Shown: positions 1 through 64,000 of the stretch, one piece after another
Layout of the letters: every line of letters begins with the position of its first letter
How positions within the stretch are numbered: the stretch's first letter is position 1
Assembly (NCBI RefSeq): GCF_001651855.1
Contig: NZ_LNQC01000073.1
Span: forward strand, 1-64,000
DNA: 64,000 nt
Origin: Sinorhizobium americanum
Lineage (GTDB): Bacteria; Pseudomonadota; Alphaproteobacteria; Rhizobiales; Rhizobiaceae
Direction of reading: 5' to 3'
Notes under the pieces: generated by a model
Told to the model about the DNA's origin: nothing
The model's input: only the letters and a program-made list of their open reading frames with translations
The model's database searches: none
Program-made: the position numbers and the translations under genes

Positions 1-232
1 TCCCAAGAAACGATGTCAGCCGGCAAACAACCTTGCAAAACCGCAGAAAAACAGGCGTTTATGGATGGGCACTAGCTAGCGGTTTCGCTTTACCTCGTCG
101 GCCAAATGCGCTCGATCATTACGGAATCGCATTGCTCGTCAATGAGAAACTGACGTAAACGCTCATTTTCCTGCACGTTGACGCCCGCGATATCGACGGA
201 ATGTGTGCTAATGGGAAGGCATCCGGTTTGAT

Positions 233-960
233 CAGGCCGGTGAGGCTTTGGGGAAGTTGAAGGGCAGCAGGTCGGTGATATCTGCATCTTCGGTGCGTCA
301 AGGCCATACGGTGAGGACGTGGCGCAACCACGCTAATGGCTCGACGTGTGAGGCGCGGCAGGTCAGCATGAGGCTGTAAATGACGGCGCTGGCCTTGGCT
401 CCATCGGCGGTATCGCTGAAGAGCCAACTCTTCCTGCCGGTGGCAAAAACTCTGATATCCTGTTCGAGAAGGTTGTTGTCGATCGGCATGCTGCCGTCTT
501 CGGCGTAGCGCGTCAAATATTCCCATTGGTTCAGGGTATAGGAGACTGCATCGCCGAGCTTGCTGTCCGGCAAGACCTTCGGGGCGATTTCGTCGAGCCA
601 TGTCTTGAGGGCATTCAGGATGGGTACGCTGTGTTGCTGGGGAAGCCGCGAATGCTGTCGGCCTGCGTCTCGCCGTGCTCCTGCTTCTTGTCCCCTGCCT
701 GCCTTTCAACCCGATAGAGCTGTTCGAAGAACCGGAGCGCCTGCTCCGGCGGCGCGCCGGGTTTGTTCCTCGTATTGAGAGCATTGACAAAACGTCGTCT
801 CGAATGGGCCATACATCCAAGGCGGATCGCGCCCTCCAAGCGTGCACCCGGCGGAATAGCCGTGGCTCATCAAGATGCCGCGGTAATCGTCGAGGAAGGT
901 CTGCGGGTGGCGCCGCGCTGCATGTCTGCTTCGACTACATGCTGTTCCGGCACTAGGGTC
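233..960 (-). pseudogene. IS66-family transposase (TnpC) remnant
   Basis: Pieces of an IS66 TnpC occur in several minus-strand frames. Around 615-839 there is a stretch with CMAHSRRRFVNAL and EQLYRVERQA. At 298-573 follows NNLLEQDIRVFATGRKSWLFSDT, and the usual carboxy end (DADITDLLPFNFPK) appears at 233-290 in a third frame. Frameshifts therefore separate at least three blocks and the amino half is missing. It is a different IS66 lineage from the element that begins at 992. It cannot be functional. Confidence 0.8.
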
Positions 961-1132
961 AACTTCGATGTCAAGAAGCTTTTCTTGGAACGTAAGCGGC
1001 AAGCTGAGGCCGTTCAGCGGGTGTAGTTCCACGGCATCAGCGCGTCGATTTCGCTGCTCGGCCAGCCACTGGCGATGCGCTCGAGCGTTTGGGTGAGCCA
1101 GGCGAGCGGATCAACGTTGTTCATTTTTGCCA

Positions 1133-1159
1133 TTTATGCCGACCGTCGAACTATGCCGA
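1133..1159 (+). repeat. RIT left inverted repeat
   Basis: A 27-bp sequence beginning TTTATGCCGACCGTCG whose reverse complement matches 4502-4528 at 26 of 27 positions. A further partial copy of the inner part (CGGCATAGTTCTCATG) lies at about 1231-1246. Confidence 0.85.
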
Positions 1160-1247
1160 ACGCCTCTTCTGACGGGGACGGTACGCCGCGCGTTCCCGGC
1201 CAGTTCGGCCGGGAAGCGGTGGTTGACACTCGGCATAGTTCTCATGC

Positions 1248-2249
1248 TCAGAGGGCGTTCAGGAATTCCAGAAGCCGGTCGTTTGGTCGAAATCGCTCGG
1301 TCTTGGCGCGTTCGTACGGCTTCAGCTTTGCGAGTGCGGATTCCTTCAGTTCAAGATGTGCATGAAGATAGGTCAGTGTCGTTTCCATCGCCTCATGGCC
1401 CAGCCACAGGGCAATGACCGAGCAGTCGACGCCCGCCTGTAGCAACTCCATGGCAGCGCTGTGCCGCAAGACATGGGGCGATACCCGCTTTGAGCGAAGG
1501 GAGACGCAGTGCTCGCGCGCTTTGGCGACATATTTGTTCAACAGTGCCTGCACGCCGTCGGCGCTGAGCCTGCCACCGTGCATATTCGGAAAGAGAGCCG
1601 TTGCGCCTCGCTTCCCTGGTTCCTTGAGCCAACGCCGGAGGGCTTGCTGTGCAACCTTGGTGAGCGGCGTACTTCGCTCTTTGCGGCCCTTGCCGACGCA
1701 TTGCACATGCGCACCCTGGCCGAGCATTATCGAGTCTCGGTCAAGATCGATGATCTCCGAGACCCGCAGCCCCGTTTGCGCGGCCAGCAATAGCAGTGTG
1801 TAATCGCGGCGTCCCAACCACGTGCTTCGATCCGTGCAGTCCAGGATCGCTTCGATCTCGGGCCTGGTTAGAAACTGAAGCTGCCGCTTGTCACATCGCT
1901 TGCTGGGGATCGCGAGCACACGTTGAATGTGGGCGCTATGTGTGGGCTCCTCGAACGCCGCATATCGGAAGAAGGAGCGAATTGCCGTGAGGCGGAGATT
2001 CCGGGTCCTCACCGAAGCGGCTCTCTTCGTCTCAAGGTCCTCCAGGAATGCGCCGATGAAAGGGGCGTCCAGATCCCGCAGTGTCAACTGAGATGGGGAC
2101 CTCCCAAGGCGCGTCTGTGCGAATGCAAACAGGAGCCTGAAGGTGTCGCGTTAGGAGGCAATGGTGTTGGAACTTACACCTCGATGCTTCATGAGCCGAT
2201 CTGTGAACCACCGTTCGATCAGCACGGGTAGGTCGTTCGTGCGCCTCAT
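1248..2249 (-). pseudogene. ritC: RIT recombinase C, tyrosine recombinase with in-frame stop
   Basis: The likely ATG is at 2247-2249, overlapping the stop of the upstream recombinase gene. The reading runs MRRTNDLPVLIERWF to SSNTIAS and then meets TAA at 2151-2153, codon 33, where relatives have a tyrosine codon. It continues in the same frame to 1248. The downstream part has the full catalytic set: R in TGLRVSEI, the HVLRHSAA box, and H/Y in WLGHEAMETTLTYLHAH. A shortened protein could start at a TTG at 2087, but it would lack much of the core-binding domain. Confidence 0.85.
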
Positions 2250-3168
2250 GACCGAACCTCCCAGCGCTTATCCAATCGCCGCACCGCATGGTTCATCAGT
2301 TCCGGCGCGGCGGACAGATACCAGTAGGTGTCGCGATCATTGGCATGGCCGAAGAAGGTCGAGAGAACCGGCAGTTCGCGTTCCACATCTTCGCCAGCGC
2401 GATGCCAGTTGATCAGGGTCTGGACGGCGAAACGGTGACGGAGATCATGAATCCGTGGGCCTTCGCGATTCCCCTCCTGCCGCAATCCGATTTGGCGGGA
2501 TAGTCGCCAGAACACGCGGTGCACGTATTGATGCAGCAATCTGCCGCCCCGTTCGGCGACGAAGAAATAGGGACTGCGTGGCGTACCAAGGTGTGCATCG
2601 CGTCGGGCGGCATAGTCTGACAGGACAGCGATTGTCGTGGCATGCAGCGGGACCAGCCGTGACTTGCCGAACTTTGTCTCTCGGATGGTGAGAATGCCCT
2701 GGTCGAGATCGACATCGGCCCGGAGCAGGCCGAGCGCTTCGGAATGGCGCAGTCCAGCGACCGCTATCAGTCCGAACAGACAATGATATGTCCAGCGTCG
2801 AAGAGCGTTGGCCGGCGGCAGCGACAGGGCCGCCGCCAGAAGCGCCTGAATCTCAATGTCGCTGTAGATGTAGGGCCTTGTCCGCCGTGCCGGCGGCACA
2901 GCGTCGCTTGGTGGCACTTCCGTCAGAGGATCGAAATGAGTGAGGTGCTGGGCAAAACAGCGCACATCGCCAGGCGGATGGACCAACTCGGCTGCCGGCC
3001 CATCAACGTCACCCACTCCATTGCCAGCTCAGTCGTGATTGTCTCGGCGCCGCGGGCTTCCATGAAAGCGACGAACTCCGACAACCGTCGTGCCGGACCG
3101 TCATATTTGTATCCCAGCCCTTGGCGCATGCCGACATAGCGGTTGAGCGCAGTGCGAAGCCGGCTCAT
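2246..3168 (-). pseudogene. ritB: RIT recombinase B, tyrosine recombinase with frameshift
   Basis: The ATG at 3168 overlaps the end of recombinase A (ATGA at 3165-3168). The amino part reads MSRLRTALNRYVGMRQGLGYK and continues to QPSWSIRLAMCAV, after which the homologous text (CFAQHLTHFDPLTEVPP) moves to another frame near 2960-2975. The catalytic part is intact: GLRHSEAL, HDLRHRFAVQT, FGHANDRDTYWYL. One indel separates the DNA-binding and catalytic regions. Confidence 0.83.
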
Positions 3169-4404
3169 TGGGCACGTCCCGGCCACGGCAGGCTCAGTTC
3201 ACGCAGCTTCTCAACATCGAGCTTGGCATAGATCCTTGTACTGTCGATGCTTCGATGGCGGAGCAGTTGGCCGATCTCGGCAAAGCTGGCGCCCGACCGC
3301 AAAAGGTCGGTCGCGAGGCTGTGGCGGAAAAGATGGGCGCCGTGATGCGCATAGCCGTCAATGCCGGCCCGGTCGAGTGCTTGCTTGGCGATCATGGTGA
3401 TAGCACAACCGGAGGCAAAACCGACGTGCGGAGCGAGCGTCCTCAGAAATAGTCGACGGCACGCTGAAGCTGGCCGCTCATGCCGAATATAAGTCGCGAT
3501 AGCTGTTCCGACGTCGTGACGTAGCGGCATAATTGCTTGCCGCCGCCCCTTACCGTGCACGAGGATCGTGCCCGACTGCCAGTCGATATCGTCAAGATTG
3601 AGGGTGGCAACTTCGCTGGCGCGCAAACCGAGCTTGGCCAGGATCATCAGAACCGCATAGTCCCGATAACCCATTGCCGTCGTCCGATCACAGGCATCGA
3701 GAACCTTCTGGATCTTCTCCGGCGGCAGGAATGTTGGAAGACCGGCAAGTCGCCCGACGGATGGACGGCACGCAATCGGCCAACGCCGTGGAAATAAAGC
3801 CCTTCAAATGCAAGTAGCGCAGGAAGGCACGCACCACTCCGCACATTGCTTTGCCACTGTCGGCGGAGCCATCGAGCGCATGTCGCTCGACATAACCGAT
3901 GACGATCTCCGGGGTGAGCGCTACAAATCCATCTGCGCCGGTAGGGCAGACCTCCAGCAGAAATCGATGTGACAGAAGCTTGTGGCTTCCCACCGTCGAG
4001 GCGGCAAGCCCTCTCTCATTCGACAGGTATGCCGCGAATACTCCGACAATCTGCTCGTGCTCCGTGCGCTCAACCGGCAGGGCGGCCGGTATTAAGCCCT
4101 CTTGCCGTAGCGCTGAAAGCAAGCGTCGGAGCGCCGATCGGTCGCCCGTGTCGGGACTCCAATGTTTGAAACGATGCTCAAGAAAACGGTCGACATGACC
4201 TTCGCTTAAATCCTGCGGATCATGTCCATCGCCGACGTGCCAGTCCATCAGGTCTCGAAACAGGCTCAGCGACCGCCAAGTGCATCGCCTACCCAGGCCT
4301 TCGTTCGACATCTTGGCGGCGTAAACGCGCGCAAACTCCCGATACGGACCGTGGATCAGCTTCCGATATAGGGCGCTGCGCTTCAAATAGTCACTTGCGT
4401 TCAT
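3165..4404 (-). pseudogene. ritA: RIT recombinase A, tyrosine recombinase with frameshift
   Basis: The start at 4404 (MNASDYLKRSALYRKL) has a good GGAGAGG site upstream. The amino-terminal core-binding part is readable to about 3760. There the frame shifts: one frame ends CVPSIRRATCRSSNIP and the expected continuation GYRDYAVLMILAKLGLRASE is in another frame. The catalytic residues are present downstream: R in LGLRASEV, HLFRHSLA, HRSIDSTRIYAK. It is first in the trio and translationally coupled to recombinase B. Confidence 0.83.
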
Positions 4405-4501
4405 GCGTCCTCTCCTTCGCGTCAATTGCGACGGAGAGACCCTACGCCATGCCGATTAGGCTACCGCTGTGCTACCGAAAACGTTGGCAAAGCTTGCTTG
4501 A

Positions 4502-4528
4502 TCGGCATAGTTCGACGATCGGCATAAA
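4502..4528 (-). repeat. RIT right inverted repeat
   Basis: A 27-bp partner of the repeat at 1133-1159, beginning TCGGCATAGTTCGACG. Unlike the left end, about 25 bp of extra palindromic sequence (TTATGCCGCGCGCGGCATAA) lie outside it before IS66 resumes. Confidence 0.85.
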
Positions 4529-5057
4529 GCGCCTTATGCCGCGCGCGGCATAATGCCGTCTGCAGCAGCGTCGCGATGGTCGCCCAGCTCCTTCCGCCGC
4601 CGTCGCTGCTGGCGAAGAGTGAGTTCTTTCTCGTAATCGCCTGGGGCCTGATTGCTCACTCGACGATGTTGGAGTCTAGCTCGATGCGGCCATCGGTCAG
4701 GAAGCGCTCGAATTTGGCGCGCCGCGAGATGGCATAGCGGAGCGCCTCAGCCAGCTTCGATTTGCCGGAGACCCGCGGCAGGGTCTTCTGCCAGAGGGCG
4801 AAGAACTCGGCGACGACCGCCGCAGAGGTTTGCTGACGCGCCGCGACACGGGCGTCAGGGCTTTTGCCGCGGATGGTCTCCTCGACCTGCCAGAGCTTCG
4901 CCATCCGCTCGACCGTCGTCGTTGCGATCTTCGAGCTTTCCGCGACATGCAGCTCATAGAACTTGCGCCGACTGTGTGACCAGCAGCCAGCCAATGTGAC
5001 GCCGTCATTGCCACGATCGGAGCGGATCAGCTTGTTATAGGCGGCATAGCCGGTGGA

Positions 5058-6410
5058 GTGGACGCCCCCCGACGGCATCAATTGTGCCAGAATGCGGGTG
5101 TGCTTAGGACCTGCAAGGAGGACGTCCAAGAATGAGATTAGCAACATCGGCTTGGATCTGGCAAAGAACGTGTTCCAGATTCACGGCGCTGGCCCCGACG
5201 GAAGAGTTGCTCTGCGCAAGAAGTTGAACCGCGGAAGATTGCTTGCGTTCTTTGCCAACCTTCCCATTTGTGTCGTCGCAATGGAAGCCTGCGCCAGCGC
5301 CCATTATTGGGGACGGGAGATCGGCAAGCTGGGCCATGAGATCAGGCTGATTAACCCGTCCTACGTGAAGCCCTTCGTTAAACGCCAAAAGAACTATGCT
5401 GCCGACGCTGAAGCCATTGCAGAAGCGGCGTCGCGACCGACGATGCGGTTCGTGAGTGTCAAAAGTGCCGAGAAACAAGCAGCCTCCATGGCATTCAAGG
5501 TTCGTGACCTGCTCGTCCGTCAGCGCACGCAAACAATCAATGCATTGCGCGGGCATCTTATGGAGTATGGGCTGATCGTTCCCCAGGGGATAAAATACAT
5601 TCCGCTCCTGCGCGAGCAGATCGCGACAACCTGATTTGCCTGAAGTGGCGAGGGTGCTGTGCAACGGATTGCTGGACCAGGTCGTGTTTCTCTCGGAACA
5701 GATTGCCGTGCTGGAGAAGGAGCTACGCACACGTGCCCGACAAGATGAGGTCGCTTCGCGACTGATGACCATCCCTGGCGTCGGCGCGATTTGCGCCACG
5801 GCTATCGAGGCGTTGGCGCCATCGGCCGAGACCTTTTCCAAAGGGCGCGATTTTGCAGCATGGGATTGGGCTCACGCCTAAACAAAGCTCTTCCGGCGGC
5901 AAAGACCGCCTCGGCAACGTCTCCAAGATGGGCCAGCGTGATCTTCGTCGTCTACTTGTCCTTAGTGCAACCGCCGTTGTCCGTTGGGCAAGACGATACG
6001 GAGTGCCGGCCGGTTCTTGGTTGGCAAGAATGCTTTCGAAGAAACCGCTGAAGCTTGTTGCAGTTGCCTTGGCAAACAAATTGGCGCGGACCGCTTGGGC
6101 TTTGATGGCTCGCGGCGGCGTCTACCATGCTCCGGCGCCTGGCACTGCGTAAGCAGCTCCAGAAGTCGCGAGACGTCGGAAGTGTGTAAGGTCTAACGGA
6201 GGATTATGGGCAATCGGTCAGAGACAGGATCAGAAGAACCATTAAGTCGATGAGTGCTCAGAGCACGCGTAGCCGAGTTGGATCTGATCCACGTATTCCA
6301 TAAGGGCCCGCGACGTGTGGAAGTCGCTTTTTGAGGCCGGACACACGTCAGAACCCGACCACATGCCTGTACCGAAGTAAGATTTTGCTTGCATTTACCG
6401 GGGCGTCCAC
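5058..6410 (+). mobile_element. IS110/IS1111-type element inserted in IS66 tnpC
   Basis: Both edges read inward as GTGGACGCCCC (5058-5068, and the reverse complement at 6400-6410). They sit exactly where the IS66 transposase text breaks between ...GYRGILQVD and YAAYNKLIR. Inside is a decayed DEDD-type transposase gene. The 3' part (6160-6399) is noncoding, as is common for IS1111 relatives. Confidence 0.75.
5131..6152 (+). pseudogene. IS110/IS1111-family DEDD transposase, broken
   Basis: The amino part reads EISNIGLDLAKNVFQIHG, with the first acidic residue in GLDLAKN and AMEACASAHYWGRE following, up to LREQIATT, where a TGA sits at 5632-5634. The central part LPEVARVLCNGLLDQVVFL continues directly, and the TIPGVGAICATAIEAL helix-hairpin-helix region is visible. 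The reading then changes frame again near 5860-5880 (AAWIGLTPKQSSSGGKD in relatives) to the carboxy part GQRDLRRLLVLSA...ALMARGG ending at 6152. The normal start codon also seems replaced (AAT GAG ATT). Inactive. Confidence 0.85.
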
Positions 6411-7277
6411 ACACGTCGACTTGCAGGATGCCGCGGTAGCCCTTGAGATGCCGTGCGACGCACTTGCCGGCCCGACTGTCCTCCAAGCGGTAGACGACCA
6501 TGGGCGGGCTGCCGCCAAATGGTCGGTCATCCCTGGCATAGGCCCATAGATAGGCTGTCTTCGTCGATCCGGAGCCGGGAGCGAGTGTCGGCAAGGTGGT
6601 TTCGTCGGCGAAGATCCGCTCCCCCTTCTTGATCTCATCAAAGAGGTAGTCGGCAAGGATCTCCAGCTCAAAGCCGAGCTTGCCCATCCATTGCGCCATC
6701 AGCTTGCGGTCGAGGTCGACCTTGTCGCGGGGTAGATCGCCTCCTGTCGGTAGAGCGGCAGGCCATCGGCATATTTGGAGACGGCGATCTGGGCCAGAAG
6801 TGCTTCCGTCGGAATGCCGCCTTCGATGATGTGTGCCGGCGCCGGTGCCTGGATGACGCCGTCCTCGTTTTTAAAGGCATACTTCGGGCGGCGCGTGACG
6901 ATGACGCGGAACTTCGCCGGCATGACATCCAGCCGCTCCGAGACGTCCTCGCCGATCAGCACCTTCTGCTTGCCAGCGTGCTCCGGCAGCTCCTCCGGCT
7001 CGATGACGACTTCGACCCGCTCCAGATGGGGTGCGAAGCCCTTGCGTGGCCGCGGCGGACGTTTGCCATCCGGACGCTCGCGGCCCTTGTTGACCTGTGC
7101 CCGGATCGCGGCGATGCCGGTCTCGATTTCCTCGAAGACAAAGGCCTGCTGCTCGTCGTCGGTGCTTGGGGAGCCGAGCTTTTCCGATCGGCGGCCGAAG
7201 CGGGCGCGATCGAAGGCTTTCAGGATCTGCGTCACCCCCTCCGCCAGACGGGGTCTGCTTGCCGCTTACCTTGGAAC

Positions 7278-7722
7278 CAGACTTTACCGTCAAAGTGGCC
7301 GGCGCCGGTCTGAGGGGTAATATACAAGGCCAAGCTGGACCCTTGGCTAATTGGTGCAGGCGTCAAATACCGCTTTTACTGGATGGCTGGGTGCACCTAA
7401 CAACCGGAAGAGACCGAAAACGCCCGTTGAAAGGCTTGAGGACAGACCTGATCTGGTTGAAGCTGATTGCTCAGCCGAGGCCGTGTGATATGGGCCGTTA
7501 CCTGATCTGCAAGGGCTGGTCCCGGCGCCGACCTCTTCGACGCCTTGGCCGGAATAGCTTCTTCGGATTCGCTCGGCCGGCCGTTGTTCTCTGGTTGGCC
7601 TGACGTTAAATGTTGCAGCGACCGCCCTCCGCGGACACTCGGAGAGTCAACCTTCGTAACGGATGGCCTGCCACGAAAGCCGAAACTTTCCCCGGGTCGA
7701 TGCCATATCAGTCGGTCTGTCT
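7278..7722. other. Stretch with no recognisable gene
   Basis: This lies between the IS66 target duplication and the LuxR-type gene. Short frames on both strands show no family resemblance that I can defend. It may be the continuation of whatever sequence the IS66 element interrupted. Confidence 0.5.
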
Positions 7723-8568
7723 TTAAACGTCGATAATTCCAAAGGTTATGGCTTTTATAGCTGCGGTCGTTCTGCTGCCGGTGTCCAGTTTTCTCATCGC
7801 GTTTTTAATGTGGAAATTTACGGTATTTTCGGATATTCCAAGAATTGTTCCCACTTCCCACGACGATTTACCTTTCGCCGCCCAGAGTATACACTCTTTT
7901 TCTCTTGATGAAAGGTCGGGAGCTTCATCGGCCCCATCCAAACTTGCTAATTTTGTCAATCTTACATGGAAATGAAATGCAGCAAGTTCCAAGTATGTGC
8001 CGGTTCTATCTTGGAATTCGCGGTCCTTAGGGAAAGCGAAGCTCATGATCGCGATACTTCCATTGGGGTCATGCAACGGAACGCTAATGCCTGACCTTAA
8101 GCCGAACGTCGCAGCCTCATCGAAAACGCGTCGTTCTTGGTTAGTCGTGCTTGCGTCGTCGTACACCTCACTCCATTGAAAGGCGCCTGCGCGCTTCCGA
8201 CTCCTCTTGATGATCGGGTCTATCCTGTCATAACGCATTTTTAGATAGCGCTCCTGCCATTCGACAGGGTAATTCAGCATGACCGCTGAATCGAATCGGA
8301 CCGGCTTCAAGATTCGTGGTTCAGGAGTAAGCGAGCCATAAGCGATCCACCGACAATCAAAATTTAGTGCAAAAGTACATAATAGATCGAACAACTGCTC
8401 AGATTGAGCGACGCCATCGGTCTGCTCTAGAAATCGGCCGAACTCTACCGCAAACGCCCCACTGGTTCCGTTGGGAAAATTCATCGAGCGAGCCAAAGAA
8501 GACCGGTCGGATACTTCGATTGCCGGTCCTCGAACTTGAGCGGCGGCAGGTATCGGCGAGCGTTCCAT
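7723..8568 (-). CDS. LuxR-family quorum-sensing type transcriptional regulator
   Basis: The amino-terminal two thirds match the acyl-homoserine-lactone binding domain: CRWIAYGSL, then WQERYLKMRYDRIDPII (Trp, Tyr and the Asp-Pro pair expected around the ligand) and FQWSEV, and a conserved Gly in HDPNGSIAIMSF. The last about 65 residues are a LuxR helix-turn-helix: LSSREKECILWAAKGKSSWEVGTILGISENTVNFHIKN split over its helices. I place the start at 8568 because GGAG lies 9 nt upstream. A longer frame from 8685 and an inner ATG at 8484 are alternatives. No synthase (luxI) gene is in the window, so it may answer to signals made elsewhere. The locus is flanked by transposon debris. Confidence 0.85.
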   Translation of the reverse strand: MERSPIPAAAQVRGPAIEVSDRSSLARSMNFPNGTSGAFAVEFGRFLEQTDGVAQSEQLFDLLCTFALNFDCRWIAYGSLTPEPRILKPVRFDSAVMLNYPVEWQERYLKMRYDRIDPIIKRSRKRAGAFQWSEVYDDASTTNQERRVFDEAATFGLRSGISVPLHDPNGSIAIMSFAFPKDREFQDRTGTYLELAAFHFHVRLTKLASLDGADEAPDLSSREKECILWAAKGKSSWEVGTILGISENTVNFHIKNAMRKLDTGSRTTAAIKAITFGIIDV

Positions 8569-8936
8569 AGTCTCTGCTCCGCAGCCATTCGCACCGGCTA
8601 TTGTCACCGGCGCACAAGCGGCCGGATAAGATTGCGGCACTGCACGTGGTTCTTTGCCGGCCGCCATCCGCGAAAGTTCTACCACCCGGTTTCTGCTTTA
8701 AGGGTTATTTAAACATAAATTTGTGCTTCGCCAGCTTTATACGGGTGTAACATACGAAATACACATGAATTGCAGCTTCGGGAGCCGAGTGCTAGTCTTA
8801 GCCGAGCACTACTTTGGCAGAATTTCTTTTAGCGTTCGGAAGCGAATTCGGCAGTGTGGACATCGCTCTGGAGCTGCCGGTGGTAAAAGCGCGTTTACGA
8901 CCGCGCGTCGGATGGCTGGCAGTGTCGGTTTAGGCG

Positions 8937-9125
8937 GGCCGTGTCTCTTCCTTTTTTTCCCGCTTTGCCTTGTGTAGGGGTTGATGTTGCAGGAAGGCAT
9001 ACGCGATCATGGTCATCAGTGCGTGTCGATGCAGACCTTGCCATGATCGACCCTCGAAGTGGTCGAGACCGAGTTCTTCCTTCATCTACTGATGGGCCTG
9101 CTCGCAGACCCATCGCGCTTTGATG
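8937..9125 (-). pseudogene. Fragment of a DDE transposase (IS701/IS4-like carboxy end)
   Basis: The reverse strand can be read as [20 protein letters not shown] then [10 protein letters not shown], a carboxy-terminal signature of IS701-type transposases, but only across a shifted frame. Upstream text (9126-9340) may belong to the same relic, although I cannot follow it reliably. No ends or target duplication were found. Confidence 0.6.
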
Positions 9126-9340
9126 GCAGCCGCGGGAGCTTTCAAGGTCGTAGCTCTATTGCACCGCGCAGGACCTGGCACGAGCTTCCTCGTGCGGGGC
9201 AGACGAACAGGCGGGCGAGCGGCCTGCCGATGCTGCCCCCCACGATGCTGCTCATCGCGTCTTTACCCAACTTCCGGCGCCCTGGGCGGGACGTCATCGC
9301 ATTACCGTCGATCAGGACGAGACGACCTGGCTGCAGGTGA

Positions 9341-10110
9341 AGTTCGCCGCCATCAAAACATTGCCGCCCGCGGGCAAACAGAAGCGCTACGGTCCGCAGG
9401 TTCTGAACTTACATCCATGCCCTCGAAGAGGATCCGCTGGCTGGTCGCGAGCCAGTCGACTGGGATCCAGTAACCTCCTGCCGCCGAAGATCTCTCCGGA
9501 GCGGCCGAGAAGCTCGGCTTGTACGCCCTGCGCTGGAAGTCGGCCGAGCGCATTGCGACGGGGTGCGGTCACTCTGGCGCGGCTGCATCGGGTGGGCGAA
9601 CTGATTGGTTGACTCTGCTCGCCGGCAATGTACGTCAACTACCAGATGCCGTAGTATCGACATCCGCGCGAACCCTTTAGAACTGAGCCAGTTCCACACG
9701 CACCGACCGGGAGATAACGACGCCTGAAACACGTGACGACGGCGATGGTGTCCAAATGCAACTGCACAGCAAGGAGCTGCGCGCAAGTCTGTGTCCCTTT
9801 GTCGCGGCTTCGAGCTCAGGGCCGGGGATATCGCCCTCCGACGGTGGTTTCGTCCACGGGGCCCCCGGTCAATCCGGCAACGAAAGGCTTTGCCTAGTGC
9901 TGAACAGCTTTTTCGGGTTTGCGCGGTCAAATCTAGAACTCTGGTGGACTCGATGTTGGATGTTGTATCAAATGGCTGAGTCCCGTCGATAGTAAACATC
10001 TGTCACGTAGATTCTCATCAGATGTGGCAACCTCTGCCCGATTGTCGCGCTATACCCGGCAATTCGGCAAGCTCAGGCAGAGGTCTTATTTCTGCATTGA
10101 CTAGGCGAAG
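9341..10110. other. Degenerate stretch without a recognisable gene
   Basis: About 770 bp before the M81 peptidase gene. Several frames stay open, the longest on the minus strand, but they are rich in Arg and Ser and show no domain. The last 100 bp before 10111 (CTAGGCGAAGG region) serve as the upstream region of the peptidase gene. Confidence 0.4.
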
Positions 10111-11643
10111 GTGGAGGCGGAATTGACAAGAATTGCAGTCGGGCGGCTATTCCATGAATCCCACGCCTACGCACGCCCGACGATGTCGGAAAGCATCACG
10201 GTCGTGCGCGGAGATAAATTGATTCAGGACGCGAGGGGAAATGGCACAACGCTTGGCGGCATTGTAGACGCGTTGACGGAGCGGACCGACGTTGAGCTCT
10301 TGCCGATCTCGGACTCGATGATCGCGCCGAGCGGCCCGATCAATCATGTCTTCTACCTTGACCAACGGCGTTTTTGGGAAGAGCAGGTCAATAACTTGAG
10401 CCCTGATGCGCTCATAATCGACCTCCACGGAGCAATGGGAACAACGGAGCTTGACGACGTCGAAGGTGACTTCCTCGCCCATATGCGAACCATCGCAGGA
10501 GAGAACGTTGTAATTGGCGTCGGACTGGACCTTCACGCCAACATAACGCCAAGCATGCTGTCAGCCGCAGACATTTGCATCGCCTGCAAACATAATCCGC
10601 ACGACGACTATCACGACACTGGCAAACGTGTCGTCGAATTGGTCTTCGAGGTGCTTGATGGCAGGCTTGATCCGGTTTACACGCTCGCCAAGGCGCGCAT
10701 GATCGCGCCCGGCAAGCTGGAGACACATCTGGATCCACTAAAGCAACTGCACGCGCGCGCTCGGACGTTGGAGCAGTCAACACCGGCGATCGTCGATATC
10801 AGCCTTTACAACGCCTATCGTTTCGGCGACTTTACGGATATGGGCCAAGCAGCGGTATTGCTGAGCAACGGACGCTATCCCCAATCTGAAGAACTCGTCT
10901 ACGAATTTGCCCAAGAATTTTGGGCGCGACGTGACGAATTCAATGATGACCTTCTGACCATTGAGGAGGCACTCGATGCGGTGGCAGAAAGGCCGGAGCG
11001 ATTACCCAAAGCCTTGGCCGACCTTGGAGATCGGACACTTGCTGGCGCACCTGGCGACAGTACTTTGATCCTTCAGGCGGCGATGAATTATCAGCCCATC
11101 CTCAAAGGCGCTATGACTGTGCACGATCCCGAAACCGTTGCACAGGCGCATACCGCCGGCGCGGGAGCCACCCTCGCGATGCGGCTCGGTGGCAAGTTGA
11201 CTCCACAATTTGAGCCGTTCGATATCGTTGGCGTCGTGAAGGTTATCAATCACGAAGACGTCAAACTTATCGGCCCGAATTTTGGCGGCGAGTCAGCGGC
11301 GATGGGCGACACGGCTCTTATTGAAATCGACAATCGCTTACAAATTATCGCCACATCGAAACCTGGCTTCATCAGCGACCCCAATATATTCGAATTTCAC
11401 GGGGTTCGTATTAGAGAGCAGGACTTTGTTGTAGTCAAGTCTCAGTATCACTTCAATGCCAACTTCAACGGTTTTGCTACTTCTTTGTATATTGCTAGCC
11501 CCGGACTCGCATTCTATTTACCGGGTGTTTTCAAGAAGAATCGGGCGCGCACTTGGCCTGACGTCGACGTTAGCGCTGATCCGATTATTGCACCACGGGT
11601 GCTTGATCGAAAGGGACGTTCTCAAAACAAATTCCGACCCTGA
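10111..11643 (+). CDS. M81-family metallopeptidase (MlrC-like)
   Basis: About 510 residues, the usual size for the MlrC family named after the microcystin-degradation protein. Family signatures are visible: an amino-terminal FHESHAYA motif, LIIDLHGAMGTTELDDVEGD, GVGLDLHANIT, and the Zn-region NPHDDYHDTGKR. These carry the conserved His/Asp residues expected to bind Zn. The carboxy domain has the usual GGESAAMGDTA and RIREQDFVVVKSQYHF segments. No signal peptide is seen, so it is probably cytoplasmic. Start chosen at GTG 10111; the next ATG (10183) would remove the HESH region. It stands alone between IS relics. The substrate is unknown; in non-toxin contexts such enzymes are thought to act on small peptides or amide compounds. 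Confidence 0.85.
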   Translation: MEAELTRIAVGRLFHESHAYARPTMSESITVVRGDKLIQDARGNGTTLGGIVDALTERTDVELLPISDSMIAPSGPINHVFYLDQRRFWEEQVNNLSPDALIIDLHGAMGTTELDDVEGDFLAHMRTIAGENVVIGVGLDLHANITPSMLSAADICIACKHNPHDDYHDTGKRVVELVFEVLDGRLDPVYTLAKARMIAPGKLETHLDPLKQLHARARTLEQSTPAIVDISLYNAYRFGDFTDMGQAAVLLSNGRYPQSEELVYEFAQEFWARRDEFNDDLLTIEEALDAVAERPERLPKALADLGDRTLAGAPGDSTLILQAAMNYQPILKGAMTVHDPETVAQAHTAGAGATLAMRLGGKLTPQFEPFDIVGVVKVINHEDVKLIGPNFGGESAAMGDTALIEIDNRLQIIATSKPGFISDPNIFEFHGVRIREQDFVVVKSQYHFNANFNGFATSLYIASPGLAFYLPGVFKKNRARTWPDVDVSADPIIAPRVLDRKGRSQNKFRP

Positions 11644-12519
11644 CGCGGACTGTCCATTGCCTTATGCAGCACGGACATCGTTGCAGACGACGGGCTAGGG
11701 CCACAGTCACAGTCAGGCGTCGCCAGCGTTGGGATCGAGGTCGGGACGTGCCGCTCTGTTCGGATCGGAGGATCCGCTGGGTCGATAACCGTCGGTAAGA
11801 CCAGGTGTTTGGCAGCCCTTGGGCGCGAGTTGGAGTTGAGGGAGGATCGTCTCCCTCAGAGAGACCAGGAAGCCATGGGCGGCGATACAGAGGCTGGCGC
11901 CGCTGGATCACGGCCGCGATCCGATCACCGTCGATCGTAAGCGTCACGAGCACCGCACAGCTATCCTTGCTTTACAGAGGCAGGTTTCAGAATTCAGACG
12001 CGGGCCGCTTCGACCCGCTTGGGCATGAAGCGGATGGCGACGATCGCCTTTGCACGGCGGCGACGCCCGCGTCGTGAGACGGGAGTTCACCCCTGTTGTG
12101 TCCCGGGTCGGGGCGATGTTGTCGCCGGTTGCGGCATAACTCCGGAGAACGGGCCGCCAGAGCCTTATGGCATAGCCGGTAGCGAGCAGGAAGGCAGTCG
12201 ACCAGTGGATGGGCTCGAACGAACCGTCGTTGCGCCGCCAAAGCGCGGGCGCCACGTTTCCGGCGTTTCGGCAAGCCCGCTCCGGCGCGGGTCGATGAAG
12301 CGGGGCCCGATGAGGGTGGTGCCGTCGAGCCCATACTTGCCGAAGACCGGCGGATACGGCCGCTGCTTTTGCAGGAACGTCTCGAAGGCCGCATCGTCCA
12401 GCATCGGGCGCGAAGGCGCAACCGAGGACCCGCGGCGGGCCGAGCGGCGGCGGGCGGCGGCGGGCGGCGAGTATGTCGCCACACGCTCCAGTTGGCACCG
12501 TGCTTCCCGGCCTGCCTTC
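11644..12519. other. IS-like debris with a GC-rich simple repeat, no intact gene
   Basis: There are open minus-strand frames at 11944-12528 and 12165-12626 with no clear domain. A CGG/GGC-rich run is at about 12434-12469. The position next to an IS66 relic suggests transposon-derived sequence, but I cannot name it. Confidence 0.4.
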
Positions 12520-12970
12520 CAATACCACGGCAAGAGCTCGTCGGGCCGATTGACCGATTTACCGGATGGAACCCGAGACGATCTGCTCGAGCACGTCGGC
12601 GAGCCAGGTTTCGGGACCGAGACCATTGAGCCGTGCCGAGTTGACCAGTGCTAGCACCGCCCATGTCTCGCCACCACGAGCGGATCCTGCAAAGAGGCTA
12701 TTCTTCTATTCTTCCTCGTCAGGCAAACTGGTTTAAGCGCACGCTCGACAACGTTGCGATCGACTTCGGTCCATCCGTCCTCGAGGAAGGCGATCAGCGC
12801 ATGCCAATGCGCCAGCGTGTCATCGATGGCCTTGCCGAGCGGCGAACTTGGCCGAGACCTCATTCGATCCAGCCGCGCCCTCAGTGCCGCCATGGCCTTA
12901 CGCACCGACAGGCGCTGCTCGGCGCTTATGCGCGGATACATTCCTCGGTCCGGTAGGTCTCGGCAGTAGC
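12520..12970 (-). pseudogene. IS66-family TnpC remnant
   Basis: The minus strand reads PSSPLGKAIDDTLAHWHALI, then FLEDGWTEVDRNVVERALKP and LTRKN, followed in other frames by the SLFAGS...NSARLNGLGPETWLADVLEQI text and VNRPDELLPWYW at the carboxy end. Stops and frame changes interrupt it. This is a third IS66 lineage in the window. Confidence 0.75.
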
Positions 12971-13215
12971 GGCGATCACCGCCAGGGTTCTCATTCCACG
13001 AAAAATCACAAATGGCATGTGGTGACGCTGCCAGTATTACCACTACGCCCTGCGACAGCGATGCTTGCGAAACGAGCATCAGGTCGCGTGCCGCAGCGGT
13101 GCGGGGCATCAGCGTCATCAGCGGACGGGGCGCTGAACGCCTCCAGCGGCTTGCCAGCCATGACGATGATGAGGCAAGACTTGACTGCCGGCCATTGGAT
13201 GTCCCAACCTGCACA

Positions 13216-15918
13216 TCAGGCAGTCCGGTTCCTATCAATGAGTTCTTGCACCAGCTGTTTGCGGTGCATCTCAGCGCGAGCCCAATGTGCCCGTATGTCC
13301 GCGCATTGCAGCTGCGTGTTCCGAAAAAGTGTTCTTGCCGCGAAGATTTGGTCATCTACTGATCTTTTGCCGGGTCCGCCTCCGAACTGCAGAGCATCTC
13401 TGCACTCTTCAAGAGTGGCCGGCACCACACCAGCGAGGTGGCTGGCCAACTCGCTTCGCGACTCCGCTGCGCTACTCTTCTGCGATACGCCCTTCGCGAT
13501 GTCGCCAACTAATGTGTGAGCCCTTCTAAAAGGAACACCTTGCGACGCCATACGTTCAGCGGCGACGACCGTCATCGATGAGCCGTCTTCCAGATTTTGG
13601 CGCATCGGCCGAACGTTAAAAGACAAGTACTTCACGATTAGCGACGTTAGGATTATGCCGCGATTTAGCGCTTCTTCTGCTGGGCCTAGTGAAGAGCAGC
13701 CGTAGTTGCTTACCTCGATGGCGTTGCTGAAAGGTGCTTTGCAGGTTGCCGTTGCTGCGGAAATATACGCGCCAATGACGGTGCTTGCCGACCCCTTGAT
13801 GTGTTCAAGCAAAAACGGGTTCTTCTTTTGGGGCAGCATGGAAGAGCCGCCAGCAAGATTGTCAGGAACATCGATAAGCGCGAACTCCCGCGTTGTCCAC
13901 ACCTGCAGGTCTTGGGCCACACGGCTGAGCAAAATCGAAACACCAGCGAAAAGCGAAAGCGCTTGCAGGTGATGGTCACGGCTTGCAACAGTATCAAGCG
14001 AGTTGAATGACGGCAGTTCGAATCCCAGAAGATTTGCTGTCTTCGTGGGATCTATGGGCATGCTGGTGCCTCCGCCGGCACAAGCCCCCATAGGGCAATT
14101 CCTGATGTCCTCCAGGAGCCAATGGAGGCGCTGGCGCTCGCGCGACAAAGCGAAGAAGACGCCAAGCAGGTAGTGCCCCGGCGATCCGGGGAGTGCGATC
14201 TGATACTGACTGTACAACGGAGCCACTAGTCTCGATGCTTCCTCCACCCGCTGAAGTAGGGCATCTTGTGCAGTTCCTATCTGTTGCGAGATGGAACACG
14301 CAGTTTCCCGCAGCACAAGGAGGGAAATTGTCGCGTTCAAGTCGTTGCGAGACCTCGCAAGGTGCAGCCAGCCAGCCTTTTCGGGACCAGCTCTCGCGGT
14401 AAGTTCTGCCTCATAGGCCAGATAGACACCGCGCGGAGCATCCCGGCCATCCAAAGATTGAAAGCCCTCGTCTTGGAGGGCTAAGATGTGCTTGAGGAGA
14501 TCGGCAGCCACTGCTTGGCTGACCAAGCCCTGGTCCGCGAGCATCACTAGATGTGCTTGGTCTATGGACGCTTGGTGCCGCAGAAGGCGACCGTCACGCG
14601 CGATTTGGATCGGCGGAGCGAGCAACTTCATCGCGTCGGGATGCAGGTTCCACTTGCTCTGGCTTGACCCAGCGACTTTGTCGTTGTCCGCTTCGCAGGC
14701 AGCCGCCTCGATATCGATCACAATCGAATCGATCATCCGTTCAGCTGCCATGGTGGCGGCATTGAGTTCATCTGCGATCCCTATGGCGTAGGCTACTCGG
14801 TCTCTAAAATCGCCACTTATTTGAAGTTCCTCCCCTTCAGATTTCAGCAGACCCGCCTCCGGCACTGTCTCGTCTGCACTTCGAGAAAAGCTCAGGCGTT
14901 TGAGCTCGCCAGGCTTATCCGTGAGGCAGAAACGAATGGCTCCCGCCCTCGTGCTAGCCCCGAGAGGCGCGAATGCCTCCCCTGCGTAAAGTTTGATCAC
15001 CGTATCCAGAACTGACGTACCCAAGGCATGTGAAAGCATGACTGGAATCATTCCTCCAGCCAGCCTGGGATTGACCTCGATGATGACAGGCCCCGCCTCC
15101 GTTATGACGAACTCCACATGAGCCGGTCCGAACTCCAAGCCCAGAGCCGATGCCGCGCCCGCAGCAAAAGAAGCCAGGTCCTTGAGAGACGACTGCGGAA
15201 GCGCGGCCGGGAAGTCATGCCCTATTTCAATAAAGCTGGGGATCGGTCCTTTGTGCTTGGCAAGGATTCCAAGGCAGTGTAGCGCACCATCATAGGCAAT
15301 TAACTCCGCAGAGTATTCTTTCCCCTCCACGTATTGCTGAACGAGGATCTCGGGACTGGTCAGCTCCACTTGATCCAACAGTGCGTTCTTTGCGCTTTCA
15401 AACGCTTTAATGGCGGCTGTGGCACTATCGCACAGTCGCACGCCGCTACTACCGCTTCCGGAGACTGGTTTCACCACCACGGGCAGAGCGACTTGCGTAA
15501 GAATGTTCTCGACGTCAGTGACGGATGCGGCCAGCCGAGTTGCAGGAATTGCGATTGATTCTCGCTGCAACTGGAGTGCTTGTTTCCATTTATTTCGGCA
15601 TGTCGATATGGCCTCAGGATTTGCAGCTGGTAATCCCATTGCCGTCGCGGCACGTGACGCAGTTTCCACGAAATAATCGGACGATGAGTATATTCCCTTC
15701 AGCCTTGCTATTTTGCTGGCCACTTCGATAACGTCATCTGAATTGCGAGTTTCAGCTTCGATCACTTGAGGCGCCGCGGAGTCTTCTAAAAACGGATAGC
15801 GCGCTCGATTGCGTACCACGAGATACGGTTCAAAGCCTAAAGCTCGGGCCCGCTTCAAAAATAGTTCGCCAGTGCCCGTCGTGTTGCTTTCTACGAAAAG
15901 GAAGCTACCTCGGCTCAT
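13216..15918 (-). CDS. ATP-grasp ligase fused to an argininosuccinate-lyase-like domain
   Basis: About 900 residues. Residues 1-400 are an ATP-grasp ligase: [18 protein letters not shown] for ATP binding, [17 protein letters not shown], and the metal-binding [12 protein letters not shown] motif. Residues 440-900 resemble argininosuccinate lyase: [11 protein letters not shown], a [16 protein letters not shown] segment and the fumarase/lyase signature [12 protein letters not shown] are present, so the lyase active site looks intact. The ATG overlaps the stop of the upstream gene (TGATG at 15916-15920), implying coupled translation. A ligase that joins an amino acid to aspartate (or another amine) followed by a fumarate-releasing lyase would be a way to transfer nitrogen. 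This is inference; the true substrates are unknown. A true arginine-pathway ArgH would not carry the ATP-grasp half. Confidence 0.88.
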
Positions 15919-16973
15919 CAAACTTGCTCCAAATCGTTTAAGACAGCTTCCCGGGTTTTCCGCTTCCAAAGATATCGGTTCCAGGGTGGGAGAGCTACCG
16001 ACGGATGATTTTCGGTCGCCGGCTCATCCAGCACGTCGGCTTCATTTAAAGATCCGTACTGCTTGAGCCACTCGCGGTCGTATACAGCCTCGACGTAGCG
16101 GTGGCCTTCATCCGGGCAAATGACTACTACGGTCTCTTCTGGATATCGCCGAGCGCGCCACCGTCCCACGATGTAGCTCGCTCCGGACGTCGGACCGGCG
16201 AAGACGGCGTGCCGCTCGTGGAGGAGTCGCGTCGCAGAAAATGCGAGCGAAGCCGAGATGAGATGCACTTCGTCATACAGTTCATGCTTCACGTTCTTGG
16301 GCACAAGACTGTTCCCCAGCCCCCGCAGGTTGCGTTCGCCATCCTGTTGGCCAAAAATGACGCTATTGAAGGTGTCCACTCCAATCAGGCGCGCGCCAGG
16401 AGCTTTTTGACGGAGGCCCTCTATCGTTCCACAAGTAGAGCCGCCTGACCCCACAGAACCGACCAAAGTTACGTCGGCGTCCAGCATCCGCCATATTTGA
16501 TCGGCGAAGAGCTTATAGGCTGCAGGGTTGTCTGGTGTTTCGTATTGCCGGGGCCAGAAACAGGAGTGCCCCAACTGTCTCATCCTAGCGTGCAATGCAT
16601 CTAGGCGGCTTCTTTGATAGCCACCCTGCTCCGCCTTTGCGGTTATTATGAAGACTTCGGCTCCCAAGGAGCTCAGCCTGTTTTCTAGGCCCTTGTCCAT
16701 CACTGGGTCTGTGAAGATTTCGAGCTCGAATCCACGTTCCCGGCAAACTACGGCCAACCCCAGCGCGAAGGTTCCGCTCGAGGTCTCGAGAACTTTCATG
16801 CCATCCGTCAGAGTTTTTCGAGCCAGCGCTTGGTCAATAATGTACTTCGCGGGCAGAAGCTTCATGAACGCGAACTGCGCCAGATAAAGGTTTGGCTCAC
16901 ACCTAATAATGCTGGGGAGAGCATATGCGTCAGAATAGCCGGAAAATGGCAGGCGTTTGCGAACAGCGTCCAT
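15918..16973 (-). CDS. PLP-dependent cysteine-synthase-like enzyme
   Basis: 351 residues of the fold-II PLP family. [18 protein letters not shown] is the substrate loop, [17 protein letters not shown] the phosphate-binding loop, and a Lys in [12 protein letters not shown] sits where the Schiff-base lysine is expected. The region before it is unusual compared with CysK (no classic NPGGSVKDR). The carboxy tail (about 40 residues with [11 protein letters not shown]) is extra. It lies 10 bp after the kinase gene and overlaps the ATP-grasp/lyase gene by one base. Such enzymes do beta-replacement on O-phospho- or O-acetyl-serine or threonine. With a PduX-type kinase upstream, an O-phospho amino acid is a natural guess for the substrate. 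Confidence 0.88.
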
Positions 16974-16983
16974 ATTGCTTACC

Positions 16984-18033
16984 TCACCGGCAGCCGGTCA
17001 TGGTCAGATATATTTTTGGCGAGTTGTCGAGGGGCGATACATGGGCGAGCAAGGACCTAAGCTTCCGTGGAAAGTCAGCCGCCATTCGATCAAGCAGGAT
17101 CCCAATCATTGTGCCGCTGTGCGCGACTATGACCCCGAGAGCGTCAGTGGCCTCGGATGCTTTCAGCATCGAGTTCAGATGCTCCTTTGGGACCCGCTCT
17201 TGATGCAGACGCGCACTGGCCGTAGCGATCCTGCCTATTGCGGCCGTGTCGCCCCGCGGAATTGCTATCCGTGCGTGGTCGAGTAATATTTGATACTCTG
17301 CTCTGTGACTGGCGGAGATTTCACCTCGCCGTTGATCATAGTCGACGGTTTCGACCGTCCCTCCTTCATCGATACCAACGATTGCAAGCGGCGGCATTTG
17401 CCCAAGGAAGGAGAGAAGGCTACATGCTCGCTGCTGATATGCGACCACTCCTGGGTACATCACCCCGTCGGATGGCTCGATCTCCGCCATTAGCTTCTCG
17501 ACGAATGATGTCCGGACTGTACGCTTAAAGCAGCGGGCGATCGATCGTGCAGCCGCAACAAGATCCGCAGACGAACTCGCCAAACCTTTGCCTTCGGGGA
17601 GCTCAGATTGCAAAAGGAGGATGCCTCCTGAGGCGCCGAGCGCAACCACGAGATTCTCAGCCAGCTGTTTTGCTTTGAGTTTATGTGACGGATAAACGGT
17701 CACGGATCGTGTGCCTGCAATCGGTATGAAGTGAGCTCGCGCAAAGACCGCGATGGGCATCGTGACCAGGAAGTGTGGGTCCCCGGGAACGGAGCCGCTC
17801 GGTAGCTGGCCTTGCAGCAACTCGCCGAATGTGCCACAACAAAGAGCTTCACTAGAATGAACCTTTGGCTGCTGCCCGTTCGCAGCGATCTCGGCCGCTT
17901 CTGCGCCATCGAACGTCTGGTGAAGCATGTATGGCCTCCAAACTTCATCGGCAGCCGCTTCGAGAAGATCTCTCGACGTATTCGCCCCGCTTCCCGTAGG
18001 GCCGACAGAATCGGTAAAATTTCGGATCGCCAT
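16984..18033 (-). CDS. GHMP-family kinase, PduX (L-threonine kinase)-like
   Basis: 349 residues. CCGTFGELLQGQLPSG near residue 65 is the amino-terminal motif shared with PduX, PEGKGLASSSADLVAA is the GHMP ATP-binding motif, and AHSGTMIGILLD is the third motif. The first about 60 residues are an extension without a clear domain. It is the first gene of a three-gene operon with the PLP enzyme and ATP-grasp/lyase fusion. The ATG at 18031-18033 follows GGTGAAGTGAT. The known family member phosphorylates L-threonine for cobalamin assembly. No cobalamin gene is nearby, so here it probably activates a hydroxy amino acid for the next enzyme. Confidence 0.85.
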   Translation of the reverse strand: MAIRNFTDSVGPTGSGANTSRDLLEAAADEVWRPYMLHQTFDGAEAAEIAANGQQPKVHSSEALCCGTFGELLQGQLPSGSVPGDPHFLVTMPIAVFARAHFIPIAGTRSVTVYPSHKLKAKQLAENLVVALGASGGILLLQSELPEGKGLASSSADLVAAARSIARCFKRTVRTSFVEKLMAEIEPSDGVMYPGVVAYQQRACSLLSFLGQMPPLAIVGIDEGGTVETVDYDQRRGEISASHRAEYQILLDHARIAIPRGDTAAIGRIATASARLHQERVPKEHLNSMLKASEATDALGVIVAHSGTMIGILLDRMAADFPRKLRSLLAHVSPLDNSPKIYLTMTGCR

Positions 18034-18222
18034 ATCACTTCACCGTCAATACATTAAAGTGTGATTGCCGCTACGAGACGAGAAACCGGATCATCGGACA
18101 ATGGACTCGCGTTTCAGCTGAGATACTTTCAAGTACCTAGGACGCTAGGTGCCGACCTCAGACTTTGGGTGAACGTAGCATTGTCAGCGAATTTACGTCG
18201 CAAACATTCTGTGAAATTACTT

Positions 18223-18250
18223 ATAGGTTCTGTTGCACTGTTTGACGTCG
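18223..18250 (+). repeat. Possible end of an IS6-type element
   Basis: GGTTCTGTTGCACTGTTTGAC resembles the terminal repeat of IS6/IS26-type elements. No transposase text or partner end was found, so this would be a solitary relic. Confidence 0.3.
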
Positions 18251-18469
18251 GCGTGGCATGGAGCGTTTCAACGAATTTCGGAGGATCAAGAACGCTGTGC
18301 AGAAAGTGATCCTGTTTGCGTGAACTGGTATCTATCTCGCCGTTCGACGCGACCCCTTGGGCGCACGTACAGGTGCGGGTCACCCGCGACCGATGCCCCG
18401 TCGATCACTGCGTCGTCCACGCCTGTAGCCGATGTCAAGCGAAGCGAAGATTTGACCCCTCCTATTGCC

Positions 18470-20053
18470 TCATCCAGGAATGTTACCGAAGTTTTGTGCG
18501 CTGAGATGGCCGTTCTCTTCTCCTGCCGCGGCGGGAGAAGAGAACGGCGCGCGCTTCATCCAGTCGCCATCGAGTATGATCTGCCCGGCTATTTCCATAC
18601 GCCAAGCCTTGACGGCCATCTGCACCGTCCGCAGGCTTTTTTCCGTGAAGCGTGACGGATCGGCGCTTATTAGACGCTGCAGGACCAAGGTTGCCGAGAG
18701 CGCCGGATCCACCTCAAGCCACGCCCGAATCTGGGGCTCGAATGGTTCCAGCATGGTCGCCCTTTTCGGGTAAGGCTTGGTCCGTCGATATGGCCGCCGA
18801 TGTGTCGGCCGTTTCTCTCCAGCCTGCCAGGCCGTCTTCAGACTCGCGGTAAATCGGCCTAGATCGATGGCAACCGGTTGTTCGGGCCCCGCATTCAAGC
18901 CGCGGCGATCGACCCGCTTTCCGAGCTCCTCCTGGGCGGCACGGATCCCCACAAACAGCATCACCGGATCTTCCCTTTCCAGCATCGCCTGCAGCCGATC
19001 CTTGTCGGCCTCGGCCACACCGGAATGGGCCAGCACCCGCGCTATCGGCGGCACGGGCGGATGGTAGCGTTTGATGACACGGGCGCCGATCCGTGTCTTC
19101 TCTCGCAGCTTGAACGAAGGCTGGAACAGATTGCCGTAGAGACGTACCACACCGTAGAGACGGCCAAGGGCAACCGTCGCGTCCGCGCCGACGAGCCTTC
19201 CATAACCGACCAGCCGTCGCACGATCGCGCCGTTCTTCTGCTCGACCCAAGCCTGGTCATTCTTCCGGTAAGCTCGGGAGCGGGTTACTTCCAATCCCTG
19301 GGCACGGCACCAGCAGACCACCAGTTCATTCATGAAGGCGCTGTCGTTGTCGAAGTCAACACCCAGCAGCGGAAAGGGAAACAGCGAGCAAGCCTGCTTG
19401 AGGGCAGCGATCACGAGACCGCTTTCGCGCGTCCGCACCGGCACGCACTCGGTCCAGCCCGTAGCGATATCGGTCAGCACCATCGTCTGCGCGAAACTGC
19501 CGGATGAAGAGCTCCCCGAATGAGCCACGAAGTCGACCTCGACGAAACCGGGCAGAGGATCGTTCCAGTCCCCGAAGGTGCGCACCGGGACCGACCGGCG
19601 AACCGCGGAACTCATTCCGGCACGGCGACGCTGGCCACCGCGAGCCACCACACGTACCTCCGACAGCAGCCGATCCATCGTTGTGGCACTGACCGTCAGC
19701 AGTTTGTCGCGGAGCTCGCTGCTCAAATCGAGCCGGCCGTGACGCTCAAGGGCTGGCAGTAAGATCGGGATCAGCGGCTTCAGACGTTTCGAGCAGAGAC
19801 GATCGGACGCTTCCCATAGAGCTACCAGCGCTTCCCGAACCTCGGGGCCATACTGGACGACATATTGCCGGGCGCAAGGCGGTCCGGTCTCCCTATGGCG
19901 GAGTACTCGGATCGCATGCTTACGGTGATATCCGGTAACTGCGACGAACTCATCTAGAATCCTTCGCTTGTCCAACCGGCAGCTCGATCGATATCGCTCG
20001 ATGAGCGCCTCAACCAATTCCGTCCGTGTCACCATGCTGATCCGCCGTGCCAT
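18470..20053 (-). CDS. Transposase with integrase (rve) catalytic domain
   Basis: 527 residues. An amino-terminal helix-turn-helix region (DEFVAVTGYHRKHAIRVLR) precedes a DDE integrase core: VEVDFVAHSG (first Asp), GVDFDNDSAFMNEL (second Asp) and KNDQAWVEQKNGAIVRR (Glu). It is intact from start to stop, unlike most transposases here. The frame passes the left terminal repeat at 18481 and stops at 18470, just outside the element. The last residues (about APFSSPAAAGEENG onward) are encoded by the hairpin region and may not be part of the ancestral protein. It is not IS66 or IS110; the exact ISfinder family is undecided. Confidence 0.8.
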   Translation of the reverse strand: MARRISMVTRTELVEALIERYRSSCRLDKRRILDEFVAVTGYHRKHAIRVLRHRETGPPCARQYVVQYGPEVREALVALWEASDRLCSKRLKPLIPILLPALERHGRLDLSSELRDKLLTVSATTMDRLLSEVRVVARGGQRRRAGMSSAVRRSVPVRTFGDWNDPLPGFVEVDFVAHSGSSSSGSFAQTMVLTDIATGWTECVPVRTRESGLVIAALKQACSLFPFPLLGVDFDNDSAFMNELVVCWCRAQGLEVTRSRAYRKNDQAWVEQKNGAIVRRLVGYGRLVGADATVALGRLYGVVRLYGNLFQPSFKLREKTRIGARVIKRYHPPVPPIARVLAHSGVAEADKDRLQAMLEREDPVMLFVGIRAAQEELGKRVDRRGLNAGPEQPVAIDLGRFTASLKTAWQAGEKRPTHRRPYRRTKPYPKRATMLEPFEPQIRAWLEVDPALSATLVLQRLISADPSRFTEKSLRTVQMAVKAWRMEIAGQIILDGDWMKRAPFSSPAAAGEENGHLSAQNFGNIPG

Positions 20054-20119
20054 CCATCCCCCGAGCCGGGATAGCGAGCCGTGACCATCCCATCGGGAGC
20101 ATCAACACTATCGGTAACA
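18481..20119 (-). mobile_element. Insertion sequence with rve-type transposase
   Basis: The ends read inward as TGTTACCGAAGTTTTG (from 18481) and TGTTACCGATAGTGTTG (reverse complement ending at 20119), an imperfect inverted repeat beginning TG. The element is about 1.64 kb with a single transposase gene. No target duplication could be seen in the flanks (CCAGGAA and TTTTGCT). A 14-bp perfect stem (18510-18523 with 18534-18547) lies near the left end within the coding frame. Confidence 0.7.
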
Positions 20120-20481
20120 TTTTGCTTGAGGCAATGCGGTTAGTTTTTCATTTCGCCCGACAGCCGAGGCCATGCATTTGGGCAATGCGAGCGATCGAGG
20201 GCAGTAATTGCGGCGCGAGAGCGTGTCTGAGCGTCACGTCAGCGCCGGTCTGAAGGCTCTCCAATGACGATCCGCGTCTTCCGTGTGGAACGCTGCTGCC
20301 GCTGTCAGACCGTCGACTACCCCAAACCGGCCAACACAGCCGTCGTGGTATGCTCTGGCATGTAAACACCCCTCGTTGCAGCCAGAGGCTCCTGTCGTGA
20401 CTGCGCTAGCGTCGTGAAGAGCGGGCCACGGTGGGTGCACGGCCTGAAGCGCGGGCTCCCGCAGAGCCTGCAAAACGCAGG
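20120..20481. other. No recognisable gene
   Basis: This is the flank between the insertion sequence and the methyltransferase gene. Short frames exist on both strands; none shows a domain. It is the 3' flank of the methyltransferase gene, and no clear terminator hairpin was seen. Confidence 0.4.
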
Positions 20482-21180
20482 TCATTGTTGCTGCTTCGCC
20501 GGCTTCTTGAGCACTCGCAAAGTCCAGTAATCTGCGTCCTCCTCCCCGAGGAACCTACCGTCGTTCAGACGCTGTTCCTGAGTGAGGACGCCGGCCTCCT
20601 GTAGACACATCACCTCATCTTCGAACGGCATTGTCCCAGCGTAAGTCTTGCAGGAACTTGCGATCACGAACCCGTTCGGACGGGTGACCCGCGCCAGCTC
20701 GCGAAGTGCATGCGGGTGGACATGCCCGAGGGTGAAGACGCCGCAGCAGACGGTCATATCATAGCTCGCGCTCAAGTAGTTCGAGAGGGGCCGGTTTAAA
20801 TCAATGTCGTGATCGACGTTGCGGTAGACGCCAGTTTCGCGCGCCATCTCGGCCATCGCCTCGGAGAGATCGAAGCCATCGATCAAGCGGAACCCGAGAT
20901 GCTCCAGTTGAATGCCAACTAAGCCTGTACCGCAGCCAGCATCCAGGATTGCCGTGGCTGCTCGCTCTCTGCCGATATGGGCCGCCTGCACTGCTCCCGC
21001 CAATTCCGCCACGATTGAGGGGCCGCGGTAACATTCGTGATCGACGTCCAGCTCGTAGGAATCGGCCCATTTGCGATAGTATTGCGCCAAACAATCGGCA
21101 TCACCGCCGAGTGCATGTGAAGCCTTGATCCGCTTTAGCGCAGCTTGTCTAAGTGGGCTATGTTGATCAACGGTGTCCAT
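20482..21180 (-). CDS. Class I SAM-dependent methyltransferase
   Basis: 232 residues with the Rossmann motif ILDAGCGTGLVGIQ, the acidic loop GFDLSEAMAEMARE, and a DMTVCCGVFTLGHVHP strand. It resembles small-molecule methyltransferases of the UbiE/TPMT-like class rather than RNA or DNA enzymes. AGGAG lies 7 nt before the ATG at 21178-21180. A NifA-type activator site and sigma-54 box are 370-490 bp upstream, so it is probably made in nitrogen-fixing cells. The untranslated leader would be about 350 nt unless a small gene lies within it. The substrate cannot be guessed from sequence. Confidence 0.85.
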   Translation of the reverse strand: MDTVDQHSPLRQAALKRIKASHALGGDADCLAQYYRKWADSYELDVDHECYRGPSIVAELAGAVQAAHIGRERAATAILDAGCGTGLVGIQLEHLGFRLIDGFDLSEAMAEMARETGVYRNVDHDIDLNRPLSNYLSASYDMTVCCGVFTLGHVHPHALRELARVTRPNGFVIASSCKTYAGTMPFEDEVMCLQEAGVLTQEQRLNDGRFLGEEDADYWTLRVLKKPAKQQQ

Positions 21181-21547
21181 GTGTTATCTCCTGTAGGACA
21201 GATGGAATTGGTGGCCTTTCGCGGCGGCTCTGGCGGCCATTTACCTTCTGCTGCATCATCAAATTGCTTCGCCTTTACTTTGGCTTGGTTGAAGTACTCC
21301 GCTTCGATTGAGATCCGCCCAAGAAATGCCATCGCAAATACCACACATGCCTCGGGGCACCAGCTGGCCCTGGCACGAGCCATAGTGTTGCAGCCGGAGC
21401 TGATTCGTTGGGATCAGACAGCCTATCACAGGCAGACAGCCTATCATGAGGTCCGTTACAATCATGTGGCACGGCCCCCTTTTCAGACACGTTGAGCCGC
21501 GGCAGAGGCCGATATCGAGCGAATCATGCTAAACGCAATGCCGCAGA

Positions 21548-21669
21548 CTCAAGAGTCGTGCCAGTTGCGCCGCAACGAGCCGCAGAAAAGATAACTATTA
21601 TCTAAATTGGTTACATGAGAATACAGCAGAAAGCCGGTCCCGGAGACTCACCGTGTAGCGTATCCGACA
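21548..21669 (-). promoter_or_regulatory. NifA / sigma-54 promoter upstream of the methyltransferase gene
   Basis: The minus strand reads CTGGCACGACTCTTGAG (21548-21564), a -24/-12 box with TTGA at the -12 end. About 90 bp further upstream TGTAGCGTATCCGACA (21654-21669) fits the NifA site TGT-N10-ACA exactly. The spacing is the same as at nifH. Confidence 0.72.
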
Positions 21670-22195
21670 AACCAGAAAGCAGTGTTGGTGGAACGACATC
21701 TTGTCAGCAGTGGCGGCGAGCGGCCCCGCGATTGTGCCAGTCCGATGAGAGAGACCATTCGGCGATGTGATCGCAAGATGTTGAAAAAGATAGATTTGTG
21801 CTTCAAGAAGGCCGATTTCGACCTTGTACCGCGATCTCTCAATTCATCAGCCTAGCCGCCGCGCGGGCGAACGTCGCGGCGAAATCGATGCCGTCGCGGA
21901 ATCGCAATTGCCCCGTCACGTCTCCAAACACGATCTCCTTGGGCAGTTACGTGCATAGACTTGTTTAGCCTACCAAAGGCTCATCGGCGGCTACAGCCCT
22001 GTAAGCGATCAGCCCCGGAGTTCCGCTTTCGGGGAACCCTAACAGGGAGAGCACCTCACAATAGACCAGAGCTTACTTCAAAATTGATTATTTCAACGGG
22101 GTCAGATCAAGCCTCCTCGATTGAGCTGACCCTCGGAGCGAGCTTTAAGCGCATCGCCAGCACGGCAGGACCGGGAAATCGTAATCTGTCGAGCG
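21670..22195. other. No recognisable gene
   Basis: This lies between the NifA promoter and the end of acdS, where the two transcription units face the same way. Nothing recognisable was read on either strand. Confidence 0.4.
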
Positions 22196-23209
22196 TCAGC
22201 CGTTGCGAAAGGTGTAGCCGTAGCCGTTGATCGCGGGGGCCCCGCCTAGATGCGCGTAGAGGATCCTCGATCCCACTGGAAAGAAGCTCGTTTGGACGAG
22301 GTCGATCATCCCTTGCATCGATTTGCCCTCATAGACGGGATCGGTAATAATGCCCTCAAACTGCGCGCACAGACGCATGGCATCCTTGGTTTCCTCGGAC
22401 GGAATACCATAACACGGGGAGGCGTACTTCTCGAGCAACACCACGCCATCCTCGACGATTTCAGTGCCAAGCCCGACGAGCTTCGCAGTATGTCGGGCAA
22501 TGTTTATCACCTGGGCTTTGGTTTGGGCGGGAGTGGCAGAGGCATCGATACCGATCACCTTGTGCTGTCGACCGTCCTTTGCGAATCCGACGATCATGCC
22601 GGCGTGCGTGGAGCCCGTAACCGTGCAAACGACGATGTAGTCGAAGGCAAACCCAAGCTGTTTCTCCTGGGCGCGCACCTCCTCCGCGAACCCCACGTAC
22701 CCGAGGCCGCCATATTTGTGAACTGAGGCCCCAGCCGGTATCGCGTACGGCCTGCCGCCCCTTGACCTGACCTCATCGAGTGCTTGTTCCCAACTGCGGC
22801 GGATGCCGATGTCAAAGCTGTCAGCGACCAGGCGCACCTCCGCCCCCATTATGCGGCTCAAGAGAATGTTGCCGACCCGGTCGTAGACGGCATCCTCATG
22901 TGGTACCCAGCTTTCCTGAACCAAGAGACATTTCATGCCGATCTTCGCGGCGACTGCGGCGACCATCCGCGTGTGGTTGGACTGCACGCCTCCGACCGAG
23001 ACAAGCGTATCGGCATTTGACGCGATCGCGTCGGGGATGATGTATTCGAGCTTGCGGAGCTTGTTTCCGCCAAACGCAAGACCGGAGTTGCAGTCTTCAC
23101 GCTTAGCGTAAATTTCCACCTTTCCCCCTAGATGCTTGCCGAGGCGCTCGAGCTTCTCGATGGGCGTGGGTCCAAAGGTGAGCTGATAACGATCGAACTT
23201 CTCGAGCAT
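22196..23209 (-). CDS. acdS: 1-aminocyclopropane-1-carboxylate (ACC) deaminase
   Basis: 337 residues, the normal AcdS length. It opens the ring of ACC, the plant ethylene precursor, to ammonia and 2-oxobutyrate, which can lower ethylene in roots and nodules. Signatures: [10 protein letters not shown] with the PLP lysine, [28 protein letters not shown], a [11 protein letters not shown] loop and [15 protein letters not shown] with the active-site Tyr. D-cysteine desulfhydrase relatives are similar, but the Lys/Tyr context and length favour AcdS. GGAGAG lies just before the ATG. In some rhizobia this gene is under NifA control. I found no NifA site or sigma-54 box in the 400 bp upstream. Confidence 0.93.
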
Positions 23210-23655
23210 GTTCTCTCCAGCTACACATGATGGACCTGGTTCTATGCACGCGTCATATTTAGGAGCGCGTTTGATTGTAGGTTAGCTGCGCTCCCGATAT
23301 TCCAGGAATGCCCCTTACCAGTTGCAGCTCGTCCGTCATCGAGACCAAGCAACGGCGTGGCTGCGATAGACTGCCAATGCTATCGAACTGAGAAACGGCA
23401 TCTCCCGGGATTAGAACGATCAGAATGCTGTCGTCTCCGACCATACCAAGCGTAGTATTCCATGCACGATCCGCTCAATGTTCAAGGTTGATCTACGTGG
23501 CGCAAATTTGAGCTCTGATCTTGTCACCGCTCCTCAACGGAGCAGCGATATGCCGCCCATCGGAACGAGGCCACGTCTGAAGGTTCACTCCTGACCTCAT
23601 CATCGTGCGACGGGTTAGTATCCAAGTTCCTTGCAACTGCCAAATGCTTAGCCAT
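23210..23655. other. Upstream region of acdS, no firm gene
   Basis: It holds a 61-codon minus-strand frame (23259-23444, GDDSILIVLIPGDAVSQFD) of unknown meaning with no good ribosome site. No Lrp/AcdR gene and no clear promoter were recognised. Confidence 0.4.
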
Positions 23656-23850
23656 TTAGCCAGCTCTGCTAGCGCAGCTAGACCGCCAGATCAGAAAAAG
23701 CACACTTGCGAAATAGGCGACCTGGAGGAGCAGCGAACAAGTCAGCGTCGTGACGGCTACTGTGCGGATGGAATGAGAAGCGAAGTAGACACTCAGTGCG
23801 GTGCTGCACAGGACCAGCAACAGGACGCGATAAAAGATTCTAAATGGCAA
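23656..23850 (-). CDS. Small membrane protein, ExoX/SyrA-like exopolysaccharide regulator
   Basis: 64 residues with two hydrophobic spans (VLLLVLCSTALSVYF and LLLQVAYFASVLFLIW) after the amino-terminal MPFRIFYR, the pattern of the rhizobial ExoX/SyrA group of inner-membrane proteins that change succinoglycan/EPS output. The start is a TTG at 23850 with AGGAG 9 nt upstream; no ATG is available. It begins 28 bp after fdxB and is probably cotranscribed with it from the promoter at 24572-24701. This links EPS control to nitrogen fixation. The family call rests on short-sequence resemblance. Confidence 0.65.
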   Translation of the reverse strand: MPFRIFYRVLLLVLCSTALSVYFASHSIRTVAVTTLTCSLLLQVAYFASVLFLIWRSSCASRAG

Positions 23851-23877
23851 CGCCGTTCTCCTGGTTTGTTCGCCAGA

Positions 23878-24195
23878 TCATGCAACGACCTTGTCGGCCG
23901 CAATATGGGTCTGGCAGTTCTTCGGGCAGACGCGGGAGCAGGCTCCGCAGCCGACGCAGCGGCCGGCATGATCGACGACCATAACCATGCGATTGAGCTC
24001 GCCATCGAAATCGTCGTCTTGACCCTTGCTGATGCCGAGGATTTCACCCGCGTCATCGACGCCGTAAAGGTGCATGACCTCGCGCGAGCAGATCTTGAAG
24101 CAACGGCCGCAGCCGATGCAAGTCGTGCCCTCGATAGCGGTGAGGTACTCCGGCATCCATGTGGAGCCGTCGCGGGTGACGAAAGCGCTCGTCAT
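23878..24195 (-). CDS. fdxB: Ferredoxin III, nif-specific (FdxB)
   Basis: About 105 residues. Two 4Fe-4S cysteine clusters: CIGCGRCFKIC at about residue 26 and CVGCGACSRVCPKNC at about residue 82. The spacer between them has the acidic DDDFDGELNRMV stretch usual for the nif-linked FdxB family. The ATG at 24193-24195 overlaps the stop of the preceding gene (ATGA). It is the expected electron carrier or cluster protein in the nifX-DUF269-DUF683-fdxB order of rhizobia. Confidence 0.93.
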   Translation of the reverse strand: MTSAFVTRDGSTWMPEYLTAIEGTTCIGCGRCFKICSREVMHLYGVDDAGEILGISKGQDDDFDGELNRMVMVVDHAGRCVGCGACSRVCPKNCQTHIAADKVVA

Positions 24196-24395
24196 CGCGA
24201 ATTCTCCAACGCAGCGAGATCTCTCTTGGCCGAGTCCAACTCGGCGAAGGCGGCGAACGTTTTCTCGGCAATCGCCTTGATCTCTGTCCAATCGACGGGG
24301 AGGTCCTCGGCAAGGTCGTGCAATTCCATCTTCGCAGCTCCCGCACACGACCGCAGCTTGCGGACGTTCTGCTTCACCTCCTCAAGCTCTGACAT
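24192..24395 (-). CDS. NifX-associated DUF683-family protein
   Basis: 67 residues, mainly helical (MSELEEVKQNVRKLRSCAGA and DWTEIKAIAEKTFAAFAELD). It matches the short DUF683 protein usually found between the DUF269 gene and fdxB in nif clusters. Its role in cofactor assembly is not settled. It is coupled to fdxB by a 4-base overlap. Upstream lies a truncated DUF269 copy and a separate NifA promoter. Confidence 0.85.
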   Translation of the reverse strand: MSELEEVKQNVRKLRSCAGAAKMELHDLAEDLPVDWTEIKAIAEKTFAAFAELDSAKRDLAALENSR

Positions 24396-24419
24396 TCATC
24401 CGTCCTCGAAAATTGGTTT

Positions 24420-24560
24420 CATCACGCCCGCACCGTGTCGGGTACGCTTCAACGGCTCCAGGCGCATCGTCGACGTACAGGCCTCCGCCCCAAGGCAGCG
24501 TAGAAGATGTCGAGTCTCCACAGCACCTCCGCATCATGGCCAACCTTCACTGATTGTTGC
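24420..24560 (-). pseudogene. Truncated, internally deleted copy of the DUF269 nif gene
   Basis: The minus strand reads DAEVLWRLDIFYAAL, matching DPDVLWRLQIFYTCVAL of the intact gene at 26177-26665. It then jumps to VDDAPGAVEAYPTR, matching the carboxy end VDDAIAAIEAYPDA. The middle (about 60 codons) is deleted and the amino end is replaced by unrelated sequence with a promoter. This shows a duplication of the end of the nif operon. Confidence 0.75.
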
Positions 24561-24571
24561 CGCACCTCAAT

Positions 24572-24701
24572 TAGCAAGAGCCGTGCCAGGCGCGCGCAGC
24601 GCACGGTAAGCACATGGTTACGCTGTAAAAAACCTCCATGTGCCAAGATGGCGGGTTACATTGAGCCCGACGTGTTTTCTGCCACTGTCAGGTTTTGGAC
24701 A
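24572..24701 (-). promoter_or_regulatory. NifA / sigma-54 promoter for DUF683-fdxB
   Basis: The minus strand reads CTGGCACGGCTCTTGCTA (24572-24589), a textbook -24/-12 box (TGGCACG-N4-TTGCT). TGTCAGGTTTTGGACA (24686-24701) is an exact TGT-N10-ACA NifA site about 97 bp upstream. It reads through the DUF269 relic into the DUF683 gene and fdxB, giving them a transcript of their own. Confidence 0.85.
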
Positions 24702-25363
24702 CGAATCCACGCGCTTCGCCCCGCTAAAAAGCGTGGGCACGGACAACTCAACATGCATTCGGGCTAAGGGAAGAGCAGATGGACACCATGACTGCGTTGG
24801 CTACCGCGAGGCTCGGCATGATCGTCCGCTTCATGCCACAGCATGAGTTTCTTGACCTTCCGGACCCTTAGGCGGTGGCGGGATCTCGCCATCCCCAATT
24901 GCAAAGCCCGCTCCATCCGCGCACGGCCTGTTCCCCCTCGTCCGCCTCCGGATTGAATTCCTAGCTGGACGACATGGGGGGCTCCTCACGACGAAACCGG
25001 TCCAACTGCGGCTCGCCCATTCCGCGCCATCGTCAGATCGACGACTTTGATCGTGGCGCAAAAAGACCAGAAAGAGTGCCGGCATGCGCGGGCCGGTGAA
25101 CTCTCCGCGGACGCGGGTCGCGCCGGCCCGGCTTGAAAACGCCGAAGATGCTACCTGACGATGACAATGTGATTGAGTCGATCCCCGCCGACTCCGGCAA
25201 GCGCGACCGTCTACACTCGAAGTTAAGTCGTTGTTCAGCTCCCGGCCTGATCGGAGCGGTTAGCTCCCGTCATGCTGAGTACGCTTTGCTGTAGGTGCGT
25301 TTCGAAGCCGCAAGAGACTTGCCCTCAGCACAACTTAACGGGAAAAGGCACCACGGTCTTTCT
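24702..25363. other. Spacer between the two nif units, no firm gene
   Basis: A 30-codon plus-strand frame with a fair ribosome site (GGGAAGAGCAG) starts at ATG 24779 and ends at 24871 (MDTMTALATARLGMIVRFMP). It has no known relative that I can name. The rest shows nothing recognisable. Confidence 0.35.
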
Positions 25364-26068
25364 CTAGCCGTCCGGCTCCTCAAGCGAGTACCCGGCGGAC
25401 CTGACGGTTCGGATGACGCTGCCGGGGGAGGCTGTCTTCAGCGCCTTTCTAATCCGGCTGATATGTACGTCGACGGTGCGTGCACCGATATGGATATTAT
25501 CCGGCCAGGCCGCGTCGATCAGCTCGTCTCGGCTAAAGACCTTCCCGGGAGCCTCAAGCAAATGCCGCAGAAGGTTGAACTCGATCGGTCCGAGATGAAT
25601 GTCGTGCCCATTGCCGCGAACCCGGTGGGCGTCGGGCTTCATCTCAAGGCTGCCGCAGCAAAGCCAGCTGCCATTCTCGATCCCATTTGAACCAGGCTTC
25701 GGCAGCGCCAGCTTCGTCCGTAGACAGTCAAGCAGCTTGGCCGGCGCGATCGGCCGCACAAAGCTCTCGTCAATGCCCGCCTTTAAAAGATCGAGGTATT
25801 GGTTCTCGGCGCCGGGTCCGATCAGGGCAATAACGGGCAGGCCCCCGGTTCGGGGTTCCCCCTTGAGCCCGGCGCAGATTGTGGAACCTGTCGCGTTTGT
25901 TGGTGCACAGTCCAACACCACCGCTTGGAGCTCCCTTTCATCGGCCAATGCAAGTGCTTCCTTCACGTCACCTGCCGGCTCACTCGCGAAGCCGTCCACC
26001 CCCAGTATGTGGCTGAGGAACAGATATAACTCCACATCTTGTGAACAGATCAGGACCAATGGCTTCAT
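25364..26068 (-). CDS. OmpR/PhoB-type response regulator, orphan
   Basis: About 234 residues: a receiver-like domain (1-120) and a winged-helix DNA-binding domain at the carboxy end (DIHLGPIEFNLLRHLLEAPG, then VFSRDELIDAAWPDN and RTVDVHISRIRKAL, GSVIRTVRSAGYSL). The receiver is atypical: the amino-terminal acidic pair is reduced (LICSQDVELY), the phosphorylation-site region reads VVLDCAPTNATG, and the conserved Lys before Pro is Arg (FVRPI). Phosphorylation may be weak or absent. Start chosen at 26068 (MKPLVLIC) with GGGG about 10 nt upstream. It follows the DUF269 gene by about 110 bp and probably sits at the end of the nifHDKENX transcript. No sensor kinase is nearby. Confidence 0.82.
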   Translation of the reverse strand: MKPLVLICSQDVELYLFLSHILGVDGFASEPAGDVKEALALADERELQAVVLDCAPTNATGSTICAGLKGEPRTGGLPVIALIGPGAENQYLDLLKAGIDESFVRPIAPAKLLDCLRTKLALPKPGSNGIENGSWLCCGSLEMKPDAHRVRGNGHDIHLGPIEFNLLRHLLEAPGKVFSRDELIDAAWPDNIHIGARTVDVHISRIRKALKTASPGSVIRTVRSAGYSLEEPDG

Positions 26069-26176
26069 CAGCACTACCCCGAGAACCGAATCGGCCTCGA
26101 TCGCCTCGGTTGAATGGGCTGGCCATCGACTGTCCTCAAGGCTTGGCATGATCCGCTTGCGCGAAGATCGCTTCCA

Positions 26177-26665
26177 TCACGCCCGTGCCGCGTCGGGATA
26201 TGCTTCGATAGCGGCTATGGCATCATCGACCAGTTTCGCACCCGCCTTCGCGAGTTTGCCGAGTGTGTCGAAACCGAACCGGTGGACATCGCGCAGGGTC
26301 TTCGACAGAACCACCAATCGGCCGGTAGTGAGAACCACACGGCCGAAGCCCTCAGGGCTCATCATCATGGTCGACGATGCAAGCAGCCCGGAGCGCTCCT
26401 CGATCGCAAGCGCTACGCAGGTGTAGAAAATCTGGAGCCTCCACAGGACGTCCGGATCGGGATCACCGATGATCGGGATCTCACGGCGCTGCTCCTTGGT
26501 GACGATGAAGTCTGCGAGCAGGTCGGCGTCGGATTTATCTTCCCACATTCCATAGGTGTCCTGTGCGCGGATCAGGCGTGTAAGGCTTTTGAGAAAAGGC
26601 GTAGCAAGGGCCCTCTCGTCCGGGTCGACGGCACGGATGACCGGGGTATCTAACGGTGATCTCAT
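26177..26665 (-). CDS. NifX-associated DUF269-family protein
   Basis: 162 residues: DTPVIRAVDPDERALATPFL, AQDTYGMWEDKSDADLLADF and DPDVLWRLQIFYTCVALAIE are typical of the DUF269 protein that follows nifX. It is linked to nitrogenase cofactor assembly by its constant neighbourhood; the biochemical role is unknown. It starts 3 bp after the nifX stop. A truncated second copy lies at 24420-24560. Confidence 0.9.
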   Translation of the reverse strand: MRSPLDTPVIRAVDPDERALATPFLKSLTRLIRAQDTYGMWEDKSDADLLADFIVTKEQRREIPIIGDPDPDVLWRLQIFYTCVALAIEERSGLLASSTMMMSPEGFGRVVLTTGRLVVLSKTLRDVHRFGFDTLGKLAKAGAKLVDDAIAAIEAYPDAARA

Positions 26666-26668
26666 CGT

Positions 26669-27163
26669 TCAGTCCTCGTCCTCGAAGGATTGCCTTTTGG
26701 CAGCGCCCGCTTCCATCAACACCCTGCGCAGCCAGGGTGGAGGAGCCGTCCTGAGCATGGTCTGGGTGCGGGTTAATACGTCTTCAATCGACTGGGGCTG
26801 TGGCACTTTGATCGGATGGATTCTTGCCGAAACAAGCTTTGCTGCAGAGGGCCCGCCGATGGCCAGACAGAACAGGAGATGACACCCCTTCAACGCCTCC
26901 ACCTTTGGAGTGATGCGGTCATCGCCCTCGCTGCGGTGCTTGCCGCTCTCGTCGGAAACATCTTCAAAGGCGACGGCTTCCACGAAATTCCAGTCATCGG
27001 GCCTCACGTCATAGACGGCGAAGCACTTCGCCGATCCGAAATGGGCGTTGAGGCTCTTCATATCCTGCGTGGCGATCGCTACACGCAAGGAGCCTGTTTT
27101 CCCTTTCGGCCCCGGTGGGCGAACCTCGTCAGTGACGAGAGAAAGTCGGCGGGCGGCTGTCAT
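26669..27163 (-). CDS. nifX: NifX, nitrogenase FeMo-cofactor carrier/assembly protein
   Basis: About 164 residues from the ATG at 27163. LRVAIATQDMKSLNAHFGSAKCFAVYDV is the NifX/NifB-carboxy domain signature that binds the cofactor precursor; CHLLFCLAIGGPSAAKLVSARIHPIK is also typical. Its start overlaps the end of nifN by 35 bp. A longer frame exists to 27244, but the extra residues are Arg/Ser-rich and look spurious. Confidence 0.93.
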   Translation of the reverse strand: MTAARRLSLVTDEVRPPGPKGKTGSLRVAIATQDMKSLNAHFGSAKCFAVYDVRPDDWNFVEAVAFEDVSDESGKHRSEGDDRITPKVEALKGCHLLFCLAIGGPSAAKLVSARIHPIKVPQPQSIEDVLTRTQTMLRTAPPPWLRRVLMEAGAAKRQSFEDED

Positions 27164-28514
27164 CTGGCATTTTCCGGTTACGGAACGGATCGAGTGATTG
27201 AGGCGTCGGCGCGTACTGGTTGGCCTGGAAGATGTTGGCGACATCGAAGATCAAATCGCGTGTCCCCTGATAGAGGACCGTGAGCTTGTGCTGGCTGCCC
27301 AGCCGGTCGAAGATCGGGAACCCCACGCGCATGAGCGGAATGCCGAGACGCTCGGCTGCCTGGCGCCCGTGCGAATGGGTGACAAGCAGATCAGCACCTC
27401 CGGCAAGTCCTTCGAGGTCGCCAAGGTCGCCGACCTGGACCTGTTTGGCAGGCACTTTCTCAAGAATGTTCGAGGTGCCGGTCGTGGTGACCGCAGCTGC
27501 GATTTCGGCGCCCATGCCGGTGAAGAAGGTGGCGAGCTGGTAAAGCTGGTCCGGCTCGGCGGCGATGGCGATTTTCTTGCCGCCGAAATGAAAATGCCCG
27601 TCGAGCAAGGCGTCCTGCAGCTGTGCGCGGCGACGGCGGATTTTCGCAGGCGCCGGCGTACCGGAAATTGCCGAAAGCAGGGAGACGAAACGGTCCGTGT
27701 CTTTCAATCCTGTAAGCGACTGGAACAGCGCGTAAGGCACTCCGGTCAGTCTCTCCAGCACCTCCGCCGGACGGCGCATATGCTCACCGATGGCGATGCA
27801 CTGCACCGCAGTGCCAAGCTCCTGGATATCCTTGACGGCCGTGCCGCCATAGGTGGTCGGGACCCAACGGTCATCAGGCACCGTACCGTCGAGCGAACCG
27901 GAAAGGTCGGGCAGAATCACCGCCTTGAGTCCGAAGCTTTCCACCGTTTCGCGCACATGCTCGATGTCAGCGACCGTGAGGTTCCAGCCTGGCAAGATCG
28001 CGATCCTCTTGCCCTGCCTTACCTGCTCACCGCGCAGAGTAATCCTTTGGATCATGGCAGTGACAGCCTTGGCCCAGCCCTCCTCGATCGCTCCCTCGAA
28101 ATCCGGCGTGTTGGCCAGCACGATCTCGGTGCCTGCGAGTTCCTTGGCGCGCATCATCTTGATGTTTGCGAGACCCCTTGCAAAATCCTCACCACGGGTT
28201 TCCACCAACGCAGTGGTACAGACCCCGATCAATTCCGGGTTCGTGCGGCTCTTCAGATTGAGAATCGCCTCTTCCAGATGGTCCATGCCGCCGAGGATCG
28301 TCGCCACCTCGTCCATCGCCGTCGTCTGCAATGGGACGGCTTCCTTGAAATGCCGCACGAGAAGGACCAGGGCGAAGCTGGTGCAGCCCTGGCTGCCATG
28401 GAACAAGGGCACCGCATCATTCACTCCCAGAAAGGCGAGCGCGGCACCCAGCGGCTGCGAGGACTTTAGCGGATTGACCGCCACCGATTTGGTTTGGGGA
28501 AGGATGCGGGTCAT
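27129..28514 (-). CDS. nifN: NifN, FeMo-cofactor scaffold beta subunit
   Basis: 461 residues with the NifK-like fold: NPLKSSQPLGAALAFLGVND, LFHGSQGCTSFALVLLVRHF with a cluster Cys, GVCTTALVETRGED, and RVGFPIFDRLGSQHKL. With NifE it forms the scaffold on which FeMo-cofactor is finished. The ATG overlaps the nifE stop (ATGA, 28511-28514). Confidence 0.96.
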   Translation of the reverse strand: MTRILPQTKSVAVNPLKSSQPLGAALAFLGVNDAVPLFHGSQGCTSFALVLLVRHFKEAVPLQTTAMDEVATILGGMDHLEEAILNLKSRTNPELIGVCTTALVETRGEDFARGLANIKMMRAKELAGTEIVLANTPDFEGAIEEGWAKAVTAMIQRITLRGEQVRQGKRIAILPGWNLTVADIEHVRETVESFGLKAVILPDLSGSLDGTVPDDRWVPTTYGGTAVKDIQELGTAVQCIAIGEHMRRPAEVLERLTGVPYALFQSLTGLKDTDRFVSLLSAISGTPAPAKIRRRRAQLQDALLDGHFHFGGKKIAIAAEPDQLYQLATFFTGMGAEIAAAVTTTGTSNILEKVPAKQVQVGDLGDLEGLAGGADLLVTHSHGRQAAERLGIPLMRVGFPIFDRLGSQHKLTVLYQGTRDLIFDVANIFQANQYAPTPQSLDPFRNRKMPDDSRPPTFSRH

Positions 28515-30013
28515 CGGCTCACCTCAACGCTTGCGGAAACCGCCGGCTGTTGTAGGGATGCTCTTTCGAAGTCGTGGAGTGTCTCGGGTCCGCTCTGCGT
28601 GCCCGGAAGTTCTTCCTCCAGGGCAGGTTGGTATTCCCATGGTGCCGGCTCCCGCACCTGCCGCCAAATCGGGTTGTGAATGGCAAGGTCGATCTGGCGT
28701 ACGAGCTCCACCATGCCGTCATAGCCGGCATAGGGGTGGTGTCGCTCCTGGTTGATATCGAGCCAAGGAGTCTTGGCCTTAAGCGCGATGAATTGCGTGC
28801 GCCCGCCCGACAGCATGATGTCGGCGTTGCCCTCTGAAAGCATGTCGTAAAGCTCGCGCGCAGACATCGACTCGAACATGTGGTTCTCGTCCTTGAAGAT
28901 CTGCTTGATGCGTTCCTTGTCCTCGACCGTCGATTTCTTGACGGACGTGCCGACGATCTCGATGCCTATCTCCATCAGCGCATGGACGACCGACCAGGAC
29001 TTCACGCCGCCGGTGTTGAGCAGCACGCGCTTGCCTTCAAGCCTCGGTCGGTACGCCTCAAGCTTCTTCCACGCAATCGCCTCCTCCTTCTCGATCAGTG
29101 TTTCTGTGCGCTGGATCAGCTCCGGATCGCCGCCCTTGTTCACAAGCAGCTTGGCGATTTGCCGGAGTGCTTCCGAGGTGTCGGTTATGCCGTAGAAAGA
29201 GCCCTCGAAGAACGGGATGTCCCAGCGCTCCTCCATCTTGCGGGCGAGATTGATGAGCGCGGTCGAGCACACCAGCATGGCCGCCCGAGCACGATGCGCG
29301 GAGGCAATGTCCAAGTAGCGCGCGTCGCCCGGAATGCAGGCGCGCACCCGAATCCCGAGACGATCAAGGAGCGGCTTCACCAGCCAGAACTCGCCGGAAA
29401 GGTTGAATTCGCCGAGGATATTGATGTCGTAAGGACCAATATTGTCGGGCTCGACCGTGCCGATGACATGATCGAGCAAGGCCTCGCCGGCAAGCTTGTT
29501 GCCGAGATTCTTGGAGCCGACAAAGCCTGGCGTGTTGACCGGCACTACCGGCAAGCCGAACTTTTCAGCCGCGCGCTTGCAGACCGCCTCGATGTCGTCA
29601 CCGATCAGTGCCGTCACGCAAGTCGAATAGACGAAGATCGCCGGCGGAGCATACTGTTCCTTGATTTCGCGGATCGCCCTGAAAAGCTTCCGCTCGCCCT
29701 GCCCCATCACCACGTCGAGTTCGGTAAGATCTGTCGTGAAGCTGGTGCGCCATAGCGTTGGCCCCGACGACGCCGCGCCGCGGTTGTCCCAGGAATTGCC
29801 CTCGCAGGCAAGCGGTGCATGGATCAGGTGCGCGACGTCGGTGATCGGCTGCAGCACGATCTTGGCCCCGTCGAAAGGGCAGCCGCCGGCTGCCGCCCCG
29901 GGGGTCAGCGGCTTCGAGCAGCCTTTCTGGCGCGCCTTTGCATCCTTGCTGCGGTTCTTCTCGCAGGCGGGCTCGTCGAAGACAGCATTGATTTTTATAG
30001 AGAGCGGTGACAT
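28511..30013 (-). CDS. nifE: NifE, FeMo-cofactor scaffold alpha subunit
   Basis: About 500 residues. Characteristic: the amino end [65 protein letters not shown], and the NifD-like PWLDINQERHHPYAGYDG. The start at 30013 is chosen by family alignment; an in-frame ATG at 30034 adds seven residues and neither has a strong ribosome site. The gap to nifK is about 60 bp, suggesting the same transcript. Confidence 0.95.
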   Translation of the reverse strand: MSPLSIKINAVFDEPACEKNRSKDAKARQKGCSKPLTPGAAAGGCPFDGAKIVLQPITDVAHLIHAPLACEGNSWDNRGAASSGPTLWRTSFTTDLTELDVVMGQGERKLFRAIREIKEQYAPPAIFVYSTCVTALIGDDIEAVCKRAAEKFGLPVVPVNTPGFVGSKNLGNKLAGEALLDHVIGTVEPDNIGPYDINILGEFNLSGEFWLVKPLLDRLGIRVRACIPGDARYLDIASAHRARAAMLVCSTALINLARKMEERWDIPFFEGSFYGITDTSEALRQIAKLLVNKGGDPELIQRTETLIEKEEAIAWKKLEAYRPRLEGKRVLLNTGGVKSWSVVHALMEIGIEIVGTSVKKSTVEDKERIKQIFKDENHMFESMSARELYDMLSEGNADIMLSGGRTQFIALKAKTPWLDINQERHHPYAGYDGMVELVRQIDLAIHNPIWRQVREPAPWEYQPALEEELPGTQSGPETLHDFERASLQQPAVSASVEVSR

Positions 30014-30076
30014 TGCGCCGGTTTTCAACTCCATCGGGGATTACGGCCGGCCTTCAGCAAAGGCCAACCGCATCTC

Positions 30077-31618
30077 TTAGCGGGTCAGGTCGAAAGAATA
30101 GTCCGTTACACCCGGCTCGCTGGTCTCGCGATCGAGCTTGTCGAAGATCTTGTCGAGGATTGCCGTTAGGACGCGTAGACCCCCTTGGTAGCCCATGAGA
30201 GGGAAGCGATGATGATGGTGCCGGTCAAAGATCGGAAACATAAGTCGAATGAGCGGCGTGCCGGTGTCACGCTCCAGGTATTTGCCGTAGGAATTGCCGA
30301 TCAGCAGGTCCACCGGCTCTGTAAAGAGCAACGAGCGCATCGCCCAGAGGTCCTTGCCCGCCCAGACCTGCGCATCCTTGCCGAAGGGCGAGGATTGAAG
30401 CAGTTCCTTCATTTCGGCTTCCCAGGCTGAAGTGCCATTGGTGGCGAGGCAGTGGGTCGGCTCGCCGCCGGTCTCCATGACGAACCGGGCGACGGCGTAG
30501 ACGAAGTCGGGATCGCCGTAGATCGCGTATTTCTTGCCATGCAGCCAGGCCTGGCTGTCCGCCATGGCGTCGACCAGTCGGCCGCGCTCCATACCGATTG
30601 CCCCTGGGATATCCTTGCCGGAAATCTCTGAGACCTTCATCAGGAATTCGTCGGTCGCCTTCACCCCGAGAGGATAGTGGAACGAGGCCGTCGCCTGCCC
30701 GACCTCTTTGCAGTATTCCAGCGTCTTGCGGGTATTGTAGTGCTGCAGCGACAGTGTCGCTTCGGCATTGAGTGACGCCTTCACGTCCTTGATCATCGTG
30801 CCGCCGTCATACATGCGATACATGCCGTCCGACGGCGTGTCGAACTGATCGGAAGCATCCTGCAGGAAGGTGTAGGACACCTCCATCAGGTCGAGCAGGC
30901 GCTTGAGCTCACGGTTGTTGCCGACGCAGAAGCCGTCGAATCCCGGAATGATGTTGATCGTTCCGCGGGTTTCCTTGCGCTCCTGGCCCTTCCAGAAGTG
31001 CTCCAGAATGCCCTTGACCATGACGTCATAGCCATCGACATGGCTGCCGACGAAGGCCGGCGTGTGCGCAAAAGGAACATCAAAGTCGGGCGGGACCGAG
31101 CCTTCGTTCCTGGCATTTTCGATGAAGCCGTGCAGGTCGTCGCCGATGACCTCCGCCATACAGGTGGTCGAGACGGCAATCATCTTTGGATCATAGAGCG
31201 TATAGGTGTTGGCGAGCCCGTCTACCATGTTCTTCAGACCTCCGAACACTGCTGCGTCCTCCGTCATCGAGGACGACACCGCCGATGATGGCTCCTTGAA
31301 ATGCCGCGACAGGTGCGAACGGTAATAGGCTACGCAGCCCTGGCTGCCATGAACGAAGGACATGGTCCGCTCAAAGCCTGCGGCCGCGAACACAGCTCCG
31401 AGCGGCTGGCAGGCTTTCGCAGGATTCACGACAAGCGCTTCGCGGGCGAGGTTCTTTTCGCGGTACTCCCAACTTTTGGTGTATTCGCCTTGATCGGTAA
31501 CGATCTGGTCCGGGTGCGGACATTCAAAATTCAGCCTCTTCTCGGCAAGCATCTGCCTGTATTCCGGCTCGCGGAACAGCGGAGCATGGTCGAGAACTTT
31601 TTCGGCCGACTGCGGCAT
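30077..31618 (-). CDS. nifK: Nitrogenase MoFe protein beta subunit
   Basis: 513 residues. P-cluster ligands are visible in [31 protein letters not shown] and [33 protein letters not shown] and [20 protein letters not shown] are typical. It ends [10 protein letters not shown], the usual rhizobial NifK end. It forms the alpha2-beta2 MoFe protein with NifD. Confidence 0.97.
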
Positions 31619-31742
31619 GGTGGTTACCTCTTTTCATCTGGCGCACCAGGACGGCGGCACAGGGGACGTCGAGATGTTTCGGATTTCCCCTGAATGGAGT
31701 CGGGGACGTTTAGGGCCCCCTGCTCCTCGGAGGCCCTGGTTC

Positions 31743-33245
31743 TCATTCGGCAGCCATCGCCATTGGCGGCCCGGCCTTTTTTTTCCAAGGGGCGTCGTAG
31801 AGGTCCCAGACCGGGCTGTTGATCGCCAGATCCATGTCACGGGCGAAGATGGCGAAGCCGTCATAGCCGTGATACGGCCCGGAATAATCCCAGGAATGCA
31901 TCTGGCGGAACGGGATGCCCATCTTCTGCACCGGATACTTTTCCTTGATACCGGAGCCAACGAGATCAGGGCGGATCCCCTCGATGAATTTCTCCAGCTC
32001 GTAGCCGGTCACGTCGTCATAGATGAGCGTGCCTTCTTTAACGTAGTGCCCTGTGCGCTGATAGTCGTCGTTGTGGGCGAACTCGTAGCCGGTGCCGACG
32101 ATCTCCATGCCGAGGTCCTCATAGGCCGTGATGACGTGGCGAGGGCGGAGCCCGCCGACATAGAGCATCACGGTCTTGCCTTTAAGGCGCGGCCAGTACT
32201 TGTCGATTACCGCGTCGACCAAAGGGCGGTACTTGGCAATAACCGCCTCGGTCTTATCCTCGATCGTCGGTCCGAAATGCTTGGCTATCTTGCGCAGAGA
32301 CGCTTCGATCTGTGAGGGACCGAAGAAATTATATTCCATCCAGGGAATGCCGTACTTTTCCTCCATGTGCCGGCAGATGTAGTTCATCGACCGGTAGCAG
32401 TGGATGAGGTTGAGCTTGGCCTTCGGCGCCCGCTCTACCTCAGCAAGCGTCGCGTCCCCCGACCAGTTGCCGACCACCCGCAGCCCCACTTCCTCCAGGA
32501 GGATGCGGCTCGCCCATGCGTCGCCGCCGATATTGTAGTCGCCGATGATGTTGACATCGAAAGGGCCGGCGTCGAAGTCTACTTCCGTCTTGTCGAGGAC
32601 CCAGTCGCGTATCGCGTCGTTGGCAATGTGGTGACCAAGAGATTGCGAGACGCCGCGGAAGCCCTCGCAGCGCACCGGCACGATCGTCTTGTCGTGCTCG
32701 TCGGCCTTTTTGCGCGACACCGCCTCGATGTCGTCACCGATCAGGCCGATCGGGCATTCCGATTGAATGCTGATGCCATTGTTCAGCGGGAACAGCTCTT
32801 CGATCTCGTCTATGATCTTCTCCAGCTTCTTGTCGCCCCCGAAAACGATGTCCTTCTCCTGGAAATCGGAGGTGAACTGCAGCGTCACAAACGTATCGAT
32901 GCCGGTTGTGCCGACATAGTAATTGCGACGCTGCGACCAGGAATACTGGCCGCAACCGACCGGCCCGTGTGAGATATGGACCATATCCTTGACCGGACCC
33001 CACACCACACCTTTGGAGCCAGCATAGGCGCAGCCGCGGATCGTCATCACGCCGGGAATCGACTTGATATTCGACTTGACGTCGCATTCGGAAAGGATCT
33101 CTCCCTCCTTGCCGGCCTCGTCTCCGCTTTTCGCGACGCTCAGGTGCTTCTTGCGGCGCTTTGCCGCCTTGTCTGGATAACGCGACAGCACCTGCTCGAT
33201 AAGCTTCTCATTGAGAGCGCCGTCATTCTCATGGTCGAGGCTCAT
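31743..33245 (-). CDS. nifD: Nitrogenase MoFe protein alpha subunit
   Basis: 500 residues. P-cluster cysteines sit in [28 protein letters not shown] and [15 protein letters not shown]. The FeMo-cofactor ligands are the Cys in LIHCYRSMN and the His in MHSWDYSGP, and the nearby [10 protein letters not shown] region is intact. It starts with [14 protein letters not shown], with a good AAAGGG site upstream, about 110 bp after nifH. Confidence 0.97.
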
Positions 33246-33272
33246 GGGCCCTGGTCCCTTTCAGGTTCGGTG

Positions 33273-33335
33273 ACGCCTCGCCGACGAGGCGTTGTTCTTC
33301 AGGAAGAGCGCGCCGGGGTCGATGCCGGCGCGCTC
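33273..33335 (-). terminator. Two hairpins in the nifH-nifD spacer
   Basis: One 8-bp stem (ACGCCTCG/CGAGGCGT, 33273-33292) and one 11-bp stem (GAGCGCGCCGG/CCGGCGCGCTC, 33306-33335) lie between the genes, with no T-run after either. This suggests partial termination or mRNA protection that gives more NifH than NifD, as in other diazotrophs, rather than a full stop. Confidence 0.55.
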
Positions 33336-33354
33336 CTGCCGGCGGCGGGGGAGG

Positions 33355-34602
<1,248 letters not shown>

Positions 34603-34899
34603 TTACCGCGGAGATCTCGCCTTGACGCGAGCGATGAGTTCTTCGTCGTCGACAAAGCTGGCGAGGAAGTCATTCCAGGCTTCGGGCGAACGGCGAGCAG
34701 TGGAGAGCATCTGGTTGAGCTCATCGATGCCATCGTCGGTCAGTGCGGTGATTGTCACATCGTCACCGTGTACAACGCTGATGATACTTCCATAGGTCAG
34801 GTTGTCGGAATTGCGGACGATGGCCTTGAGGAGTTCCAGGTCTTCGCCGAGCATTTCGGCGACATGGTTGATGGTGAAGACGTAGGTGATGGTGGCCAT
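34603..34899 (-). CDS. Conserved hypothetical protein near nifH
   Basis: About 98 residues from the ATG at 34899 (MATITYVFTINHVAEMLGED). It contains ELLKAIVRNSDNLTYGSIISV and then an acidic part (DDVTITALTDDGIDELNQML). No catalytic motif or membrane span is evident. Its function is unknown to me. It lies upstream of the nifH NifA site and is followed on its 5' side by an IS66 fragment. Confidence 0.65.
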   Translation of the reverse strand: MATITYVFTINHVAEMLGEDLELLKAIVRNSDNLTYGSIISVVHGDDVTITALTDDGIDELNQMLSTARRSPEAWNDFLASFVDDEELIARVKARSPR

Positions 34900-34919
34900 C
34901 AGGCGGCCTCTGCGAAGAT

Positions 34920-35135
34920 CACGGCAACGGGTGCCCAATCCATGGGAGCAGTTCGTCCAGCCGACTGATGTTGTGATCGTGGTTGCGGTCGAGCACGTCG
35001 GCCAGATAGGCTAGCGGATCGACGCCATTCATCTTGGCCGTCTCGATGATCGTCATGGCACGGGACAGAGTCTCGGCCCGCGTGTTGGCGCCGGTGAATA
35101 GCGAGTTTTCCGTCCAATCCCAATTGGGCGCCTCT
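34920..35135 (-). pseudogene. IS66-family TnpC carboxy-terminal fragment
   Basis: The reverse strand reads NSLFTGANTRAETLSRAM then TIIETAKMNGVDPLAYLADV, LDRNHDHNISRLDELLPW, the usual IS66 TnpC end. Only about 70 codons remain. It marks a transposon scar directly upstream of the nif region. Confidence 0.82.
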
Positions 35136-35285
35136 CGGCGACATCTGCAATCTCTTCTCCGTTACAGAATGCAGAAACGACTTCAATGCGGCCGGATATG
35201 AGGCCGATTAAATGCTACACGCTTTAGCACCCGGGTCGAACTTTTATTCGCGATGATTCCATTGACAGCCCCGGTCCGGCCCAGG

Positions 35286-36047
35286 TCATGCGCCGTCGAC
35301 ACTTACAACTTCTCTTTTCGAAAGACTGTATCTTGAGCCATCGATGGCAAGACGCAGCTGTGTTGGGCATAAATCCTCGAACTCTGAAAATCGTGCCACG
35401 ATTTTATCGATCTGTGCGATGACATCATCAAAAGGAATGCCGGAATTTGGAGGGATTTGTTTGTTCCACCATCGAAGCTTGCATAGCCTTCGGGCTATTT
35501 CATCGGGGAACCGATTTTTAATGAACCTTGCCGGAACACCACCTATGATCTGGTAAGGCAAGACATCCTTAGTCACAATCGCCCCGGCGGCTATGACGGC
35601 GCCATCGCCAATGTTCAAGCCCTGCTTTATTAGGACATTGTCCCCTATCCATACGTCATTGCCGACGACGGTGGTCGCTGAATTGCCCCGGTACCGGAGG
35701 CCTTGGGCAATGCTCCATTCCTCGTACGGCCGGAAATAATCTACGCCGTCGTACTGAAAAGGGTGAATGCTAAGCCAATCGTGAGGGTGGTTTGGAGCGC
35801 CGATCTTAACACGCTCGCCAATGGCACAATATCGCCCGATCTTGCTGCGTTTAATGACTGTCCCTTTTCCGAGATAACTCATGAACCCAATGGAGCATTC
35901 GTTCATCGTTGTGGTCGAAGCTAACCTTATGGGGACTTCGAACGACAGCGTTCCTCCGATGTGGCATTCTCCGGTCATCACCAAGCCGTGTCCCCTCGTA
36001 GACGATGCCAGTGACTTTTTGTCAGTCGAAAGAATTATCATTGTCAC
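35286..36047 (-). CDS. Hexapeptide-repeat (left-handed beta-helix) acetyltransferase, CatB/Vat-like
   Basis: 253 residues with [LIV]-G-x(4) repeats: STTTMNECSIGFMSYLGKGT, IGRYCAIGERVKIGAPNHP and NDVWIGDNVLIKQGLNIGDG, AVIAAGAIVTKDVLPYQIIGGVPA split over the coil. The insertion loop (HPHDWLSIHPFQYDG) resembles xenobiotic or sugar acetyltransferases. The start is a GTG at 36047 overlapping the upstream stop, or an ATG six bases later. It lies in a surface-sugar cluster, so polysaccharide O-acetylation is the likely role. Confidence 0.85.
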   Translation of the reverse strand: MTMIILSTDKKSLASSTRGHGLVMTGECHIGGTLSFEVPIRLASTTTMNECSIGFMSYLGKGTVIKRSKIGRYCAIGERVKIGAPNHPHDWLSIHPFQYDGVDYFRPYEEWSIAQGLRYRGNSATTVVGNDVWIGDNVLIKQGLNIGDGAVIAAGAIVTKDVLPYQIIGGVPARFIKNRFPDEIARRLCKLRWWNKQIPPNSGIPFDDVIAQIDKIVARFSEFEDLCPTQLRLAIDGSRYSLSKREVVSVDGA

Positions 36048-36775
36048 GTACGTTTTTCTGTCTCAATCGCACAATCTTCGGGGATTAAGTAATCGTTCCT
36101 ATCGATGCCCCGTTCATTTAGCGAGTCGATCCAAAACTGCTCAGGGACATCGTCGCCCAACGAACGTTTGTCCCAGAAAACACCTCGCCTCACTATCTTC
36201 GCCGGGATGCCAGCTAAAATGCACCGCCCTTCGTCTGGAGTTTTTGTGACCACGGACGCCGCGCCGATAATGGTATCGGAATGAATGGTCACCCCTTTCA
36301 TTATGCTGACGTCGTAACCCGCCCAAACACGCGGAGCGATCAATACGGACTTCGAAAAATTCACACGCTTGAGGGTTGCTATATCTATGACAGAATGGGA
36401 GTCGCCCGATCTGACAATTAGTCCTCGAGCAAACATTCCCATTGGCCCAATCTGTACTCTCGTGCCGTATTCCGCTTGAATGACCGCCTCGATGAATTGG
36501 CAATGATGGCCAATATGAATGGTGTTGTCATTGCCCTTAAAAACAAATTTGGTGTTAAGGCGGCAGCTGCGCTCAATTAGAAGTCTGTTGCCACTACCAT
36601 GAAACTCCACATTGAAGTTCTCGACATCGCAATTGCCGCTCATGACGATTCGGTTTTTATCGCCGTGAGAAAGAACTGAGTGCGACGTTGGCAAAACGAC
36701 AGATTCGTGGATTTTGACAACATTGCCCACACCGGCGCCAAGCAAGTTCGTAACTTTGTTGCTGGGACTACGCAA
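36044..36775 (-). CDS. Hexapeptide-repeat acyltransferase
   Basis: 243 residues. It has imperfect beta-helix coils (KFVFKGNDNTIHIGHHCQF, RVQIGPMGMFARGLIVRSGD, VLIAPRVWAGYDVSIMKGVT) and the closing motif IIGAASVVTKTPDEGRCILA. The start is a TTG at 36775 with AGAAGGG 7 nt upstream; no suitable ATG is present. It is second of three genes: 12 bp after the large fusion gene and overlapping the next acyltransferase by 4 bases. Confidence 0.8.
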   Translation of the reverse strand: MRSPSNKVTNLLGAGVGNVVKIHESVVLPTSHSVLSHGDKNRIVMSGNCDVENFNVEFHGSGNRLLIERSCRLNTKFVFKGNDNTIHIGHHCQFIEAVIQAEYGTRVQIGPMGMFARGLIVRSGDSHSVIDIATLKRVNFSKSVLIAPRVWAGYDVSIMKGVTIHSDTIIGAASVVTKTPDEGRCILAGIPAKIVRRGVFWDKRSLGDDVPEQFWIDSLNERGIDRNDYLIPEDCAIETEKRT

Positions 36776-36787
36776 GTCAAATCCCTT

Positions 36788-39700
36788 CTATCGCCGCAAG
36801 CCGGCAGCTTTCCCAACAGCTCGCAGTATCGGGTGCTTAACACGATTAAAGTAAACCGTTGGATTGCTCTTGTAAGAATTCCTTTCGTTGTCGGTCAGGT
36901 GTGGCTTCAAAATCGGGTAGGCGACACTCAGCACTATGCGGCTCCGCAACGACTCGCGACCGTTTGTCACCGCAGGTAGGCTTTGGTGGCTGCCATTCCG
37001 TCGTTTGCCTGTCGTCGGTTCCGCTAAAAGTTCCGTAGGGGAAATTTTTGGAGACTCATTCCTTCCCGGTGATTTGCGCGACCTAATTGCCTGCGCGCCG
37101 GCGAGCCAATAAGAAGGGGTTGTGTTCAGGATAGACTTGTCAACTTGGGGCGCAACCAAATAGCGCCGTTGAGCGCCACTGAAGCTATCATCCAGCGGTT
37201 GCCCGAGGAAAAGCGCCGCGTCTGAGGGGGCTGGAGTCGCAAGAAATGTCTTCATAAGTGCGGCCATCACGTCCGGGCGGAAATCAACGGCATCAATGTT
37301 TGATCCAAGAGTCCGGCAGATATCATCGACGAAGCACTTTGCACCTTCCTGAATTGGTGCCACCAAATCGAGGCGTTGCTCCGACACATGATTTCGACCA
37401 AAATCTGGCTTAAACTCTAGTCCCCTGCGTTTGATGGACAGCACGCTCGGAATGAGGTCGCAAAGCATATGCTCGAGGAGCAGACGGGTTGACAAAATCT
37501 CGTCATCATCTGTGATGGTGCAATTTTCGGCGTAGTAGCCATGTATAAGATGGCCTTGAGCGCGCCACCGTGAGGCCGCCTCCAGTGTCGCAAAATAATA
37601 GCCTCTAAGCGGCTCTCCGACCAAATCCCCAAGACTACCCTGCATGTTGGCGTTCCAGCCAACGTCGACGACAGCATTTTCTTGCGAGGCGACAAAACCT
37701 ACTGACGTAAGGTACGCCTCATAATTCGATCGCTCCTGTTCGCTCTGCGCTAGAATAGCTTCGGAGAGCAGTCCCAGCAGGAGCTTGAGCTTTGAACTCC
37801 AGTTAGGCACTTCCTGGATAACATCATCAATCGTGGTAAAGCCAGCCTCAGCGATGTCGGATTGCGGAACGGTTATGGCTGAAAGCCCGAACCTACCTTC
37901 CAGAAGCGAACGAAGCGATGCATGTCGATCGATGGTCTGACCGCTCAATTCTAGAATGTCAGGAAGGGACTTAAGTTGTGCAACCCGGATACAACGGCGC
38001 GAGCCCAGAAGATATTTACTCTCTACTCCAGAGTAGTTTTCAAGTTCTAGACGATCAAACACGTCTTTAAATATTCTTCCTTCCCTCGCGAGGAAGTACA
38101 GAGTCGATACATTGTCCTCCACCGCACGCCGCCGGACCCAAGACACAAAACCTAAGACAAGTGGTCCCAGAACGTTGTATCCTAGAAGCCATGGATCACC
38201 TTTCGCAATGCTGTCAGTTGCGACTTGTTTAGGATCATCGAACATCTTATGGGCGATTGCAGACGCGATGACGCTGCGTCCAAGGCCCGTAATCGGCGGT
38301 CGCTTTCCGAAGGTCTTTGAGAAATACGGATGCGATCGCAAATACTCGGTCGATTTGGGAATGTGAAAAGCCGTTATACCCCTTTTTGTGGCCGGTTCGA
38401 TGTCGGTTTTCAATGTGTCGCCGACGTGAACGACGTCTTTGTTGTTGAGCTTGCGTTCGGTGGTGATGAAATCAAACAGCGAGCCCGATTTCTTCGTCAA
38501 TCCAATCTCTGTGGACAGATATACTTGGTCGACTTCTACCAAAGTTGCCGACAGAATGCTGTCGATGGCATGCCTTGGCAAGTACATGTCGCTTGTAATG
38601 CAAACCGGTGTTCCAGTAGCACGCGCTATTCTTAACATCTCTATGCCAATGGGCCGGGGCTGACACGCTTTGATTTCTAGCTCAATCTCCCTTTCCATAA
38701 TCTTTTCGCACAGCTCAGCAGGAATATTCTCAGAGGCCGCAAGGCACGTATAAATGTCCCGAAGAGTTATCTCTTCTCCCTCAGCTTCAGTCCTGGCTTT
38801 GAGTTCGGCAGTAAGTCGCTTTCCAGCCAGATCGAAGGGAACGTGCTGCATCTTAGCCCGCAGATCATACTCCAGCAGCTTGTAGAGATCTGCAGGGGCC
38901 TCGAACCCCCGTATGACCAAAGTATCGAACAGATCAAATGAAATGAGTTTCGGTTGATGCTTCTGTATTAGACCAGAGAACTGCTGTGCTTTAGAAACTG
39001 GCGTTGGCGACAGTTTGATGCTCTGATAAACCTTTGCAATGTCACCTTCAGTGAACGACGAAAGCAGTTTGTCTTCATACAGGCTGTCCAGGTCGCTGAA
39101 GCGGGGATAGCGTTCGACGCCAACAAGACCTTGCCGTGATCGCATCTCCTCAATGAGGGCTGTTATAAATCCCCCATCGTTGACGACCTTGTTTGCCAGC
39201 GGAGCGTGCCGTCCGAGAACAAAGGAGAGGACTCTATTTCGTTCAACTGTGGTGGTTAGCTCTTTCTTATCGAAGGGCCTAAGGAAGGTATCTCCAATGA
39301 CCTTGAGCGGCACATCCCATATTAGAGCTTGAATTCCTATCCCCGAGGATGCAACGAGAAGCTGCGAGCATTGGGGCAAAACATGTTGGCTCACTGACGA
39401 GAGCTTTTCGGTCGCCGCATCATAGATCACGTTAGGAAAATGCGTCTCTAAATAGTTGACGAACTGGGGAGTCATAACCGTGTCGCGGTATAGACGAGAA
39501 ATATACTGTGTTACGTAGACCGGCTCATCAGGTACAGAGCTTAGCGCCTCGACACAAAACTGCGCTTGGCTCACAAATCCAGTGTCTCCACGAAATGCGT
39601 AGTGCTCGGAGATTTGCAGTGGGAGAAGGTTGAAGTTCGTCTTTCCTGTTCTGGCAAGCTTGTTTCGAACGGGGAAGGGATATTTTCGAAATAGTCCCTT

Positions 39701-40258
39701 TGCAGTTGCGGAAAAAGAACTGGCTAAATTGGTAGTCTCTCCCACCTTGATAATGGAAGCCGCGCTCTTGAATAGAGTTCCCTTCTTGTAGAGGCCCTCG
39801 TTGTCAAAAATCACAGTATGAGGGTAAGGAGTTCTACTGAATTGGCCCGGCATCTGGTTGATTATTAGAGCCTCCGGGTAGAGGCTACGAAGGTATGGCA
39901 CTGGCGTTTCCCAGCACAAGACAACATCGATTTCCTCGGGAAGATGCGGCCTCAGCCATGTGGAAATCCGCTGGCTCACATCAGCCGCAGGGCCAAGTTC
40001 ATATAGTTCTTGCGATGGGTCGGTCCATCCACCAACGATCTTGGTCGACTCTAGTGCGTTCAACTCAATGAAGTTGGCGTTGAAATTTTTATCGCGAAGG
40101 AATGATGTAAACGTGTCTGGGAACGCCACGTGCACGGCGCATCCTGCTTCAGCAAGAGTTTTTCCCTGCTTCAGCAGGTGCCCAACAAAAGCGTTGTAGC
40201 CGAAATATAATTCGCCGCCTTGAGTGGGCCAAGGCGTAGTCCAGATAAGTACGTTCAC
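36788..40258 (-). CDS. Large surface-polysaccharide protein with glycosyltransferase-like and HAD domains
   Basis: About 1156 residues. Residues 1-430 resemble capsular-polysaccharide glycosyltransferases (NVLIWTTPWPTQGGELYF..., LVASSGIGIQALIWDVPLKV). From about 440 a HAD-type hydrolase begins: ISFDLFDTLVIRG with the nucleophile Asp, CITSDMYLPRHAI, and DVVHVGDTLKTDIEPATKRG. A COG5610-like region follows (TLYFLAREGRIFKDVFDRL, VVDVGWNANMQGSL), then a low-complexity tail with SPGRNESPKISP. The start is placed at GTG 40258 behind GAGGGG; a longer frame to 40324 lacks support. With two acyltransferases after it, a role in making or decorating a surface polysaccharide is likely, but the sugar is unknown. 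Confidence 0.78.
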   Translation of the reverse strand: MNVLIWTTPWPTQGGELYFGYNAFVGHLLKQGKTLAEAGCAVHVAFPDTFTSFLRDKNFNANFIELNALESTKIVGGWTDPSQELYELGPAADVSQRISTWLRPHLPEEIDVVLCWETPVPYLRSLYPEALIINQMPGQFSRTPYPHTVIFDNEGLYKKGTLFKSAASIIKVGETTNLASSFSATAKGLFRKYPFPVRNKLARTGKTNFNLLPLQISEHYAFRGDTGFVSQAQFCVEALSSVPDEPVYVTQYISRLYRDTVMTPQFVNYLETHFPNVIYDAATEKLSSVSQHVLPQCSQLLVASSGIGIQALIWDVPLKVIGDTFLRPFDKKELTTTVERNRVLSFVLGRHAPLANKVVNDGGFITALIEEMRSRQGLVGVERYPRFSDLDSLYEDKLLSSFTEGDIAKVYQSIKLSPTPVSKAQQFSGLIQKHQPKLISFDLFDTLVIRGFEAPADLYKLLEYDLRAKMQHVPFDLAGKRLTAELKARTEAEGEEITLRDIYTCLAASENIPAELCEKIMEREIELEIKACQPRPIGIEMLRIARATGTPVCITSDMYLPRHAIDSILSATLVEVDQVYLSTEIGLTKKSGSLFDFITTERKLNNKDVVHVGDTLKTDIEPATKRGITAFHIPKSTEYLRSHPYFSKTFGKRPPITGLGRSVIASAIAHKMFDDPKQVATDSIAKGDPWLLGYNVLGPLVLGFVSWVRRRAVEDNVSTLYFLAREGRIFKDVFDRLELENYSGVESKYLLGSRRCIRVAQLKSLPDILELSGQTIDRHASLRSLLEGRFGLSAITVPQSDIAEAGFTTIDDVIQEVPNWSSKLKLLLGLLSEAILAQSEQERSNYEAYLTSVGFVASQENAVVDVGWNANMQGSLGDLVGEPLRGYYFATLEAASRWRAQGHLIHGYYAENCTITDDDEILSTRLLLEHMLCDLIPSVLSIKRRGLEFKPDFGRNHVSEQRLDLVAPIQEGAKCFVDDICRTLGSNIDAVDFRPDVMAALMKTFLATPAPSDAALFLGQPLDDSFSGAQRRYLVAPQVDKSILNTTPSYWLAGAQAIRSRKSPGRNESPKISPTELLAEPTTGKRRNGSHQSLPAVTNGRESLRSRIVLSVAYPILKPHLTDNERNSYKSNPTVYFNRVKHPILRAVGKAAGLRR

Positions 40259-40489
40259 GGTTTTCCCCTCAGCGTTGCCACGCCTACACAAATAGAGAAA
40301 AGACTTGCCCGCTGAACCACCCATTCAATGAACGACCGTGCGTTGCACAACCTCTGGGTTCAATCGGGTATTGCTCGCTTATCACCTCTGAGGCCTCGAC
40401 TGCAAGAGGACTTTTGGCGGCTTCGAAAAGTGTGGCTGTCAAAGGTCACATGGAGAGTCGCCCTTGCACTCAGGCCCCCACGCCTCAGG

Positions 40490-41065
40490 CGCTTCAGACT
40501 ACAAAGAAATCGCCGCGGTGACCCCAAGATTTGTGCCGACCGTCGCAAAATGAACTGAGCCGCCCGCAGCATTTCCGTTGCTGTCGTAGAACAGCTTGCC
40601 AGTGTCACTCTCTTAGATGATCCGATCACTCGCATCGGCAACAAGGCCCGTGGTATTCTTGACGAACTGTGCTGCCGTTAGCGCCCCAGGATCGCTGTGA
40701 AGACAGAGTTTTCCAGCCGGATGGCGTCATCGGCGACATTGTCCACGTTGGTTGTGGCGCTCAGTTCCAAATTGAGGAAGAAGGTGTCGTTTCCAAGCCC
40801 CCCGTCAGCTTATTATCTCCCCACCGTTCACAATGTTGTTGCCACTGTTGCCGACGAGAATTGGCGAGACCAAGCAAGGTCAGGCTTTCGACCGCACCCA
40901 CAACTTTCGTGCTGGGAGACTGAAGGACATTGAAGACCCGACGGTGTCAACGCCGCTACCGCCATGGGAGACTTCATCGATGGGCGTCACCGGTTTCATT
41001 GACGACATAGGTATCATTGCGCCGCCGTCCGTCCAATCATTGTCGCCGCCGCTTTTGCCCGTCTG
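40490..41065 (-). pseudogene. Relic of an RTX/hemolysin-type calcium-binding protein
   Basis: The minus strand can be read across several frames as GDAIDEVSHGGSGVDTV, ILVGNSGNNIVNGG, GLGNDTFFLNLELSATTNVDN then RLENSVFTAIL and LTAAQFVKNTTGLVADASD. A TAA interrupts it before ESDTGKLFYDSNGNAAGG and HFATVGTNLGVTAA. These are the carboxy-terminal nonapeptide repeat and export region of secreted RTX proteins. At least two frameshifts and one stop remain. Confidence 0.75.
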
Positions 41066-41189
41066 ATCTAAGCTGCGAAATCGGATTGCCTAGTCAGAAA
41101 TTTATAGGACCACTCCTGAAATGCTGTCTTTCGGTAAAGCTAAGTTAGATCTGTTTTACCAAAGGATGCGTTACTCTCTGTCATATTCG

Positions 41190-41430
41190 AAAGGCTCCGC
41201 CATGTTTACAATAAAAAGGAAAACCCTTGAAGAGAACGTTGCAGATTTCATCTTCAACCGATCACCAGATGCATTTTGGGTAGCGGATATGACAAAATTG
41301 TTGCGTGCAATGCGGCAATGGCCCAGATGATCGGAACCACGCCCGACAAGATCGCGGGGTTGCATCCCGCTCGTTTTTCGCTAGAAGTGCAACCCAGCGG
41401 TTTATCATCAAAGCGATCAAACCGATTATC
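41190..41430 (+). pseudogene. PAS-domain protein fragment
   Basis: The plus strand reads DFIFNRSPDAFWVADM, then in another frame CNAAMAQMIGTTPDKIAGLHP, a PAS core as found in rhizobial chemoreceptors and sensor proteins. One base is lost between the two, and the remainder is missing. Confidence 0.6.
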
Positions 41431-41489
41431 GAGGAGTTGAAGCGTACAGGTCTCACCCAAAGAAGTTGACCGCACGTGGGCTCAAGGGC

Positions 41490-41780
41490 GAGGCTTACCG
41501 TAGCGAGATCGTCAAAGCCTTCAAAAAAGGCTGACAGGTGGTCCGCTCCAATGCCGTCGAAGATCCGCTGTGCTATCTCGGCAGCCATGTGCTGCGCAAC
41601 AAGGCGGATATCAAGGACCAGCTTGATGAATTCGAGCAATTGATGTTCGACTCCCGTGCGGAGGAAGCTCTTCCGGAAGGCGATTTCGCGCGCTGCACAG
41701 GCACTCTTTTCAGGACGTTTATGTGGCTGCGTGAGGGACCGAAGGCCGCGGTCGATGCTCGGCAACCCCGGACCCCGGAC
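41490..41780 (+). pseudogene. Fic-domain (cell filamentation) protein fragment
   Basis: CYLGSHVLRNKADIKDQLDE and FEQLMFDSRAEEALPEGD resemble the amino end of Fic proteins (in relatives YPGT-VLRNK). The next block FQDVYVAA is in a shifted frame. The catalytic HPFxxGNG motif is absent, so only about 90 codons of a broken gene remain. Confidence 0.5.
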
Positions 41781-41981
41781 ATTCCGGGGCTGTTCATGTT
41801 CGACGAACTCCTGAACATCCGGTTGCGGGATACCGCGAGGCGCAACATGCATTCAGGCGGGCGTGCGCCTGTGCTTCTTCCTCCAGAAATCTCTAGCAAT
41901 CCAAATACACTATCCAGGTCAGTCGGCCGCAGTTCCTGAATTCCGCCATCAGAGCTTTTCAGGACCGAAGACGAAGAGACC

Positions 41982-43397
41982 TCAAAGGGCAACCAGATAG
42001 GCCACCAGCGCATCCTTTTCTTGCTGTGCAAGCTTTGTTCCGAGAACCAGATTGAAGAACTCGACCGTATCGGCGAGTGTCAGCAGCCGCCCATCGTGCA
42101 AATACGGCGGAGAGTCCTTGATGCCGCGCAGAGTGAAAGTCTTGATCGGACCATCCGGTGACATCAAGAGATCGTTGGCCTTTTGGCCGATCTTATAGAA
42201 GCGCTCAAGCTTCAGGTCGTGCATGTTGTTGTCCATGAAGGCGGTCCCCGGGAAATGGCAAAGGGCGCAGCGACCCTTGCCCATAAATACCCTTTCGCCC
42301 TCCAATTCCTGCTTACTCGCAAGGCTTGGATCGAGGCGTCCTAACGCATCCAGCTTGGGCGCCGGCGGGAAGTCGATCATATTCTCCATCTGCGCCATCA
42401 GCGAGGCCTGGCTCGCGCGATCGAGCAGGTTCACGCCCTTTCTCGCCGCGCTTACATGATCGCCGTTGAAATAGGCCGTGCGCTGCTCGAACTCAGTAAA
42501 GTCTTCAACCGACCGAAGAGACCGTTTCGAGCCATGGATCTGCTGATTGAACAGTCCGCGCAGGCTGGTAGTGTCGAGACGAAACCGCTGCGCCTGTGGC
42601 CGGACGTCAGGGGTCAGGTGGAAGGCGGCATTCGTATGGAAGTTGGAATGGCAGTCCAGGCAGGCGACGCCCAGGCTCTCTTCGGCAACCTTGCGATCCT
42701 CGGTCTCATTAAACTCTTCTTGCGGAAAGGGCGTTAGCAGCAGCCGAAGCCCTTCCATCTGCACCGGCGTGATGATGCCGCTCATGATCTCATAGAAGTT
42801 CCTGGTCGTCAGAAGCTCGCCATGCGACACGTCACCAAGTTCCGGATGCGTGGTCAGGAAGATTGGCGGCGGGAACTCCGGCGTCAGGTGATCGGGGAGG
42901 TCGAAGCCGACATCGAAACGCCTGAGATCCCTGCCTTCCTGGCGGCCGATTTCATTAATCTGCACCTCGGGAAAGACTTGGCCGCCCGTCGACTGCTTTA
43001 CATGTGGCAGCGGCAGAAAGCCGCGCGGCAATAGCCCCTGGTCTCTGATCTCGTCTGGGCTCTTGGCGGCCAATGTGTCCCAGCTTACGCCCTTCGGGAG
43101 TTTGACGCGAACGCCTGCCTGAACCGCCTTCCGGCGTCCTGACATCATCACGCCTTTCACGGGACAGTCAGAAAGATCGTATCGCTCCTCAAGCAAGCTG
43201 CTCTGACGTTTCATGACGCGCGGCTTCGTACGTTCGTCGAGTTCCTTCGCCTCGGAAAACGGGAACGTCGGAAAGCTCCTATAGATCAGATCAGCAGGCA
43301 GCGGGTAAGTCGCGGTCGCAAGAGCATGCGCGGAAACTGAGAATGCGATGGTTATAGCGATCAGAATAAAAGCTATGATCTCACGTGGACCTGACAT
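41982..43397 (-). CDS. Di-haem cytochrome c peroxidase-like periplasmic protein
   Basis: 471 residues. The hydrophobic amino end (IIAFILIAITIAFSVSAHALA) is a signal peptide. Two c-type haem motifs are present, CLDCH at about residue 240 and CALCH at about residue 385, with distal methionine/histidine candidates (MDNNMHDLKLERF, SPPYLHDGRLLTLADTVEFF) typical of the CcpA/MauG group. It is longer than classical CcpA (about 330), so it belongs to an enlarged subgroup whose substrate is unclear. A NifA site and sigma-54 box lie directly upstream, implying expression in nodules, perhaps to remove peroxide or to take electrons in microaerobic respiration. Confidence 0.87.
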   Translation of the reverse strand: MSGPREIIAFILIAITIAFSVSAHALATATYPLPADLIYRSFPTFPFSEAKELDERTKPRVMKRQSSLLEERYDLSDCPVKGVMMSGRRKAVQAGVRVKLPKGVSWDTLAAKSPDEIRDQGLLPRGFLPLPHVKQSTGGQVFPEVQINEIGRQEGRDLRRFDVGFDLPDHLTPEFPPPIFLTTHPELGDVSHGELLTTRNFYEIMSGIITPVQMEGLRLLLTPFPQEEFNETEDRKVAEESLGVACLDCHSNFHTNAAFHLTPDVRPQAQRFRLDTTSLRGLFNQQIHGSKRSLRSVEDFTEFEQRTAYFNGDHVSAARKGVNLLDRASQASLMAQMENMIDFPPAPKLDALGRLDPSLASKQELEGERVFMGKGRCALCHFPGTAFMDNNMHDLKLERFYKIGQKANDLLMSPDGPIKTFTLRGIKDSPPYLHDGRLLTLADTVEFFNLVLGTKLAQQEKDALVAYLVAL

Positions 43398-43451
43398 GTT
43401 TGCTTCCGCCTTCTCCAGGACGGTAGCTTCGTCTGCCGGTGATCAGTCACC

Positions 43452-43562
43452 TTCAAAAGTTGTGCCAACAGATCAAGGACATTGTTTTTTCGATGTACTC
43501 GGCTGCTTGAACGAGAGCGTGGCCTGACCGTGGGCGAACATCAGCGTGTCAGATACCTGACA
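43452..43562 (-). promoter_or_regulatory. NifA / sigma-54 promoter of the peroxidase-like gene
   Basis: The minus strand reads TTGGCACAACTTTTGAA (43452-43468), 55 bp before the ATG at 43397. TGTCAGATACCTGACA (43547-43562), a symmetrical NifA site, lies about 80 bp further upstream. Confidence 0.85.
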
Positions 43563-43724
43563 CGCTAATTCGGCGGCTGCAGTCTGAATTGCTCTTCCAG
43601 CCAGCGACGAAGCGGATTACATTCTCCTGGATGCCTGGGTGGGATATTCGTCCCGCGGGCGGCAAAAGCAGTGGAGTACAATCCCCCGCGGAAAAGCCAC
43701 TACCCCACTGACCTGATAGAGCTC

Positions 43725-44975
43725 TCACAGCCGCGAGCTCGGGCAGCGAGGCGGTTCTTTCACAACACGGCCGCCTTTGATGATCGTGCGAATGCGCTTG
43801 GGATCGGCAAGGATCGACAGGTCCTTCAGCGGATCGCCGTCGATAACGATCACGTCTGCGAAAGCCCCTGGTGCGATGATCCCAACCCTTTCCTCCAGCT
43901 GGAGGACCCGGGCCGCATCCACGGTGGCGGAGCGGATCACTTCGTGTGCCGGTAGGACTCGGCCGCGTAGCTCGAATTCTTGCGCTTGATACTCGTGCAT
44001 CCCGCCGAGTAGATCCGAGCCGTAGCCCATCGTTACTCTGGCCTCCCGCAAGGTCTCCAATGCCGTCAGACCCGCGGTTAGGACGAAATCGATCTTTTCG
44101 AGCGAAGCCGCCGGCATCCCATGTTCGGCGCCCTCGCGTGCCAGCGCGGCATATGTGATGTTCGTAGGAACCAGTACGGCGCCGGACTTGCGTGCCCGCT
44201 TGGCGGTTGCCGGGGTAATATGATTTCCATGCTCAATCGACCGCACCCCGGCCTCAAGCGCCCTGGAAATCGCTTCATCCGTGTAGAGGTGGGCGGCAAC
44301 ATAAGTGTGCCTGTGCGCCGCTTCCTGGACCACCGCCTGCAGTTCTGGAAGGCTGAACGCGACCGCATCTATGGGGTCGGTTGGCGAAGAAATACCTCCG
44401 CTGCCCATGACCTTGACGAAGCGCGCTCCCGCCTTCAGCTCCTCCCTGGCCGCCCGTCGCACTTCCGGTTCGCCGTCGCAAATGCGGCCAAGCGCACCGA
44501 GCTGGTCGAGGTAATAATCTGCGGGGCGCTGATTGTGGTTATGGCGAAAATCAGCGTGGCCGCCTGTCTGAGACAATGCCTTGCCGCAAATCACAAGACG
44601 CGGTCCCTCGATAAGCCCGTGCTCGACGGCGTCCACTAGGCCTTGATCGGCGCCGCCCATGTCGCGAACCGTCGTAAAGCCACGGCTCAGCATTCCGCGC
44701 ATGGTATTTGCGGCATGGAGCGCGACGAGCGTGTTGGGTAGCTCAGCGTTCGCGGCGAGGTTTCCTTTAACGGCAACCACATGCACGTGGCAATCTATCA
44801 GCCCCGGCATGACGAACCTCCCCGCCGCGTCAAAAATGCGGGCGTCGGCCGGGGCCTTCAAGCGCTCTCCGACTTCGGCAACGAAGCCATCCGCGAGCAG
44901 AACATCAACCCGATCCGCAGCACGGTCAGCGGTGCCATCCACGATGGCAGCATTGCGAATAACGATTGTTTTCAT
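43725..44975 (-). CDS. Metal-dependent amidohydrolase (prolidase / imidazolonepropionase-like)
   Basis: About 416 residues from MKTIVIRNAAIVDG. The metal-binding set of subtype-1 amidohydrolases is complete: PGLIDCHVHVV, Lys in FVKVMGSGG, His in YVAAHLYTDEA, SIEHGNHI, and Asp in TMGYGSDLLGG. The ending GAFADVIVIDGDPLKDLSIL is typical of COG1228 enzymes that cleave Xaa-Pro dipeptides or related amides. An earlier ATG at 45101 would add a poor-quality extension. It lies behind a prolyl oligopeptidase relic and a NifA promoter, which suggests that it was once part of a proline-peptide degradation unit. Confidence 0.87.
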   Translation of the reverse strand: MKTIVIRNAAIVDGTADRAADRVDVLLADGFVAEVGERLKAPADARIFDAAGRFVMPGLIDCHVHVVAVKGNLAANAELPNTLVALHAANTMRGMLSRGFTTVRDMGGADQGLVDAVEHGLIEGPRLVICGKALSQTGGHADFRHNHNQRPADYYLDQLGALGRICDGEPEVRRAAREELKAGARFVKVMGSGGISSPTDPIDAVAFSLPELQAVVQEAAHRHTYVAAHLYTDEAISRALEAGVRSIEHGNHITPATAKRARKSGAVLVPTNITYAALAREGAEHGMPAASLEKIDFVLTAGLTALETLREARVTMGYGSDLLGGMHEYQAQEFELRGRVLPAHEVIRSATVDAARVLQLEERVGIIAPGAFADVIVIDGDPLKDLSILADPKRIRTIIKGGRVVKEPPRCPSSRL

Positions 44976-45097
44976 CCATGCGCCCCACGGTTTTCGCGCA
45001 GTATCGGCCGCTGACAGAATGCCATCCCCTCCGGGAAATGACGTGCGGGGCTCCGGTCCCGTCTCGATAGGTTGGCCAAAGCACTGATCGTGAGCCT

Positions 45098-45500
45098 TCA
45101 CGGAGACTCAGCTAAAAACGATCGCTTCGCCGAAATAGTAGCGGCGGCGAAGAAGGCGGCGCGCTCACCGTTGTCCATGCCGAAACCATGACCGCCGACA
45201 TCGGGTTCGTTGAGGTAGGCCGGATAGCCGATCGTCACGTTTCGTGGTGGCGAGCAGGATCGGCGGTAGAATCGCCTTGGTTTGATTCTCTCCAACTTAT
45301 CAGGACCGCCGCATTCGCCGCTCCAGCTCGCGCCTGCGAGTAGCTTCGTGGAGCGGCGCATATCGGTAATCGGAAAAAACTGCGATCTGCCGAGCAGTGC
45401 CAGTGTTCTTACCGATTGCTTCGCGACCCCAGACAAGGGCGCCTTCGCCGTCGATGTCTTCAAACCAGAGATAAGGATCTCATCGGCGGCATTCAGTCTC
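45098..45500 (-). pseudogene. Prolyl oligopeptidase (S9) relic, middle deleted
   Basis: The minus strand reads DPYLWFEDIDGEGALVWGRE and later YAPLHEATRRRE, matching the amino end of S9A peptidases. After a short gap come LNEPDVGGHGFGMDNGERAA and FFAAAT, matching the carboxy end that holds the catalytic His. The propeller and the Ser-containing hydrolase core are gone. Frames differ between the parts. Confidence 0.65.
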
Positions 45501-45606
45501 GGGTGAGAATCGATACCGCTCATGTAAGAACACCATGATCGTAAAGCACTCCGAGGGCCGGAATTTCCCAATCAGGGATGTCGCATTCCTTCCTCGCTTC
45601 CTGATA

Positions 45607-45711
45607 GTCAAAAGTTGTGCCAACTGCACTACCTTCTTCCCGGATGGGTTCACGACTAAAGTGGGAGCAATCAAACAGCTGGCCGAACACTCCCGTGTCG
45701 CAGACTCGACA
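45607..45711 (-). promoter_or_regulatory. NifA / sigma-54 promoter of the peptidase relic / amidohydrolase unit
   Basis: The minus strand reads TTGGCACAACTTTTGAC (45607-45623), nearly identical to the box before the peroxidase-like gene. TGTCGCAGACTCGACA (45696-45711) fits TGT-N10-ACA about 75 bp upstream. Confidence 0.8.
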
Positions 45712-46079
45712 TTCCGACAGCCGCCGGCTGCTGGCTCAATGGTCTCAATGCGCTCCGGCGCTAAGCCAGAGGTGGGACGCTCAGGAGTGGCATCATGATC
45801 GCGGGAGCCCGAGCGCATGCTGCCTGCCCATAAACGATCGACGCTCGTGCGGATTAAACCGATCAGACGTAGACGAATCACGCCCCGGGACGCCGCAGCG
45901 TTCGAGCTTCCCCGGCCGATCCGGACAGCTACCCCTGTTTTGCTTCGAGGCGGCCGCTCCCTCAACTGCGCCGGGAGCGGGGAAAGCGTATGGTGATCGC
46001 CGCCGGCAGCATTGACGCGCTTCACTGCCAAGGGGTGACCTACCGCCTGTTTTTGCTTGGCCCATGTGAAGGCCGCGGA

Positions 46080-47057
46080 TCAGAGCTGGGCCGGACAATA
46101 TCCGTGCTGGCCGGGATTGATGAGGAGCTCGGACGCAGCAAGCGGAGAGGTCAGTCGGGACCCCTCCTCTACCAGCATCTCGCGCAGCCAACGACTGGTC
46201 GGATCACTATCGTGAAGCGCAGGCCATTGAACGGCCTCGGTGAACGGAAGGTGTTGTGGTAGCGGAAGCTCGACAATTTGGAGCGGAAGAATTTGCGCGA
46301 AATGCTGCGCCAGGCGCAACGGCATGGTTCCTATACGATCGGTGTCCGACAGCATGGGCGGAATCATGCTGTAGCCGTGCACAACGACGTCGATCCGTCT
46401 CTTTTGATCGTACTCCAGCAAGAATCTCTCCTCCAGGCCTAGCCTCAGGGTGTCCCCGAACCCAACGACAACGTGCCCCATCGACATGTATCTCTCGAAT
46501 GTCAGCGGCTCTGACAACTGCTTGTTCGAACGACAGCCGACACACACGTGTACATCATCGAACAATTTCGTTCGAGGATGAGCGTTAGACATGAATATCT
46601 CCGGCAGAATCAGAAGGTCGACCTCGCCGCGCTGGAGAAGGTCCTCATTGTCGTCGGTGGGAGGCCGAAAATCAAAGCTGACGCCGGGAGCTTCACGCGT
46701 TGCACGCTCCACAACCCTTTCGAAGAACACGAGCGTCACGTAGTCGGAAAGGATGATCCTGAAGCGACGATCCGATCGGGCCGGATTAAACGGCTCCCAG
46801 GATATGATGGAGAGCTGAATATGCTGCAGAGCCTCCCGGGCCGCGGCCGCCAGCCCTTGCGCACGAGGCGTGGGGATAAATTCGCGCCCCGCCATTGTAA
46901 ACAACTCATCACGAAAATAGCTGCGCAATCGCGCGACGGCTGCGCTCATCGCCGGCTGACTGAGATTGATGCTGCGCGCCGCCGCCGTGACGTTACGCTC
47001 GGTCATAAGAGCGTCGAGCGCGACGAGGAGATTTAGATCAAGGCCTTTAAAACGCAT
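46080..47057 (-). CDS. nodD: NodD, LysR-family activator of nodulation genes
   Basis: 325 residues. [20 protein letters not shown], then [20 protein letters not shown] is the NodD helix-turn-helix, followed by [21 protein letters not shown] and [16 protein letters not shown], hallmarks of NodD rather than other LysR proteins. The inducer-binding part is more divergent (for example [19 protein letters not shown]), so it may be a NodD2/NodD3-like copy with altered flavonoid response. A nod-box-like sequence lies directly upstream, pointing away from it. A second nodD relic is at 48840-48995. Confidence 0.92.
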
Positions 47058-47064
47058 GTCTCTT

Positions 47065-47112
47065 TATCCATAGTGTGGATGTATGTCGCATCCTTTATTA
47101 GTAATATAAATT
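47065..47112 (+). promoter_or_regulatory. nod box-like sequence upstream of nodD
   Basis: ATCCATAGTGTGGATG (47066-47081) fits the 5' half of the nod box and contains the NodD-binding core ATC-N9-GAT. The 3' half (GCATCCTTTATTAGTAAT) has drifted from the ACAATCAATTTT consensus. It faces rightward, where no nod gene follows now. Confidence 0.6.
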
Positions 47113-47581
47113 GACGTTTTCACAGCACAGAGACCCGGTACGGAAACTTTCATTCGCGAATTGGACATTAAACGCGAATTTGAACATTGCGGTGATTTGT
47201 GGACGCGTGTTCGGGAAAGGCGAGCGATCCAGCCTCGCCCCGCGGCGATTTTCAGCGGGTAAACGGTCGGCCCTTTCCGTCATGCCATCCCGATTGTTCT
47301 GACTTCGGTCGACACGTTTTGGCGGTCGTCGACAGCGAGTACGGGTGTCAAACAACGCGGAGCGAGTTCCTCCTGCGTCGCTTGCGAAGTTCATCCTTGA
47401 AGCGGACTGCGAATTGCCGACTAGATGAAGCGGGTGGACGTGACGGATGTGGTGAGGAGAACGTCGGCGACCCCGAGGGCGATCATCCGACGGCGCAGAG
47501 GCTTATCTGCGGCATCCCTGTCTTTCGATTTTCGCGCGGACCGTCATGCTAGTATCGCGTGAGCGCCTTCGCCATGCCTTC
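47113..47581. other. No recognisable gene downstream of the nod-box-like site
   Basis: Short overlapping frames on both strands show no nod gene or other family. This suggests that the operon once served by the site has been lost or moved. Confidence 0.45.
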
Positions 47582-48598
47582 TTAGGGGGACCTACGAGAA
47601 TGCGACCCGCTAACGCGCCTCCTCGTTGCGGACGGATTTTCTCCATAGTGTGCCCTATAAAGTGCGGAGAACCTCCCGAACTGAAAAAATCCCCATTTCA
47701 GGCAGATTTCCTTCAAGAGCATATGGTTCTCTGGATCGAGGAGGTCCTCCCGCGCTGCCCGCAATCGAAGCATCTGTAGATAGGCTGCAGGCGTTGTGTC
47801 CTTGAAAGCACGAAATCCCGCTTCGAGTGCCCTGGTGGAAACACCCGCTGCATCTGCCACCATCGGCATCGTAATCGGCTTGTTGATATTGGCGCACATG
47901 AACTCGATCCCGCGGCGCACATGTCCGGGAGCAATCATGCAAGGCTTCTTATTCAATAGATGCGACAACCGATGAGGCACCATCCTTATTACCATGTCGG
48001 CGAGTGCCTGCGTAATATGGGCCATCGCTACAGGGGACTGAATGAGGGGGCCATTATCGCGGATGCCTTCGATTATCGCTTCCGTGACGTTGCCGATTGT
48101 CCTGCCGACCGGCATTGACAGATCCACTTCGGGCAACAGGTCGAGCGAGCCATTAAACGGCACATCGAAAATTTCGCCAATGGTCCGCTGAATCAACGAC
48201 CAATTAAGCACCAACTCGTCTATCAGATTGGATTGCCCGTGCATTGAGATGCCGTCAGGCTCGAAGTTCCTGTAAAGAAGCAGTTTCCCGGGTTCGGCCC
48301 CGGCCATGCGAGAACCGTACGTGACCCCCATGCCACCTCTGCGCGGCACCACGATCGATAGGTGCTCTGTTGCACCGGCACACCACTGAGCACGGAACTG
48401 AAACCCTGTCTGATGGTGACCAGAAATCAACACTGCGCTCTCAGAGGCCGAAAGATCGATCCCCCAATGGAAGTCTTGAGCACGGCCGACGAGCTCGGCG
48501 TCGAATGTGCCGAAAACCCCTCCCAGGGTTTCGATCATGCTGTCGAACGTGGAACCACGATATCGAAAAACGGCATCACCGGCGCTATTTTCCATCAT
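47582..48598 (-). CDS. AraC-family transcriptional regulator
   Basis: About 338 residues from an ATG at 48598 with GGAG 5 nt upstream. The last 100 residues are an AraC DNA-binding domain (ITMPMVADAAGVSTRALEAG, FRAFKDTTPAAYLQMLRLRA, KWGFFQFGRFSALYRAHYGE). The amino 220 residues are a ligand-binding-like region of the AraC-binding-like (cupin) type found in rhizobial regulators. It is a single gene between nodD and the nodD relic. Target genes are unknown. Confidence 0.87.
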   Translation of the reverse strand: MMENSAGDAVFRYRGSTFDSMIETLGGVFGTFDAELVGRAQDFHWGIDLSASESAVLISGHHQTGFQFRAQWCAGATEHLSIVVPRRGGMGVTYGSRMAGAEPGKLLLYRNFEPDGISMHGQSNLIDELVLNWSLIQRTIGEIFDVPFNGSLDLLPEVDLSMPVGRTIGNVTEAIIEGIRDNGPLIQSPVAMAHITQALADMVIRMVPHRLSHLLNKKPCMIAPGHVRRGIEFMCANINKPITMPMVADAAGVSTRALEAGFRAFKDTTPAAYLQMLRLRAAREDLLDPENHMLLKEICLKWGFFQFGRFSALYRAHYGENPSATRRRVSGSHSRRSP

Positions 48599-48839
48599 GC
48601 ATTCTCCAGGTTCAGTATTGCTGCTTTTATCGTTCCTGCTTGCTTCAATTTCCAATGACCTGACGAGAGATGTGCATGCATTCCAATTGCGGCGCGATAG
48701 TGCCGGATGTCCGCGCCGCGCCTTGTTACCGTCGAAGACTTGCTTGACAGGAGGTCCTTGCAGCCGAAAAAATCGTCTCCTAATTGCGTTGAAGCGCGGC
48801 TCGGACTGACCATGATTTCCGCCGAATTCGCACTGAGCG

Positions 48840-48995
48840 ATTTATATAGCGACTGCTCGTCCTGGGAATAGGCCAGTAGCCAGGCGGCGGCACTCATCGC
48901 CGGCTGGCTGAAATTGCGTGCCGCGGCCCGTGGCGCTGAGGCTCGGTCCTCAGGGCGTCGAGCGCGACGAGGAGATTTAGGTCAAGAAAGGTCAC
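48840..48995 (-). pseudogene. nodD amino-terminal fragment
   Basis: The reverse strand reads [11 protein letters not shown], then in two shifted frames SQPA and MSAAAWLLAYS, which matches the nodD helix-turn-helix region with frame changes. Everything after about 50 codons is missing. It sits right behind nodA on the same strand. Confidence 0.75.
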
Positions 48996-49139
48996 TGCCA
49001 GAACTCCAACGGACGCCCGGCAGATCCGCCGACCGGGCCATGCGCCGTCGGTCCCGCCGGGCACCGGCTTTGGACTGCGGGCGAGACCGCGTGAGCTCGC
49101 CAATGAGCGTCGGCACTTGGGACAAGCAGTCAAGGCGGC

Positions 49140-49730
49140 TCATAGCTCTGGTCCGTTCCGGTCGATCATCTTGGCGGCGGGCCAGTCGGAGAGCGGCCGG
49201 CTAACAGGCAGGACGATGACAAGTGGATCCTCGACGCGCGTCGGCGGCAGGTCGACACGCGCGTGTGGCAGCGTGGATCGTACGCTGATCCCAGACATAA
49301 CAGTCACCAGGCCGTGTCGGCCGAACCGCTCAATGTGTTTCCGCAGCTGGTTGCGGACGGTACCGAAAGCGAATGGAACTTGAAACTCGTGCAGTGTTGG
49401 AAGCATGACATGGATCGAATGGGCGATTCCGAGCCCTTCGAGATCTGGACGCACTCCATACAGGCCGAGTTCAGCCACGAGCAGGTCGACTCCGTCAACC
49501 TTGATGAAGCGGCGCAACAAGCCCATGTGAGCCGCTACGCCGCTGGAATCGTAGGCGATGGCACGAAGCTCGGGTCTTGCCCCTGCCCAGCTTTGACTGC
49601 CTTCGAACGGCTTCGCATTAAACGCACCTGTCGGTCCATAGGTCCTTCGAAAGAAGTCCGTGAGTTCGACATGGTCGGAGAGTTGCAACTCGTTTTCCCA
49701 ACACAATTTCCACTGCACGTTAGAACGCAT
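49140..49730 (-). CDS. nodA: NodA, N-acyltransferase of Nod factor synthesis
   Basis: 196 residues, the standard length. [77 protein letters not shown] and the ending [15 protein letters not shown] are diagnostic. It transfers a fatty acid to the deacetylated chitin oligomer. The ATG has AAGG at a good distance. nodB and nodC do not follow; downstream is a nodD relic. No nod box is visible in the first several hundred bases upstream, so how it is expressed is unclear. Confidence 0.95.
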
Positions 49731-50940
49731 GCAAAGACCTTTTTTGCTGTTGAATTAAGTTCGGAGGTGTCGACCTTACGCGCAAGTTTCTTGCTCGCTT
49801 CGTCGAGACGCAGTCGGATCACAGCGCGGGCGCCACCGGTTTAACAGGCCCTCATGATCGCCGAGGATCTGGCGGATCAGAACCTGCATTAACCCGCAGG
49901 AATAGCTGGCGACCGATCTCACACAGCCGCAACAGGCGATGTTCAGGAAGCGGGAGACGCCGGGCATGGAAGCGGCCGGCGCATTGCCAGGTATAGCAAC
50001 CGCCGACGTCTCGGAGGCGGGCGAGTTCAATGGACAGGAGGTCAAACGGCGCATCCCAATTCAGCGGAACACATTCTTCAAGTCCATGCTGTTCGTCCGG
50101 GCCCCGGCCGTTCTCCAGTCACCCCTTGCGCACCATGGTGTGTACGACGCGCGCGCTTTGATGTAGAGCAGCGGAAAAGTTTTGGACGACATCGATCGGA
50201 CCCGGGTCGCGGCATGCGGCAGCTGTCTATCGTCCCCTCGTGCCGAAAACGCGCCCCAATGCGAGGTGTAGGGGCGTCTGGGCTTGTTCGTTTCCGGGAG
50301 GCTGCGAAGTCCAGCATGAAAGGATCCTGTTCCGACGCTTAGGCCCGCCTGTGGCCTAGTATTGCGACGACGGCAAGCGCATTAAGCTCGCCAGGCCCTT
50401 TTAGCGCATCCTAAATTGGGCGTATTTCGATGAACTGACAATCTATATAGAATATCTGCCAGGCCGCTGTTCAGGGATGGCCAGGCACGTGACGAGCGAA
50501 TGAGGGTGTCCGGCGCCCAGCGGCATATCAAGCGGATGTCGGCAGACACGCGATCCGAGGCCGGTGTTGCCCCCATGAGCGCTGGTCCGCCTGAACAATT
50601 CTGGTGGAGGTGAAAACCACCAGCAGGCCAATCCGCGGCTGAAGGGGTGATGCGGTCCTGCGTTCTCGCAGCGGACATGGTCGCGTCCCCACATGAGACC
50701 TTGAAAGCCATCGCCTCCTTGAACCCGCGATTGATTTCCCCGGCGGATGCCTCATGATCACGGATCTAACTGCGGCCAGCTACGCCGAACAAAAGCGTCA
50801 GTGTCCTCAACCGTACCGCATTCGAGATTAACTCGCTTGGATTAGCATGCCTCTTTGCTCACACCACCGACGACGTCACTGCCAGAGGCCGCACCACGAG
50901 CTCGGCAGAGCCGAAATCAAGATCTGTAAAGGCAGGGCGT
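49731..50940. other. Long stretch without an assignable gene
   Basis: About 1.2 kb. Minus-strand frames at 49776-50054 and 50382-50711 are open but show no domain; the text LLSIELARLRDVGGCYTWQC (about 49990-50050) looks protein-like but I cannot place it. No nod box was found on the minus strand, where nodA would need it. Confidence 0.45.
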
Positions 50941-50948
50941 CATATAGG

Positions 50949-51005
50949 CTCCATATATTGAGGATGTGGATCGATGCCATCTACACAATCAATTTATCAA
51001 ACCTG
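50949..51005 (+). promoter_or_regulatory. nod box upstream of nodN
   Basis: CCATCTACACAATCAATTT (50978-50996) matches the conserved 3' half of the nod box (ATC-x-AAACAATCRATTTT) well, and TCCAT with GGATG upstream form a weaker 5' half. It faces nodN, whose ATG lies 320 bp downstream. Confidence 0.7.
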
Positions 51006-51325
51006 GTCAAATGCTATTAGATAAGGTGAAGTAAAGAACAAAGGTAGGAGTTTTGCGTGCTCCCATAGGTACGATGCGGTCCGTCTCCATAATAGCGACT
51101 GGTCCAGGATCACTGTCTCAGCCACTTAGAAAATAGCTGAGGGAGATCCAGGCGACTTCCGTCGTGATCAACCGCGGCGCGACACACAAGCGGCGCGGTC
51201 CCGACTACCGTGATCGTTGGGCTACAGGCGACTGCACCGATAGCTTCCTACAATGGTACCGCCGCTCTTCCGGAGCCTCGCCTAACAACTACAGTTCGGC
51301 TCGAGGCCCTTATCAGGATAACTAC

Positions 51326-51868
51326 ATGCCGCAAGAAATCTCAATCTCCGATGTCAAGGATCTGATCGGCAAGGAGATAGGCGTCTCCGACTGGATCACC
51401 GTGACACAAGAGACCATTGACAACTTCGCGGGGGCAACCGGAGACTTCCAGTTCATTCACACCGACCCGGTTCGCGCAGCAACGGAGACACCGTTCGGCG
51501 GCACGATCGCGCATGGTTTCCTGTCTCTCTCGCTGCTCTCGGCGATGAATTACGATTGCCTGCCTAAGATCCGCGAGCTCACGATGGGGATAAATTACGG
51601 CTTCGATAAAGTTCGCTTCATGGCACCGGTCAAGTGTGGCGCACGCGTGCGCGGCCGATTCACCCTGGCCGACGCTCGCTTCTGTGCCGCCAGCATGCTG
51701 ATGATTGTCTATGACGCCACAGTTGAGATCGAGGGGGAAAGAAAGCCGGCCCTGAATGCAATGTGGCAGACAATGATCCAATTTGATGCAAAGCTCATGC
51801 CTGAGCAGGCCCGGCGGGCGACTTTTGGCGGCACACGCAGGCGCACTATTCCGGCCGCCGCACAATAG
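51326..51868 (+). CDS. nodN: NodN, MaoC-like dehydratase-family nodulation protein
   Basis: About 180 residues from ATG 51326 (MPQEISISDVKDLIGKEIGV) with AGGATA 7 nt upstream. Hot-dog/MaoC signatures: DFQFIHTDPVRAATETPFGG (catalytic Asp/His region), TIAHGFLSLSLLSAMNY, and GINYGFDKVRFMAPVKCGAR. NodN affects Nod factor production in rhizobia; the reaction is unknown. The carboxy end is about 20 residues longer than usual (QARRATFGGTRRR). An upstream extension to 51164 is open but unlikely. Confidence 0.9.
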   Translation: MPQEISISDVKDLIGKEIGVSDWITVTQETIDNFAGATGDFQFIHTDPVRAATETPFGGTIAHGFLSLSLLSAMNYDCLPKIRELTMGINYGFDKVRFMAPVKCGARVRGRFTLADARFCAASMLMIVYDATVEIEGERKPALNAMWQTMIQFDAKLMPEQARRATFGGTRRRTIPAAAQ

Positions 51869-52204
51869 AGGTCGGCTTTCCCTGACCGGGCATCCGCCTC
51901 GACTCGCGAGGGTAGCTGAGCCTCCTCTTCGGCCCGAGCTGGCAATTCTTACATGCTCGCCTTGCACAAAGGATCGGCCGCAAAGAAGAAAGCTCCTATA
52001 TCGCTCTTCAGATGCAGCTTCGCGCATTCGGCAATGTCAGCGGTCAAAAGTTTCTAGGTCTCAAAGGGTCACCACGTTTGTCGGATCATGCGGTGCCTGC
52101 CTTGCAATTGTCATACTTAAGGAACTATGCTGCACTGCACCATAATCGGTTTGTCCTGCCCTGTGGTTGCCGTCTCCCTGTGGTGCATGATCGAAGGAGT
52201 TACC

Positions 52205-52447
52205 ATGCCAAATTCAGCGAACAATACAGGTGCGCCGGTGGCGAAGCGAGGCCACGTTGATATCGGTGATACTGTTCGGCGATCTCGAGAAGCGGTTGGA
52301 TACAGCATCGAGGATCTTGCATTGACCTGCGGACTGACTGGCGCAGAAATCACTAGGATTGAACTGGGTGATGATGTCGACCCGGACAAGCTCAGGCGCA
52401 TCGCGGCGGCACTTCGAGTGCCAACCTCCACCTTCCTGCTGGACTAA
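52205..52447 (+). CDS. Small XRE-family helix-turn-helix protein
   Basis: 80 residues, start ATG 52205 behind GAAGGAG. VDIGDTVRRSREAVGYSIED, then LALTCGLTGAEITRIELGDD and LRRIAAALRVPTSTFLLD form one complete HTH_3 domain and little else. It could be a stand-alone regulator or an antitoxin; no toxin gene is adjacent. Confidence 0.75.
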   Translation: MPNSANNTGAPVAKRGHVDIGDTVRRSREAVGYSIEDLALTCGLTGAEITRIELGDDVDPDKLRRIAAALRVPTSTFLLD

Positions 52448-52598
52448 CGGAACGGGCGTCACGCTGGCAGCGATACCAGACGCCTCTTGTTTGCAAATAC
52501 GCATTTTATACCGCTACGGATGGATCTCGCCATGATCCGCGACTACCAAATGACCTTATAGCTGTTGTCCACGGACGTACCGGCTTTTGGCAGCAGCA

Positions 52599-52623
52599 AG
52601 GTCGGGTTCAGCCCGGCCTTTTT
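52599..52623 (+). terminator. Intrinsic terminator
   Basis: The stem AGGTCGGG/CCCGGCCT (8 bp, one G-T pair) with loop TTCAG is followed by a T-run. It would end transcription from the XRE gene. Confidence 0.65.
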
Positions 52624-52762
52624 GTGTACGCTACCTGACTAAACTGGCCCGCTCTGTTGTGCTGCTGCCAATAGGGGGTACACTGCTCTCATCAGCGGCT
52701 GGTTACACGGGCGCCGCTGGCTGGAAGATCTGCGCTTTCGCCCCAACCGAGCGAGATGCGCA

Positions 52763-52969
52763 ATGTATTCTGGCAACGATTCCTATAGCCCTGCTCTCTC
52801 ACCTGACGACCTCGACTTGCTCCAGAGCATCCTTGATGAGGAAATCAGGGTCCGACGCATTCCGATCACTAGCGACCGAGCCGATGAGCTTGCCGGAAAG
52901 CTCATCAGGCTGTTTCAGTCGGGAGTGAGACAGCCTGATGTCCTTCGTTTAATGATCAGGACCGGGTGA
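52763..52969 (+). CDS. Small hypothetical protein
   Basis: 68 residues: a likely helical, acidic to basic sequence (DDLDLLQSILDEEIRVRRIP, then SDRADELAGKLIRLFQSGVR). It resembles short conserved proteins of rhizobia of unknown function. The ribosome site is weak (GAGATGCGCA). Confidence 0.5.
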   Translation: MYSGNDSYSPALSPDDLDLLQSILDEEIRVRRIPITSDRADELAGKLIRLFQSGVRQPDVLRLMIRTG

Positions 52970-53166
52970 AAGCTCGCTCGTCCAATTGTGGCGGTGACGA
53001 CGCGCGCGTGGATAAACCACCGGCATCCCGCCCATTTAACCCGTAAGTTCCGGGCCTGACCCTTCGTCGGTTTTGACGAAGAGCGAGGCAAGACAGGGAT
53101 GACCCACGCCGGCATTGGGACTTAAGTAGTTTTCTCAATGTCGTTCTTCGCGGCCTAACCGAAAGG

Positions 53167-53480
53167 TCACCTGTACGCCCTGCGCCATCCAGCGGCCGTG
53201 CTTCTGTTTCCGAGCAGAACCACCGTTCGCCGTATCTCGTGTCGATGCGAGTTGAACCGTAGAAGCGCTGTCCCGGCACGTGGTAGATTTTCTCCCCGGT
53301 TTCGATGATGACATTTCCCTTGATATCGCAGGACCATCTTGCGACTGAGCGCCCTTGCCAGGAGGAGATGAGGTCTGGAAGAGTGAAACCACCGGATGCA
53401 CCAACCGCGAGCGCAGCGATCACCAGCCCGGGCGCTCGAAACGGCAGCGATCTTTGTGCGCGCCTATGGCGATAGTGCAT
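53167..53480 (-). pseudogene. Sunset-domain-like secreted protein, copy 1 (frameshifted end)
   Basis: It starts MHYRHRR with GGGGAGAGGG upstream, followed by a hydrophobic span (GLVIAALAVGASGGFTLPDL) and the domain CDIKGNVIIETGEKIYHVPG with YGERWFCSETEA. Before the expected last codons (GWRRAYR, ending at 53167) the frame shifts near 53190, so the present frame runs on into an unrelated tail. Paralogues are at 57077-57391 (intact) and 56796-56850 (fragment). The domain is found at the end of some nucleases and EPS-linked proteins; its role is not known to me. Confidence 0.7.
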
Positions 53481-53782
53481 GCCCTCTCCCCACCTGTCGT
53501 TCTGAGGAAATCGTACTGCAGAGCGTCCGTCGGCAATAAGTGCACAAGCGGGTTAGGGCATCCTTTGTCGTCAGCGGAATCAACCCCGCTGCCGGCCGAG
53601 TGTGGAGGGCCGCCCGGATCGTCTCATTCTGATCTCCCGCTCATGCCGAAGCCGCTTCTATAGAGGTCTCGGATTACGAACGTCGGCTTTAGAACTGTGG
53701 GATTTCGTCGCGCCTAGACTGCATCCAGATCGTCTGGCATCAGACGTGCCGATCTCCATGTCGAACACTTCCAACAACGGCG

Positions 53783-54676
53783 TCATCGCGGGATGGAAAG
53801 CCTCAGAAGCATGCTGCCGGAGACAAGAGCGATGCCAAGAACCTGCCGGGGGCCAAGTTCATCTCCGAAAAAAGCTGAAGCGAAAACGCTTCCTGCTACC
53901 GGCACGAGCAGCGTCAAGTACGCGGCCCTGCCCACGCCGATACCGGCAATTGCGTAGTACCAAAGCCGAAACGCGACAGCACCGTTCAACACACCCGAAT
54001 AGAGAATAGCTAGCACATCGTTCCAGCTCGGAAGTGGAATTGATCCGTTAGGCACCACCGTGAAAATGAAGAAGAAAGGAAGGTTCAGGACGAAAGCCAA
54101 TATGCATTGCAACGCCACCCTACTGATTCCGGAAATTGAGTGGGATGGTTTTCCTGCCAGGATTGTTGCAAAAGCCCAGGCACTCGCGTTTATAAGAACC
54201 AGCATCGCACCCGCCCCGAAGCTGCTGCCACCGATGTACAACAATACGCCGACGACCGCTACGACAGGTGCAATCATTGCGAACGGATGGAGGCGCTTTC
54301 CTGACACAATCTCGATCAGGCTCGTAATGGCGGGCATCGTGTACATCAACGTCAGAACCGCCGGCGCGGGAAAAAATGCAAGAGCTATCACGTTGACCGT
54401 CGACACGACGAACCCGTTGATGACTGCAACGATGAGCGTGTTGTGTCGTTCTCCGTTTGACGCTGTTCGAAGCTCCCGGATGCTCTTAGGAAGGAATACA
54501 GCTATTGGAAGAAGGCCCGCCAGTAGACTGTAAAAGCGAAAGGGCCAAACACCCAGATCTTTGATTGCCTCGCGAGAAAGGGAGAACGCTGTGCTCCAAA
54601 TCAAGACAACGGCTCCCCCGGCCAGCAGGGCCAGCAAGGACCTCATATCAAAGACAGCTCTACTCTTCCGCGTCAT
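53783..54676 (-). CDS. EamA/DMT-family exporter of the pantocin-like cluster
   Basis: 297 residues with ten hydrophobic segments, two EamA repeats (ALLAGGAVVLIWSTAFSLSR opens the first; GAGAMLVLINASAWAFATIL opens the second). The ATG at 54676 overlaps the oxygenase gene by 17 bp; an inner ATG at 54646 is an alternative. It is the last gene of the precursor-E1-oxygenase-exporter operon, and likely exports the product or protects the producer. The EamA call is firm; the link to the peptide rests on context. Confidence 0.85.
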   Translation of the reverse strand: MTRKSRAVFDMRSLLALLAGGAVVLIWSTAFSLSREAIKDLGVWPFRFYSLLAGLLPIAVFLPKSIRELRTASNGERHNTLIVAVINGFVVSTVNVIALAFFPAPAVLTLMYTMPAITSLIEIVSGKRLHPFAMIAPVVAVVGVLLYIGGSSFGAGAMLVLINASAWAFATILAGKPSHSISGISRVALQCILAFVLNLPFFFIFTVVPNGSIPLPSWNDVLAILYSGVLNGAVAFRLWYYAIAGIGVGRAAYLTLLVPVAGSVFASAFFGDELGPRQVLGIALVSGSMLLRLSIPR

Positions 54677-55346
54677 ATCTGACGACTACTGCTATTCGTT
54701 TTGCCTTCGGCCGAGCAGTCACCATCGACACAAAATGCGGAATCAAGCGGGAGCTGGTATCAAAGATCAGCGTCTGAAACTCAGTTGGGACCAAGCATGC
54801 TCTAATCGCTTTGCGATCTTCGGTCTGCACCATCGTGAGGCCGCCGTGGTTCGGTTCCCACCCCTTCGTCAAGTTAAGAACGAGACCGAAACTCTGGCCG
54901 GGATCTGTATGCGTAGATAGAAACTCCCCTTCGTCAAACCGATTGAAGTAGAAGCGCCGGATGGCCGTGGCTTGTCGTCCTGTAATCTGCTTCAAGAGCT
55001 CAAACATGGGTTCCGACGACAAAAGTGTCTTCACACCCCAAAATACGAAGTTCCGGTTGTTGGTTGGGGTGTCTTCCAACCGCTTGAACGAATAGGAGAA
55101 TTTCCCCGCAGTGTAATCGGCGATTGCCAGTTCGTGAGCAGCGGCTGCCCGGCTATCCTGATAGTAATCCGCCACACCATCTCGATTTTTGATGATTGCT
55201 GACCAGAAGCGATCCTCGATCCTCTCGACGCCCTCACCGATCCGAGGCAAGCCGGGCAGGAATTCGGATAAGTCGAAATAGACAAATCCTTCGACGTCAA
55301 ACGTCTCGCGTAGCGATTCAATCTTGCTCAAAAAGCACCTCTTCAC
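54660..55346 (-). CDS. 2-oxoglutarate/Fe(II)-dependent oxygenase of the pantocin-like cluster
   Basis: About 228 residues. The facial triad is visible as LSTHTDPGQ (His-x-Asp) and RLIPHFVSMV (distal His), with Arg in ARPKAKRIAVV placed for 2-oxoglutarate. It looks like the prolyl-4-hydroxylase branch. Its start overlaps the end of the E1-like gene by 29 bp; a TTG at 55331 (LSKIES) behind GAGG is an alternative start. In the pantocin A pathway a hydroxylase of this type (PaaB) follows the E1-like enzyme, so peptide hydroxylation is the expected job. Confidence 0.83.
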   Translation of the reverse strand: MKRCFLSKIESLRETFDVEGFVYFDLSEFLPGLPRIGEGVERIEDRFWSAIIKNRDGVADYYQDSRAAAAHELAIADYTAGKFSYSFKRLEDTPTNNRNFVFWGVKTLLSSEPMFELLKQITGRQATAIRRFYFNRFDEGEFLSTHTDPGQSFGLVLNLTKGWEPNHGGLTMVQTEDRKAIRACLVPTEFQTLIFDTSSRLIPHFVSMVTARPKAKRIAVVVRYDAEE

Positions 55347-56442
55347 GCGTTGCGTATGTCCTTAACGACATGTGGAATCGCTTCCCCACGAGGTTGCAGT
55401 TGTCGTACTTTGTAATAAGTTTCAGGACCTGGTCGGCTGCAAGACCTGCCATTACCGCCAACGATGGTGAGCTTTGCCACGCGTTGACGCTGCGATTGCC
55501 GTTGGCGAATTCATTTTTCAGCCGGGCTTCCTGGAAGCTTCTGACCAGTGCGTCATCACTATAGAATCGGTCTTGCGAAATGCGCCGCAGGTCTTCGAAT
55601 GAGGGGTGGCTGCCGTCATTAAGATAAATTGGACCGACCGATATATCGAGCGGGTCACCGCCAAGTTCGATCACCGGGATCTGTCGATCGCGAGCGATCT
55701 CGTGGACTATCCTCTCGACGCTGTCCTTGCGATAGTACCCCAAGCTCGCCCAAGCCAGAATTGCAACGGTAACTCCTTTCAGCAGCTCTCCCAAGCGAAC
55801 ACGATCCGGTAGGGCAAACTCGTAGAAGGGTTCGACGCGAACATGCGGATTATGTTTCCGAACGTTTGCGGCCGCGGCATCTACTTTTCGTGCCCCAAGA
55901 TCAGTGGTGTTGTAGAGAACCTGGCGATTGAGATTGGAAAGCTCGACATCGTCCCCATCCACGATCCGCAATGTGCCGATCCCCGATCGTGCAAGGAGGA
56001 GGGAGCACCACGTTCCCCAACCCCCCATTCCCAACACGAGCACACGGGCCTGCTTTAACCGCTCTTGATAGGCTGTCGCATTATCCACTCGATCTTCGTC
56101 GATGAGTGAGAATTGCAGCATCTGCCTGTCGTAGCGCTCGATCTCCTCTGAGCTCAGCAAGCTGGAAAATCGGGAGCTCTCTTCAATAAGTCCGAAGCCA
56201 GCAAGAGCTGAGACAAAATCGTGCACGTCACCGTCCGTGACGTCGTAATGTTCTGCCTTAAGCTCCTTCAGTATCCTCGGCATTGTATGCTCGCCGTCTA
56301 GTCTCGAAAGCACAACTGCAACCCAAGGCGGAGGAGACTGGATGATCTTTGATTTTCCGGGTATTTCACCGATGCAAATGCTCCCGTCCTCTGCTACCAG
56401 AACATGGTGGGACCGCTTTAATAAGGGTTTTGCATACTCCAC
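55318..56442 (-). CDS. ThiF/MccB-type E1-like peptide-modifying enzyme (PaaA-like)
   Basis: 374 residues. Residues 1-110 form a winged-helix, RRE-like peptide-recognition region (MPRILKELKAEHYDVTDGDV, FVSALAGFGLIEES). From about 130 comes an E1-type adenylation domain: RVLVLGMGGWGTWCSLLLAR (nucleotide loop), IVDGDDVELSNLNRQVLYN and RKVDAAAANVRKHNPHVRVE; WASLGYYRKDS and SVNAWQSSPSLAVMAGLAAD are also E1-like. There is no CxxC zinc pair. Start GTG at 56442 behind GCGAGG. PaaA of pantocin A, a MccB relative, dehydrates two neighbouring glutamates in its precursor; the adjacent peptide gene has such a Glu-Glu pair. MccB-type AMP transfer is the alternative. Confidence 0.85.
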   Translation of the reverse strand: MEYAKPLLKRSHHVLVAEDGSICIGEIPGKSKIIQSPPPWVAVVLSRLDGEHTMPRILKELKAEHYDVTDGDVHDFVSALAGFGLIEESSRFSSLLSSEEIERYDRQMLQFSLIDEDRVDNATAYQERLKQARVLVLGMGGWGTWCSLLLARSGIGTLRIVDGDDVELSNLNRQVLYNTTDLGARKVDAAAANVRKHNPHVRVEPFYEFALPDRVRLGELLKGVTVAILAWASLGYYRKDSVERIVHEIARDRQIPVIELGGDPLDISVGPIYLNDGSHPSFEDLRRISQDRFYSDDALVRSFQEARLKNEFANGNRSVNAWQSSPSLAVMAGLAADQVLKLITKYDNCNLVGKRFHMSLRTYATREEVLFEQD

Positions 56443-56456
56443 GAGATGCCTCGCTC

Positions 56457-56491
56457 AAAAGGAAGGGCGAAGTCGCGCATTGACTTCGCCC
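56457..56491 (-). terminator. Attenuator-like hairpin between precursor and E1 genes
   Basis: A perfect 10-bp stem (GGGCGAAGTC, 56465-56474, paired with GACTTCGCCC, 56482-56491) with a 7-nt loop. On the minus strand it is followed by TTCCTTTT. It lies between the precursor stop and the E1-like gene, so it could give more precursor mRNA than enzyme mRNA. Confidence 0.75.
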
Positions 56492-56504
56492 CCGGATCTA
56501 CAGC

Positions 56505-56600
56505 CTAGACGAGGATAATCTTGCCTTTGCTGTACGTTGCGTCTTCTTCGCTGATAGCGGAGATGCGCTTTTCAAGGTCAGAAAATACAAGCTTCTTCAT
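56505..56600 (-). CDS. Pantocin-like RiPP precursor peptide, 31 residues
   Basis: ATG at 56598-56600 behind AAAGGAACGAG, stop TAG at 56505. The peptide begins MKKLVFSDLEKRISAIS and ends EEDATYSKGKIILV. As I recall it, the pantocin A precursor PaaP carries RISAITEENAMYTKGQ at the same place, so leader, Glu-Glu pair and follower residues all align. The modified core would be Glu18-Glu19-Asp20, where PaaP has Glu-Glu-Asn. The gene is too short for ordinary gene callers. Immediately downstream are the hairpin and the E1-like enzyme gene. The assignment rests on sequence resemblance plus gene order. Confidence 0.88.
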   Translation of the reverse strand: MKKLVFSDLEKRISAISEEDATYSKGKIILV

Positions 56601-56790
56601 ACTCGTTCCTTTCTTTCGAAAGCGCGCCACAATCGGCGCAACCCACCGTCGGTGACCTTTCGAGCACGTCAAGACGTGACATCGCGAGGCGCAGACAATT
56701 GTGATGGAGCCTTACTCCACCGATTGCGCTCGGCCGTTTTCGGCAGAGCACTTGCGGTCACCAGGTCGCCAGCGCCACGCTCGAAGGAGA

Positions 56791-56807
56791 TTCAAATATC
56801 GTGCCAG
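56791..56807 (-). promoter_or_regulatory. Sigma-54-like box upstream of the precursor peptide gene
   Basis: The minus strand reads CTGGCACGATATTTGAA, the same TGGCACG-N4-TTGA form as the NifA promoters in this window. It lies about 190 bp before the precursor ATG. No TGT-N10-ACA site was found 70-150 bp upstream. The box overlaps the relic of a sunset-domain gene, so chance similarity is possible. Confidence 0.45.
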
Positions 56808-56850
56808 TCGGGCCGGGAGCGTGGTAGATCTTTTTTCCCGTGTCGGTCAA
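56796..56850 (-). pseudogene. Sunset-domain-like fragment, copy 3
   Basis: The reverse strand reads LTDTGKKIYHAPGPTGTIFE, which matches the IETGEKIYHVPGQ part of the paralogues at 53.2-53.5 kb and 57.1-57.4 kb. Only about 20 codons are recognisable. Confidence 0.55.
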
Positions 56851-57076
56851 AGGCTTGAGTGGATGTGCTTCGAGGTGGCTCGCCGAACATGATCGTCGTA
56901 AAGCGGACAAATCCGACGCGACGCGTCCTCCTGCTCCATTCACGACGTCCCGATCTGTTATCGGAGCAAGCCACAGTTACGCCGGTGCTTGAAAACCAAA
57001 CCCGTTCTAGGAAGCGTGGCCGAGTGGTTCCAGCAGATTGTCCGATCTGCAATAGTCATCAATGGACGGCATCGCG

Positions 57077-57391
57077 TCACACCTTCGACTTCCGCCACCC
57101 CGCGGCCCAAGCCTCGAACTCCGAACAGAACCAACGCTCCCCATATTGCGGGCTGATCTTTGTCTGCGAGTAATATCTCTGACCAGGCACGTGGAATATC
57201 CGCTCGCCGGTGTCGATGCTGACATTGCCTTTGATATCGCAGGATCCAGCAGAACCGCCAGTCAGTGAGGCAAGAAGGTCGCCCGCAGTCATGCCCCCGG
57301 TTGCACCGACGGCAAGCGCGCCGATCAGCAGTCCAGGATAGGACAGCACAGACCGTTTCTGCTGACGGCCCCGGTGTGCGCGGTAACGCAT
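57077..57391 (-). CDS. Sunset-domain-like membrane-anchored or secreted protein, copy 2
   Basis: About 104 residues from ATG 57391 with GGAGAGGGGC directly upstream. It has a basic start (MRYRAHRGRQQKRS), a hydrophobic segment (LLIGALAVGATGGMTAGDLL), and then the domain CDIKGNVSIDTGERIFHVPG, YYSQTKISPQYGERWFCSE and EAWAAGWRKSKV. This is the intact member of three paralogues that surround the pantocin-like cassette. Function unknown; relatives of the domain occur at the end of secreted nucleases. Confidence 0.7.
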   Translation of the reverse strand: MRYRAHRGRQQKRSVLSYPGLLIGALAVGATGGMTAGDLLASLTGGSAGSCDIKGNVSIDTGERIFHVPGQRYYSQTKISPQYGERWFCSEFEAWAAGWRKSKV

Positions 57392-57486
57392 GCCCCTCTC
57401 CGCCAAGTTTCGGGTCATGAGGGTAAATGGCATCTCATGTTAGCAAAAGCTGCCCAAATGGGCTAATTCGCAGCAACGGGGAAAGC

Positions 57487-57507
57487 AACGCCCCCGAGGG
57501 GGGCGTT
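57487..57507. terminator. Strong GC hairpin
   Basis: The palindrome AACGCCCCC-GAG-GGGGGCGTT has a 9-bp stem. No clear T-run follows, but its position downstream of an HNH relic (minus strand) would fit a terminator. Confidence 0.5.
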
Positions 57508-57599
57508 TCCGTATAGAGGATGTCGAAGGCAAAGAAGATGATTTCGTCGGGGGCATGCGCAGCAGGTCGGCGACCGAGTGCCCGTTGCAGCATGCCGAA

Positions 57600-57750
57600 G
57601 TCGGAGCGGCCCTGTCGTCGAGTACAACTGGCAGCGCTCACAAAGGGGCTGTCGGGACAGCTGCATGTGGCGGGCGTCTTGCCAGGCTTTGAGACCGTAC
57701 CAGTGGTGGTAGGCGGATGCTGCGGTACGTTGCCGATTTAGTGTGGACAT
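57600..57750 (-). pseudogene. HNH endonuclease amino-terminal fragment
   Basis: ASAYHHWYGLKAWQDARHMQ then LSRQPLCERCQ matches the start of phage-type HNH nucleases (YxxxxWxxxRxxxLxxxPLCxxC). The rest of the domain is lost to frame changes. Confidence 0.5.
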
Positions 57751-57904
57751 TGCATGAACTCACGCCGACATCGGCGCCGACGATATCGACAGGTGTCCGA
57801 AATCGGCGCGATGATGGTCGGCCCTGACGACCATCATCATCGTTGCGTATGGCGCCGGGATTCGCTAGGCATTTTCTATTTGTAATCGACCGATCGAGGG
57901 GCGC

Positions 57905-58567
57905 ATGGCAGTGGAACCGCAACCGTGGCTTGGGCCGCCTCTTCTTGCTGCCGTTTTAACTGGCAGCATCACAATGTTCCTTTGGATCGCAAAGGAGTGG
58001 CGCACAGTCGACGACGATAAAAAGAAACGGCGAGACGAGAAAGAGAAGTATATAAGGGCTCTCTTTGCCGAGATCGACTACAACACCAGAGACATGGAAA
58101 AATTCATAGAACTCTCCGCCTCAGTTGGTGAGGTCATAATGAAAATTAAGGAGAACAAAGACTTCATTCCCCACATCACCGATTCTCGTCATAAAGAGAT
58201 ATACAAATCTCAGATCGGATTGCTGCACCACGCAGGGGATGAATACATTGCTGATGTAGTGACATTTTACGGCATAATGGAGCGAATAGGCACCGAGATT
58301 CAGGGTGTCTATCTGCCGAGCTTCGGTGTTATTTCAGAAAATGGTAGAGCATCTGTTATCGACGATATTGTTGATTACGCATTTGAATGCGCTCAAATCG
58401 GTCAGTCGATACTTCTCCAGATGGAGAGAACTTACCCCGAATACCGCCTGCAACGCAAAAAGCGAAAAGCGCCGGATAGACAATCCGACGCCGACTTGCA
58501 AAGACGAGTAGTGATATTCAACTTAGATCTTGATCGGGCCAGGACCGCGCATCTCAAGGTCTCCTAG
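57905..58567 (+). CDS. Hypothetical membrane-anchored protein
   Basis: 220 residues, ATG 57905 behind GAGGGGCGC. One amino-terminal membrane span (PPLLAAVLTGSITMFLWIAK) is followed by a strongly charged linker (DDDKKKRRDEKEKYI) and a mostly helical cytoplasmic part with FAEIDYNTRDMEKFIELS. The gene is clearly more A+T-rich than its neighbours, suggesting recent arrival. No known domain was recognised; such single-span helical proteins occur in phage- and defence-related islands, but this is only context. Confidence 0.7.
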   Translation: MAVEPQPWLGPPLLAAVLTGSITMFLWIAKEWRTVDDDKKKRRDEKEKYIRALFAEIDYNTRDMEKFIELSASVGEVIMKIKENKDFIPHITDSRHKEIYKSQIGLLHHAGDEYIADVVTFYGIMERIGTEIQGVYLPSFGVISENGRASVIDDIVDYAFECAQIGQSILLQMERTYPEYRLQRKKRKAPDRQSDADLQRRVVIFNLDLDRARTAHLKVS

Positions 58568-58655
58568 TTCCTGTTTCCTCTTATATGTTGCGAATTCCGC
58601 AACAAGTCAACATTTTGTTGAATCTGTCGATCGACAAAAACAGACACAAAACAAA

Positions 58656-58692
58656 GCGGCCGCTCTATCCCGCGATGCGGGAGAGCGGCCGC
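58656..58692. repeat. Palindromic repeat, copy 1
   Basis: GCGGCCGCTC and GAGCGGCCGC form a 10-bp inverted repeat around CTATCCCGCGATGCGGGA. A near copy lies at 61166-61202, and similarity continues about 40 bp downstream (CAGTCGCCA). Confidence 0.8.
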
Positions 58693-59236
58693 ATGGTTGC
58701 CAGTCGCCAGAGGAGGAAGCGCCAGGCAATGGAGTATCGACGCGAAGGCGGAATGGATCCCGCTGGTTTACAACGCCAGCCGTTTGCAAGCATGTCGAAT
58801 GCTGTACCGTGGGCGCATGCCGAAGCATAGACGAGACCACGGTTTACGAGTAACCAGACGGGGTGCGCTGTGACTAAGCGTGTCTGGTCTTATACGTGCC
58901 TGCGCCAGATCGTGTCATTGGAATTGAAGCCGTCCCGGCGATCTACGCGAGTTTTATCGTTGATCCTTGCCATCGATGTAGGAATCAACGCGAATCGAGC
59001 GAATTCCGCCAACAGCTGCTCAATGCGTCACCGATCATAAGCGATGCCTGCGATCTAGTCGTCATGTCGAATCTGCTCGATCCGCTTCGCTGCGAAGCCG
59101 TAATCGATGATCCGGCTGGGCCGCCTGTCTCACCGCCCTTGGTTCGACCGCTGATTGCTCGATGCCGGCAATGGCTAAGTAAGGCGATGTCGGCGATCCC
59201 AGGCCTGCGCCGGCTCCCAACGATGCGAGGCACCCG

Positions 59237-59400
59237 ATGGAGGTAGTTGTTGGAATAGACGTCGCAAAAGAGACCCGCTGGGTCTGTGCTCGATCATGCG
59301 GCTCGCGTTCTTCTCAACCGTGCCGTCGACAACGAACAGGCCGATATCGACGCCTTGCGGTTCACTTCGGCAAAAGGCCGATCAGGTGCGCGAGGACAAG
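59237..59400 (+). pseudogene. IS110-family transposase amino-terminal fragment
   Basis: The plus strand reads VVVGIDVAKETRWVC, then in another frame LDHAARVLLNRAVDNEQADI, matching the start of IS110 transposases including the first catalytic Asp. One indel separates the parts and the remaining about 300 codons are missing. Confidence 0.65.
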
Positions 59401-59518
59401 AGCCGCAATTAGCGCGGTTTCCCCGTTCTTTTGAGCAACCGAGAAAATCGCGCGCCGCACGCGCCGTCGGCCAGCCTCATTCCGCGGCGAGTAAACATCG
59501 CGCACAATGCTTCTGCTA

Positions 59519-59665
59519 AAGGGCGGAGCCTGATCGGTTTGCCCTGTGCCTCGCCGCTGGCACGTTCAGCAGTTCGATGAAGTCGATGACTTTTTGCGCA
59601 AATGCCAGCCCAGAATCGGTGACGCCGTCACCGAGCTTCGCCCAGTCGGGGCGCTGCACGCTGGC
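59519..59665 (-). pseudogene. Phage terminase large subunit, amino-terminal fragment
   Basis: GLAFAQKVIDFIELLNVPA is the usual start region of large terminases (xKVIxFIExLxVPSG). The next part (GEAQGKPIRLRP) is one frame away. The fragment follows the small subunit relic in the normal phage order. Confidence 0.65.
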
Positions 59666-59672
59666 AGCCTCA

Positions 59673-60121
59673 CTACTTATCGGCGCCGATAAGTCCCGAA
59701 AACTTCGATTTCGGCTTCTCTTCTGGCGATGACACTGCAGCCCGCGACTCCGGATCAAGCCCAAGGCGATCTCCCATCAACATCATGATGCGCGCCGCCT
59801 CGTTTTGATCTTGACCCGGATTTGGGCTGCAGATTGCCTGTGGAACCAGGCACGATGGCGCTCGACAGCCAGCGCCTCGGTAGCAGCCTTCTAGTCCGCC
59901 CACGCCGCTGCGTAGACCGCAATAGAACCGGTATCCGTCACGGCGAAATAGCCAGGCTGCATCGCCGCCATCATTTGAAAGCAGGCTAGCGCATCCCCCT
60001 GAAGGTAATTGGGAATGACCATCTCGCCGACCGGCTTAACGGATGGTGCGCGCCTCTTGCGCTTGCCAGAATTGCCCTTCACCGCCTGCATTTCTGGCGT
60101 TTCGGGGCGTGGACCCCTGCC
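59673..60121 (-). pseudogene. Phage terminase small subunit (P27 family), broken
   Basis: The start MGRGPRPETPEMQAVKGNSG is the P27 signature. The reading stops at TAG about 59893 (a former Trp codon, AWAD-W-KAATEALAVERH) and later changes frame to reach MLMGDRLGLDPESRAAVSSP and FSGLIGADK at 59673. One nonsense codon and one frameshift. Confidence 0.8.
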
Positions 60122-60271
60122 CATGACCTCTCCTCGGCTTCTCAAAAAATAATCTTAAAACCTGCGGCGTAACGCGCGCGGCTGAGCCAACGGTTCGCGG
60201 TGGCCGCGCCCGGAGCTTGCACCCCACCCCCTATCCGTCCACCGGCCAGCCGTCGGCTCCGAATGTCTGGG

Positions 60272-60517
60272 TCACCCCTCGCGTTTACCGCGAGAGGCGT
60301 GACACGGAGCGCAGGTGCTGAGAAAAGGCCCTGACCAGAACGGGATGCGTGCAACAAGGTGATGAACTTCAGTGGCCGGCTCGACAATCTCGAGCTCCAA
60401 GCCCCACTGACAAAGAGGTCGGCGGGGAAGCTGTTGCTCACGCAACCCGCGCCAGCGGGCGGTTCGGTAGAGGCGTCGGTATTCCTCCGCCCCTTCGCTG
60501 CGAATGTCATTCAGCAT
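60272..60517 (-). CDS. HNH endonuclease of a phage packaging module (possibly truncated)
   Basis: 81 residues: YRRLYRTARWRGLREQQLPR, RPLC, ATEVHHLVARIP and CAPCHASRGKREG match the short HNH proteins encoded beside phage terminases. One Cys of the first pair (PLCQWG) is missing, and the frame is shorter than usual. With the terminase relics next door it is probably prophage debris, even though the frame is intact. Confidence 0.55.
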   Translation of the reverse strand: MLNDIRSEGAEEYRRLYRTARWRGLREQQLPRRPLCQWGLELEIVEPATEVHHLVARIPFWSGPFLSTCAPCHASRGKREG

Positions 60518-60716
60518 GAGGCCTACGATGCATTATGAATAGCTGAAATAAGTACGAACGGAATCGATACAGCGTGGGAACAGAAGATGCTTCTCTAACC
60601 CGCCAGGATTAGCGATGCGCATCCGCTCGCTGGGGACATGGCCGATACAAACTCTAGGCCTGGGAACCTACGATTCCCGTATGCGTTGTCCTCCGATCAA
60701 CGAAGGAGGGCCTCTG

Positions 60717-60899
60717 ATGGCAGACGACAAAACGAAAACCGCCGCAGATCGCCGCCTGGTCTCAGGCACCCAAAAATACGAAGTTGCATACTTCGCGAAA
60801 AAGCACGGCATCAATGCCGCGGATGCGCGACGGATCATCAAACAGCATGGCGGCGATCGGGACGCTGCGGACAAGGCGGCCAACAAACTGAAGGGCTAA
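60717..60899 (+). CDS. DUF3606 family small protein
   Basis: 60 residues, ATG 60717 with GAAGGAGG 7 nt upstream. MADDKTKTAADRRLVSGTQK, YEVAYFAKKHGINAADARRI and IKQHGGDRDAADKAANKLKG match the DUF3606 pattern (D-R-x-V...YEVxYxxKKxG). Function unknown; common in several copies in rhizobia. Confidence 0.8.
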   Translation: MADDKTKTAADRRLVSGTQKYEVAYFAKKHGINAADARRIIKQHGGDRDAADKAANKLKG

Positions 60900-60936
60900 C
60901 GTTGGTGTATGATGCGAAGGAAACTTAGGGCTTCAA

Positions 60937-61158
60937 ATGGCCATGGTCCTCAATCAGGCGCTCGCTGATCTAATCAGCGAACAAATCAGGCAACGCCATG
61001 TGACCGAACTAAGGGCCGTGCTCTCGACCGGTAACGAGATCACCATGCATGCAGAGTTCACGGTCGGCCGGGACTTCATAATCTACCGAACGGCGAAGGA
61101 TCACAGCGGAAAATGGGCTATGACGCCGTTCGCTCATATCGTGCAGTTGATCGTCTAA
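60937..61158 (+). CDS. Small hypothetical protein
   Basis: 73 residues starting MAMVLNQALADLISEQIRQR. It has alternating strand-like hydrophobic stretches (EITMHAEFTVGRDFIIYRT) and no known domain. It starts 37 bp after the DUF3606 gene and may be cotranscribed with it. A palindromic repeat begins 7 bp after its stop. Confidence 0.55.
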   Translation: MAMVLNQALADLISEQIRQRHVTELRAVLSTGNEITMHAEFTVGRDFIIYRTAKDHSGKWAMTPFAHIVQLIV

Positions 61159-61165
61159 GCAACAA

Positions 61166-61202
61166 GCGGCCGCTCAATCCCGCCATGCAGGAGAGCGGCC
61201 GC
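61166..61202. repeat. Palindromic repeat, copy 2
   Basis: The same GCGGCCGCTC...GAGCGGCCGC inverted repeat as at 58656-58692, differing at a few inner positions. It could form a hairpin directly after the preceding stop codon. Confidence 0.8.
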
Positions 61203-61241
61203 ACAATCGCCCGTCGCCACAGCAGGGTGGGCATCAGGCAA

Positions 61242-61307
61242 TAAGTAATACTTAAGGCATTAAGTAATACTTACATTTATTCTTGCTTCATCATACCTTA
61301 GTATAAT
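61242..61307 (+). promoter_or_regulatory. Tandem operator-like repeats and promoter
   Basis: TAAGTAATACTTA occurs twice (61242-61254 and 61261-61273), each nearly palindromic, 19 bp apart. Further down TATAAT (61302-61307) looks like a -10 box for the small gene at 61340; the -35 (TTGCTT, 61283-61288) is at a short distance. An unknown repressor or activator may bind the pair. Confidence 0.5.
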
Positions 61308-61339
61308 AGTGTGGCGCCATCGCTTCGGGAGGAGCAAGG

Positions 61340-61531
61340 ATGGTTGTACGCGTCAAAGCCGATAAACTTTCCACGCATGCTGTTACTAAGGTGTGGAATA
61401 TTCACGATTTTTGCCGCCGGCAACGCTTGTGCCAGGAGGAAGAACGGCGGCTAACCCTCATCTTTGGCGATTTCGCCACGGCTTCCGAATTGCTTTACAA
61501 TGCGAAGCGCGCTCCGAGGTGGAGATATTAG
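61340..61531 (+). CDS. Small hypothetical protein with its own regulated promoter
   Basis: 63 residues, ATG 61340 behind GGGAGGAGCAAGG. VWNIHDFCRRQRLCQEEERR then LTLIFGDFATASELLYNAKR resembles short proteins seen repeatedly in rhizobial genomes, function unknown. The upstream region holds twin palindromic repeats. Confidence 0.65.
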   Translation: MVVRVKADKLSTHAVTKVWNIHDFCRRQRLCQEEERRLTLIFGDFATASELLYNAKRAPRWRY

Positions 61532-62192
61532 GGTTGGGGCAGTCCCGTGACCTCGCGAGTTTAAACGTCCGCGGTTCGGCAGCGCCCCAAAGAGAAGACC
61601 GCTCTATGGCGGCCGCTGGAAAATCACCCATTCAAAAATATACGATTTGAGAAACCCGATCGGACATCACGCGGCGATTTTCTCTGCAATCGGCGTAATT
61701 TCCGCCCTCGCAGTCTGGTCAAGGCTGATAAGTGCGTCAATCGCGGCGTCGATGAGCGACGGTCCACGTCTTCTCCGCATAGGTTGGTGCCTGCCCCTTG
61801 ATAGTTGCAAGCGGAGCTGCGGTGGAGCGGTGATCCTTAAGCGTTGGACTTCTCACGGGTGCGGGGCGCGCTCCGCCGCCTCCGCCATTTCCGCCGTCGT
61901 CTCCAAGGCCGCCCGTCGTCGCCGAGCACTTCCCTGGCCTGCCGGCCGTCGATGCGCGTGATGTCTGCAGCAGCTCGTGCTCGGTGATGCCGCTGTCCGG
62001 CGGCACGTAAGCTTTGACTTGAATAAAAAGAGATAGCGGTGGCGGTAGGTCACTTGCGCAAACCGCAACTTCGCAGAAGGCCCGTTGGAGTCAATATCCG
62101 ATTGTAGACAGAGATCGGTCCTTTTATTGAGCGTCGCGTCATGGATCCGGATCTTTGCGTCACCGTATCCAAGGCGATGGGCGAAATGGTGG
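61532..62192. other. No recognisable gene
   Basis: Minus-strand frames (61737-62006 and 61853-62224) contain a Gly-rich run (DDGGNGGGGGARPAP) but no domain. It may be the remains of a larger gene. Confidence 0.4.
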
Positions 62193-62900
62193 CTAGAGCA
62201 GTCCACGTGAGGGTCGGAAACCATATGCTGTAGCGCTGCTGCGAATTGAGAACAGCCTGTAAGCTAAGTCGATGTTGGAGCCCGGCCCCCACTTCACAAT
62301 CACCGATCTGAGATCATTCGCAGCCACTATGCACTCGAGAAGGTCATCGCGGGCATTGATGCCGAATCCTAAAAGGATTTTTCCTCCTTCCGCAAGAAAT
62401 GCTTGGGCCTCCGACAGAAATCTCTCAAGCTGGCCGTAGCCGGGATCAAATGCTCCGCGCTCAATGTCATCGCCGAATTCGAATTTTGCTGGAACGAGAT
62501 TCCAGGGGTAGTTCCAAAAAATAATGTCGAACTTCTTTCCAGGAGGAATATTACTGAAGATATCACTTTCGATTACGTCGACATTTTCAATATTGTTTTT
62601 TGCGGCGTTTTCCAACGTGTTCGCGACAGCCCGCGGATTGATATCGCAGGCTAGCAACGACAGCGCTCCGGTCTTTGCCAAAAGGAGACCCGGGAGACCG
62701 AAACCGCAGCCGATCTCCAAGATCCGCTTTCGCGCAAATGGAGGGAAGTTCTCGCTAAACCAACGCCAACTTTGGAAATCTTCGGGAGGAAAAACGCCTT
62801 CTCGCACGATCAGATCGAGCCCGAACTCCCGTATCTGCCGCGGAAAAGTTCTCTGTTGACTAGTCCTGAGTGTTGCCCGGATTTTATCGACTTCGCCCAA
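62193..62900 (-). CDS. SAM-dependent methyltransferase, PrmA/RsmC-like
   Basis: 235 residues. ILEIGCGFGLPGLLLAKTGA is the SAM-binding loop, LLACDINPRAVANTLENAAK the acidic loop, and DIIFWNYPWNLVPAKF carries NYPW in the place of the (N/D)PPY motif of amino- or protein-N-methyltransferases. The amino 60 residues (REFGLDLIVREGVFPPEDFQ) are less typical. The gene is A+T-richer than its surroundings and stands alone. Possible substrates are a protein glutamine, a base or a small amine; no choice can be made. Confidence 0.8.
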   Translation of the reverse strand: MGEVDKIRATLRTSQQRTFPRQIREFGLDLIVREGVFPPEDFQSWRWFSENFPPFARKRILEIGCGFGLPGLLLAKTGALSLLACDINPRAVANTLENAAKNNIENVDVIESDIFSNIPPGKKFDIIFWNYPWNLVPAKFEFGDDIERGAFDPGYGQLERFLSEAQAFLAEGGKILLGFGINARDDLLECIVAANDLRSVIVKWGPGSNIDLAYRLFSIRSSATAYGFRPSRGLL

Positions 62901-63177
62901 ATGTGCCCTCCGAGATGGGGACGCGCTAGCGCTGCTGGCCGCTCAACTGTTTTATGCCCAAGCGGCAGCTTTCTCAGGCCTTGAGGCAAATATGCGGGTT
63001 AATCCAGCCGAACGTTTGCGGCATGTCGACTTCCACAGACAAGCCGGCGTTGAATGCTGCCCGGCGCGACAAGTGCAGCTATTTGGCCCCGTCGAGAGTC
63101 GCTGGAATACCAACGGCCCCGACGGGGCGAACCACCTTTCTCGGCTAGCCGAAGCTGCGGAACGCGGTCAGGGGGGA
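62901..63177. other. Intergenic, no gene seen
   Basis: This is the downstream flank of groEL and the upstream flank of the methyltransferase gene. No clear hairpin terminator after groEL was noticed. Confidence 0.4.
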
Positions 63178-64000
63178 CTAGAAGTCCATTCCGCCACCGG
63201 GCGGCATTGCCGGCGGAGCTTCCTTCTTTGGCTTCTCGGCAATCATCGCTTCGGTGGTGACGAGCAGGCCGGCAATCGAGGCCGCATCCTGTAGCGCGGT
63301 GCGGACGACCTTGGCAGGATCGATCACGCCCATCGAGAAGAGATCGCCGAATTCCCCCGTCTGGGCATTCCAGCCATGGGAGAATTCCGCCTTCTCGCGC
63401 AGCTTGCCGACGATGATCGAGCCTTCCGCACCAGCGTTTTCCGCGATCTGCCGCGCCGGAGCTTCGATGGCGCGGCGAACGATCTCGACGCCGACCCTCT
63501 GGTCGTCATTGACGGTCTGCACGCCATCGAGAGCCTTGACTGCACGCAGAAGCGCCACGCCGCCACCTGGCAGGATGCCTTCCTCGACTGCCGCTCGCGT
63601 TGCATGCAGCGCATCGTCGACGCGGTCCTTGCGTTCCTTTACTTCGACTTCCGTCGAGCCACCGACGCGGATGACCGCGACGCCGCCGGCGAGCTTGGCA
63701 AGGCGCTCCTGCAGCTTCTCGCGATCATAGTCTGACGTCGTCTCTTCAATCTGCGCCTTGATCTGCGCGACGCGGCCGTCGATGTCGGCTTTGGTGCCGG
63801 CGCCATCGATGATCGTCGTGTTCTCCTTCTCGATCGAGACCTTCTTGGCGCGGCCGAGCATGTCGAGCGTGACGTTCTCCAGCTTGATCCCCAGGTCTTC
63901 GGAGATCACGGTGCCTGCCGTCAGGATTGCAATATCCTCGAGCATGGCCTTGCGCCGGTCGCCGAAGCCAGGGGCCTTGACGGCCGCGACCTTTAGTCCG
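63178..64000 (-). CDS. groEL: Chaperonin GroEL (carboxy half; gene continues past the window)
   Basis: The reading is open to the window edge ([20 protein letters not shown]) and ends [12 protein letters not shown] at 63178, covering about residues 270-540. [60 protein letters not shown] and GVALLRAV are diagnostic. The shortened GGM tail is normal for a rhizobial symbiotic copy. Rhizobia have several groEL copies, some under NifA control and helping nitrogenase assembly. The promoter lies outside the window. Confidence 0.97.

What the first reader, a model, noticed from the sequence alone, without database searches (positions are those of the whole stretch)
53783..56600. Pantocin A-like peptide antimetabolite gene cluster in a rhizobial symbiosis region
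Seen: a 31-codon gene (56505-56600), a ThiF/MccB-type E1-like enzyme with a peptide-recognition region, a 2OG/Fe(II) oxygenase and an EamA exporter in one tight minus-strand operon. Known: pantocin A of Pantoea is made from the short peptide PaaP by the E1-like PaaA, with PaaB and a transporter. It blocks histidine biosynthesis in competitors. Inferred: this is a homologous system making a related compound, placed among nif and nod genes. It may help the symbiont compete for the root or act inside nodules.
Basis: partly seen in the sequence, partly recalled or inferred. Interest (0 to 1): 0.95.

Follow-up and report, generated by a model that had tools for sequence, protein, structure and literature searches.

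The report
Pantocin-type antibiotic genes in bean rhizobia
A nitrogen-fixing root-nodule bacterium carries an apparently intact four-gene set for a small peptide-derived antibiotic of the pantocin A family, behind what looks like a nitrogen-fixation switch; the gene family is known, but this place and this control are unusual.

Summary
Observation confirmed; interpretation supported. The 31-aa gene passes NCBI's pantocin A precursor model. The E1-like enzyme matches PaaA (PDB 5ff5, E 7.4e-145) over almost its whole length, with PaaA's tested residues R174 and K187 conserved. The oxygenase and exporter match PaaB and PaaC by position and homology. RefSeq already names the same peptide 'pantocin A family RiPP' in S. 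americanum CCGM7, so this is a new member of a known kind. Its core is EED, not Pantoea's EEN; a review already notes N-to-D variants.

New here is the wiring. A -24/-12 (RpoN) promoter of the nifH form lies 206 nt upstream of the peptide. It is present in all 5 intact rhizobial loci examined (4 distinct sequences) and 10 of 13 decayed Rhizobium copies examined. An exact NifA site lies 97-104 nt further up in 5 of 16 sequences; the window's has one mismatch, which alone is not significant. So the cluster probably belongs to the NifA-RpoN regulon. Many bean-nodulating Rhizobium keep only a stand-alone PaaA recognition domain that looks constrained. Product, target and expression are untested.

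The parts
56894..56909 (-). Candidate NifA upstream site TGTCCGCTTTACGACG (TGT-N10-ACA with one mismatch)
   Evidence: Position -103 from the -24 element; exact TGT-N10-ACA at the same place (-97 to -104) in 5 of 16 sequences: BR816, three R. gallicum, R. etli Mim1. One-mismatch sites occur in 29.7% of random stretches, exact in 1.7%, so weak by itself.
56792..56806 (-). Predicted RpoN (-24/-12) promoter TGGCACGATATTTGA, 206 nt upstream of the peptide ATG
   Evidence: 4 matches of TGGCACGN4TTGM in the window against 0.11 expected, 0 of 100 shuffles reach 4; one of the others is the nifH promoter at 34336; conserved in other rhizobia.
56505..56600 (-). paaP-like precursor peptide gene, 31 aa, leader FxxLxxRI (F6, L9, R12, I13), core E18-E19-D20
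   Evidence: TIGR04310, 40 bits, cut-off 35; leader motif and core as described for PaaP in PMC12250964.
56463..56493 (-). 12-bp stem-loop in the transcript between precursor and enzyme genes; possible expression tuner
   Evidence: -25.3 kcal/mol, z -3.24, 0 of 200 shuffles as stable; also in BR816 and CCGM7. Not found by the terminator scan.
55318..56442 (-). PaaA-type E1-like enzyme: recognition domain (about residues 1-90) plus ThiF adenylation domain
   Evidence: 5ff5 PaaA 485.6 bits, R174 and K187 of PaaA aligned to R173 and K186; PF21475 and PF00899.
54660..55346 (-). PaaB-type 2OG-Fe(II) oxygenase
   Evidence: Homologues in 16 of 16 compared clusters; HxD, distal H and R conserved in the alignable rows; Pfam just under cut-off; no PDB sequence match.
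53783..54676 (-). PaaC-type EamA exporter, presumed export and self-protection
   Evidence: PF00892 105.4 bits; homologues in 16 of 16 compared clusters.

Best explanation
A pantocin A-type RiPP cluster on a rhizobial symbiosis replicon, probably switched on by NifA and RpoN. Steps: under the low-oxygen conditions that activate NifA the operon is transcribed from the -24/-12 promoter (predicted). The 31-aa precursor binds the recognition domain of PaaA through FxxLxxRI (inferred from PaaP). PaaA uses ATP to activate the two core glutamates and build the bicyclic core (inferred from characterised PaaA). PaaB desaturates it (presumed even for pantocin A). Peptidases trim it (unknown), and PaaC exports it and protects the producer (inferred). 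The predicted product has Asp where pantocin A has Asn. Most likely it is a small peptide-like antimetabolite taken up by peptide transporters of neighbouring bacteria, perhaps again hitting an amino-acid biosynthesis enzyme.
For: Precursor model passed. PaaA match over residues 4-372 with the tested residues conserved. PaaA, PaaB and PaaC homologues in 16 of 16 compared loci; precursor-like peptide found next to paaA in all 17 other loci looked at. Full-length PaaA under strong purifying selection among rhizobia: dN/dS 0.06-0.12 in 5 of 6 pairs, the sixth pair having only 3 differences. Promoter in 5 of 5 intact rhizobial loci examined and 10 of 13 Rhizobium relic loci examined; no strict -24/-12 in 0 of 12 gammaproteobacterial and other loci upstream of paaA. 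Symbiosis plasmids are rich in this motif and poor in the reversed control: 12 against 0 (CCGM7), 12 against 1 (NXT3), 7 against 0 (CFN42), 14 against 0 (R. gallicum IE4872), 3 against 0 (S. chiapasense). A at -12 is known for the R. etli and M. loti nifH promoters (PMC3538637 passages). nifA and one of two rpoN genes lie on the same contig as the window.
Against: No expression or chemical data. The window's NifA site has one mismatch, and such sites are common by chance (29.7% of random stretches). Over the whole genome the promoter motif is only moderately enriched (22 against 9 for the reversed control). In 6 of the 10 relic promoters the -12 TTGA is TTGG. RefSeq's distributed table lists no peptide gene at CFNEI73 or NXT3.
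Confidence: 0.75

Rival explanations
1. A working pantocin-type cluster that is expressed constitutively or in the rhizosphere; the -24/-12 element is an inherited or chance sequence, and the compound serves ordinary competition on roots.
For: The window's NifA site is imperfect and one-mismatch sites are common. Known rhizobial peptide antibiotics such as trifolitoxin and phazolicin are discussed as weapons against other rhizobia (starts of abstracts only).
Against: No sigma-70-like promoter found at 53500-57100 on either strand. The -24/-12 block is among the best conserved stretches of the upstream alignment, and 4 of 4 distinct intact rhizobial sequences keep it.
Confidence: 0.17
2. The product is not a toxin but a signal or effector towards the plant or other bacteroids; the core change to Asp altered the target.
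For: Predicted expression in nodules; core Asp in rhizobia and Stenotrophomonas, while the other loci have Asn, Lys, Ile or Ser.
Against: An exporter of the type that gives pantocin A resistance is kept (PMC12250964); N18 is reported as a tolerant position, and N-to-D variants are known, so a new role is not implied.
Confidence: 0.06
3. The E1-like gene is a ThiF/MoeB housekeeping gene and the small ORF is chance.
For: Shares the ThiF domain with MoeB and ThiF models.
Against: All MoeB/ThiF equivalog models score far below their cut-offs; recognition domain present; PaaA grouping; peptide model passed.
Confidence: 0.01

Closest known systems
Pantocin A cluster paaPABC of Pantoea
   Same: Gene order, 30-31 aa precursor with FxxLxxRI leader and EE core, PaaA with recognition domain (57% identical to the Pantoea brenneri protein), 2OG oxygenase, EamA exporter.
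   Different: Core EED instead of EEN; PaaB about 36% and PaaC about 30% identical to Pantoea brenneri's; symbiosis replicon of an alphaproteobacterium; predicted NifA/RpoN promoter, not seen in the 12 non-rhizobial loci scanned.
Stenotrophomonas rhizophila locus (L002)
   Same: Nearest relative outside rhizobia: PaaA 65%, PaaB 53%, PaaC 47% identical; also EED core.
   Different: No strict -24/-12 element in the 700 nt upstream of paaA.
Sinorhizobium americanum CCGM7 cluster (WP_072597249.1 and neighbours)
   Same: Same cluster, PaaA 98.9% identical; RefSeq already calls the peptide 'pantocin A family RiPP'.
   Different: Nothing of substance.
Microcin C enzyme MccB
   Same: E1-like enzyme with a peptide recognition domain (PMC12250964).
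   Different: Only the adenylation domain aligns (residues 98-204, 60 bits, against 485.6 bits to PaaA).
Rhizobial RiPP antibiotics trifolitoxin and phazolicin
   Same: Ribosomal peptide antibiotics of rhizobia (starts of abstracts).
   Different: Azole-modified peptides (starts of abstracts), hence other chemistry and other enzymes.

Membership tests
Pantocin A-type RiPP cluster | Short PaaP-like precursor beside paaA with FxxLxxRI leader and EE core | tested here: met
   TIGR04310 above cut-off; motif read in the sequence; motif definition from PMC12250964.
Pantocin A-type RiPP cluster | PaaA-type E1-like enzyme with N-terminal recognition domain | tested here: met
   PF21475 115.9 bits; 5ff5 E 7.4e-145; tree.
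Pantocin A-type RiPP cluster | PaaB-type 2OG-Fe(II) oxygenase with iron ligands | tested here: met
   Homology and HxD...H...R conserved; Pfam score slightly under cut-off.
Pantocin A-type RiPP cluster | EamA exporter next to the enzymes | tested here: met
   PF00892; homologues in 16 of 16 loci.
Pantocin A-type RiPP cluster | Core exactly Glu-Glu-Asn, giving pantocin A itself | tested here: not met
   Core is Glu-Glu-Asp. So it is a family member but not predicted to make pantocin A itself.
Pantocin A-type RiPP cluster | Product inhibits histidine biosynthesis | not testable with these tools
   Needs chemistry and bioassay.
NifA-RpoN regulon | -24/-12 element TGGCACG-N4-TTGC, with A at -12 allowed as in nifH | tested here: met
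   TGGCACGATATTTGA; consensus and nifH exception from PMC3538637 passages.
NifA-RpoN regulon | NifA site TGT-N10-ACA about 80-150 nt upstream | tested here: inconclusive
   One mismatch in the window; exact in BR816 and 4 Rhizobium sequences at the same place; background 1.7% exact and 29.7% with one mismatch.
NifA-RpoN regulon | Expression depends on NifA | not testable with these tools
   Needs reporter or RNA data.
MoeB/ThiF housekeeping enzyme | Scores above a MoeB or ThiF equivalog cut-off | tested here: not met
   Best 99.9 bits against a cut-off of 266.

The most novel reading that the evidence does not exclude
A pantocin-type antimetabolite has been placed under the nitrogen-fixation regulator, so that nitrogen-fixing nodule bacteria themselves release it at the time of nitrogenase induction, to police the nodule against non-fixing or foreign bacteria. 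Relatives in Rhizobium lost the enzyme but kept its peptide-recognition domain as a separate small protein that now has a role of its own, for example binding the peptide or a related one as an immunity or control factor.
Probability: 0.3. Interest if true: 0.8.

Novelty: new member of a known kind. Interest (0 to 1): 0.55.

Why it matters
If the promoter works as predicted, this is a compact and testable case of an antibiotic operon run by the nitrogen-fixation switch in a nodule symbiont of bean and Vachellia. It would let one ask directly whether nodule bacteria use antimetabolites against co-infecting strains. The decayed copies on bean Rhizobium symbiosis plasmids give a natural comparison of strains with and without the enzyme, and the stand-alone recognition domain is a clean small protein to study.

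Tried and rejected
Housekeeping ThiF/MoeB: rejected on scores and tree. Intact clusters elsewhere in the family: PF21475 hits in 3 of 247 family genomes including the own one, 2 of them over the cut-off; TIGR04310 in 1 of 247, the own one; full PaaA in 3 of 33 genus genomes including the own one. Two of these three are copies of sequences I already had: L037 lies in NXT3, and L038 is identical to BR816 over the stretch compared, so they were not counted again. Self-standing terminator: the hairpin after the peptide is stable, but the terminator scan does not list it, so it is called only a possible tuner. Insertion by direct repeats: two SNase-like gene copies flank the cluster (75 nt, 79% alike), but no target-site evidence was found and it was left. 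Solved structure for PaaB by sequence: none. No fold was predicted, because PaaA already has a solved relative.

Selection test on the Rhizobium fragment: rows L030 (frameshift) and L033 (start lost) and some near-identical rows were left out, which used 8 of 13 Rhizobium loci; one search used 6. One codon was dropped from the Rhizobium rows to align them with the Sinorhizobium rows. The words 'gaps 0' were printed by my script, not computed; that the frame has no net gap rests on the translations. The pairs are not independent.

Print: searches were used. 'pantocin' with 'Sinorhizobium' gave 2 papers, with 'Ensifer' 1, with 'Rhizobium' 13; I saw these as listings only, and by title none is about a rhizobial pantocin cluster. 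The library holds open-licence papers only, so a report elsewhere is not excluded; the R. etli NifA regulon paper (PMC2897426) and the PaaA paper (PMC4955399) are not held.
Full report
What is there. On the minus strand, 56600 to 53783, lie a 31-aa gene, an E1-like enzyme of 374 aa, a 2OG-Fe(II)-type protein of up to 228 aa and an EamA transporter of up to 297 aa. The small gene reads MKKLVFSDLEKRISAISEEDATYSKGKIILV and scores 40 bits against TIGR04310, 'pantocin A family RiPP', cut-off 35. The enzyme carries PaaA-like_N (115.9 bits) and ThiF (130.8 bits) domains. In the PDB its first hit is PaaA, 5ff5, 485.6 bits over residues 4-372; the next hits are at most 62.5 bits and align mainly the adenylation domain (72 distinct sequences matched, 60 shown). 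Counting along that alignment, R174 and K187 of PaaA, whose mutation cuts or abolishes activity (PMC12250964, section 3 read in full), fall on R173 and K186 here. The oxygenase keeps HxD, the distal H and the R. The four genes match paaP, paaA, paaB and paaC, whose functions in Pantoea that review describes.

Neighbourhood and genome. The window lies in a genome of 6.65 Mb in 82 contigs with one PaaA-like_N hit. A 3501-nt stretch of the region is 100% identical to plasmid B of S. americanum CFNEI 73. nifH and nifD and nodA are in the window; nifA and one of the two rpoN genes lie further along the same contig. The cluster has 53.4% G+C against 57.2% for the window.

Relatives. Other intact clusters: S. 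americanum CFNEI 73 and CCGM7, S. fredii NXT3, Ensifer BR816, and 12 further loci from Stenotrophomonas, Photorhabdus, Providencia, Enterobacter, Pantoea, Edwardsiella, Aquabacterium, Pseudomonas and Shewanella, plus Vibrio maritimus. In one of these, Providencia rettgeri (L012), PaaA matched only over residues 128-374, so it may be incomplete. RefSeq names the peptide in CCGM7 and Vibrio 'pantocin A family RiPP'. PaaA, PaaB and PaaC homologues were found in 16 of 16 loci compared (the CFNEI 73 locus was not in that set). A precursor-like peptide was found by motif beside paaA in all 17 loci looked at. Cores: EED in the four rhizobial loci and Stenotrophomonas; EEN in Pantoea, Enterobacter, Edwardsiella, Shewanella and Vibrio; EEK in three Photorhabdus, P. 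burhodogranariea and Pseudomonas; EEI in P. rettgeri; EES in Aquabacterium. In an 18-row tree the 15 PaaA rows are set apart from the own-genome MoeB-type protein and two other E1-like proteins (97/95). The rhizobial rows join Stenotrophomonas (82/79, not a starred branch). The three outgroup branches are very long, and loci L005, L012 and L014 were not in the tree. So the rhizobial enzyme is a PaaA, and it shares its EED core with its nearest neighbour. Substitution of the core Asn by Lys, Ile or Asp is already noted in the review. A 2024 survey of Pantoea antibiotic clusters reports pantocin A clusters in Pantoea, Dickeya, Edwardsiella and Pectobacteriaceae, and its main text has no 'rhizob' (passages).

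Control. The stretch CTGGCACGATATTTGAAT begins 206 nt upstream of the peptide ATG. TGGCACG-N4-TTGCW is the RpoN consensus, and the nifH promoters of R. etli and M. loti have A at -12 as here (PMC3538637 passages). The pattern TGGCACGN4TTGM occurs 4 times in the window against 0.11 expected, and 0 of 100 shuffles reach 4. The others precede nifH (34336), the fdxN-type ferredoxin gene (24588) and an ORF without an NCBIfam match (21563). In the whole genome it is 22 against 9 for the reversed pattern, a moderate excess. On five symbiosis-type plasmid records it is 12:0, 12:1, 7:0, 14:0 and 3:0, so on such replicons a match is seldom accidental. The element is present in 5 of 5 intact rhizobial loci examined, which are 4 distinct sequences, and in 10 of 13 Rhizobium relic loci examined; 18 such plasmid records are known. 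In 6 of these 10 the -12 reads TTGG, so those may be weak or dead. Upstream, TGT-N10-ACA is exact at -97 to -104 in BR816, three R. gallicum and R. etli Mim1, 5 of 16 sequences. It has one mismatch at that place in the window, CFNEI 73, CCGM7, NXT3 and IE4771, and is not found there in the other six. The nifH promoter of the window has an exact one at -105. A random 125-nt stretch of the window holds an exact site in 1.7% and a site with at most one mismatch in 29.7% of 2000 draws. So the window's own site proves nothing alone; the case rests on place and on the relatives. The strict element was found in 0 of 12 non-rhizobial loci scanned upstream of paaA; a looser pattern hit two of them. No sigma-70-like site was found in 53500-57100.

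Between peptide and enzyme genes a 12-bp stem folds at -25.3 kcal/mol, z -3.24, 0 of 200 shuffles as stable; it is also present in BR816 (z -2.88) and CCGM7 (z -2.66); Vibrio has a weaker one there (z -1.75, 13 of 200 shuffles as stable). It may raise peptide over enzyme; this is inference.

Decayed copies. In 18 Rhizobium plasmid records, most with Phaseolus as source, only PaaA residues 1 to about 89 remain. In 16 of 148 species genomes of one related genus (that of G194) the N-terminal domain is found with open frames of 85-191 aa, so none has full-length PaaA. Of 13 Rhizobium loci fetched, the fragment is open to the same stop in 11, frameshifted in 1 and has lost its start in 1; the peptide gene beside it is altered in all 13: out of frame after EEDA in R. 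gallicum IE4872 and R602, changed or replaced in the others. In 7 of 13 fetched loci nifH is annotated 0.6 to 1.1 kb downstream. The sequence after the stop is alike in the rows compared, which points to one old deletion. Yet the fragment looks constrained: third codon positions differ most in 15 of 15 pairs while the leader before it has gathered 8-52 gap columns per pair. dN/dS is 0.07-0.58, median 0.30, in 27 pairs, against a simulated neutral median of 0.66-0.86 and first percentile of 0.28-0.37; 11 of 27 pairs are at or below 0.28. Pairs share ancestry, so this is good but not final evidence of selection on a stand-alone recognition domain. Full PaaA among Sinorhizobium has 0.06-0.12 in 5 of 6 pairs.

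How it most likely works. Shown by sequence: membership in the pantocin A family, intact catalytic and binding motifs, operon order, conserved promoter element. Inferred: NifA/RpoN expression; PaaA chemistry on E18 and E19; desaturation by PaaB; export by PaaC; a product with Asp in place of Asn. Unknown: trimming peptidase, target, ecological use. Uptake by peptide transporters is known for pantocin A (review) and, through BacA and YejABEF, for phazolicin in S. meliloti (start of abstract of PMC10128002), so a rhizobial target is possible.

Verdict. The finding is a new member of a known kind. Its likely membership in the NifA-RpoN regulon and the stand-alone recognition domain of bean Rhizobium are the parts worth bench work.

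Noticed in passing
L016:5938-6273, L017:6001-6273, L023-L033 (Rhizobium symbiosis plasmids): Stand-alone PaaA-type recognition domain of about 90 aa, often shortly upstream of nifH, open in 11 of 13 loci and apparently under purifying selection although the precursor gene has decayed.
   Followed up: partly
L034:4008-4116: In Sinorhizobium chiapasense the same promoter and leader (79% identity over about 103 nt) precede a methyltransferase gene; its product is 84% identical to the one at window 62193-62900, which lies about 6 kb upstream of the cluster.
   Followed up: partly
window 52956-53480 and 57077-57433: Two related small ORFs (homologous genes are annotated as thermonuclease family or ExoI-like in relatives) flank the cluster; a 75-nt repeat at 79% identity and a third fragment at 56813-56845 just upstream of the promoter.
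   Followed up: partly
L031:6075-6264 and L032:4871-6264: Two Rhizobium strains (NXC12, NXC14) have a Nif11-like leader peptide gene close to the relic, in NXC14 followed by a radical SAM RiPP epimerase gene: a second RiPP-type locus in the same place.
   Followed up: no
window 43467 and 45622 (minus strand): Further -24/-12-like elements (TGGCACAACTTTTGA) with exact TGT-N10-ACA sites upstream at 43547-43562 and 45696-45711, before a 471-aa ORF without an NCBIfam match and ORFs including an amidohydrolase-like gene.
   Followed up: no
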